Shown: piece after piece, positions 1 to 39,416 of the stretch | Position numbering within the stretch: the stretch's first letter is position 1 | How the letters are laid out: every line of letters begins with the position of its first letter | DNA from: Fidelibacterota bacterium | Lineage (GTDB): Bacteria; Fidelibacterota; Marinisomatia; Marinisomatales; TCS55 | Direction of reading: 5' to 3' | Assembly: GCA_014381755.1 (NCBI GenBank) | Contig: JACNLB010000068.1 | Location: 1-39,416, forward strand | Length of the DNA: 39,416 nucleotides | Made by a program: the position numbers and the translations under genes | Notes under the pieces: model-generated | What the model was told of the DNA's origin: nothing | What the model saw: the letters and a program-made list of their open reading frames with translations, nothing else | Databases searched by the model: none

Positions 1-450
1 ATTAAACAACATATAACTGACAATCAATATTGCATTGACGGGTGTTGGTAGTCCTGTGAAAAATGATTTCGGATCCTCATCTTGAATAATATTGAACCGT
101 GCCAGGCGAATTGTTCCAAACAACAAGGGAGTAAATGCAATTATTCCGCCAAATAACGGCGGAAGCCCTTCCACATAGACAGTATAGATCAATAAAGACG
201 GTGCGGCGCAAAAAGACACTGTATCCGCAAAGGAATCAAATTCCACACCAAATTTCGATGGAATCCCCAACATGCGAGCCAGTTTACCATCGGCCACATC
301 GCATAATCCGGCAAACAGGATTAGCCAACCGCCACGAATGGGGTCACCCTTGATCATCATTACAATACCCATAAACCCCAAAAACATGTTCATCACCGTA
401 ATGAGATTGGGAATAAATCGACGCTTTTTACCTTTTTGCTTCATATTCAT
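1..450 (-). CDS. pssA: CDP-diacylglycerol-serine O-phosphatidyltransferase, 3' part cut by window edge
   Basis: Makes phosphatidylserine from CDP-diacylglycerol and serine at the inner membrane. I translated it from the reverse strand; the ORF track omits it because it runs off the window. The CDP-alcohol phosphatidyltransferase signature DG-x2-AR-x8-G-x3-D-x3-D is intact (DGKLAR, then a Gly and two Asp at the expected spacing), and hydrophobic segments flank it. Length and fold match the Bacillus-type (type II) integral membrane enzyme. The ATG at 450 overlaps the psd stop as ATGA; a second in-frame ATG lies two codons later. Its neighbour psd uses its product, so the pair makes phosphatidylethanolamine. 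The C-terminus is outside the window. Confidence 0.93.
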   Translation of the reverse strand, partial: MNMKQKGKKRRFIPNLITVMNMFLGFMGIVMMIKGDPIRGGWLILFAGLCDVADGKLARMLGIPSKFGVEFDSFADTVSFCAAPSLLIYTVYVEGLPPLFGGIIAFTPLLFGTIRLARFNIIQDEDPKSFFTGLPTPVNAILIVSYMLFN

Positions 451-1088
451 GTTGTGAGCTGACCGAGAACGGTCGTGCCTCCTGTTACGTTGTCACCAAC
501 CTTCACATTGACTACAGAATTGGAAGGTACAATAAGATCGGTACGTGAGCCAAACATAATAAAGCCAAAGCGTTCGCCCGGCTTTACCTCTGAACCCACT
601 TTCGCATAACAATGTATCCTCCGAGCAATGAGACCGGCAATCTGCTTTATCTTTATTTTCATATTTCCACGGGATAAAACAATAATTGCCTGTTCATTCA
701 CATCACTGGCGCTATGATCAAACGCAGCTTTGAATTTGCCTTTTTTATAATCCACGCTTTCGACAATTCCATCAACTGGCATTTTATTTGAATGAACATT
801 AAACACATTTAAAAAGATCGAAATTTGCTTGGCATTTCCTACAACTTCATCTTCAATTTCATCGATCAATACAACTTTGCCGTCAGCGGGAGCTATGAGT
901 AGATTTTCACCTTCCGGTGTTGTACGTTGGGGATCACGGAAAAAATTGAGACTAAAAATGAATAAAAACCCGAAAATAAAATAACTCACTTTAAGGGCAT
1001 CATTTTCATATCCATATCCAGCAATACCGCAAATGAACGTCAGGACCATAAGCCCGATCAGAATCTTTCTACCCTCCGGGGCCAGCAT
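447..1088 (-). CDS. psd: Phosphatidylserine decarboxylase proenzyme (short form)
   Basis: Decarboxylates phosphatidylserine to phosphatidylethanolamine at the inner membrane. At 213 aa it is the short bacterial type. Hydrophobic segments near residues 10-50 anchor it. The NVHSNKMPVDG block is typical of the family. The self-cleavage site that creates the pyruvoyl group is the FGS motif, about Gly180-Ser181 (MFGSRTDL). Its start overlaps the stop of the HtrA gene as TAATG and its stop overlaps the pssA start as ATGA, so the three genes are probably translated in a coupled way. No missing residue is seen. Confidence 0.95.
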   Translation of the reverse strand: MLAPEGRKILIGLMVLTFICGIAGYGYENDALKVSYFIFGFLFIFSLNFFRDPQRTTPEGENLLIAPADGKVVLIDEIEDEVVGNAKQISIFLNVFNVHSNKMPVDGIVESVDYKKGKFKAAFDHSASDVNEQAIIVLSRGNMKIKIKQIAGLIARRIHCYAKVGSEVKPGERFGFIMFGSRTDLIVPSNSVVNVKVGDNVTGGTTVLGQLTT

Positions 1089-2176
1089 TATTTCACGCTC
1101 GCTAATATTAGATATTTTGTCAATGTATTTCCATCTCGATAGATTTTTAATTTTATTTTATTCCCCGACCGTAAATCGCTTTCTTTTATGATCTTTAAAA
1201 TTTCACGAGAATTTCGAATATTTTGTCCATTTACAGCTGTAATGATATCTCCAACTTCAACTCCAGCCTTTTGAGCATTGCTGCTTTTTTCTACTTCTAC
1301 GACAATGACACCTTGTCGAAGGGGAACATCAAGATATTCTGCTACCTCTTCTGTTAATCGTTCCACAGATAATCCCGTGGAAAAACTCCGATCCACTTTC
1401 CCGGACACTTTTAATTCTTCAGCAATGTCTTTCGCCAAATTGATGGGAATGGCAAATCCAATTCCGATGGATCCCTCGGCAAATTGAGAGGCCGTATAAA
1501 TGAATGTATTAATTCCAATGACTTCCCCAAGACTGTTAACCAACGGTCCACCACTATTTCCCCTGTTAATAGCTGCATCCGTTTGAATCATGTCTTTATA
1601 AATTTTTCCTGATTGAAATCCAAAATCCATGTCCATAGCGCTGATAATTCCTGCTGTGGCTGTGGGCTGCTTGCTGATATCAAAAAGTCCAAATGGATTT
1701 CCAAGAGCAATTGCCCATTCACCTATGATTAAGTCATCAGAGTCGCCCAAAACTGCATAAGGAAAATTGCGTCCCATTAATTTTAATAGAGCCAAGTCCG
1801 TTATGAAATCTGTACCGATAATTTCTGCTTCATATTCTTTACCGCCGGGAAGAGTGACCATAACTTCCGTGGCATTTTCAATGACATGGAAATTAGTTAA
1901 TACATATCCATCGGGACTAATAACAACACCGGAGCCTGAACTGCGGACTTCCTTTTTCCGACTGCGTTCCGGAAAGAAAAAGTCAAAGAACGGATCTCGA
2001 CCCCTTCCGAATGGACTATAGACATCCCGTAACTGTACAACGCTGATGGATGCAACAGCCGGTTCTACAGATTCGATGGCTCGTGTAATAGCCGTGTGCC
2101 GAGACTCATCGACGCCCCACTGGCCGTTTAGTAACGTTAGTGCAAAAAGTAAACTAGAAAATATCCGCGCCATCAT
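1088..2176 (-). CDS. HtrA/Deg-family periplasmic serine protease with one PDZ domain
   Basis: Envelope quality-control protease. Residues 1-20 look like a signal peptide. The trypsin-like domain (about 75-250) has the full triad: His97 (TNFHVIENA), Asp127 (ITDLALLKL) and Ser208 in RGNSGGPLV. One PDZ domain follows at about 270-355, so at 362 aa it resembles DegS-like single-PDZ members more than DegP with two. A Phe-rich, flexible stretch at about 50-70 (FFDFFFPE) resembles the LA loop. The start lies 23 nt inside truA and begins ATG ATG; either could be used. It sits upstream of psd-pssA, which fits an envelope-maintenance cluster. Choice among degP/degQ/degS names is not supported. Confidence 0.93.
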   Translation of the reverse strand: MMARIFSSLLFALTLLNGQWGVDESRHTAITRAIESVEPAVASISVVQLRDVYSPFGRGRDPFFDFFFPERSRKKEVRSSGSGVVISPDGYVLTNFHVIENATEVMVTLPGGKEYEAEIIGTDFITDLALLKLMGRNFPYAVLGDSDDLIIGEWAIALGNPFGLFDISKQPTATAGIISAMDMDFGFQSGKIYKDMIQTDAAINRGNSGGPLVNSLGEVIGINTFIYTASQFAEGSIGIGFAIPINLAKDIAEELKVSGKVDRSFSTGLSVERLTEEVAEYLDVPLRQGVIVVEVEKSSNAQKAGVEVGDIITAVNGQNIRNSREILKIIKESDLRSGNKIKLKIYRDGNTLTKYLILASVK

Positions 2177-2900
2177 ATTCCACTTTTTCTAAAAAAAGAC
2201 CTTGAGCAGGTGCCCTGTAAACCTGGACATCTTCTTGAGGATTATTTAATAATGTTTCAAATTCTGATTTAGACATTTTATTTTGTGTCACGTTTACCAT
2301 TGTTCCCACGAGGTAGCGCACCATATGATGCAAAAAACGGTTTGCCGCCACCCTGTAATTTACAATTCCGTTGTCATTTGACCATTCAGATAATGCGATA
2401 ATACACACTCTATTTTGAACCTCTGGATTGAATTTTGAGAACGAGGTAAAATCATGTTCACCATTGAGTGTTTCCGCCAATGCATTAAGTTGATCTATAT
2501 CTAAAGGTCCAGTTTGCCAAACTTTATTCCGATCCATGATATTTTCATCTATCCGGCAACGATACATATAATGGCGTTTGACGGCAGAAAACCTGGCATG
2601 AAATTCATCCGGAACAACAACACAATCATGGACACGAATATCTACGGGAAGATTTCCATTTAATGCGGGCATTATATCACATGTTGCCATGTTTGTTTCC
2701 CAATCAAAGTGGGCGATCTGCTTCAAGGCATGAACACGGCTATCCGTTCGGCCTGAACCACTAACATTGATCTTTTCACCTTTGCTTAACGTCGACAAAG
2801 CACCTTCCAATTCTCCCTGTACAGACCGGTGGGACTTTTGTCTTTGCCAGCCATGATATGCAGAACCGTCGTATTGAATTTGAATTTTAAATCTGGGCAA
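2154..2900 (-). CDS. truA: tRNA pseudouridine(38-40) synthase
   Basis: Converts uridines 38-40 of tRNA anticodon stems to pseudouridine. At 248 aa it has normal length. The catalytic aspartate is Asp53 in the GSGRTDSRVHA block, and the N-terminal QYDGSAYHGWQRQ motif is classic TruA. The predicted start codon is TTG (codon 1 reads TTG CCC AGA); no in-frame ATG lies nearby and family alignment needs this N-terminus, so TTG is the best choice. It overlaps ecfT by 14 nt, while the HtrA gene starts inside its own 3' end. The ecfT-truA adjacency is also known from Firmicutes. Confidence 0.94.
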   Translation of the reverse strand: MPRFKIQIQYDGSAYHGWQRQKSHRSVQGELEGALSTLSKGEKINVSGSGRTDSRVHALKQIAHFDWETNMATCDIMPALNGNLPVDIRVHDCVVVPDEFHARFSAVKRHYMYRCRIDENIMDRNKVWQTGPLDIDQLNALAETLNGEHDFTSFSKFNPEVQNRVCIIALSEWSNDNGIVNYRVAANRFLHHMVRYLVGTMVNVTQNKMSKSEFETLLNNPQEDVQVYRAPAQGLFLEKVEYDGADIF

Positions 2901-3621
2901 TGTTATGAAGCGTAAAAAAAATAAATGATATAATCAGCAGTGTGCTAAAATGTCCAAGTGTAAATGGAATTAGACACGCGACTCCCCGTGGAATTTGCTG
3001 TCCATATCCGCGCAATGTCATGGCGTTGGCGATGTCATCCGCTTTATGTAAATGAATCATAATCATTCCCGGCAGCTGCCTGGCCGTTTCCTTCCAGTGC
3101 TGGATTCTACCATGAGTAACATTCAATCCCAATGCTTTATGAATCCCCTGCCAGCGACTCCAATCACGTTGTAGAGATGGATAAAAGCGAAGTGTCATTT
3201 CCATAAACAAAAACCAATCTTCTACTTTTCGCCAGGGTTTGTTGAACTGCACCCAAATACTGCGCAATGCCTGAAAGACAGACCCAGAACCGGAACCTAA
3301 TGTATAGGCATTCATGATGGCCATGACCAATAAAAATTTCATCATGGCTGTACTTATTTCAATAAAAATTTGCCAATATGTCGATTGACTCATGATGATG
3401 GAAATAAAAAAATAAAATCCAATCATAATAGGCAGAAAATAGATAAATGATCTTAATGATAGCATGATTTGGGAAACGGCTACTTTTTCCAACCATAATA
3501 AACTCATGAATAATCCAAGATATCCAATCCAATGAAATAGTGTCGGACTGAATAATACGGCTGTGGAAAAAGATAAATACAGCCAAAGCCTGATTAACGG
3601 CTGTTTAAAAAGAGAGCTCAT
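2887..3621 (-). CDS. ecfT: EcfT/CbiQ-family energy-coupling factor transmembrane component
   Basis: Membrane T component that couples ATPases to substrate-binding S components in ECF vitamin or metal importers. The 244-aa protein has several hydrophobic helices. The cytoplasmic coupling region contains LRFYPSLQRDW and the signature ADDIANAMTLRGYG near residue 195, which corresponds to the Arg-Gly motifs that contact the EcfA ATPases. No EcfA or S component is in the window, so it would need partners encoded elsewhere. Starts with ATG 3 nt after the stop of the upstream hypothetical gene and overlaps truA. Substrate cannot be inferred. Confidence 0.85.
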   Translation of the reverse strand: MSSLFKQPLIRLWLYLSFSTAVLFSPTLFHWIGYLGLFMSLLWLEKVAVSQIMLSLRSFIYFLPIMIGFYFFISIIMSQSTYWQIFIEISTAMMKFLLVMAIMNAYTLGSGSGSVFQALRSIWVQFNKPWRKVEDWFLFMEMTLRFYPSLQRDWSRWQGIHKALGLNVTHGRIQHWKETARQLPGMIMIHLHKADDIANAMTLRGYGQQIPRGVACLIPFTLGHFSTLLIISFIFFTLHNIAQI

Positions 3622-3624
3622 TTC

Positions 3625-4242
3625 TTAAAACTGGATCGTAAGGGATAAACCGGAATCGCCGCTATTCGGATGGATTATGGGCATTACAGAAACTGCTTCA
3701 ATTTGGGAAATTCTCTGCAGGTAAAGCGCGTCAATTGCCGAAACGATATGATTAATCACAACACTGCCTGCAATAAATTTTGCGCCCAATGCCCAGGTAT
3801 CGCTAGAAACCCTGTAGTTGCGGTATTGTTTTCGCTTTGAGTCCGATGACCATTCCCAACTCCATTCATTCTCGGATGGATAAAGAGCATCAAACTCCCG
3901 AAAACGCAAATGTTCTTCATTATGAGCATTCATTGATTCATAATTGCCTACATCCACCCAAAATTGCCTGTCCTTGTCTTTGGTTTCAACTCCGGCGAAA
4001 TCTGCAGCATACGCCTGAAATAGGTCTGAATAATTATGACTGACAATCAACGCACCGGCAAAAGATGTCCATAATACTGTTTCTGAAAGTGTGAAAAATC
4101 GACCTCTCTCCGGTTTGTCCAGGCTATACTCTCCCCAGCCGGGAAGTAAAAATGATTTTACAACCGGACTTAAGCCGTTGCTGCTTTGACCAAATGCAAT
4201 GCTGTAGAAAATCACAAAAGCAATCAATGAAGTTTTTTTCAT
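3625..4242 (-). CDS. Secreted or membrane protein, DUF5683-like
   Basis: Function unknown. The 205-aa product has a signal peptide (MKKTSLIAFVIFYSIAFGQ) followed by an LLPGWGEYSLDKPERGR segment, which resembles the N-terminal block of DUF5683 proteins in Bacteroidetes and relatives. There is a hydrophobic stretch at about 55-70 and another near 155-170 (AGSVVINHIVSAIDALYL). The middle is rich in Trp, Glu and Arg. The C-terminus ends in Phe (LSLTIQF), as do many outer-membrane proteins. No strong Shine-Dalgarno site precedes the ATG. It lies between lnt and ecfT. The DUF assignment is from memory of the motif only. Confidence 0.7.
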   Translation of the reverse strand: MKKTSLIAFVIFYSIAFGQSSNGLSPVVKSFLLPGWGEYSLDKPERGRFFTLSETVLWTSFAGALIVSHNYSDLFQAYAADFAGVETKDKDRQFWVDVGNYESMNAHNEEHLRFREFDALYPSENEWSWEWSSDSKRKQYRNYRVSSDTWALGAKFIAGSVVINHIVSAIDALYLQRISQIEAVSVMPIIHPNSGDSGLSLTIQF

Positions 4243-4314
4243 TCTTATTTAATCGTTTTTATTAGCCGCTAATTTTAAAACTTTTCAATTTTTACTTAAT
4301 TAAGTTTATGCTTT

Positions 4315-4370
4315 CCCATGCTTCATTACTCATGCTCCATTTATCATCTTCCATCATCCGTTTTCCATGC
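4315..4370 (-). repeat. Period-7 repeat array at the lnt stop codon (8 units)
   Basis: Read on the minus strand the sequence divides into eight consecutive 7-mers: GCATGGA, AAACGGA, TGATGGA, AGATGAT, AAATGGA, GCATGAG, TAATGAA, GCATGGG. Most share the pattern NNATGRN. The array covers the last codons of lnt, supplies its TGA stop and continues into the intergenic region. Three other arrays of the same type are listed separately. Confidence 0.75.
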
Positions 4371-5849
4371 CTTTACCCATTCCCAAACGATCATACTTAA
4401 TCCAAAGAAAATACACAGTAAAGCAAATACATCTCCACCAGGATAATGTCTATTTTCATTCATAAATGTTAATGAACCCAAAATGATTCCTTGCTCATAA
4501 AATGCAAGTGATTGTTCAGCTCTTCCGGAAGGTGCTATGATGCCTGAAATGCCTGTATTTGCGCTGCGTACCACCGGCACTCGATTTTCCACAGCTCGCA
4601 ATTGAGCCACGGCAAAATGCTGATATGCACCGGGAGAATCACCGGACCAAGCATCGTTGGTCTGAATCGTTAAAAATTCTGCACCTGAATCAACAAATTT
4701 TTTGGCGATCCTGGGAAAACTCGATTCGTAGCAGATCATATTACCAAAGCGTTTATTATGTACATTAAATATGGTGTATTCCGTGCCATGTTCAAAGTTC
4801 CCCTGACCAAAATTCAATTTATCTAATTGAGGAAATTTATAAGACAATGGTATGTATTCTGCAAAAGGAACCAAATGAAGTTTATGATACATATTATATG
4901 TGCCGTCCACATTCAGCAATATAGAACCATTATAATAATGTTTCCCTTTTTCATCGACTTCCCGATCAACAGTACCGGCTAATAGGGGAATATCATTCTT
5001 CACAACATGTGATTGAATATCAGTTCGGATTGATGAAGTTCGCAAATATACCGGTAATGCTGATTCCGGCCATAAAACAAAATCCGGCTGCTGCGCCATT
5101 GCTTCAATTGTTAAGGAATCCATCAAGGATATTAATTCTGCCCGGAAAGATCGATCCCACTTTTGCACAGGATTCACATTGGGCTGAATGACAGCCACTG
5201 AAAATTGAGATGGAGTGGAATTATTTTCTATCTTATTAAGACGCCATACACCAAGGACAAAAACCAACATCCATAATCCAATCGCTCCATAAATAAATTG
5301 TTTTCGTTCCTGTGAAGTTAAAGCCAAATAAAGTAAACCATTTAGTACACAAATAAAGAACGTAATTCCGGCGGTTCCAGTAATATCAACCGTTTGAATC
5401 AAGGACAAGATTGAAACTTGGGTCAATGCTAAATCTCCCCAGGGGAAACCCATGGATCCAAAACTGCGTACTAGTTCCATGGCAATCCAAACAAATGGGA
5501 ATATCATTAAACCAATTTTTAAGCGATGTTGTAAAAAACTAATAAGACCACCGGCTAATACCCAAAAAATACCTAGGTAGAAAACAGTACCTGCTAATGA
5601 TAAAAATGCTATAATTGCTGTCGTTCCTTGATTTATACCCATCCAATAAAATGCAATTGTGTGGGCAGTAATCGCAGCTAAATATGACATAGCTGCGCTG
5701 GTTATAACGCTTCGGTTTAACCAAATATGTATTAAGGGAATAAAGCCAAAATATATAAAGAATGTAGCTGGAATGGGCAAATATGCAACTCCCACCAATA
5801 TTCCCGAAATAAGTGCCAAAGCCCAATCAGGATAATTATTCAGCTTCAT
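4344..5849 (-). CDS. lnt: Apolipoprotein N-acyltransferase
   Basis: Adds the third acyl chain to the N-terminal cysteine of lipoproteins at the periplasmic face of the inner membrane. The 501-aa product has about eight membrane helices (residues 8-210 plus one at the C-terminus) around a nitrilase-type domain. The Glu-Lys-Cys triad is visible: Glu262 (WPESALPV), Lys323 (YHKLHLVPF) and Cys373 (NMICYES). The last residues (AWKTDDGR) are encoded by a heptamer-repeat array, so the C-terminal tail may be recent. It overlaps ruvX by ATGA. The PqaA-like lipoprotein at 12768 is a likely client type. Confidence 0.95.
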   Translation of the reverse strand: MKLNNYPDWALALISGILVGVAYLPIPATFFIYFGFIPLIHIWLNRSVITSAAMSYLAAITAHTIAFYWMGINQGTTAIIAFLSLAGTVFYLGIFWVLAGGLISFLQHRLKIGLMIFPFVWIAMELVRSFGSMGFPWGDLALTQVSILSLIQTVDITGTAGITFFICVLNGLLYLALTSQERKQFIYGAIGLWMLVFVLGVWRLNKIENNSTPSQFSVAVIQPNVNPVQKWDRSFRAELISLMDSLTIEAMAQQPDFVLWPESALPVYLRTSSIRTDIQSHVVKNDIPLLAGTVDREVDEKGKHYYNGSILLNVDGTYNMYHKLHLVPFAEYIPLSYKFPQLDKLNFGQGNFEHGTEYTIFNVHNKRFGNMICYESSFPRIAKKFVDSGAEFLTIQTNDAWSGDSPGAYQHFAVAQLRAVENRVPVVRSANTGISGIIAPSGRAEQSLAFYEQGIILGSLTFMNENRHYPGGDVFALLCIFFGLSMIVWEWVKAWKTDDGR

Positions 5850-6253
5850 CTCTTTTGGCTGTCTAAATATTGCTGAAGAATGATTGCTGCTGCGGTTTGA
5901 TCAATTAAGCCTTTATTATGCCCTGTTTTTATCCCCTGCTCAATCAACGCTTTTTCAGCACTGACGGATGTTAATCGCTCATCAATTAATTCAACTTTTA
6001 TGTTATTATCAATTAACATTTCAACAAACCGATTTACTTTTTCAGTTTGTGCTGTAACCTGTCCCTTCATTCCTTTTGGTAAACCAACCACGACAATTTC
6101 AACTTCCTTTTCTTTTATAATGGATTGAATGTCTGTAATAAGTTCAGGATTATTTGGAATGGTATTAAAAGGTGAAGCAATTATTTTCATGGGATCCGAC
6201 AAGGCAAGCCCAACACGTTTTTCTCCATAATCAATACCAAGAATACGGTGCAT
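5846..6253 (-). CDS. ruvX: Putative pre-16S rRNA nuclease / Holliday-junction resolvase-like (YqgF family)
   Basis: The YqgF family processes the 5' end of 16S rRNA; a Holliday-junction role was proposed from the RNase H-like fold. The 135-aa protein has normal length. It begins with the RNase H-like strand RILGIDYGEKRVGLALSDP, whose Asp8 is the first catalytic acid. VVVGLPKGMKG, DERLTS and the C-terminal DQTAAAIILQ helix carry the other conserved acids. It sits between rel and lnt and overlaps lnt as ATGA. Confidence 0.95.
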   Translation of the reverse strand: MHRILGIDYGEKRVGLALSDPMKIIASPFNTIPNNPELITDIQSIIKEKEVEIVVVGLPKGMKGQVTAQTEKVNRFVEMLIDNNIKVELIDERLTSVSAEKALIEQGIKTGHNKGLIDQTAAAIILQQYLDSQKR

Positions 6254-6270
6254 ATTATTTTATGATTATG

Positions 6271-8475
6271 TTATTGTATGGAATGGCCGGTTCGTTCGAT
6301 AAAATCTACACCAGCCACTTTGGTCAATTTTCTGAATAAACGATCAAGTTGCCGCACGTTATTAATTTGAATAATAAAATATACTCTCGCATGGGCATCT
6401 TTTACTTTTGAATCCACACTTATGATATTTAAATCAAATTTATTGATGCAATCCGTCAAATCATTTAACAATCCTTTACGGTCTTCCCCGATTATTTTTA
6501 TTCGCACATTGAACAAGTCTTTTCTGTCTACATCCCATTCCACTGGAATAAGTCTGTCGGATTCCTTATTTAGCAAAGGTAAACTTTTGCAATCTGACTT
6601 ATGAACTGTTATACCACGCCCCCTGGTTACAAAACCAATCATTTCATCCCCGGGAATTGGATTGCAGCATTTTCCAAACGTAACCATCAGATTAGAAATT
6701 CCCTGGAGCTTTATTCCTTTTGTTTTTGACCGTGCAAAATCAAAAAAGCTTTTTTCCGCTTCATCAGTATCTTGATCCAATACTTCTTCTTGTTCTGGAT
6801 TAATTTTTTGTAAAATTTCCCGAATGGTTATGTCGCCTTTTCCAATGACTTCCAATAATTGCTCTGAATTATTAAATCCAAATTTTTTGTGAGAGCCCTC
6901 AATTTCATCATACATATTTTTCATTTTCATACGACGCAGTGTTTTCGTTAAAATCTCTTTTCCTAAATGAACACTCTCTTCAAATTGCTGTTTAACCATT
7001 ACTTTTTTAATGTGTGTCCTTGCTTTTGTCGTCACAACAAAATTTAGCCAACCATAACTTGGTTTTTGTGTTTTGCTCGTAATTATTTCAATAACATCGC
7101 CATTCTGAAGCTGGGTATTTAATGGTACAATTCTCTGGTTCACTTTTGCTCCAAGACAATGGAGTCCAATTTCAGTATGAACATGAAACGCAAAATCAAT
7201 TGGTGTCGCGTCAATGGGGAGTTGCTGCAAATCACCGTTGGGTGTGAAAACAAAAATCTCATCTCTGAAAAGGTCGATCTTCAATAGATTCATAAACTCC
7301 TTAGGATCGGACGATTCAGATTGCAAAATATCTACTAATTCTCGCAGCCATTTTATGTGCGTATCCACACCTTTCAACTTGGAGCTGCCTTCCTTGTATT
7401 GCCAGTGAGCTGCAACACCAATTTCTGCTGTCGCTTCCATTTCATGTGTACGAATTTGTATTTCCATTAATTTTCCGTTAGGCCCAACAATAGTTGTATG
7501 AATAGATTGATATGCATTTGATTTTGGAGATGCAATAAAATCTTTAAACCGCTCTTGAACGGGTGTAAACTGATTATGAATAATTCCCAAAGCCAAATAA
7601 CAATCCTCAATTTTTTCAACAACTATCCGAACGGCTAAATGATCATAGATTTCATCAAACTTTTTATCTCTTTTTACCATCTTACCATAAATAGATGCAT
7701 GGGATTTAACCCGACCATAAATTTGTGCTGTAATATCTAATTTATTTAATTCTTTTTGGAGAGGATCAGACAACAGTTTGATATATTTCTGTCGTTCTTT
7801 TCGGCTAGACTTAATCTTTGAATCCAAATCCTTATATTCTTTAGGCTTAAGTGTTTTAAATACCAAATCTTCCAAGTGAGCTTTCACGTTAGCCATACCT
7901 AATCGATGTGCTAATGGAACGAAGACATCACGAGTTTCCACTGCAATTCGATGCTGCTTCATTCTCGGCAAATGTTCAATCGTCTGCATATTATGAAGAC
8001 GGTCAGCAAATTTGATTATAATCACCCTTAAGTCTTTTGCGACAGATAAGAGCATTTTCATGAAATTACCCGCTTGTTTTTCTGCACGCGAGGTAAACTT
8101 GATGCCGCCTAACTTTGTAACACCATCGACTAAATTGGTAATATCTTCACCGAACTTTTCCCTGATGTCCGCCAGAGATGCACCCGTATCTTCAACTGAA
8201 TCGTGGAGCAATCCGCCAATGACTGTAATATGATCCATTTTCCAATCAGCCAGCAATTTTGCAACTTCCACACAATGATTAAAATAGGGTTCGCCTGATT
8301 TTCGTTTTTGACCTTCGTGGTGGGAAACCCCAAAATCATACGCTTCCCAAAGAAGTCGTTTTATTTCTTCATTTTCTTTATCGGTAGATTCACTGACCTG
8401 ATTGAACAATTCCATGAATTGTTTTGGGAATTCACCCACAAGTTGTGGAATAAACCGTGATAATGGATTTTGCAT
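6271..8475 (-). CDS. rel: Bifunctional (p)ppGpp synthetase/hydrolase (Rel/SpoT)
   Basis: Makes and degrades the stringent-response alarmone. The 734-aa product has the long-RSH layout: HD hydrolase domain (about 50-200) with intact HDSVEDTG; synthetase domain (about 240-390) with RFKDFIASPKSNAYQSIHTT; TGS domain (about 400-460); a linker with a conserved GKCCNPIPGDE block; and a C-terminal ACT domain. The synthetase loop reads RFKD, the RXKD form of bifunctional Rel enzymes, not the EXDD form of monofunctional RelA. The hydrolase HD is intact, so both activities are expected. The start overlaps the dnaB stop as TAATG. Confidence 0.96.
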   Translation of the reverse strand: MQNPLSRFIPQLVGEFPKQFMELFNQVSESTDKENEEIKRLLWEAYDFGVSHHEGQKRKSGEPYFNHCVEVAKLLADWKMDHITVIGGLLHDSVEDTGASLADIREKFGEDITNLVDGVTKLGGIKFTSRAEKQAGNFMKMLLSVAKDLRVIIIKFADRLHNMQTIEHLPRMKQHRIAVETRDVFVPLAHRLGMANVKAHLEDLVFKTLKPKEYKDLDSKIKSSRKERQKYIKLLSDPLQKELNKLDITAQIYGRVKSHASIYGKMVKRDKKFDEIYDHLAVRIVVEKIEDCYLALGIIHNQFTPVQERFKDFIASPKSNAYQSIHTTIVGPNGKLMEIQIRTHEMEATAEIGVAAHWQYKEGSSKLKGVDTHIKWLRELVDILQSESSDPKEFMNLLKIDLFRDEIFVFTPNGDLQQLPIDATPIDFAFHVHTEIGLHCLGAKVNQRIVPLNTQLQNGDVIEIITSKTQKPSYGWLNFVVTTKARTHIKKVMVKQQFEESVHLGKEILTKTLRRMKMKNMYDEIEGSHKKFGFNNSEQLLEVIGKGDITIREILQKINPEQEEVLDQDTDEAEKSFFDFARSKTKGIKLQGISNLMVTFGKCCNPIPGDEMIGFVTRGRGITVHKSDCKSLPLLNKESDRLIPVEWDVDRKDLFNVRIKIIGEDRKGLLNDLTDCINKFDLNIISVDSKVKDAHARVYFIIQINNVRQLDRLFRKLTKVAGVDFIERTGHSIQ

Positions 8476-9842
8476 TAGAAAGGTACGTCCGCTCCCATTT
8501 CATCACCTACCGGTGCATAATTTTCAAAACGAGCAAAACGATCAATGAATGCCGCGTCCAATGTTCCTGTGGGTCCATTTCGATGTTTTGCCACAATTAT
8601 CTGTGCCTTGCCTCTGTCCTCATCATCCTGGGAATAAATCCATTGACGATAGAGGAAAATCACCAAATCCGCATCCTGTTCAATGGCACCACTCTCCCGC
8701 AAGTCTGATAGTTGCGGCCGGTGTTCTGATCGTTGTTCAACAGCACGGGATAATTGTGAAAGTGCTATGACCGGAATATCCAATTCTTTGGCTAATGCTT
8801 TCAACGAACGGGAAATAGTAGAAATTTCCTGCTGCCTGCTTTCCACTCCTTTTGGACCTGACATAAGTTGTAAATAATCCACAATAAGTAAATCAATATT
8901 ATGCTCTGCTTTCAATCGGCGGGCTTTGGCACGTAATTCCAAAACACTAATGGCCGGAGTATCATCCAAATGAATAGATGCTTCAGCCAACGTTCCAACG
9001 GATACGCTCAAATTTTGCCATTGAGTCTTAGGTAATTTACCTGTCCGAACTAAATGACTGTCTACCCTGGCCTCAGCACATAATAAGCGCAGAGCTAATT
9101 GATGATTAGCCATTTCCAAACTGAAAATCCCAACTGAATGATCATGATCCACTGCAGCGTTGCGAGCCATGGATAGAGCTAAAGCCGTTTTTCCCATGGC
9201 TGGACGGCCGGCTACGATTATCAATTCGCCCGGTTGAAAACCAGACGTCAGTTCATCTAAGTCCACCAAGCCGGAAGCAATACCGGTTACATCACCGGAA
9301 CGTGAATGGATTTGATCAAGTTTTTCAAATGCTTCGTGGAGGATGGGGTCGATATGCTGGAATCCACCCCGTAATCGACGCTGTGAGATGGAAAAAATGG
9401 ATTGCTCGGCCTGATCTAATAGTTCGTCTACCCCTTGTGAATCATCATATGCATCTTTGGAAAGGCTATGGGAGATCATGATCAATTGCCTTAACATGGC
9501 TTTTTCTAAAACAATTTTAGCGTAATTCTCAACATTGGCTACTGAAGGAACAGATTCTACAAGGCCTGTGACGTAGTAGGCACCACCAACACTTTCGAGC
9601 TGCTTATTTTTCTTGAGCTGATTTACAATCGATACTGTATCGATTTCCTGTCCCTCATTAAACAATTGTGCCATACTGCTGAATATTTTGCTGTGAGCTT
9701 CTTTATAAAATTGATCAGCTGTAAGCCATTGCAGTGATTTACTGACTGCTTCCTTACTGGCCAGCATGGCTCCCAGAACAGCTTGTTCAGCTTCTGGCGA
9801 TTGCGGTTGAACATTTAACGGTTGTTTTAATTCATTAGTCAT
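8475..9842 (-). CDS. dnaB: Replicative DNA helicase DnaB
   Basis: Hexameric 5'-3' helicase of the replication fork. At 455 aa it is a normal, intein-free length. The N-terminal primase-interacting domain (about 10-115) starts QPQSPEAEQAVLGAML. The RecA-like domain has Walker A GRPAMGKTALAL and Walker B LLIVDYLQLM. The C-terminal block SDLRESGAIEQDADLV and the arginine-finger region are present. Its ATG directly follows the stop of the uracil-DNA glycosylase gene (TAAATG), and its own stop overlaps the rel start. Confidence 0.97.
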   Translation of the reverse strand: MTNELKQPLNVQPQSPEAEQAVLGAMLASKEAVSKSLQWLTADQFYKEAHSKIFSSMAQLFNEGQEIDTVSIVNQLKKNKQLESVGGAYYVTGLVESVPSVANVENYAKIVLEKAMLRQLIMISHSLSKDAYDDSQGVDELLDQAEQSIFSISQRRLRGGFQHIDPILHEAFEKLDQIHSRSGDVTGIASGLVDLDELTSGFQPGELIIVAGRPAMGKTALALSMARNAAVDHDHSVGIFSLEMANHQLALRLLCAEARVDSHLVRTGKLPKTQWQNLSVSVGTLAEASIHLDDTPAISVLELRAKARRLKAEHNIDLLIVDYLQLMSGPKGVESRQQEISTISRSLKALAKELDIPVIALSQLSRAVEQRSEHRPQLSDLRESGAIEQDADLVIFLYRQWIYSQDDEDRGKAQIIVAKHRNGPTGTLDAAFIDRFARFENYAPVGDEMGADVPF

Positions 9843-10520
9843 TTATTTATTCTGTTCCAAAAAATCTTTTATGGTTTTGAAATCTTCCCACGTAGGTCGT
9901 TTCAAATCCTGGTTACGCAATAATGCCGCCGGATGATACGTCACCATTAACGGTGTTCCGTGATAGTCATGAAATGTATTTCGTAGACTTTTCAACGATT
10001 TATCCACATTCAAAAGTGTCTGTCCGGCGACTCGCCCTAAAGCTACAATGAGCTTTGGTTTTATCAAATGAATTTGATGAAGTAAATAGGGTTCACATTC
10101 GTCCACTTCAGTTCTCAATGGATCACGATTATTGGGTGGACGGCATTTCATGACATTGCAGATAAAAACATCTTTTTGGCGGTTGCGATCGATGGCAGCC
10201 AGAATTTTATCCAATAGTTTTCCCGCACGGCCTACAAACGGTTCCCCAATTTCATCTTCGGTGGCGCCGGGGGCTTCTCCTACAAGGAGTAAACTGGCTT
10301 TTGGATCTCCAACTCCAAAAACAAATTTGTTTCGTGATTGCCCCAAAGGACATTTCTGGCATGTACAAATTTCCTGTTCAAATGCAGAAAGATTAGAATT
10401 AAAATCTACATCTAATGATGGCGATGAAGATTGCGGTTGGATAGTGAGGTAGAGCTCATCCCCGAACAATTCTTTTGTCTGCCGCAGGTAGCGACTTACA
10501 TTATCTGTTCGGGGAGGCAT
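9843..10520 (-). CDS. Family 4 uracil-DNA glycosylase with iron-sulfur cluster
   Basis: Removes uracil from DNA. The 225-aa protein has motif A GEAPGATEDEIGEPFVGRAG and a TYHPAALLR motif characteristic of family 4/5 enzymes. Four cysteines for a 4Fe-4S cluster are visible: two in CQKCPLG, one in NVMKCRPPNNR and one in DECEPYL. An extra N-terminal stretch of about 40 residues (RYLRQTKELFGDELYL) precedes the catalytic domain, which is common in FCB homologues. It lies 2 nt downstream of rpoZ and abuts dnaB, forming a replication and repair group. Confidence 0.93.
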   Translation of the reverse strand: MPPRTDNVSRYLRQTKELFGDELYLTIQPQSSSPSLDVDFNSNLSAFEQEICTCQKCPLGQSRNKFVFGVGDPKASLLLVGEAPGATEDEIGEPFVGRAGKLLDKILAAIDRNRQKDVFICNVMKCRPPNNRDPLRTEVDECEPYLLHQIHLIKPKLIVALGRVAGQTLLNVDKSLKSLRNTFHDYHGTPLMVTYHPAALLRNQDLKRPTWEDFKTIKDFLEQNK

Positions 10521-10522
10521 TA

Positions 10523-10804
10523 TTAATTATCTTCTTCTGAAACCATCTGCCATTTCAAATCGCCATCTACAAATTCATCCATAGCTTGAGTAGTAGACTT
10601 GGTTTCTTCTTCATAATTTTCCTTTGGTTCAGGTGGAAGTTCATCCAAAACTCCCATGTCAAACTCTTCAGCATCTTTCATGGCCTGTTCCATGAAGCGA
10701 TTCTGGTTAATCTGCCGTGCCCGTTTGGACATAACGACAACTGATTCGTAAATATCTTCTGATTGTTTTTCCATTTCACGAATGGATAGTGGTTTAACTG
10801 CCAT
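10523..10804 (-). CDS. rpoZ: DNA-directed RNA polymerase omega subunit
   Basis: Small subunit that stabilises the beta-prime subunit of RNA polymerase. The ORF track starts it at 10873, but that would put 23 extra residues inside gmk. The ATG at 10804 is preceded by a strong AAGGAG site seven bases upstream, giving a 93-aa protein. The core PLSIREMEKQSEDIYESVVV followed by MSKRARQINQ matches omega. The C-terminus is acidic (DELPPEPKENYEEE). The gmk-rpoZ order is conserved in many bacteria. The 11-nt overlap with gmk suggests coupled translation. Confidence 0.88.
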   Translation of the reverse strand: MAVKPLSIREMEKQSEDIYESVVVMSKRARQINQNRFMEQAMKDAEEFDMGVLDELPPEPKENYEEETKSTTQAMDEFVDGDLKWQMVSEEDN

Positions 10805-11366
10805 GCAGTACTCCTTCATTTTGTTTGTTAATGATTGAAATGATCTCTGCGGTTGCCCGCTGAATATCATCATTGATTACAGTAAAATCGAATTTTTCCT
10901 TATACCCTATTTCAATTTCCAGCCGTTCCAAGCGCTTGGCAATTCGCTCATCTGAATCGGTTCCCCGTTTAATTAACCTGGCTCGGAGATCTTCCATACT
11001 GGGTGGTAAAACAAAAATAGTCATCGTTTGATCAGGATATAGTTCTTTAATAGACATGGATCCTTTTACATCCACTTCAAATAACAGTATTTCACTCGTT
11101 GTTTTTGCGTAATCTATTGATTCTTTAAGTGTTCCATACATACACCCATGGACATTTTCTACTTCTGCAAATTCGCCTCTATCCATACGCTCCTTAAATA
11201 CTTTATCCGTAATAAAATAATAATCTACTCCATCAACTTCATAATTACGTTGGTCACGAGTTGTACAGGATACAGAAAATTTCATGTCTGTCTGTTTCTG
11301 AAGTGCCCGGCAAAGTGTCGTTTTTCCTGCGCCAGATGGAGCTGATATGGTTATTAAATTTCTCAT
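10794..11366 (-). CDS. gmk: Guanylate kinase
   Basis: Phosphorylates GMP to GDP. The 190-aa product has the P-loop SAPSGAGKTTL at about residues 8-18. The GMP-binding segment includes SCTTRDQRNYEVDGVDYYFI, and the lid region has RLIKRGTDSDERIAKRL. It overlaps yicC by ATGA upstream and rpoZ downstream, giving the yicC-gmk-rpoZ order found widely in bacteria. In stringent-response organisms Gmk can be inhibited by ppGpp; the rel gene is a few genes downstream, but no direct link is shown. Confidence 0.97.
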   Translation of the reverse strand: MRNLITISAPSGAGKTTLCRALQKQTDMKFSVSCTTRDQRNYEVDGVDYYFITDKVFKERMDRGEFAEVENVHGCMYGTLKESIDYAKTTSEILLFEVDVKGSMSIKELYPDQTMTIFVLPPSMEDLRARLIKRGTDSDERIAKRLERLEIEIGYKEKFDFTVINDDIQRATAEIISIINKQNEGVLHGS

Positions 11367-12223
11367 AAAACGTTTTGAATTTGTTCTCGGATCTTTTCCA
11401 ATTGATTTTTGAAATCCACAACAATATTAATCATGTCTCCTGTTCCGCTTTTTGAACCAACCGTATTAATCTCCCTGCTTAATTCCTGCAGTAAAAATGA
11501 GAGTCGTTTTCCAGTTGGTTCTTCCAATTCAAGAAATGTTTTAAACTGGTTAATATGACTTCGAATACGAACCAATTCTTCCGAAATATCTGATCTATCT
11601 ACTAATATAGCCACTTCTTGAGCCATTCTTTGTTCATCTATATTTACTTTATCCACGAGATCAGCAATACGTTTATGGAGTTTTTCTTTTTGTTGAGCAA
11701 CTATCCCTTCTGTAAGGTTTTCAATACTATCTAAATGATTTGAGAGAATGCCAATACGCTGCATGGCATCATCATGGATTACCTTTCCTTCTTTAGTGCG
11801 CATAGAGTGTACTTGCTCCAAAGCACTATCCAATGCACTTATAATCGTTTTTTCATGGTGCGTGTTTTCATCACCATTTAAAAAAAGATCTTCAAATGAG
11901 AGCAGACTACTCATATCCAATGAACGTCCATATTCCCGTTGAATATCATGTAGAACATTTTCAACTGCTTCGAAACGCTGGCGATTGAAAGACAACGATC
12001 CTTTATTTACATCGCGATTTTTTTCGATAGTTATATGTACGGTTCCTCGAACCAATGTTTTATTGATTTTATCACGAACAGCAGCCTCGATTTCAGGGGC
12101 GAGGGTTAATCCCCTAATCTTTGTTTCCAGGAAGCGCGCATTGTAGGTACGGACCATTACATGCAGTGCTTGATCCCCTTTACCGGATGCACCTCTCCCA
12201 AAACCTGTCATACTTATTAACAT
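11363..12223 (-). CDS. yicC: YicC/YloC-family endoribonuclease
   Basis: YicC homologues are endoribonucleases involved in RNA decay. The 286-aa protein is full length. The N-terminus has SMTGFGRG and RTYNARFLETKIR, family hallmarks. The C-terminal DUF1732 part has RLSFLLQELSREINTVGSKS and ends IREQIQNVL. Central helices carry the DRSDISEELVRI block. It is the first gene of the yicC-gmk-rpoZ run, and the 87-bp region upstream probably holds its promoter, although I cannot place one with confidence. Confidence 0.92.
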   Translation of the reverse strand: MLISMTGFGRGASGKGDQALHVMVRTYNARFLETKIRGLTLAPEIEAAVRDKINKTLVRGTVHITIEKNRDVNKGSLSFNRQRFEAVENVLHDIQREYGRSLDMSSLLSFEDLFLNGDENTHHEKTIISALDSALEQVHSMRTKEGKVIHDDAMQRIGILSNHLDSIENLTEGIVAQQKEKLHKRIADLVDKVNIDEQRMAQEVAILVDRSDISEELVRIRSHINQFKTFLELEEPTGKRLSFLLQELSREINTVGSKSGTGDMINIVVDFKNQLEKIREQIQNVL

Positions 12224-12310
12224 AATGTGATTATTTTATTCCAGAAAAGCTGGGGAATTTAAGAGAACTATAGTATCTCTCACAATCAGAGAATAGTATT
12301 TAATTGATGA
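12224..12310. other. Intergenic region upstream of yicC, possible promoter
   Basis: The 87-bp gap holds a near-duplicated motif on the minus strand, ATACTATTCTCT and ATACTATAGTTCTCT, about 20 bases apart. A possible TTGTGA and TTAAAT pair is spaced by 17 nt. These could be promoter or operator parts for yicC, but neither box is close to consensus. Confidence 0.25.
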
Positions 12311-12658
12311 TCAATCATTCGATTCAGGTCTTTTACGTAGAGACTTTTTTTCTGATCTAATTTTCTTTTCTTTGATACGCTTTTCATGGGCTCGTTTCGG
12401 TGTGCGAGTTTTGATCCGTTTTTTCTTTTTTTTATTTCGTTCTTCCAGTTTTACTCGCAAACGTTTTAATGCGATTTCTTTATTTCGATGCTGGCTACGC
12501 TCATCCTGGCACGTCACAACAATACCTGTAGGAATATGTGTAAGACGAACTGCACTTTCCGTTTTATTCACATGCTGACCGCCTTTTCCACTTGCGCGGA
12601 AAGTGTCCACTCTACATTCTTTGAGTAAATCAGAATTGTTTTTGGGTATTATAATCAT
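12311..12658 (-). CDS. Stand-alone RF-1-domain (GGQ) protein, probable ribosome-rescue hydrolase
   Basis: The 115-aa protein is only the peptidyl-tRNA hydrolase domain of class I release factors: GGQ at residues 26-28 within [18 protein letters not shown], then [20 protein letters not shown]. There is no codon-recognition domain. The C-terminus (about 75-115) is a very basic Lys/Arg tail ([20 protein letters not shown]), like the tails that sit in the mRNA channel in ArfB or in C12orf65-type rescue factors. The core is closer to RF1/RF2 than to E. coli ArfB. By family knowledge it would free peptide from stalled ribosomes; that role is inferred. It is not a prfB fragment, since it has its own ATG start and a complete domain. 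Confidence 0.82.
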
Positions 12659-12767
12659 CTTTTTCTTAATTCCATTTAATCATTCAGCTTGATACATGTA
12701 GAATACATTAACTTCTAACACATAAAACTATATTTTTAATCTAATAAAATTCAGGACCAAATCAACT
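12659..12767. promoter_or_regulatory. Divergent intergenic promoter region
   Basis: The 109-bp AT-rich gap separates the GGQ protein (minus) from the PqaA-like gene (plus), so both should start from promoters here. A TATATT box (AACTATATTTTTAATC) lies about 37 bp upstream of the plus-strand ATG, and a TACATGTA palindrome lies centrally. An AGGACC site precedes the plus-strand ATG at a longer than usual distance. Boxes are not close enough to consensus for firm placement. Confidence 0.35.
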
Positions 12768-14171
12768 ATGAAACATTTACATATCTTCATCCTATCAATT
12801 TTCATTCTTTTTTCATGTGAGAAACAAAACACGTTGCTCAAAGATTTTGTTCAAAAAGAGGATGACGCATTTCGTTATGAAATTAAAAATATTATTGAAG
12901 GTGATTCATGGCAGGAATACATTATTAAAATGGTGTCTCAAGATTGGCTTACATTAAACGATGTTGAAGAAACGGAATGGTGGCATTGGGTACGAATAGT
13001 TATTCCCAATGAAGTTGAAGAATCAGAAGCTTTATTTTTTATAGGTGGTGGAAGTCATGAAAATGAACAACCTGAATCTGCTGAACCGGCTCTGGTACAG
13101 GTAGCCTTGGCGACAAAATCCATTGTAGCCGATATATCAAATATTCCGTTTCAATCGCTCATTTTTAAAAACGATGATTTTGGCGAACGGGTTGAAGATG
13201 ATATAATTGCATTTGGCTGGAGGCATTTCGTTGAAAATGGCGCAAAAGATCAAGATGCAAAATGGCTAACTCACTTACCTATGACGAAGGCAGTTGTGAG
13301 AGGCATGGATGTTATACAGGACATTTCAAAATTAGAAAATAAACCGGTTGATCGCTTTGTCACTGCCGGCGGATCCAAGCGTGGATGGACCACATGGTGT
13401 ACGGCTATTGCCGATGATCGCATAATGGCAATTATTCCAATTGTTATAGATATGCTAAATGTTGAACTATCGTTTAATCACCATTGGAAATGCTATGGAG
13501 AATGGTCTCATGCAATTGACAGTTACGTTAACGAAGGTATAATGGACTGGATGGGATCCAAAGAATATGACCGAATAAATGAAATTTGTGAACCCTATTC
13601 TTTTCGTGACCAATTAACATTACCCAAATTTCTCATAAATGCCACAGGGGATGAATTTTTTGTAACCGATTCTTGGCAGTTTTATTGGGAGGACCTAAAA
13701 GGTGAAAAATATTTACAATATATTCCTAATACAAATCATGGTTTGAAAAATAATGATGGTGATTATAACATGAAAAGTCTTACAGCATTTTACAATGCGG
13801 TCATTACTGATTCAGATAGGCCCACGTATAACTGGCACGTCAGCAATGATTCCATTTATCTGAATGTTGACCATTCGCTCAATGCTGATTATTCTATTAA
13901 ACAATGGGAAGCAGTTAATAATGAAACACGGGATTTCCGAGTAGATGTTATCGGGAGAAGTTGGACGTCAACTGATATTCCAAAGTCTGCTGATGGTCGT
14001 TATGCAGTAAAAATTACACAACCGGAAAATGGTTATAAAGCCGGACTTCTTGAAATTACCTTTAATCCTGATTCCGATATTCCTTTCATGTTCACATCAG
14101 GAACAGTGGTCACACCCAATACATTCCCGTTTGGTGAATATGTGAGTGAAAATCCTATGGGTACGCGTTAA
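12768..14171 (+). CDS. PqaA/AprA-family (PhoPQ-activated pathogenicity-related) lipoprotein, alpha/beta hydrolase-like
   Basis: This is the only plus-strand gene. The 467-aa protein has a lipoprotein signal with lipobox LFSC (Cys17). The body matches the PhoPQ-activated pathogenicity-related family (PF10142), which includes Salmonella PqaA and Dictyostelium AprA. It has ETEWWHWVRIVIP, SLIFKNDDFGERVEDDIIAF and the nucleophile elbow GGSKRGWTTW (Ser203). Asp295 (NATGDEFF) and His324 (PNTNHGL) could complete a Ser-Asp-His triad. A C-terminal beta-rich part (about 350-467) follows. The substrate is unknown. Opposite orientation and isolation suggest an accessory gene, possibly acquired. Confidence 0.85.
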   Translation: MKHLHIFILSIFILFSCEKQNTLLKDFVQKEDDAFRYEIKNIIEGDSWQEYIIKMVSQDWLTLNDVEETEWWHWVRIVIPNEVEESEALFFIGGGSHENEQPESAEPALVQVALATKSIVADISNIPFQSLIFKNDDFGERVEDDIIAFGWRHFVENGAKDQDAKWLTHLPMTKAVVRGMDVIQDISKLENKPVDRFVTAGGSKRGWTTWCTAIADDRIMAIIPIVIDMLNVELSFNHHWKCYGEWSHAIDSYVNEGIMDWMGSKEYDRINEICEPYSFRDQLTLPKFLINATGDEFFVTDSWQFYWEDLKGEKYLQYIPNTNHGLKNNDGDYNMKSLTAFYNAVITDSDRPTYNWHVSNDSIYLNVDHSLNADYSIKQWEAVNNETRDFRVDVIGRSWTSTDIPKSADGRYAVKITQPENGYKAGLLEITFNPDSDIPFMFTSGTVVTPNTFPFGEYVSENPMGTR

Positions 14172-14180
14172 AAAAAAGAA

Positions 14181-15242
14181 TTATAATAGTTTTGCCGCTT
14201 GCGCTGCCAACCACTTCGGATCAAGGCTAAATGAAATCAAATGAGAATCGCCTAACATGGCAGATTGAGATGACGATGTGAACGCATAATGAATAGCTGC
14301 CTGTCCCCAGTCCAAACCGAGCCCGGCGCTGGTAAGAGCATTCAATCCACGACCAAACCGTAACGCTATTTTATTATACTGTATTTCAAGACCGGCGCGG
14401 TATCGACCGCCCATATTTCCTAACTGTAGATCATCATACACACTTCGTCCAAACGGATCCAGTGCAATATCGGCCATAAATTTGAATCGTAATGGAATTT
14501 TGTCAAAGCCAATTTCCTGAGCGATACCTGCAAACAGTTCAGGGGAAAATCGTTCAACTGTACCATTGTCCCAAACAAGCAAAGATGTGGTTACGTCCGT
14601 TAAAACAAGCCCAACAGTATTCCCTTTCCAAAAGGAGGAGGTTGCTCCCACATCAATTCCAATCCCCGATGCAAAATGTTCTGCGAGTGCGTGAAAAAAT
14701 CCCTTCATACCTACACCAATTGTCCACCGATTCAATTGCCATGTTGAACTAAAATGTACTCCCCACTGTGATTGACGAAAATAACTGACCTTTTCCGCAT
14801 CCAAGCGCTCGCCCTCGTCCAATTGACCATTATTCTCACCGGCGTCACCCGTGCCCGGAATGCCGTCTAATCCCCAATCCAATAAAACATCGCGTGTATC
14901 AGGTATTTGGCTAACACCTTCATGGAAAAGGACCATTTTCACTGGATTGCGAAATCGTTTCAGCGTGGGAAAAGCAATAAGATCGCTGTTTACCAAACCG
15001 GCAAAACGATTTTGATGAGCATACAGATATTGATCAAATGGATTTTTGGCATGAGCCGGATTTTGTAACACTGACGCTGCTCCGCCAAACGCTGCCGTTT
15101 GGGTCTGTCCTAATGCTAAAGATTGTGCATCTCCTGTATTTTTGAACGCCTGCCAACCGTACCGCACCCAATAGGATTCTGCTGAAATAGAAGTAAAAAT
15201 TAATACAACTACAAAAAGTTTTAATGTATTACGAGTGTTCAT
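14181..15242 (-). CDS. PorV/PorQ-like outer-membrane beta-barrel protein
   Basis: A signal peptide (LFVVVLIFTSISAES) is followed by an FCB-type barrel sequence of alternating hydrophobic and Gly-rich strands. The N-terminal block QSLALGQTQTAAFGGAASVLQNPA is the PorV/UPF0164-like signature with its small inward hatch. Near residues 120-150 there is an Asp/Gly/Asn-rich loop (DWGLDGIPGTGDAGENNG) that resembles calcium-binding thrombospondin-3-like repeats. The protein ends in a short helix (WLAAQAAKLL) instead of a terminal aromatic residue. It is convergent with the PqaA-like gene, 9 bp apart, with no clear terminator. PorV shuttles type IX secretion cargo; that specific role is not shown here. 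Confidence 0.75.
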   Translation of the reverse strand: MNTRNTLKLFVVVLIFTSISAESYWVRYGWQAFKNTGDAQSLALGQTQTAAFGGAASVLQNPAHAKNPFDQYLYAHQNRFAGLVNSDLIAFPTLKRFRNPVKMVLFHEGVSQIPDTRDVLLDWGLDGIPGTGDAGENNGQLDEGERLDAEKVSYFRQSQWGVHFSSTWQLNRWTIGVGMKGFFHALAEHFASGIGIDVGATSSFWKGNTVGLVLTDVTTSLLVWDNGTVERFSPELFAGIAQEIGFDKIPLRFKFMADIALDPFGRSVYDDLQLGNMGGRYRAGLEIQYNKIALRFGRGLNALTSAGLGLDWGQAAIHYAFTSSSQSAMLGDSHLISFSLDPKWLAAQAAKLL

Positions 15243-15287
15243 GTTTTAATAAATCATTCAAATTTTTAGATTTCTTCAGTATTTCTT

Positions 15288-15338
15288 CACCTCCCCACAA
15301 GACCCCTCCTCATACGAGGAGGGGATTTAGGGGTGGTG
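15288..15338. repeat. REP-like hairpin element (CCCCTAAATCCCCTCC type)
   Basis: The core is a perfect 9-bp inverted repeat, CCCCTCCTC / GAGGAGGGG with an ATAC loop (15303-15324). An outer stem, CACCTCCCC and GGGGTGGTG, pairs with one mismatch across an internal loop, so the whole 51-base unit can fold. It is G+C rich in an AT-rich gap between mutS and the PorV-like gene. I recall similar units scattered between genes in FCB genomes; copy number here needs the full genome. Confidence 0.7.
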
Positions 15339-15352
15339 TTAAAGACTGTATT

Positions 15353-15387
15353 ACCATAATTCCATATACCATTTTTCATCTTCCATC
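15353..15387 (-). repeat. Period-7 repeat array at the mutS stop codon (5 units)
   Basis: On the minus strand it reads GATGGAA, GATGAAA, AATGGTA, TATGGAA, TTATGGT. The first unit contains part of the mutS TGA stop (CTT TGA TGG AAG). It continues into the gap next to the REP-like hairpin. The first 14 bases, TTTGATGGAAGATG, are identical to those at the rsmE stop. Confidence 0.72.
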
Positions 15388-17986
15388 AAAGACCATGTTT
15401 CTTTTTCAACTCATCCAATTTTTGCAATGCTTGAATGGGCGTCATGGAATTCACATCCATATCATTGAGATCTTTTTTGAATTTAGCTTCCTGTTTTTCG
15501 AACATGGATATCTGTTTTGACGCCGACGGCGGAGCAGATGTTCCCGATTGGTCCGAAGATTCCAAATGATGACTTAAAATATCCTTCGCTCGGGAAATAA
15601 CACTCGTTGGCAAACCGGCCATTTGCGCCACATGAATTCCGTAACTCCTATCCCCCGGTCCGGGCATAATCTTTTTCAAAAAGACGATTTCGTCTCCAAA
15701 TTCCTTCACAGCAGCGTGATGATTCTCCAACCGCTCCAAAGAATGTTCAAGTTCCGTTAATTCATGGTAATGTGTTGCAAATAAAGTTCGGGCTGCAACT
15801 TCTTCGCGATTGTGCAAATACTCGGTAATGGACCACGCCAATGATAATCCATCAAAGGTGGCAGTCCCTCGTCCTATTTCATCCAGAAGAATTAAACTTT
15901 GGGATGTTGCATTATTCAAAATATTCGCCGCTTCAATCATTTCCACCAAAAATGTACTTTCACCACCGGCAAGGTTATCGCTGGCGCCCACTCGGGTAAA
16001 TAAACGGTCTACAATACCAATGGTAGCCTTTTTCGCTGGTACGTAGCACCCAATCTGAGCCATGAGTACAATCAAGCCAACTTGACGCAAATATGTGGAT
16101 TTTCCGGCCATATTAGGACCGGTAATGAGATGAATCTGACTTTTGTCTACATTCATCTTCAGGTTATTACCCACAAAACGGTCAGACGCCGGGAGCAGAT
16201 TTTCCACTACAGGATGACGTCCATCTTTAATATCGAGAACAGCGTCTGCAACTAGCGTCGGTTTACAATATTTCTTCTGAATCGCCAAATGGGAAAAAGT
16301 GGAAAGAACGTCGAGCCTGTTCAGCAGTTTTGCGTTAATCTGGATTCGGTCAGCCCTATCCATAATTTTCTGGCAGCATTCGGCAAATAATTCTGATTCA
16401 ATAGCCAAAATATCTTCTTCTGCGGACAGGATTTTTTCCTCGTATTCCTTTAGCTCTTCGGTGATATAACGCTCGGCGTTTACCAGCGTCTGTTTACGAA
16501 TATAGGTTTCTGGCACTTTATCTTGGTGGATCTTTGAAATTTCCAGGTAATAACCAAATACCCTGTTAAATCCCACTTTCAGTTTACTGATGCCCGTCTT
16601 TTCCCGTTCTGACTCCTGCATTTCTGCAATCCATTGTTTCCCTCCGCTGGCTAATTTCCGTAATTCGTCCAATTCTGTATTGATTCCATCTCGAATAACA
16701 TGGCCCTGTTGGAGTTGTGCAGGTACGTCTTCATTCATTTGTTCTGAAACCAATTCCACAACCGGATCGGTCTCCGCAAACGAATCGGCGGCTGAATTCA
16801 ATTTCTCAAGATCTGATGACTGTAGTAATTCTTTTAGTTTCGGTATACACTTCAAGCTTTCCTTTAATCCTATTATGTCTCGAGGATTGGCTTTTTTCTG
16901 GCTAATCTTGCCGAGGATTCGTTCTATATCCAAAACGTCATCTAAGACAGTCCGTACCTTTTTCAACAAACGTTTATTTTTTAAAAATCCCTCAACAATA
17001 TCCAATCGGTCATTCAGTTTCTCTATAACCGTCAGTGGTTGGGATAACCATTGTTTCAATAAACGTCCGCCGCCGTTGGTTACCGTTTCGTCCAATAAGT
17101 CCACCAGAGTTCCGTGGGTGCCTTGTGTCGCCAAGGACTTAAATACTTCCAGATTGCGTATGGTAAAGCCGTCCAGCCCCATAATGCCGTCATCGGCAAT
17201 GGAAGTCAAAGTTGTAATGTGGGACAGGGAACCATTCAATGCATGTTTCACATGATAAAAAATCGCGCCTGCTGCCGTGATGCCCTGTTCCAGATGACCA
17301 CATCCAAATCCTTTCAGCGTCCGCACGCTGAAATGTTCGGTAAGTGTGCGCTCGCCCTGATCGAAGGATAAGACCCAATCTTCCACCGTTGACACAAAGG
17401 GCTTTAGTTCCCGATACCAGTCCGTTGTGGAATAAACAATGCTCTCCGCCAACAACACTTCCCGGGGAGCGAATTTCCGCAGTGCTTCCTTCAATCCGGC
17501 TTCTGGACATTCTCCAATAAATAATTCTCCTGTGGACTGATCCAGCACGGCGTAACCGGCTTGATTGCGATGAGTATGGACACACGCCAAAAATTGATTC
17601 GATTTCTCATTCAGCGCTGCTTCGCTGGTAATGGTCCCGGGCGTTACCACTTCTACCACTTCCCGCTTTACAATACCTTTCGCCAGTTTGGGATCTTCCA
17701 CTTGTTCGCAGATGGCCACGCGATGTCCGGCTTTCACCAATTTGTGTAAATAATTATCGATGGCGTGATAGGGAAATCCTGCTAAGGCAACATTTCCCGC
17801 AGCACCGTTGGAACGCTTCGTTAGAACGATCCCCAGCACTTTCGCCGTAATGACAGCATCGTCACTGAATGTTTCGTAGAAATCACCCATGCGGAAGAGA
17901 ACGATGGCATCGCTGTACTGGCGCTTCACGTCCTCGTATTGACGCATAAGAGGAGTACTTTGTTGTTTGACTGGTTTAGCGCTCAT
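15386..17986 (-). CDS. mutS: DNA mismatch repair protein MutS
   Basis: Recognises mismatches and starts repair. The 866-aa length is typical of MutS1. The mismatch-reading Phe-x-Glu motif is present (MGDFYETF, about residue 37), followed by connector, lever and clamp domains. The ATPase has Walker A GPNMAGKSTYLRQ, the signature LAGGESTFLVEM and Walker B LILLDEIGRGTATFDG. A C-terminal stretch (KQISMFEKQEAKFKKD) includes a possible clamp-binding motif, QISMF. It overlaps selB as ATGA. No mutL is in the window. The C-terminus runs into a heptamer repeat. Confidence 0.97.
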   Translation of the reverse strand: MSAKPVKQQSTPLMRQYEDVKRQYSDAIVLFRMGDFYETFSDDAVITAKVLGIVLTKRSNGAAGNVALAGFPYHAIDNYLHKLVKAGHRVAICEQVEDPKLAKGIVKREVVEVVTPGTITSEAALNEKSNQFLACVHTHRNQAGYAVLDQSTGELFIGECPEAGLKEALRKFAPREVLLAESIVYSTTDWYRELKPFVSTVEDWVLSFDQGERTLTEHFSVRTLKGFGCGHLEQGITAAGAIFYHVKHALNGSLSHITTLTSIADDGIMGLDGFTIRNLEVFKSLATQGTHGTLVDLLDETVTNGGGRLLKQWLSQPLTVIEKLNDRLDIVEGFLKNKRLLKKVRTVLDDVLDIERILGKISQKKANPRDIIGLKESLKCIPKLKELLQSSDLEKLNSAADSFAETDPVVELVSEQMNEDVPAQLQQGHVIRDGINTELDELRKLASGGKQWIAEMQESEREKTGISKLKVGFNRVFGYYLEISKIHQDKVPETYIRKQTLVNAERYITEELKEYEEKILSAEEDILAIESELFAECCQKIMDRADRIQINAKLLNRLDVLSTFSHLAIQKKYCKPTLVADAVLDIKDGRHPVVENLLPASDRFVGNNLKMNVDKSQIHLITGPNMAGKSTYLRQVGLIVLMAQIGCYVPAKKATIGIVDRLFTRVGASDNLAGGESTFLVEMIEAANILNNATSQSLILLDEIGRGTATFDGLSLAWSITEYLHNREEVAARTLFATHYHELTELEHSLERLENHHAAVKEFGDEIVFLKKIMPGPGDRSYGIHVAQMAGLPTSVISRAKDILSHHLESSDQSGTSAPPSASKQISMFEKQEAKFKKDLNDMDVNSMTPIQALQKLDELKKKHGL

Positions 17987-19845
17987 AATTCCGCCCCTTT
18001 TAACCGCACATTTCCATCCCGTTCAGTCCAACCTTGCTTATCGGAATATTCCAGTACAGGAATGGCGAATTTCCGCGTTAAACCGCTCATGCGTTTAAAG
18101 TCTGCCACATTCATTTCACTTTGGATGTTAAAATGGTCTTTCATTGCTTGGCGGAGTTTAGCCATGTTTTGGCTGTGCATCCAGACACCGTTTTCGATTT
18201 CCACCACTTTATTTTCATTCTTTAATACGTGTAAAATCTCCAATATGTCCTTATGGCTCGTTTTCAATTTTTTGGACAATTCTTCAGTGTTCAATGGCGT
18301 AAATCCATTTTCCATTATCCCATCTTCCATCTTACGTGATATTTCTGCCGTTCCGCCTGCCAATTCCACTTTATGACTCGCCAATGCGACGCCCGTTCCG
18401 GCGGAACGAATAGATGCATTGTGTTCCATAATGTCCAGCATTTCAGCCAACCATTTTTCGCTAAAACCTACATCCTGTGCAAGTACGTCCGCTGACATGG
18501 CTTTGCGAAGTGGATTTTTCTCATGAAACTGTTCTAAACTTTTTACGATTAATTCGGAGCATGATTTCAGATTTTCGTCTGAATAAATAAACGTCCGCCG
18601 AGATGTGTTTAAATCCGTCTTTTTCACCAAATCCCTCATGGTGTTATCCGTCATTTGCAGTGCTCTCCCCCAATCAAATACCGTCTTTGGATTTCGTTTA
18701 AACGTCGCAACCAATTGCCTAAAACGTTTCTCCAGATTCAGATCCAATTCTGACACCCATTCTTTTATCTTTACTCCCTTGGGAATAAATGAGGTCAACA
18801 CCGTCCCGCCGCCCATGGTATGCATGGGAGAATAGGAACGCATAACAAAGCGGTCTTCACTGGCCATGACTGCAGGATGCTCCAGTTCAATGATGACATT
18901 TGCCGAACTGCCGGCGGTCATTTTCTTATTCGATGTTAAAAATACACGTGCCATCACTTCTGCCGTGCCCAAATGCACTCGCACTCTCTGGCGGTGCTTC
19001 AATTCTTTTTTCATATCTACCGTAAGCTGAATATGGGCAGTGAATTTCGAGACTGCTTGCAGTTTCCCGGGAGTAGCCAGCTCTGATCCGCGGAACACCT
19101 TTTCTGCGTCCACTCCGGATAAATTTACTGCCGCACGATCACCACGCTGCACGGTTTCTACTTCCGCACCATGGGACTGAATGCCCCGGACTTTCGATGA
19201 AATATTCCCCGGCAATACATCCACGGAATCTCCTTTTTTCAAGCTCCCGGAAATGACCGTTCCCGTGACCACCGTACCAAAACCGGTCATGGAAAAAACA
19301 CGGTCAACCTGGAGACGAAAAAAGCTCTCATCTTCTGACGGCTGAACTGCAGCTGCTCTCTTTTCCAATAAGTGTTTTAATTCGTCAATTCCACTATTTG
19401 TTTGTACGGATGTTCGTACCACATCCACGCTTTCAAAAATGCCTTCAGTCAATTCACGGATTTCCAGCTCGATGAGGTCCAGCCATTCTTCATCTTCTGC
19501 CAAGTCGGTTTTGGAGAGGGCTACCACACATTGGGGAATATTCAGCAGCTTCAGGATGTGCAAATGCTCCCGAGTTTGGGGCATAATGCCATCATCAGCC
19601 GCCACTACCAAAAGGGCAATATTGATGGTGGACACTCCCGCCACCATATTACGGATAAATTTCTCGTGACCGGGAACGTCAATAATGGTGACCGATTCAT
19701 TTAAGAAAGCAAATCCTAGGTCGATGGTCATACCCCGGGCTTTTTCTTCTGCCAAACGGTCCGTGTCTGTGCCGGTGAGTGCTTTCACCAATGCGGTTTT
19801 TCCGTGGTCAATATGCCCGGCAGTGCCGATGACAACTTGGGTCAT
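17983..19845 (-). CDS. selB: Selenocysteine-specific translation elongation factor SelB
   Basis: Delivers selenocysteyl-tRNA to UGA codons marked by a SECIS hairpin. The 620-aa length is typical. The GTPase domain has G1 GTAGHIDHGKTALVKAL, G2 GMTIDLGFA, G3 DVPGHEKF and G4 SKTD. Beta domains II-III follow (about 175-340), then C-terminal winged-helix repeats (about 370-620) for SECIS binding. Residues about 505-513 (MEDGIMENG) are encoded by an in-frame heptamer-repeat array in the linker between winged-helix units. It overlaps the selA stop as TAATG and mutS as ATGA. The organism therefore probably decodes some UGA codons as selenocysteine. Confidence 0.95.
   Translation of the reverse strand: MTQVVIGTAGHIDHGKTALVKALTGTDTDRLAEEKARGMTIDLGFAFLNESVTIIDVPGHEKFIRNMVAGVSTINIALLVVAADDGIMPQTREHLHILKLLNIPQCVVALSKTDLAEDEEWLDLIELEIRELTEGIFESVDVVRTSVQTNSGIDELKHLLEKRAAAVQPSEDESFFRLQVDRVFSMTGFGTVVTGTVISGSLKKGDSVDVLPGNISSKVRGIQSHGAEVETVQRGDRAAVNLSGVDAEKVFRGSELATPGKLQAVSKFTAHIQLTVDMKKELKHRQRVRVHLGTAEVMARVFLTSNKKMTAGSSANVIIELEHPAVMASEDRFVMRSYSPMHTMGGGTVLTSFIPKGVKIKEWVSELDLNLEKRFRQLVATFKRNPKTVFDWGRALQMTDNTMRDLVKKTDLNTSRRTFIYSDENLKSCSELIVKSLEQFHEKNPLRKAMSADVLAQDVGFSEKWLAEMLDIMEHNASIRSAGTGVALASHKVELAGGTAEISRKMEDGIMENGFTPLNTEELSKKLKTSHKDILEILHVLKNENKVVEIENGVWMHSQNMAKLRQAMKDHFNIQSEMNVADFKRMSGLTRKFAIPVLEYSDKQGWTERDGNVRLKGAEL
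18305..18332 (-). repeat. In-frame period-7 repeat inside selB (4 units)
   Basis: On the minus strand it reads AGATGGA, AGATGGG, ATAATGG, AAAATGG and is translated as part of KMEDGIMENGF. It matches the gene-end arrays in period and core. Unlike them it keeps the reading frame and lies within coding sequence. Confidence 0.65.
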
Positions 19846-21215
19846 TAAACGTCCTGAATTGCTTGAATAAGTCTGATAACCTGGTTCGGCAGAACCGCTT
19901 TCAGGTCGATATAAAATGTATTTCCTTTGGTGTAACCCACAACGGGGATATTTCCTGTTCGGAATATTTTAGCCAATTTAGATACCGATATTGTTTTGGG
20001 ATTGAACTTCAGTGCAGCACTGGGAATAGTTTCCACGGGAAGTGATCCGCTCCCTGCTTCCACCTTCGATTCCACTAACGAAATTCCTAGGTCTTTGATC
20101 TTCTTTTTGGGAATATCCGTCAAAATCTTCTCTCCCCGTTTCATGAGGGTCTTTTGAGATGTGGTCAGGAGTTTCAGTGATAAATTATCTCCGCTGACTT
20201 TTTCCTCTGAATGATACGTCCGTAATATTTCTTCCATGAGGACAATGGTCCACTTGTCACAGCGGTATGTTCGATAAAGTGCATTTTTGTGGATTTTGTT
20301 TACATATTTCTTTTTCCCCACAATGAGCCCCGATTGAGGTCCGCCCAATAGTTTATCCCCGGAGAAAGTAATAATATCGGCGCCTGTTTTTACTACACCT
20401 GCCACCAGTTCTTCCGGTGGGAGTCCCATTTTTGTCATATCCACCAAGGCGCCGGAACCAAGATCCGCTACCAAAGGAATACGTTTCTTTTTCGCTAATG
20501 CTGCTAAATCCGAGAGTGATACTTCTTTCGTAAATCCCTGCATCACGTAATTACTGGTGTGGGCCCAGAGAATGGCGCCGGTTTTTTTGGTGATTGCTTT
20601 TTCATAATCTTTCAGGTGGGTGCGGTTGGTGGTGCCCACTTCCACCAGATTGCAGTGGCTTTTACGCACCATGTCGGGGATACGAAATGAACCGCCGATC
20701 TCCACTTCCTGTCCCCGAGAAACGATAACGTCTTTACCTTCGGCAAATGTATTCAAGGCAATTAGGACTGCAGCGGCGTTATTATTGACAATTAAACTTT
20801 TTTCCGAACCGCAAATGGCAGAAAGTAATTCATTAATATGATTCTGCCGCTCGCCCCGTTTACCGGAATCTAGATCAAATTCAAGATTGACGTAACCTTC
20901 CAGTTTTTTGGTTGCATTTGCAATTACTTTTTTTGACATGGGCGCTCGGCCAAAACCGGTATGTAAAACTACGCCGGTGCCGTTAATGATATTTTTCATG
21001 GATGGTTTAGCTAATCGGTCAATTTCATTTATAATTAAATCAATAATTTCCTTACGATTGAGCTTTAATTTTCCTGCTTTAGCTTCTGCTCGAAATTGAC
21101 TTATTTCTGTTTTAATAATTTTGTTTATATAATTAATATGCAACTGTGTATCTTTGTTTACTTCAAGTAATACTTCAGATACAGATGGTAGTTGCTGGAG
21201 TTGATTCTTGCTCAT
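19845..21215 (-). CDS. selA: L-seryl-tRNA(Sec) selenium transferase
   Basis: Pyridoxal-phosphate enzyme that converts seryl-tRNA(Sec) to selenocysteyl-tRNA(Sec). The 456-aa length is usual. The PLP lysine is about Lys288 in FSGDKLLGGPQSG; upstream are INGTGVVLHTGFGRAP and VNNNAAAVLIALN. The C-terminal domain has the VGYTKGNTFYIDLKAV block. The ATG start has no Shine-Dalgarno site, and a near-palindrome (TTTCCACTAGTGAAA) abuts it. selA and selB are coupled by TAATG. selC (tRNA) and selD are not in the window. Confidence 0.95.
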   Translation of the reverse strand: MSKNQLQQLPSVSEVLLEVNKDTQLHINYINKIIKTEISQFRAEAKAGKLKLNRKEIIDLIINEIDRLAKPSMKNIINGTGVVLHTGFGRAPMSKKVIANATKKLEGYVNLEFDLDSGKRGERQNHINELLSAICGSEKSLIVNNNAAAVLIALNTFAEGKDVIVSRGQEVEIGGSFRIPDMVRKSHCNLVEVGTTNRTHLKDYEKAITKKTGAILWAHTSNYVMQGFTKEVSLSDLAALAKKKRIPLVADLGSGALVDMTKMGLPPEELVAGVVKTGADIITFSGDKLLGGPQSGLIVGKKKYVNKIHKNALYRTYRCDKWTIVLMEEILRTYHSEEKVSGDNLSLKLLTTSQKTLMKRGEKILTDIPKKKIKDLGISLVESKVEAGSGSLPVETIPSAALKFNPKTISVSKLAKIFRTGNIPVVGYTKGNTFYIDLKAVLPNQVIRLIQAIQDV

Positions 21216-21258
21216 TTCACTAGTGGAAATTGATGAACATTCATTGATAAAACAACTA

Positions 21259-22419
21259 TCATGATTTACGAATAATCATATAACTGGTAAACAGTGCTGG
21301 AATCAATAAAAAGCCCATGACGGGAAACACTGCGGCCACGCCTTGGCTTTCCGCAATAAATCCGCCAAATCCTGCTGCCAGCGAACCGATACCAAAACTC
21401 AAGAAAAAACTAATTCCGTAGCCCAATCCCCTATTGGCGCTGTGGGTAAATTCAGCAATAAGTGTATTGCTGATAGGTTGGTTGGAAAAATAGGCCATCC
21501 CCATAAAAAGACTGAACACTACAAGCCACACATCTGAACTGTAACCCATAAACAATAAAAAGGGAATATTCACAGCTACGATGACCATGAGCATTTTGGG
21601 ACGATTATAGAGGCTGCCCAGCCGTCCGCCCATGAGTTGGCCGATAATTCCTGCTAAAAATACTAATGAGGGGAAAATCCCTGCTTTCATCGTATTGGAA
21701 ATAAAGGGCATAAAGTCGTTTGTATTCTCGGCAAAATGAGTGGGCATAAATGTGGTAAATCCGTAATACGCCATTCCCATAAGCATATTGGTAATATAAA
21801 AATAGATTAATGCAGGACGATTTGTCTTTTCTACTTTATTCTCTATTTTTTCTTCTTCATCATCTTGTTTACGCTTCGGAATAGCAATAAGGGTAGTAAT
21901 TGCCAAAATAATATTAAAAATGCCCAAAAATGCATAGGATGCCCGCCAGGAAATCAATGCTGCAAGCGCTGTGGCCATAATGGGTCCCGCAGCGGATCCG
22001 ACTGTACCAAAGATACCGTGGACCGCCATTCCTTTCGTGAGGGCATTTACACGGTGAGAAATGAGTGTAAGTCCGGCTGGATGATAAATACTGCAGAAAA
22101 ATCCCATACATCCCAAACCTATGACCATTATAAATAATGAGCTTGAAACTGAAACCAATAGCGCCGAGACCCCTGAACCCACGAGATAAAATATTAATAG
22201 TGCCCGGCCTCCCAGTTTGCGTTCTGCCCAGCCAGCGGGAATAGCACCGACTCCAAACATAAAAGCACTGACAGTTACAACGAGACCTAATGTATCCAAT
22301 CCTGCGTTGAATTCATTCCGTAAAATGGGAATTAAGCTCGGCAAGGCCAGCATGAGTGCATGGACGGATAAATGACTTCCGCCGGTGATGCCAAGAACTA
22401 TTTTTTCGAATTTGCTCAT
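21259..22419 (-). CDS. Major facilitator superfamily transporter
   Basis: The 386-aa protein has about 12 hydrophobic helices and a charged central loop (KRKQDDEEEKIENKVEKTNR) between the two six-helix halves. The first half has the MFS loop 2-3 region (AGWAERKLGGRALLIF) and a helix with FFCSIYHPAGLTLISH, a pattern I associate with fosmidomycin-resistance-like exporters. The substrate is unknown. It is 43 bp upstream of selA in the same direction, so co-transcription with the selenocysteine genes is possible. A 16-nt inverted repeat lies just upstream of its start. No known selenium-transporter motif is seen. Confidence 0.85.
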   Translation of the reverse strand: MSKFEKIVLGITGGSHLSVHALMLALPSLIPILRNEFNAGLDTLGLVVTVSAFMFGVGAIPAGWAERKLGGRALLIFYLVGSGVSALLVSVSSSLFIMVIGLGCMGFFCSIYHPAGLTLISHRVNALTKGMAVHGIFGTVGSAAGPIMATALAALISWRASYAFLGIFNIILAITTLIAIPKRKQDDEEEKIENKVEKTNRPALIYFYITNMLMGMAYYGFTTFMPTHFAENTNDFMPFISNTMKAGIFPSLVFLAGIIGQLMGGRLGSLYNRPKMLMVIVAVNIPFLLFMGYSSDVWLVVFSLFMGMAYFSNQPISNTLIAEFTHSANRGLGYGISFFLSFGIGSLAAGFGGFIAESQGVAAVFPVMGFLLIPALFTSYMIIRKS

Positions 22420-22425
22420 TTTTTA

Positions 22426-22441
22426 GTTAATGTGTATTAAC
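22426..22441. promoter_or_regulatory. Inverted repeat upstream of the MFS gene, possible operator
   Basis: GTTAAT-GTGT-ATTAAC is a perfect 6-bp inverted repeat with a 4-nt centre, ending 7 bp before the MFS start codon. A second palindrome, AATTTTAAAATT, follows at 22448-22459. Position and symmetry fit a repressor site or an mRNA hairpin at the start codon, but AT-rich sequence makes chance palindromes common. Confidence 0.3.
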
Positions 22442-22477
22442 AGTAGGAATTTTAAAATTTAATTTTCAATTTATTTA

Positions 22478-23578
22478 TCATATTTGTATACGAATTTCTT
22501 CACAATTAGAATATACATCATCAAAAATGTGTTCTGCTTTCTTTTTATCCAGGCTGCACAATTTTGCAACTTCTAAAATATCATTTTTATCTGCATTTCC
22601 TTTATTCAAAATTGTCGTTGAATGATTTCCATCGTATCCGCTACTGGGAACTAAATCATAAGCTGGAGAAACAAGCCACTGTTTATTCTTCATGATGAAT
22701 GAAACGTTTTTTGCGTGATCATCTTTATTTCCGGTTAGAATATTAAAAACCATACGTCTAAATAATGTATATGCTTCTTCGATGTTTTTAGTTAATTCAA
22801 ACGCTATTTTAATTAAATCCACATAATCCAATGACGGAAAACGATGGTCTGCATAAAGCAATCCCGATGCAGAATGAATATGGATTCTTTTTCCATTACT
22901 CCGATCAAAACGTTTTACACCAAAATATTTTCCTTCTAATAATTGAGTTTCCGGCATTTCAATCCCGCATTTTTTTGCAATAATTGAATATTGATATTCA
23001 ATTTCACCCATATTTTCGGGATCATGAGCAGATCTGAATTTGACAATCCACGGATCGCCTTTAATGTTAATTAGAACTTTTGGTCTGGCGCCGCCGGATG
23101 AGCCGCCCATCTCAATCAAATCGTCTAACATTCCACTTTTATATTTGTTTTCGATCAATATTTTATGAACTTCCAATGCAAGAAGATTAAGATCGTCAAT
23201 TTGACCTTTTGACTTAAAAGCATAATCAGGTTCATACGATAAAATTCCCATACCAGACTTGCCGATTAAACTCAATTTATCCAGTAAAGACAATGAACCA
23301 GGTTGTATATTATTTTTCAATAAATATCTATCTATAAGCAAATTACCCCAACCATCGGGCAGGCTATCGTTAAATAAGCCGAATAATCCATTAAATGGAT
23401 CACGACGTGCCGTAAATGCACCGGCTTGCAATGGTAAATAAAACGGAGAAAGAGAAACGCCATTGCTTAAATAATCAGGATCATATTCAAAGACGCATAA
23501 TCTTTCCGGTGAAATCACCATCCGCCCCATGAATTGATCATTGTCGAATATATTTAACAGATTGATGGGCTCAAACAT
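22478..23578 (-). CDS. hipA: HipA-family serine/threonine kinase toxin
   Basis: Toxin half of a type II toxin-antitoxin pair; E. coli HipA phosphorylates GltX and triggers growth arrest through Rel. The 366-aa product is compact. The N-terminal subdomain has GVSLSPFYLPLQ and LPDGWGNLLIDRYL. The Gly-rich, autophosphorylation-prone loop is GGSSGGARPK, and the catalytic segment is NILTGNKDDHAKNVSF with a later PAYDLVPS (metal-binding Asp). All key elements look intact, so the kinase is probably active. It overlaps hipB by 8 nt and follows it, as usual. The target is unknown. Confidence 0.92.
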   Translation of the reverse strand: MFEPINLLNIFDNDQFMGRMVISPERLCVFEYDPDYLSNGVSLSPFYLPLQAGAFTARRDPFNGLFGLFNDSLPDGWGNLLIDRYLLKNNIQPGSLSLLDKLSLIGKSGMGILSYEPDYAFKSKGQIDDLNLLALEVHKILIENKYKSGMLDDLIEMGGSSGGARPKVLINIKGDPWIVKFRSAHDPENMGEIEYQYSIIAKKCGIEMPETQLLEGKYFGVKRFDRSNGKRIHIHSASGLLYADHRFPSLDYVDLIKIAFELTKNIEEAYTLFRRMVFNILTGNKDDHAKNVSFIMKNKQWLVSPAYDLVPSSGYDGNHSTTILNKGNADKNDILEVAKLCSLDKKKAEHIFDDVYSNCEEIRIQI

Positions 23579-23891
23579 TTCTGCCTCGCTGCCTTTCCTT
23601 TACCTTACTATTCTGAATAATATCATCTACACTTTGATATTGGTTTTCGGGAAATAACTGACGAAACTCATCTAAACTACCTAAAACCAAAGCAATTCGT
23701 AAAAGATGTTTTAATGAAATTTCATATTTGTGCTCAAATCGCTTTATGGATCCTAAACTAACACCAGATTTTTCTGATAACGATTGCTGGGCAATGTTTA
23801 GCAAAAGTCGTTTTTTGCGCATTCTTTTTGATACATTTTCAGCAATTGCATGTGGGTTAAAATCATCAATGTCAAAATTAACAATAGTCAT
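23571..23891 (-). CDS. hipB: HipB-like XRE-family antitoxin
   Basis: The 106-aa DNA-binding partner of the adjacent HipA. The helix-turn-helix covers about residues 30-75 (NIAQQSLSEKSGVSLGSIKRFE), followed by the LFPENQYQSVDDII tail typical of HipA-linked antitoxins. The start has an AAGGA site 7 bases upstream. It follows the rplS terminator, so the hip genes have their own promoter. By family knowledge HipB represses its own operon; AT-rich direct repeats upstream could be the operator. Confidence 0.88.
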   Translation of the reverse strand: MTIVNFDIDDFNPHAIAENVSKRMRKKRLLLNIAQQSLSEKSGVSLGSIKRFEHKYEISLKHLLRIALVLGSLDEFRQLFPENQYQSVDDIIQNSKVKERQRGRNV

Positions 23892-23893
23892 TA

Positions 23894-23960
23894 TATTATC
23901 CTTATATTCTTTATATTATGTATTTCATCTAATATTTTAACTGTTATAATTTACATCTTA
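23894..23960 (-). promoter_or_regulatory. hipB upstream region: direct repeats and possible operator
   Basis: Three copies of TTATATT (plus-strand reading) lie 9-11 bases apart immediately upstream of hipB and flank its ribosome-binding site. Further up is TAACTGTTA (23938-23946), a 9-nt palindrome. A weak TTGCAA / TAAATT pair with a 17-nt spacer could be the promoter. Autoregulated toxin-antitoxin operons usually carry such sites, but none is proven. Confidence 0.35.
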
Positions 23961-24048
23961 TTATAATGGATTGCAATATAAATGGAGGAAGTCGATTCGT
24001 ATTAAACCCATTGTGACAACAAAAGAAACTTTACCAACATAACTATTG

Positions 24049-24090
24049 TAAAATAAAAAAACCCCCACCGTTTTAACCGATGAGGGTTTA
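24049..24090 (-). terminator. Rho-independent terminator after rplS
   Basis: On the minus strand AACCCTCATCG pairs fully (two G-U pairs) with CGGTGGGGGTT around a short A-rich loop and is followed by a T-rich tract. It lies about 20 bp after the rplS stop. The pairing is better on the minus strand than the plus, so it ends the smc-ffh-rpsP-rplS run before hipBA. Confidence 0.88.
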
Positions 24091-24111
24091 TCGTTTATTT
24101 TAAGATTTGGT

Positions 24112-24453
24112 TTATCGTTTTTCGGCAATACGTGTTGCTTTACCGGAAAGTTTTCTCAAGTAATGCAATTTTGCTCTCCGCACTTTCCCGCGGCGCACAA
24201 CATTAAAATTGACTAACATGGGTGAGTGCAATGGGAAAATTCGTTCGACACCTACACCATTGGAGATCTTTCGAACGGTTATGGTTTCTTCAATTCCGCC
24301 GCCTTTCCGGGCAATCACCACACCGCGATACTTCTGAATACGCTCCTTGCCGCCTTCAACAACACGGACGTCTAATTCCACTGTATCGCCTGAATTAAAT
24401 ACCGGTAAATCTGTTTTTAATTGATCTTGGACTACTTCTTGTAATTTGTTCAT
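24112..24453 (-). CDS. rplS: 50S ribosomal protein L19
   Basis: Ribosomal protein at the 30S-50S interface. The 113-aa length is typical. The motifs [19 protein letters not shown] and [15 protein letters not shown] are L19 hallmarks, and the C-terminus [18 protein letters not shown] is basic. A GGAG site precedes the ATG. It is the last gene of the rpsP-khpA-rimM-trmD-rplS operon, a common bacterial order, and a terminator follows. Confidence 0.97.
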
Positions 24454-24456
24454 GTT

Positions 24457-25170
24457 TTACTCCGTAAGTGTACTTTTCTCTAAATATTTTTCCCATAAAT
24501 CCGGGCGTTTTGTTCGTGTTATATGTTCTCGTTGAGACTGTCGCCAGTCCTCGATTTCTTTATGATGGCCATTCAATAAAACATCCGGAACGGAAATTCC
24601 GGCGACTTCGCGGGGTTTCGTAAAATGAGGATTATCCAGCAGATCACCGTAAAATGTATCTGTTTCTGCCGATTCCCTGGAATTCAACACTCCCGGGATT
24701 AGCCTGACCATAGAGTCGATCATGATCATGGCAGGAATTTCTCCGCTGGTGACAACATAATCGCCGATGGAAAATTCATCGGTCACGTATTTTTCCACCA
24801 CTCGCTGATCAATTCCTTTGTAGTGACCGCAAATAAAAATAGCATGATTATTTTCACTGAATGCTGTAGCAGTTTCATGATTCCACGTTTTCCCCTGTGG
24901 AGACGGAAATACGATTCGAACATTTTTCTCATCCATCCATTTCAAAGCAGATTCAATTGCCTGAACCAATGGTTCGGCCATCATGACCATTCCGCTACCG
25001 CCGCCAAAAGGCGTATCGTCAATTTGGCGATAATTTCCCTTTCCAAATTTTCGTAAATCAACCACATTGTATTCAGCCGCATTTTCTTCATCAGCTTTAC
25101 GTAGCATACTTTGCTCAATAATGGTATTGACCATATCCGGGACAGGAGTAATTATAGCAATTTTTTTCAC
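24457..25170 (-). CDS. trmD: tRNA (guanine(37)-N1)-methyltransferase
   Basis: Methylates G37 next to the anticodon, preventing +1 frameshifts. The 237-aa protein has the SPOUT knot motifs: GGGSGMVMMAEPL, FICGHYKGIDQRVVE and IGDYVVTSGEIPAM. The start codon is GTG, overlapping the rimM stop as GTGA, which supports this choice. The gene sits in the rpsP operon with rimM and rplS, as in E. coli and many others. Confidence 0.97.
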   Translation of the reverse strand: MKKIAIITPVPDMVNTIIEQSMLRKADEENAAEYNVVDLRKFGKGNYRQIDDTPFGGGSGMVMMAEPLVQAIESALKWMDEKNVRIVFPSPQGKTWNHETATAFSENNHAIFICGHYKGIDQRVVEKYVTDEFSIGDYVVTSGEIPAMIMIDSMVRLIPGVLNSRESAETDTFYGDLLDNPHFTKPREVAGISVPDVLLNGHHKEIEDWRQSQREHITRTKRPDLWEKYLEKSTLTE

Positions 25171-25667
25171 AGTAATCCTTCCATTGGACGAATCATAATT
25201 ACGCTTACAACACTGTCCACGCCGATAACAATTTCATTTACGATGGGAATCAGTTTTTCGTCATTACCATTATGGATAACGTAGACATCGTTTGACGGCA
25301 GCCATAGAATATCAGTTAAAGTACCGACGAGTTCTCCGGATTCAGTGATAACAGTATAACCCAAAAGTTCTTTGGAAATGAGATCAGCATTATCACCACT
25401 TCTACCTTCAGCAAACAGTGTCTGTCCGATGAGCGTTTCAGCATCATCTCGTGACTGAACTCCGTCAAACTTGAACCGCCTTCTTTTTCCATGACCGATG
25501 GTTTTATTCAATTTGATTTCACGAGCCAAATCCGTTTCGAATCCAATTTGTAATTCACGTGATTCAATATATTCATCGAAGTAACGCGATAGAGGTTGGA
25601 GACGCACTTCGCCTCGGAGACCACTCACGCGTGTAATCTTGGCTATGGGATGAACTTTTTTACTCAT
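25167..25667 (-). CDS. rimM: 16S rRNA processing protein RimM
   Basis: Assists assembly of the 30S head and binds S19. The 166-aa product has the N-terminal RimM beta-barrel (KITRVSGLRGEVRLQPLS) and a C-terminal PRC barrel (ELLGYTVITESGELVGTL). Position between khpA and trmD is conserved. The ATG lies directly after the khpA stop, separated by 1 nt. Confidence 0.94.
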   Translation of the reverse strand: MSKKVHPIAKITRVSGLRGEVRLQPLSRYFDEYIESRELQIGFETDLAREIKLNKTIGHGKRRRFKFDGVQSRDDAETLIGQTLFAEGRSGDNADLISKELLGYTVITESGELVGTLTDILWLPSNDVYVIHNGNDEKLIPIVNEIVIGVDSVVSVIMIRPMEGLL

Positions 25668-25668
25668 T

Positions 25669-25902
25669 TCAGTCGATCACATCCAAACGAGCGCGTTTAC
25701 CGCCTTCTTTTGCATTCACAGCAAACACAAGTGTGCGAATAGCGGAAATATTGCGGCCGCGTTTTCCGATGACTTTTCCGTAATCACCTTCTCCTACGGT
25801 TAATTCAAAAATGATTCGCTGTTCTGTTTCCACTGGAGTCACTTTTACTTCTTCGGGTTTATCCACTAACTTTTTTACTATCAACTCGATCATTTCCTGC
25901 AT
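25669..25902 (-). CDS. khpA: KH-domain RNA-binding protein KhpA
   Basis: The 77-aa protein is a single type II KH domain with the GxxG loop GKRGRN in YGKVIGKRGRNISAIRT. KhpA-type proteins bind RNA and in some Gram-positives affect cell division; the role here is inferred. It has a strong AAGGAG site six bases before ATG. It sits between rpsP and rimM, the usual place for the ylqC gene. Translation from its own strong site may matter, since the preceding rpsP has an unusually long, repetitive 3' part. Confidence 0.93.
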   Translation of the reverse strand: MQEMIELIVKKLVDKPEEVKVTPVETEQRIIFELTVGEGDYGKVIGKRGRNISAIRTLVFAVNAKEGGKRARLDVID

Positions 25903-25920
25903 GGTATTCTCCTTGCAACT

Positions 25921-27306
25921 TTATTCGTCGCTTTTATTATCCTTTTCATCTTCCGAGGATTCTTCTTTTTCTTCGACCGGTTCGGCTTCTTTTTCTGTGG
26001 TTTCTTCTGGCACTTCCTCTTCTACTACTTTTTCATCATCAGTCTTTTCTTCCTCGGATGTTTCTTCTTCTACGTCCGGTTCAGCATCTGGTTCATCTTT
26101 TTCGTCTTCTTTTGATTCCTCTTCAACATCATCGCCATCTGAAGATACTTCTTCGGTTGAATCTTCAACTTTACTGTCATCAGTTTCTTCAGTCTTTTCT
26201 TCAGGTTTAGCCTCTTCAGCTTGGACTTCATCAGCTTTATCTTCTGTGGATTCTTCTTCTGCTGGTGCTACGTCGGCGTTTTCTTCTTTTGGTTCTTCAG
26301 TTTCAGCTTCCGGTTCATCACTTTTAGGCTCGACAGCTTTTTCTTTGGAATCTTCTTCAACTGCTTCTTCCTTTTTTTCTTCTTGTTCAGCGTTTCCGTC
26401 AGCAGAATCAACCGCTTTTTCAACTTCTTTAGCCTCATCGCTTTCCGTTACTTCTTCAGCAACATCTTCAGTTTTGTCTTCAACTACAGGTGAGTCCACT
26501 TGTGCTTCTTCTGTTGTTGTTTCTGCTTCTTCATCTTTCGCTTCTACTTTTTCATCAGTCGCCTCTTCTGCTACTGCTACTACTTCTGCTGTTTCTTCTT
26601 TTACCGGCGCATCTTCAGCAACATCTTCAGTTTTGTCTTCAACTACAGGTGAGTCCACTTGTGCTTCTTCTGTTGTTGTTTCTGCTTCTTCATCTTTCGC
26701 TTCTACTTTTTCATCAGTCGCCTCTTCTGCTACTGCTACTACTTCTGCTGTTTCTTCTTTTACCGGCGCATCTTCAGCAACATCTTCAGTTTTGTCTTCA
26801 ACTACAGGTGAGTCCACTTGTGCTTCTTCTGTTGTTGTTTCTGCTTCTTCATCTTTCGCTTCTACTTTTTCATCAGTCGCCTCTTCTGCTACTGCTACTA
26901 CTTCTGCTGTTTCTTCTTTTACCGGCGCATCTTCAGCAACTGCTTCTGCTTCTTTCTCAGCTCGCCCTTTTTCAACTTCTTCCCGTTCAAGAGCCCATTT
27001 TTTCATTTCTTTTTCTACAGCCGCATCATCCAGTCCCTGACGAATCAAGTGCCAGCGATAAGCCAATCCAGTTCTTTTTAATAGATTGTGAGCTGTTTCT
27101 GTAGTTTGAGCTCCTTCTTTCAGCCAATGCAATACTCGATCTTCTTTTAGAGCATAATTCTTTTCATCATCACGTTCGAGTGGATTAAACCAGCCCAATT
27201 GTTCGATGGCAGCACCATCACGGCGAGCCCGTTCATCCATCACCACCAAGCGGTAAAAAGGTCTGTTTTTTCGTCCGATTCGTTTCAGTCTTATTTTCGT
27301 AGCCAA
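25921..27306 (-). CDS. rpsP: 30S ribosomal protein S16 with a very long acidic repeat tail
   Basis: Residues 1-95 are a normal S16 (KIRLKRIGRKNRPFYRLVV, then GWFNPLE). A helix follows (about 95-120). Then comes about 340 residues of extremely Glu/Asp-rich, low-complexity sequence. S16 is usually 80-90 aa, or up to about 180 in Bacteroidetes from memory, so 461 aa is exceptional. Residues 125-283 are three identical 53-residue repeats beginning EDAPVKEETAEV. The start is TTG: the nearest in-frame upstream codon is the ffh stop TAA, so no ATG is available, and AAGGAG lies six bases upstream. The first gene after ffh, it feeds khpA-rimM-trmD-rplS. Confidence 0.93.
   Translation of the reverse strand: MATKIRLKRIGRKNRPFYRLVVMDERARRDGAAIEQLGWFNPLERDDEKNYALKEDRVLHWLKEGAQTTETAHNLLKRTGLAYRWHLIRQGLDDAAVEKEMKKWALEREEVEKGRAEKEAEAVAEDAPVKEETAEVVAVAEEATDEKVEAKDEEAETTTEEAQVDSPVVEDKTEDVAEDAPVKEETAEVVAVAEEATDEKVEAKDEEAETTTEEAQVDSPVVEDKTEDVAEDAPVKEETAEVVAVAEEATDEKVEAKDEEAETTTEEAQVDSPVVEDKTEDVAEEVTESDEAKEVEKAVDSADGNAEQEEKKEEAVEEDSKEKAVEPKSDEPEAETEEPKEENADVAPAEEESTEDKADEVQAEEAKPEEKTEETDDSKVEDSTEEVSSDGDDVEEESKEDEKDEPDAEPDVEEETSEEEKTDDEKVVEEEVPEETTEKEAEPVEEKEESSEDEKDNKSDE
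26453..26940 (-). repeat. Three perfect 159-bp tandem repeats inside rpsP
   Basis: Copies at 26461-26619, 26620-26778 and 26779-26937 are identical base for base by direct reading, with short shared flanks. Each unit is 53 codons and keeps frame. Perfect identity, with no silent differences, suggests very recent duplication or ongoing unequal recombination. Copy number may vary between cells or be miscounted by assembly. Confidence 0.95.
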
Positions 27307-27318
27307 GATATTCTCCTT

Positions 27319-28647
27319 TTAACTTATTCCCATAAAATTACCCATTGGCATTTTGCCGGGCTTCATTTTTCCAAATTGCTTCATCATTTTTTTCATTTGT
27401 ACAAACTGTTTCAATAATTGATTCACTTCCTGTAATGAACGGCCCGATCCTAATGCAATCCGCTTTCGACGGCTGCCATCTATGATTGTAGGATTTTTCC
27501 GTTCTGCGGGAGTCATGGAATTAATGATGGCTTCCGTCCATAAAAGCTGGCGGTCTTCCATATTCATTCCTTTCATCAGTTTCCGATTCATACCGGGCAT
27601 CATTCCCATAAGTTGCTGAAGTGATCCCATTTTTTTTAGCTGCATTAACTGCTGCTGAAAATCTTCAAGATTAAATTCGTTTCCAAGCATTTTCTTTTCC
27701 AGCATGTCCACTGTTTTTTCATCCGCCACGTGTTCTGCCTTTTCCACCAATGAAATAACATCACCAAATCCCAAAATCCGATCGGCCATTTGCTTGGGAT
27801 TAAATGGTTCCAATCCATCCAACTTTTCTGATACACCGGCAAATTTGATTGGCGTTCCTGTCACTTGCCTTATGGAAACGGCTGCCCCGCCTCTGGCATC
27901 GCCATCCAACTTTGTTAATATCGTACCCGTCAAAGGCAATGCTTCTGAAAATGCTTTAGCAGAGTTTACTGCATCTTGTCCGGTCATACTGTCTGCCACA
28001 AATAAAATTTCATTTGGTTTTACTTTATCCGAAATCTGTTGAATTTCATTCATCATTTCGCCATCAACATGCAAACGGCCGGCAGTATCCAGAATGACAA
28101 CATCTGCTTTTTCACTTTTCCCTTGGGCAACAGCATTCGCACAAATGGCCACAGGATCGCCGACACCTTCATCATAAACAGGTACATCAATCTGTGAGCC
28201 TAATAATTGTAATTGCTCAATAGCAGCTGGGCGATATACATCCGCTGCGGCCAATAATACCTGTTTCTTTTGATCTGTAAATATCTTGGCCAATTTTGCA
28301 CACGTGGTTGTTTTTCCAGATCCTTGAAGACCGGCCATCAAAATAACGGACGGTTTTCTGCTTAAATCTATTTTCGCTTTTTCATCTCCAAGAATATGGA
28401 CCAATTCCTCATGAATAATTTTAATAAATTGCTCACCGGGTCTGATGGATTTTAATACTTTTGTTCCTTCTGCTTTTTTCTGGACTTGAGCAATAAAATC
28501 TCGAGCAACGTGTAAATTCACGTCAGCTTCCAACAGGACGCGTCGAATCTCTCGTGACGTCTCCTGGATATTACTATCCGTAATTTTTCCCAGTCCACGT
28601 AAGCGACGGAAAATAGTATCAAATCTATCTGTTATTTGTTCAAACAT
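27319..28647 (-). CDS. ffh: Signal recognition particle protein Ffh
   Basis: GTPase that binds SRP RNA and signal peptides to target membrane proteins. The 442-aa product has the N domain (1-85), then the G domain with GLQGSGKTTTCAKLAK, DTAGRLHVDGEMM and TKLDGDARGGA. The methionine-rich M domain is at about 300-442 (MMPGMNRKLMKGMNMED, and SGRSLQEVNQLLKQF). It lies downstream of smc and 12 bp before rpsP. The ffh-rpsP-rimM-trmD-rplS order is conserved in many bacteria. No SRP RNA gene is seen nearby. Confidence 0.97.
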   Translation of the reverse strand: MFEQITDRFDTIFRRLRGLGKITDSNIQETSREIRRVLLEADVNLHVARDFIAQVQKKAEGTKVLKSIRPGEQFIKIIHEELVHILGDEKAKIDLSRKPSVILMAGLQGSGKTTTCAKLAKIFTDQKKQVLLAAADVYRPAAIEQLQLLGSQIDVPVYDEGVGDPVAICANAVAQGKSEKADVVILDTAGRLHVDGEMMNEIQQISDKVKPNEILFVADSMTGQDAVNSAKAFSEALPLTGTILTKLDGDARGGAAVSIRQVTGTPIKFAGVSEKLDGLEPFNPKQMADRILGFGDVISLVEKAEHVADEKTVDMLEKKMLGNEFNLEDFQQQLMQLKKMGSLQQLMGMMPGMNRKLMKGMNMEDRQLLWTEAIINSMTPAERKNPTIIDGSRRKRIALGSGRSLQEVNQLLKQFVQMKKMMKQFGKMKPGKMPMGNFMGIS

Positions 28648-28733
28648 GAGTTTTCGGTTCGAATAAAGCTAATAAAATTAACTGTTTCCCTTTAGGGAAT
28701 CAATAAAATAGAATATATTTATAAATGTGTGAT

Positions 28734-31700
28734 TTATGCGTCGAACTTGACGGAAACCAGTTTGGACACACCCTTCTGTTCCATCGTTACACCAAAGAGA
28801 TAATTTGCCGCTTCCATGGTTAGCTTATTGTGCGTGACAACAATGAATTGGGTCTCTTCAGAAAATGCTTCCAAAACTTTAGTGAATTTGCGGATATTGA
28901 CATCATCCAGTGGTGCGTCCACTTCATCTAATATACAATATGGGCTGGGTTTATATTGGTAAATAGAAAACAATAAAGCGATGGCAGTAAGCGACTTTTC
29001 TCCTGCTGATAACATGCGCAATGAATTATTTTTCTTCCCCGGCGGTTGAGCATTAATAGCAATATCAGCCTCTAATGGATCAGGATCTCCTACTAACGAT
29101 AACGAACCTATTCCCCCTTCAAAAAACATAGAAAATAATTTTTCAAAATTGGTCTTAATCTGATCGAATGTTTCCGTAAACAGCTTGCGAGCTTCCTGAT
29201 CAATTTTTTGAATTGTTTCCCTTAAATTTTCTTCCGATTCAATCAGATCTTCTTTTTGTTCCGATAATAATTCGAGACGTTCTGTTTCTACTTCATGTTC
29301 ATCTTTTACAGCCATGTTGATGGGGCCGATATTTTCGATACTACGGTTTATTTTTTCAACTCGTTCCTCAAGGGCTAATGAGGATTCTTCTACATTCAGA
29401 TTTTTAGGTATTGATGAATTATAACGATCTTTTATTCGTTCAATAACCAATTTAATTTTCTGATCAAAATCTGTGACGTCCAATTCTGCAGATTTTAATT
29501 CGTCCAGTAGATTTTCACGACTGTGCTGTTCTTCGCGAATTTTTGCTTGAATGATTTCAATCTCACCGTACGTTTCCTGGTATGTTTCTTTTTTCAAATC
29601 AAGAATCGAACGTTTTTTACTTACAATTGCATTCGCTTTTACCAATTCTTTTTCACACGATTCAATTTTATTATTTAATTCTTTCTGCTTTGTCTGCAAA
29701 CTTTTTATTTCACTGCCAATTTCATTTTGCCTACCCGTCAATTCAGTCACAGAATCATCCGCTGTCCGTTTTTGAAACACGATATTATCACGCTGGTTTT
29801 CCAGGTTGAGAACTTCAATTCGTAAATCTTGAACATGTTGGTGAAATTCATCACGTTTTTTACGAACAGCCATAAGTTCATTGTTTGCTTGGGTGAGATC
29901 ATTTGCAAGTTTTGCAAGAATTTTTTCACCTTTTTCAGCGGTTGGAGATATTTTTTTCAACGAAGCTTTCAAAGATGTAATTGTTGCAGATGTTTCATCC
30001 ATATCATCCGAAAGTGTTTTCAATAATTCAAGATGCTGTTCGTTCCGAACTTTATATTGCAAACCATCATTTTCAAAAACCGAAACATCCACCTTTAGTT
30101 TATCAACAGATGTTTCAATATTGCTCTGTTCTGAAATGAAATTTGTTAAGCTTTCAGCAATGTCATTTAAATCATTTTGGACAGACGATTGCGTTTTTTC
30201 ATTTTCCTGCAACTGTTGTTTTAAAGCATCCAATTTCTCTTGACGCCCTACAAGTCCTTTACCCTTTTTTCCTTGCTTTAAGATCATGTTTGATCCGGAA
30301 TAAGTTCCTTCCATATCCACAAGATCCCACCCGGCGAGTTTCGAATCTTGAAGTGCTTTGGATAAATCATTTACGATTAACACATTTCCCAACAGAACGT
30401 TTACAAGTGGAGTGTACTTTTTATCCGCTTTTATACAATCAAGAGCTCTGGTTACGATATGATTACTTTTGGGCGTACTCTTCATTTTTGAATTTAAAAC
30501 TGACAATTCTTTTAATGGCAACATGGAAGCACTTCCATGTTTTTGATTTTTGAGAATTTGCAGTGTTTCAAAAGCGGTTGCTCTATCATTTGCAATCAAA
30601 CATCCAGCCGTTGAACCAAGAACATTTTCAATGAGTGGCTGATATTTTTTATCAACATCAAGCAATTCTGCCAAAACACCATGGACACCGGAAAAATCTT
30701 TAGAATTATTTAATACATATTTAACACCCCCGGCAAATCCTTCTTTCGATTCCAATAAATTTTCATAAAACTGGATTTGGTTTTGAAGCCCCTCCTGCTT
30801 TGCATCCAAGCTGTGCTGATTGCGAACGGCTTCATGTTCATCCAATTTCAATGTCTGAACTTGTGATTTTACTTTTTCCAGTTTTTCAAGAGTTTGTTCA
30901 ACTTGTTGTTGGAGGCCAGTCAGCTTTTTTTCTTTTTCCTTAAATTCTTTTTCTGAAACGGTAATAGTTTGTTTTAAACTCTTTTCCCGTGTTATTAATT
31001 CTTCCAGTTGTGTTTCTTTATCCCCAAGCATATCTTCAGTGCGTTTGAAGAGTGATTCCTGGTCAGCCAGTTTTCGTTGCTCGTCCCAGCGTTTATTCTG
31101 CAGCGCATCTACAGTGGATTGGGCTTCTTTGTATTTTTTATCGATGGATTCAAATGCAACTTTTTCCTTTTTATAAACAGCTAATTGATCATCGATTTGC
31201 GGTAAAAGTTTTTTGGCTTCTTTATCATAATCATCAATATGTTTTTTCAATTGAGCAATACGGTTTTCGTTTGCAGCTTTTTCTCGATCCAATCTCTCAA
31301 CGGTTGATTCAGCGCTCCGACGTTGTTCAGTTGCCACCAATACATCACGCTGCAACGTATCTCTCGTTTCTTCAGCAGTAGAAATATCTGTACGCATTTC
31401 ATCCAGTTCATTTTGCTGTTTTCGATAAACTGACTTTAAATTATCCAGTTCTTTTTCATGGATAGATGTTTCAGTTGCAGTGGATTCACGGAGATGTTTG
31501 AAGTCCTGGATTTTTTTTCTTAAGGGTGTGGCGGCTTCTTCAAATTCTTTTATTTTTATAAATGCCAACGCAATTTCACGCTGTTGAAGTTCGGCAGATA
31601 ATTTTTCGTGTCGCTCGAATCGTTTGAGCTGTAACGCCAATGCTTTGACTTTCGCTTCCACTTCAACAATAATATCTTGCACCCGTTCTAAATCTGTGCG

Positions 31701-32252
31701 GACTCCTTCAAATTTGCGCAATGCTGACTTGCGCTGGTGTTTGTATTTATTAATCCCGGCCGCTTCTTCAAACATTCGTTTGCGGTCATCGGTCGTTTCA
31801 GAGAGAATCTGTTCAATCATCTTCAGTTCGATGACCGAATAGGCATCGGCTCCCATGCCCGTATCGATGAAAAGGTCTTGAATGTCCTTTAAGCGGCACG
31901 GTGTACGATTGATAAAATATTCGCTATCGCCGTTTCGAAATACGCGACGCCCGATCTCAACATCGTTATACTCCAAGGGCAGTTTACCTTTATTATTATG
32001 GACGGTGAGAGACACTTCGCAAACACTTAAGGGTTTCGCCGTATCGGCACCGCTAAAAATAACATCCTCCATTTTTCCGCTTCGGAGAACGCTGTATTTC
32101 TGCTCGCCCAGAACCCAGCGAATGGCATCGACAATGTTTGTTTTTCCGCAGCCGTTGGGACCAACGATTGCTGTAATTCCTTCGCCAAATTTTAGGTTGT
32201 CCTTTTTGGCAAAGGATTTAAATCCGTGGATGTTTAGATCTGATATATACAC
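28734..32252 (-). CDS. smc: Chromosome segregation ATPase SMC
   Basis: Condensin-like protein that organises the chromosome. The 1172-aa product has the N-terminal ATPase half with Walker A GPNGCGKTNIVDAIRWVLGEQ, a coiled coil (about 170-490), a hinge (about 500-680, around FAGGVKYVLNNSKD), a second coiled coil and a C-terminal half with LSAGEKSLTAIALLFS and Walker B YCILDEVDAPLDD. The start codon is GTG; an in-frame TAA lies directly before it, so no upstream start is possible. No ScpA/ScpB is nearby. Confidence 0.97.
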   Translation of the reverse strand: MYISDLNIHGFKSFAKKDNLKFGEGITAIVGPNGCGKTNIVDAIRWVLGEQKYSVLRSGKMEDVIFSGADTAKPLSVCEVSLTVHNNKGKLPLEYNDVEIGRRVFRNGDSEYFINRTPCRLKDIQDLFIDTGMGADAYSVIELKMIEQILSETTDDRKRMFEEAAGINKYKHQRKSALRKFEGVRTDLERVQDIIVEVEAKVKALALQLKRFERHEKLSAELQQREIALAFIKIKEFEEAATPLRKKIQDFKHLRESTATETSIHEKELDNLKSVYRKQQNELDEMRTDISTAEETRDTLQRDVLVATEQRRSAESTVERLDREKAANENRIAQLKKHIDDYDKEAKKLLPQIDDQLAVYKKEKVAFESIDKKYKEAQSTVDALQNKRWDEQRKLADQESLFKRTEDMLGDKETQLEELITREKSLKQTITVSEKEFKEKEKKLTGLQQQVEQTLEKLEKVKSQVQTLKLDEHEAVRNQHSLDAKQEGLQNQIQFYENLLESKEGFAGGVKYVLNNSKDFSGVHGVLAELLDVDKKYQPLIENVLGSTAGCLIANDRATAFETLQILKNQKHGSASMLPLKELSVLNSKMKSTPKSNHIVTRALDCIKADKKYTPLVNVLLGNVLIVNDLSKALQDSKLAGWDLVDMEGTYSGSNMILKQGKKGKGLVGRQEKLDALKQQLQENEKTQSSVQNDLNDIAESLTNFISEQSNIETSVDKLKVDVSVFENDGLQYKVRNEQHLELLKTLSDDMDETSATITSLKASLKKISPTAEKGEKILAKLANDLTQANNELMAVRKKRDEFHQHVQDLRIEVLNLENQRDNIVFQKRTADDSVTELTGRQNEIGSEIKSLQTKQKELNNKIESCEKELVKANAIVSKKRSILDLKKETYQETYGEIEIIQAKIREEQHSRENLLDELKSAELDVTDFDQKIKLVIERIKDRYNSSIPKNLNVEESSLALEERVEKINRSIENIGPINMAVKDEHEVETERLELLSEQKEDLIESEENLRETIQKIDQEARKLFTETFDQIKTNFEKLFSMFFEGGIGSLSLVGDPDPLEADIAINAQPPGKKNNSLRMLSAGEKSLTAIALLFSIYQYKPSPYCILDEVDAPLDDVNIRKFTKVLEAFSEETQFIVVTHNKLTMEAANYLFGVTMEQKGVSKLVSVKFDA

Positions 32253-32316
32253 TTATTGCTGGTTTGGCTGATTTGTGGTGGAGGAATTTATATATTTTTA
32301 GAGGAGAATGCTACAT

Positions 32317-32661
32317 TTAACCCGGCGGCCAATTCATCTGTCGTCCGCCTAATAAATGGAGATGAATATGATACACAGCCTGCCCGCCATCCCGGTTGCA
32401 ATTAAACACTGTGCGATAACCCGAGTCTGCAATTCCCTCCTGTTCTGCAATTTCTTTCGCGGTTAGCATTATTTCACCCACAAGTGTTTTATGTGATACA
32501 TTCAAATCATTCGTTGTAGTAATATGTTCCTTGGGTATTATGAGAATATGTGTGGGCGCTTTGGGATCAATATCCCGGAAAGCAAAAATTTTATCATTCT
32601 CAAACACCTTGTCCGAAGGAATTTCTCCCGCTATTATTTTGCAAAAAAGACAATTATTCAT
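32317..32661 (-). CDS. HIT-family (HINT-like) nucleotide hydrolase
   Basis: The 114-aa protein has the histidine triad HIHLHLLGGRQM near the C-terminus, with the N-terminal CLFCKIIAGEIPSDKVFEND typical of HINT proteins. These hydrolyse nucleoside phosphoramidates and similar adducts. A GGAG site precedes the ATG. It lies between rsmE and smc, separated from rsmE by a heptamer-repeat array. The two cysteines of CLFCK could be a partial zinc site. Confidence 0.95.
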   Translation of the reverse strand: MNNCLFCKIIAGEIPSDKVFENDKIFAFRDIDPKAPTHILIIPKEHITTTNDLNVSHKTLVGEIMLTAKEIAEQEGIADSGYRTVFNCNRDGGQAVYHIHLHLLGGRQMNWPPG

Positions 32662-32695
32662 ATGATCTCTCCATACCTTTTTATTAACGATCTCA

Positions 32696-32744
32696 CACTA
32701 ATTACCAATTACCAGTTACCATTAACCACTCACCATCTTCCATC
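32696..32744 (-). repeat. Period-7 repeat array at the rsmE stop codon (7 units)
   Basis: On the minus strand it reads GATGGAA, GATGGTG, AGTGGTT, AATGGTA, ACTGGTA, ATTGGTA, ATTAGTG. The consensus NNTGGTN is the clearest of the four arrays. It includes two bases of the rsmE TGA stop and fills most of the gap before the HIT gene. Such heptamers resemble the short tandem repeated repeats described in cyanobacteria, though the sequence differs. Confidence 0.8.
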
Positions 32745-33444
32745 AAATATGTTCTATAATATTCAACGCTGTCATAACCGCAGTCTCTGTCCGCAAACGC
32801 CTGTTGCCCAAAGAAACGATTGGAATATTATTTTCTTTAATCTCTGCTATTTCATTTTCAGAAAAGTCCCCTTCCGGGCCAATCAACAAGGTAACTTCAT
32901 TGGGCTGAACATCTTTTTGCCAAGAAGCTAAGGATTGCTCACCATGGCTGTTCAGGCAAACAATGTGTCCTACAGCATTATTCAAATATTGATTTAAAGA
33001 TATTGGTACATGGACAACCGGGAAGCAACTGCGTCCGCATTGTTTTGCAGCCGTCTTGACTATTTTTTGTGATCGTTTCATATTCAATAATTTTTTTACA
33101 CATCTGTCCAACAACAATGGTGTGATGGACACAGCACCGCATTCCACAGCTTTTTCCAAAAGCCATTCAAACCGATCTCGTTTGATAAGTCCAACTGCAA
33201 TATGCATTTTTACATTTGTTTCAGAAAAACCCGGGGATTCTGCAATGATTTCACCGGAGACTTCCTGACCATTTTGTTTTATGATTCCCTTGTATGCAGT
33301 ACCCAATCCATCCAGTAACCAGATTTCATCATCGACTTTTAAGCGTAAAACATTAAATGCATGATGTGTTTCTTCTGCATCAAGAGTGAAGCTGTTTTTC
33401 CTAATATTATGGGGAGAAATATAAAAGAAGTATTCGTCGGCCAT
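32743..33444 (-). CDS. rsmE: 16S rRNA (uracil(1498)-N3)-methyltransferase
   Basis: SPOUT methyltransferase that modifies U1498 in the 30S decoding region. The motifs LLIGPEGDFSENEI and VSLGNRRLRTETAVM form the SAM-binding knot. An N-terminal PUA-like domain precedes it (about 1-70). The ORF track begins at 33456 with a TTG, but the ATG at 33444 overlaps the upstream stop as TAATG, the coupling used repeatedly here, so I choose 233 aa. The stop lies in a heptamer-repeat array. Confidence 0.93.
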   Translation of the reverse strand: MADEYFFYISPHNIRKNSFTLDAEETHHAFNVLRLKVDDEIWLLDGLGTAYKGIIKQNGQEVSGEIIAESPGFSETNVKMHIAVGLIKRDRFEWLLEKAVECGAVSITPLLLDRCVKKLLNMKRSQKIVKTAAKQCGRSCFPVVHVPISLNQYLNNAVGHIVCLNSHGEQSLASWQKDVQPNEVTLLIGPEGDFSENEIAEIKENNIPIVSLGNRRLRTETAVMTALNIIEHI

Positions 33445-34070
33445 TAGCGCAGCCAATTAAACCCAATTTGGATTATAGCACCATTATAATGTTTTTCACC
33501 GTCGACGACACCATTCATAGGCAGTATATCCAAACCGGCGCCTGCAGATACCATCATTCCATTAACCATTAAAAAATCAATTCCTACACCGGCGTAGCCA
33601 CCAAAGGACCAAAGCCCCTTCGATTTCCCCCAACGAGTAGAAAATTTATCACTTTCAGCGCCATCAATGGTTAATACTGGACCAAATTGCACCGTTACAA
33701 ATGGAGCAAAATTATTGGCAATTTTATCTGCAAAAGGAAAATATTTTCCACCACCAAACAAGGGAACAATTAATACATATTTATCCCCAACGGATCGGTA
33801 TTGTCCGGTATAATAATCGTAAACCATTAATTGTTCATCACCTTTTACATCAAAAATACTGCCATGAAAAAGCCACTGCAAATTAGATGATGATCGCCAT
33901 GACTGATGAAAAAATACGCCTGTGCCCTGCTCACCTACTTGCAATCCGAAGCCCTTGAATCCTTCAACGGCTGAAAGAGCTGCTATAAAGAGGAAACTAA
34001 TGAGAAGAATCTTCGCATTTAACTTTGCGGACGTTTTTAACTTTTGCAAAGTGTACATTTTTGTTTTCAT
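33444..34070 (-). CDS. Predicted outer-membrane beta-barrel protein
   Basis: Family not recognised. The 208-aa protein has a signal peptide after a basic start (LNAKILLISFLFIAALSAVEG). The rest alternates hydrophobic and polar residues with many Gly and aromatic residues, e.g. NNFAPFVTVQFGPVLTI and GGYAGVGIDFLMVNG, and ends in IQIGFNWLR, as in small eight-strand barrels. It overlaps the MDR gene (ATGA) and rsmE (TAATG), so it lies in a tight operon. No function can be given. Confidence 0.75.
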   Translation of the reverse strand: MKTKMYTLQKLKTSAKLNAKILLISFLFIAALSAVEGFKGFGLQVGEQGTGVFFHQSWRSSSNLQWLFHGSIFDVKGDEQLMVYDYYTGQYRSVGDKYVLIVPLFGGGKYFPFADKIANNFAPFVTVQFGPVLTIDGAESDKFSTRWGKSKGLWSFGGYAGVGIDFLMVNGMMVSAGAGLDILPMNGVVDGEKHYNGAIIQIGFNWLR

Positions 34071-35083
34071 ATTTCTATTACCACTTTTCCAAACTGTTCA
34101 CTGTGTTCCAGATATTCATGCCCAACTGCTATATCATCCAAGGAAAATGTTTTATCAACACGAGGTTCTAATTGCCCATCTTCAACACGTTTGATAACCT
34201 GAGTAAATGCATCTGCATTTCCCATGGTGGATCCTAATACTGTCTGTTGCTTGAAAAATAAATGCCGCAGATCGATGGTCGCTTTTGGGCCCGTTGTGGC
34301 ACCGCAGGTTACAACTCGCCCGCCTTTGTTCAATACATTCATGGACACATCCCACGTCGCTGAACCCACATGTTCAAATACAACATCTACTTTACCGCAA
34401 AACGTTTTGATTTCTTCAGCAACATTATCTTTATAATGATGAATGACCTTATCTGCTCCAAGTTCATTTGCGAATGCGCATTTTTCATCGGATCCGGCTG
34501 TGGCAATCACATTGCACCCAATGATTTTTGCAATCTGAACCGCCATGTGTCCCACACCGGAACCGGCACCCCAAACAAGTACATTTTCGCCCGGTTGAAT
34601 TTTTGCCCGATTAACAAGCATTTGATACGCTGTTTGTCCAACCAATGGAAAAGCGGCTGCTTCTGCAAAGGAAATATTATCCGGTTTTGGCTCTACAAAT
34701 TTTTCATCCAGTACAATAAATTCACAATTAGTTCCATCCGTTGATTCGCCGCGGATACCCATTTTTTCACATAGATTTTCATTTCCGGATTGACAGTTAC
34801 GACACTCACTGCAATACACCAACGGTTGCACGATGACAGGATCGCCGATGCTAAATTTGTCTGCATTTTCACCAAGTTGATATATTTCACCGGCGCCGTC
34901 ACTACCCATTATCAACGGCAGTGGTACACCGGGAATTCCTTTGCGAACCCAAATATCGAGATGATTTAAGGCTGATGTTTTTAACCGGATGCACACCTGG
35001 CCCGCTTTGGGTTCGGGTGCGGGAATATCTTCAACTCGCAAAACATCAGTTCCACCATGTTCATGAATGCGGACTGATTTCAT
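34067..35083 (-). CDS. MDR-family zinc-binding dehydrogenase / quinone oxidoreductase-like
   Basis: The 338-aa protein is a medium-chain dehydrogenase/reductase. It has a GroES-like domain (1-120) and a Rossmann domain with GAGSGVGHMAVQIAK. The structural zinc lobe is intact, with four Cys in CSECRNCQSGNENLC. The catalytic zinc ligands of alcohol dehydrogenases seem absent: the usual Cys position reads NHLDIW and the His-Glu block reads GSDGAGE. That suggests a quinone- or enoyl-reductase-like enzyme. It overlaps both neighbours by ATGA. The substrate is unknown. Confidence 0.88.
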   Translation of the reverse strand: MKSVRIHEHGGTDVLRVEDIPAPEPKAGQVCIRLKTSALNHLDIWVRKGIPGVPLPLIMGSDGAGEIYQLGENADKFSIGDPVIVQPLVYCSECRNCQSGNENLCEKMGIRGESTDGTNCEFIVLDEKFVEPKPDNISFAEAAAFPLVGQTAYQMLVNRAKIQPGENVLVWGAGSGVGHMAVQIAKIIGCNVIATAGSDEKCAFANELGADKVIHHYKDNVAEEIKTFCGKVDVVFEHVGSATWDVSMNVLNKGGRVVTCGATTGPKATIDLRHLFFKQQTVLGSTMGNADAFTQVIKRVEDGQLEPRVDKTFSLDDIAVGHEYLEHSEQFGKVVIEI

Positions 35084-35523
35084 TTATCTTTTGAACACAG
35101 TATTTTATCGAGACTGAAGTCACCGGCGCCTGCCAGCATAATTGCAGCACTTGCAAACGCATAAATCAGTGCCATCTCCGGACTTCCTTTTCCAGTCGTG
35201 ATATGCATGTTTGCACCCACCAGCATGGTAATCATTAATAATCCGGCGCCGATGCGGGTACCTAAACCTAATCCAATCATGATTGCGCCTATGGATTCTG
35301 AAAATGCAGCCATAAATCCCCAAAAGACCGGTATAAATGTGATACCTAAATGCTGCATTCCAAAAGTTCCTAACCCTTCCCAGCGTTCGGGACCGCCGGT
35401 GAGCTTATCCCAGCCATGATTTGTCAAAATCAAATAACCAATTCCGATTCTTAAAACGAGTAAACCGTAGTCACGGCACGTACTGCAATCCTTAAATAAG
35501 ATTGACACATATTTATTCATCAT
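35080..35523 (-). CDS. DoxX-family membrane protein
   Basis: Four hydrophobic helices fit DoxX (GLLVLRIGIGYLILTNHGWDKL, SESIGAIMIGLGLGTRIG, LLMITMLVGANMHI, ALIYAFASAAIMLAGAGDFSLD). DoxX proteins are linked to respiratory or oxidative functions. The ORF track starts at 35544, but that region encodes the end of an upstream 52-aa gene. An AAGGA site points to the ATG at 35523 or the adjacent one at 35520, giving 147 or 146 aa. It overlaps the MDR gene as ATGA; the pair may share an oxidoreductase role, which is inference. Confidence 0.88.
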   Translation of the reverse strand: MMNKYVSILFKDCSTCRDYGLLVLRIGIGYLILTNHGWDKLTGGPERWEGLGTFGMQHLGITFIPVFWGFMAAFSESIGAIMIGLGLGTRIGAGLLMITMLVGANMHITTGKGSPEMALIYAFASAAIMLAGAGDFSLDKILCSKDK

Positions 35524-35671
35524 CAATATCCTTATATTCGGCATCTTGGATGTCCATATTCTGATAATCCGTTTTTACTTTTTTTGGCGGATTCTTTTGC
35601 ACCAAACGGATATTTTTTATAAACCTGTAACCGGCAAAAACCAACACCAATATTAATAATGTTTTAAACAT
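35513..35671 (-). CDS. Small membrane protein of 52 aa, DUF4834-like
   Basis: This gene is too short for the ORF track; I translated it. It starts MFKTLLILVLVFAGYRFIKN, one membrane helix with a basic flank, then a linker and an acidic end (QDAEYKDIDDE). That layout resembles DUF4834-type proteins of Bacteroidetes. It fills the gap between the deoxynucleoside kinase (3 nt upstream) and DoxX and overlaps DoxX by up to 11 nt. Support comes from the open frame, tight spacing, the plausible membrane protein and the fact that DoxX's binding site lies in its last codons. Function unknown. Confidence 0.75.
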   Translation of the reverse strand: MFKTLLILVLVFAGYRFIKNIRLVQKNPPKKVKTDYQNMDIQDAEYKDIDDE

Positions 35672-35674
35672 GAA

Positions 35675-36313
35675 TTAGGGTGAAACGGGATTAAAAAACT
35701 TTGTTCCTGACACGGGCTGGCGGATGTAATTGATCACTTCATCCAGGTCTTGCTGGTTATTAACAAAGTCTATATTATTGGTATTAATGATCACTAAAGG
35801 TGTATCCTGATAACGGAAAAAATATTCGGTATAAAGTTGGTTCAAGGCATCAATATATTCTTCCGATATATTTTTTTCCATGTCACGACCTCGTCCGGCG
35901 ATATTGCGCATAAGCGTATCTGTATCCGCCTGTAAATAAATCACAAGGTCAGGATTAATCACATTCTTTTCCAACAGGTTAGCGACTGTGTCATATAATG
36001 ACATTTCTTTTTCATCCAAATTCAGGGATGCAAATAACCTGTCTTTTACAAACATATAGTCAGCAATAAGAAGGTTATGAAACATGTCCACCTGGCGTAA
36101 TTCCTGTTGCTGCTGATAGCGCTGTAATAAAAAATAAAGCTGTGTCTGGAATGCATAGCGCTCCGGTTCTTCATAAAAATCAGACAAAAATGGATTGCCT
36201 CCAAATCCTTCAAGTATGAGTCGTGCGCCCAGGCGTTCAGAAAGTAAATTCGCCAAGCTGGTTTTACCTACACCAATGGGGCCTTCGATGGCTACATAGT
36301 ACAAATTTCTCAT
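35675..36313 (-). CDS. Deoxynucleoside kinase
   Basis: Salvage kinase for deoxyadenosine or deoxyguanosine type substrates. The 212-aa product has P-loop EGPIGVGKTSLAN (about 9-21), the substrate loop NPFLSDFYEEPERYAFQTQL and a lid with RNIAGRGRDMEKNIS. The middle motif reads VKDRLFAS, the DR(S/Y)-type motif. It overlaps folK by ATGA. Sequence motifs alone do not decide between dAK/dGK and dCK activity. Confidence 0.92.
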   Translation of the reverse strand: MRNLYYVAIEGPIGVGKTSLANLLSERLGARLILEGFGGNPFLSDFYEEPERYAFQTQLYFLLQRYQQQQELRQVDMFHNLLIADYMFVKDRLFASLNLDEKEMSLYDTVANLLEKNVINPDLVIYLQADTDTLMRNIAGRGRDMEKNISEEYIDALNQLYTEYFFRYQDTPLVIINTNNIDFVNNQQDLDEVINYIRQPVSGTKFFNPVSP

Positions 36314-36816
36314 GCGTTTTTTTCCATAACGTGTTTAATCACATTGGAAGGATCCGGACACATGTTTAATAATTCTGTTACTGTCATATTAAATACCGGC
36401 ACCTTGAATTCTGGAGCAAGTTCAGCCCATGGTACCAATACAAATTTACGATTTGCCAAGTCAGAATGGGGAATGGTTAATTGTTCTGTTTCTAAAAATG
36501 AATTCCCGTAAGTCAGTATATCAATATCGATGGTTCGCGGCGAATTTTTTTCTCGTTTTTCCGGACGACCCAGTAATTTTTCCACATTTCGACAGGCGTC
36601 AAATAAATCAAATGAGGAAAAGTCTGTTTCATAAGATACAACAGCGTTCAAAAATTCCGGTTGATCTAAATTGAATAACGGCGGACAATTATAAAAAGAA
36701 GAACTTTCTATTTTATTTATTTCATTATAAGTAGATAGGGCTGTAATCGCACCGGCTAGATTCGATTCACGATCACCTAGATTTGAACCCAATGATAAAA
36801 ATCCGGATTCAGGCAT
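36310..36816 (-). CDS. folK: 2-amino-4-hydroxy-6-hydroxymethyldihydropteridine pyrophosphokinase
   Basis: Transfers pyrophosphate in folate synthesis. The HPPK motifs are FLSLGSNLGDRESNL, FLNAVVSYET and SPRTIDIDILTYG, with the metal-binding Asp pair in DIDIL, followed by IPHSDLANRKFVLVPW. The ORF track starts at 36879, which would add 21 unrelated residues read across folB. The ATG at 36816 begins MPESGFLSLGSN, as expected, giving 168 aa and an 8-nt overlap with folB. folB and folK catalyse consecutive steps. Confidence 0.94.
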   Translation of the reverse strand: MPESGFLSLGSNLGDRESNLAGAITALSTYNEINKIESSSFYNCPPLFNLDQPEFLNAVVSYETDFSSFDLFDACRNVEKLLGRPEKREKNSPRTIDIDILTYGNSFLETEQLTIPHSDLANRKFVLVPWAELAPEFKVPVFNMTVTELLNMCPDPSNVIKHVMEKNA

Positions 36817-37177
36817 CGTTTTCTTTTTTACGGGAAATTTCCACTTCGACTGTATCCAGCATTCCGTTGATAGGCGCATGAGGTTTACGTACGCGCACAG
36901 TTATTTCTGAAACAGAAAATTGAGCAAGAATTTCTATGGCAATAGAATTAGCCAAGGATTCAATTAAATAATAGTTGTCATTTTTTACACAATTGTCCAC
37001 AGTTTTATAAATAGCTTCATAATCAATGGTTGATTCAAGGTTATCTGAAGCAAAAGCTTCTTGAAGATTTGTCTTCATTTCAACATCCACTTCAAATTTT
37101 CCACCCAAGTGTTTTTCTGATTCACTAACACCGTGGTAGCCATAAAACTGCATGTTCTTTAAACGAATGATACCCAT
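36809..37177 (-). CDS. folB: Dihydroneopterin aldolase
   Basis: Converts dihydroneopterin to hydroxymethyl-dihydropterin in folate synthesis. The 122-aa length is typical. FYGYHGVSESEKHLGGKFEVDV contains the catalytic Glu region, and the C-terminal RVRKPHAPINGMLDTVEVEI block holds the active-site Lys. It is the first gene after the groEL terminator, so a promoter likely lies in 37178-37228, though none is clear. Confidence 0.94.
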   Translation of the reverse strand: MGIIRLKNMQFYGYHGVSESEKHLGGKFEVDVEMKTNLQEAFASDNLESTIDYEAIYKTVDNCVKNDNYYLIESLANSIAIEILAQFSVSEITVRVRKPHAPINGMLDTVEVEISRKKENDA

Positions 37178-37228
37178 GAGAAAAATAAAGTTACTTCCCG
37201 TAATGTTCTTTAGTCAACGTATAGAAAT

Positions 37229-37264
37229 AAAAAAGCCCTCCCGAATTTTCAGGAGGGCTTTTTA
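37229..37264 (-). terminator. Rho-independent terminator after groEL
   Basis: AAGCCCTCC pairs with GGAGGGCTT around a short GAA/TTC-extended loop with one mismatch. A- and T-runs on both sides make it work on either strand. It lies about 16 bp after the groEL stop and separates the chaperonin operon from folB. Confidence 0.92.
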
Positions 37265-37279
37265 GTTTGATGATTGGAA

Positions 37280-39222
<1,943 letters not shown>

Positions 39223-39296
39223 TTAACTCCTATTTTTATGTTGTTGTTATTATGTATTGTTTGTCTTCCAGTAGAATGCCTTTAGGCAGCGCGGAA

Positions 39297-39324
39297 ATTA
39301 TATGTTATTTAAGATTGAATACAA
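39297..39324 (-). promoter_or_regulatory. Likely sigma-70-type promoter of groES-groEL
   Basis: On the minus strand TTGTAT (39319-39324) and TATAAT (39297-39302) are separated by 16 nt. They lie about 75 bp upstream of groES and just downstream of CIRCE. The -10 box is a perfect consensus match and the -35 matches four of six bases. Confidence 0.6.
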
Positions 39325-39330
39325 TACTTT

Positions 39331-39356
39331 TTAGCACTCTTTGATTAGAGTGCTAA
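39331..39356. promoter_or_regulatory. CIRCE operator (HrcA site)
   Basis: TTAGCACTC and GAGTGCTAA are perfect 9-bp CIRCE arms. The spacer counts as 8 nt (TTTGATTA), whereas the consensus has 9. It lies upstream of groES-groEL, as expected for HrcA-controlled chaperonin operons, and only 1 base from the dut stop codon. No hrcA gene is in the window. Confidence 0.93.
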
Positions 39357-39357
39357 A

Positions 39358-39416
39358 TCACTTCCCTGTACTGCCGAAGCCTCCACTTCCTCTGGTCGTA
39401 TCGGATAATTCATCGA
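39358..39416 (-). CDS. dut: dUTP diphosphatase, C-terminal end only
   Basis: Hydrolyses dUTP to dUMP. Only the last 18 codons are in the window, read on the minus strand before a TGA: DELSDTTRGSGGFGSTGK. The RGSGGFGSTG string is motif V of dUTPase, the flexible tail that closes the active site, so the assignment is firm despite the short length. The rest lies beyond the right edge. Its stop adjoins the CIRCE operator of groES. Confidence 0.88.
   Translation of the reverse strand, partial: DELSDTTRGSGGFGSTGK

Follow-up and report, generated by a model that had tools for sequence, protein, structure and literature searches.

A long, mostly acidic C-terminal tail on ribosomal protein bS16 across Candidatus Neomarinimicrobiota

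Introduction

In several bacteria, ribosomal protein bS16 is long. The protein is 192 aa in P. gingivalis and 188 aa in F. johnsoniae, where both Bacteroidota lengths are those of PDB sequences only, and it is 162 aa in M. tuberculosis, 156 aa in M. smegmatis, and 147 aa in C. acnes. In C. acnes, the proximal part of the bS16 extension binds uS4, the end of the extension is unresolved, and the extension accompanies a short h17 (PMC10085706). The ends of the Bacteroidota proteins are also largely unmodelled. As judged from Foldseek target lengths, the structures contain 85 of the 188 residues of F. johnsoniae S16 (7jil) and 97–118 of the 192 residues of P. gingivalis S16 (9i5v).

Acidic, disordered tails rich in Glu and Asp are found on histone and ribosomal-protein chaperones, where they shield basic RNA- or DNA-binding proteins. 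These chaperones are separate factors, whereas at the locus described here the polyanion belongs to the ribosomal protein itself. The locus lies in a 39,416-nucleotide stretch of DNA (the window) that we analysed as a whole. Our search of the literature, with most subscription journals outside its scope, found no papers mentioning Marinimicrobia together with 'ribosomal protein S16'.

Results

The window contains rpsP, the gene for bS16, on the minus strand at 25921..27306. It encodes 461 aa from a TTG start (27304–27306). The Ribosomal_S16 domain spans residues 9–69 (Pfam PF00886, E-value 1.3e-24, 86.3 bits against a cut-off of 27) and the protein passes NCBIfam TIGR00002 with 100 bits against a cut-off of 45.3. 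A previous sequence-only reading of this DNA had proposed an intact S16 core followed in frame by an acidic tail of about 340 residues, approximately four times the size of the core. The domain matches bear out the intact core and the single 461-aa frame bears out the tail. The interval given in that reading, 25921–26995, does hold the tail (residues ~104–461) but misses the core, which is at ~27037–27306. The ribosome-binding region (27307..27331, minus strand) reads AAAAGGAGAATATC ahead of the TTG, and the same AGGAG-TTG layout occurs in relatives. Among 106 phylum loci read, with some genomes represented twice, the start codon is TTG in 74, ATG in 20, and GTG in 12. A search of the window's own genome gave one S16, which excludes an additional S16 paralogue with a special role.

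The long reading frame is real and arises neither by chance nor from a frame error. In the tail, the coding frame has 0 stops and 45% Asp/Glu; the other two forward frames are rich in Lys and Arg and have 22 and 51 stops. Open S16 frames of 247, 332, and 359 aa are present in three genomes that each consist of a single contig (G063, G184, and G185, respectively). A sequencing error or fused frame is thus excluded by the relatives, the stop-dense alternative frames, and the single-contig genomes. The sequence-only reading had allowed that the frame might stop or shift beyond residue 120, and this is countered by the open tails in relatives. A Ser-rich open reading frame of 409 aa lies antisense to the gene (25811–27040, plus strand) and probably just mirrors the Glu-rich codons mechanically.

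The protein can be divided into three parts. The S16 core (residues 1–90; 27037..27306, minus strand) has a net charge of +8 and a pI of 10.3, and is modelled by AF2 with a pLDDT of 81–96 per block of ten residues. It is followed by a proximal extension (residues 91–142; 26881..27036, minus strand) that is a conserved segment by alignment and has a net charge of –10. AF2 predicts a helix at residues 94–142, with confidence up to about residue 120, and Trp104 is invariant across 21 aligned phylum members. The remaining residues, 143–461 (25921..26880 including the stop, minus strand), form an acidic, low-complexity tail that is predicted to be disordered, since most of it has a pLDDT below 50. 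These ~320 residues have a net charge of –113, a pI of 4.05, and 45% Asp/Glu, and they lack Arg, Leu, Ile, Phe, Tyr, Trp, Met, Cys, and His. It is because of this long, floppy, strongly negative tail that the protein is about five times the usual length of S16.

One explanation for these features is that the tail is cut from a precursor so that the ribosome receives a normal-sized S16 and the acidic peptide is discarded or used elsewhere. The boundary between the conserved helix and the variable tail would permit such cleavage. However, the alignment has no conserved motif at this boundary beyond the helix itself, and a peptide destined to be discarded would not be expected to keep the lineage-typical lengths described below. 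We therefore regard processing as improbable.

The window protein resembles the known long S16 proteins in plan but not in scale. With phmmer it aligns to P. gingivalis bS16 over residues 1–185, weakly in the low-complexity part. NCBIfam PRK14521 (186 positions), which we take to be the long S16 of Bacteroidota, scores 97 bits over residues 1–184 of 461, under its 209-bit cut-off. PRK14520 (156 positions), presumably the long S16 of Actinomycetota, scores 87.8 bits, under its 165-bit cut-off. As in Bacteroidota, a core is followed by a proximal extension, and in P. gingivalis this includes a Trp segment and a low-complexity Glu/Ala end, but the window protein has 461 aa rather than ~190 and is far more negative. 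As in Actinomycetota, a C-terminal extension has a disordered end, but the extensions of that group are ~65–80 residues. Because long S16 proteins with largely unmodelled ends are already known, the window tail takes a familiar type of ribosomal protein extension to an extreme. The rationale from C. acnes does not transfer, because the h17 region of 16S rRNA here looks similar in length to that of E. coli. At locus L214 it has 74 nt between flanking markers, as in E. coli, and loci L215 to L219 are similar by eye, with boundaries judged from the sequence only. We therefore rejected the idea that the S16 extension compensates for a short h17.

The nearest named genomes are from the uncultured phylum Ca. 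Neomarinimicrobiota (Marinimicrobia), with core identities of up to 93%. The S16 family was found in 194 of 245 genomes from this phylum and we found no internal stops in the S16 frames listed for these 194. The complete, distinct sequences (n = 65) range from 163 to 461 aa with a median of 244 aa; the window protein is the longest of them and the next has 433 aa. No complete short S16 was found among these 65. The distal part is negative in 63 of them. Exceptions to the acidic rule are the tails of the related S16 proteins at L142 and L145, which are net positive, and some tails, such as that at L018, carry just a mild negative charge; a strongly negative tail is thus not universal. Lineages hold characteristic lengths, with 317–461 aa in five members of the window's genus that have no gaps, 345–384 aa in related genus g5, 298–330 aa in genus g6, and open frames of roughly 150–275 aa in a family with small genomes (f15). 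As a comparison, 41 loci from other phyla in the same search encode S16 of 80–115 aa, although these loci were picked by core similarity and are therefore no survey of those phyla. The net charge of the S16 core is +8.4 in the phylum versus +6.5 in the other phyla sampled. Since the core is just slightly more basic, neutralising the core alone fails to explain a charge of –113.

The record length in the window stems from a recent tandem duplication. A repeat search revealed a 159-bp (53-codon) unit that occurs in tandem at 26453..26940 on the minus strand, in 3.1 copies without differences, with the copies in the protein beginning at residues 126, 179, and 232. Without two of these units the protein would have 355 aa, which falls inside the 317–433 aa of four other genus members that have no long sequence gap in the tail. 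The repeats in S16 tails also break draft assemblies. Of 44 relatives (window included), 12 have a contig end no more than 700 nt from the S16 core on its tail side, where ~1 is expected, and 0 have one on the other side; exact repeat counts are therefore uncertain, including the draft count in the window. Loci with contigs ending inside the tail include L003, L008, L016, L022, and L043. S16 is absent from nine of 94 phylum genomes with completeness of 90% or more and contamination of 5% or less, and tail-driven assembly breaks may be part of the reason for such gaps in some good drafts. Separately, the tails at L057, L064, L075, and L083 switch from EEAPAEE-like text to Lys-rich KKKHQ/LKKL-like or Arg-rich text. 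This resembles a frame slip, which could be either an assembly error or real slippage.

We then compared substitution patterns in the tail and the core. Tails can be aligned between close relatives only and the alignments are often rich in gaps. In 15 of 15 pairs of relatives, some of which share a sequence and are hence not all independent, dN/dS of the tail was below 1 (0.18–0.99). In the same pairs, dN/dS of the core was mostly 0.15 or less, with one value of 0.24 and one undefined by saturation. Across 40 tails with a length of 80 residues or more, we observed 27 windows of four acidic residues versus 184 expected from shuffling, so that acidic runs of this length or longer are depleted approximately sevenfold in the pooled tails, a contrast that the repeats inflate and that may partly reflect repeat ancestry. 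Three tails without long exact repeats (L034, L026, and L027) had 0 such windows versus 9.0, 7.3, and 8.9 expected. The pooled tails contain 0.3% Arg versus 11% Lys. Changes at acidic codons comprised 56 of the E-to-K type, seven of the E-to-G type, and 99 synonymous changes. Because E-to-K changes are tolerated, acidity is not kept site by site. As far as sequence comparison goes, these patterns fit selection acting on the overall composition of the tail and not on single acidic sites.

The main rival to a functional long tail is near-neutral expansion, in which the cell benefits from or tolerates a shorter acidic tail and the extra length is drift through slippage and unequal recombination. 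The tail would then be a purine-rich, repeat-prone stretch whose only restraint is selection against peptides that are toxic or prone to aggregate. The identical 159-bp repeats, the gappy alignments confined to close relatives, the spread of lengths over 163–461 aa, and the tolerance of E-to-K changes are all consistent with this, and the tails avoid residues that could be expected to cause harm in a free, disordered chain. Yet a tail of ~340 residues with one S16 per ribosome would amount to ~5% of ribosomal protein mass, by an estimate from general knowledge. The lack of any complete short S16 among those found in the phylum, the lengths characteristic of each lineage, and tail dN/dS values that are all below 1 (one at 0.99) also argue against drift as the whole explanation. 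We consider near-neutral expansion possible, perhaps one chance in four.

We also examined whether the tail might act during translation. Read along the minus strand, the cluster comprises ffh, rpsP, khpA, rimM, trmD, and rplS, in this order, and then a terminator-like hairpin. The ffh gene (27319..28647; Pfam SRP54, 2.6e-75) ends 12 nt before rpsP. Downstream are khpA (25669..25902; Pfam KH_KhpA-B, 3.5e-21), rimM (25167..25667) and trmD (24457..25170), both assigned with Pfam, rplS (24112..24453; Pfam), which encodes a tailless bL19 of 113 aa, and a likely intrinsic terminator at 24059..24089 with a 12-bp stem followed by a T run, all on the minus strand. This order agrees with the khpA-rimM-trmD-rplS neighbourhood proposed in the sequence-only reading, but, contrary to what had been thought, rpsP does not head the cluster, because ffh sits immediately upstream. 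Next to rplS, at 22478–23891, are genes for a HipA-like protein and an adjacent HTH protein, likely a toxin-antitoxin-type pair. Farther along, selB and selA adjoin at 17983–21215 (NCBIfam equivalogs) and encode selenocysteine machinery. A search for tRNA genes across the window found none.

If ribosomes were slowed or lost while translating the acidic stretch, the amount of S16 made, the Mg2+ state, or expression of khpA-rimM-trmD-rplS could be set or sensed in this way. As with MgtL-type leader peptides and EttA targets, the ribosome here meets an acidic stretch during translation, and such stretches can destabilise ribosomes (PMC11282234). The tail ends 18 nt before khpA and the trmD operon is without known regulation (PMC10931766). 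However, the effect in E. coli needs the acids within approximately the first 30 residues (PMC11282234), whereas the acidic tail in the window starts after residue 120, which makes translational control of this type unlikely. The approximately sevenfold avoidance of runs of four or more acids is also the opposite of a stall signal. In addition, khpA has its own AGGAG, located in the 18-nt gap after rpsP, and its own ATG. These features weaken the previous suggestion that translation of the downstream genes depends upon ribosomes passing through the repeat, and we think a translational device improbable.

To place the S16 tail among the other ribosomal proteins of this organism, we looked at the part of the S10/spc/alpha cluster that was fetched (locus L154, with rplQ outside it). 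No other acidic ribosomal protein tails were seen there, and acidic tails were thus rejected as a general trait of ribosomal proteins in this organism. In the same genome (contig C130), uS2 (L155:1640-2596) is 319 aa and has a mixed-charge C-terminal extension of ~90 residues with a Lys-rich end. A basic uS5 tail as partner of the S16 tail was also rejected, because the Lys-rich protein is uL5; uS5 open frames are 165–193 aa in 30 genomes. The uL5 protein (L154:7179-7940, contig C126 of the same genome) has a Lys-rich N-terminal extension of ~60 residues, which is common to the genus and also occurs in some other lineages.

This raises the idea that the acidic bS16 tail binds a basic ribosomal protein tail, such as the uL5 N-terminus, within or between ribosomes. 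The net charge of ~+24 over the first 86 residues of uL5 is in the right direction, and S16 length correlated with uL5 N-terminal length (rho 0.50, p 0.02; 21 genomes, uncorrected for relatedness). By contrast, the correlation of charges was not significant (p 0.09). There are also mismatches in both directions, with long uL5 extensions accompanying mild S16 tails in G048 and G059 and long S16 tails accompanying short uL5 extensions in G009 and G016. Moreover, uL5 belongs to the other subunit. Pairing of the two tails seems very unlikely to us, slightly more so than processing or a translational device.

Discussion

Our preferred reading is that the bS16 tail is a disordered polyanion that is tethered by a helix to the body of the 30S subunit and kept for its bulk charge, with an electrostatic role. 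We give this a probability of roughly 0.55. The proximal part (residues ~91–120, with the helix and Trp104) would most likely dock on the 30S body beside bS16; docking on uS4 is suggested by analogy with C. acnes only. The distal part (~320 residues, –113) would most likely project from the solvent side as a disordered polyanion. Projection of the tail from the ribosome had been suggested in the sequence-only reading and appears likely given the low-confidence AF2 tail and the unmodelled ends in known long S16 proteins. Taken as a whole, that interpretation is partly supported.

We infer that the tail would be retained for bulk charge, solubility, and charge spacing and not for its sequence. 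Its probable role is to shield or escort the basic bS16 core along with basic partners while the 30S subunit assembles, to act as a negative brush that cuts unwanted contacts of finished ribosomes, or both. More tentatively, and in our opinion at odds of less than even, it may represent an encoded polyelectrolyte brush. In such a brush, one disordered ribosomal protein chain with a net charge as low as about –130, short acid runs, and a lineage-tuned length would govern how ribosomes assemble, are spaced, or cluster in the cytoplasm.

Structures cannot answer what ribosomal protein tails do because the ends of these tails are not resolved. If the tail remains on the ribosome, every 30S subunit in a whole phylum of widespread marine bacteria would have a polyanion chain hanging free, and the purpose of disordered ribosomal protein tails would become a testable question.
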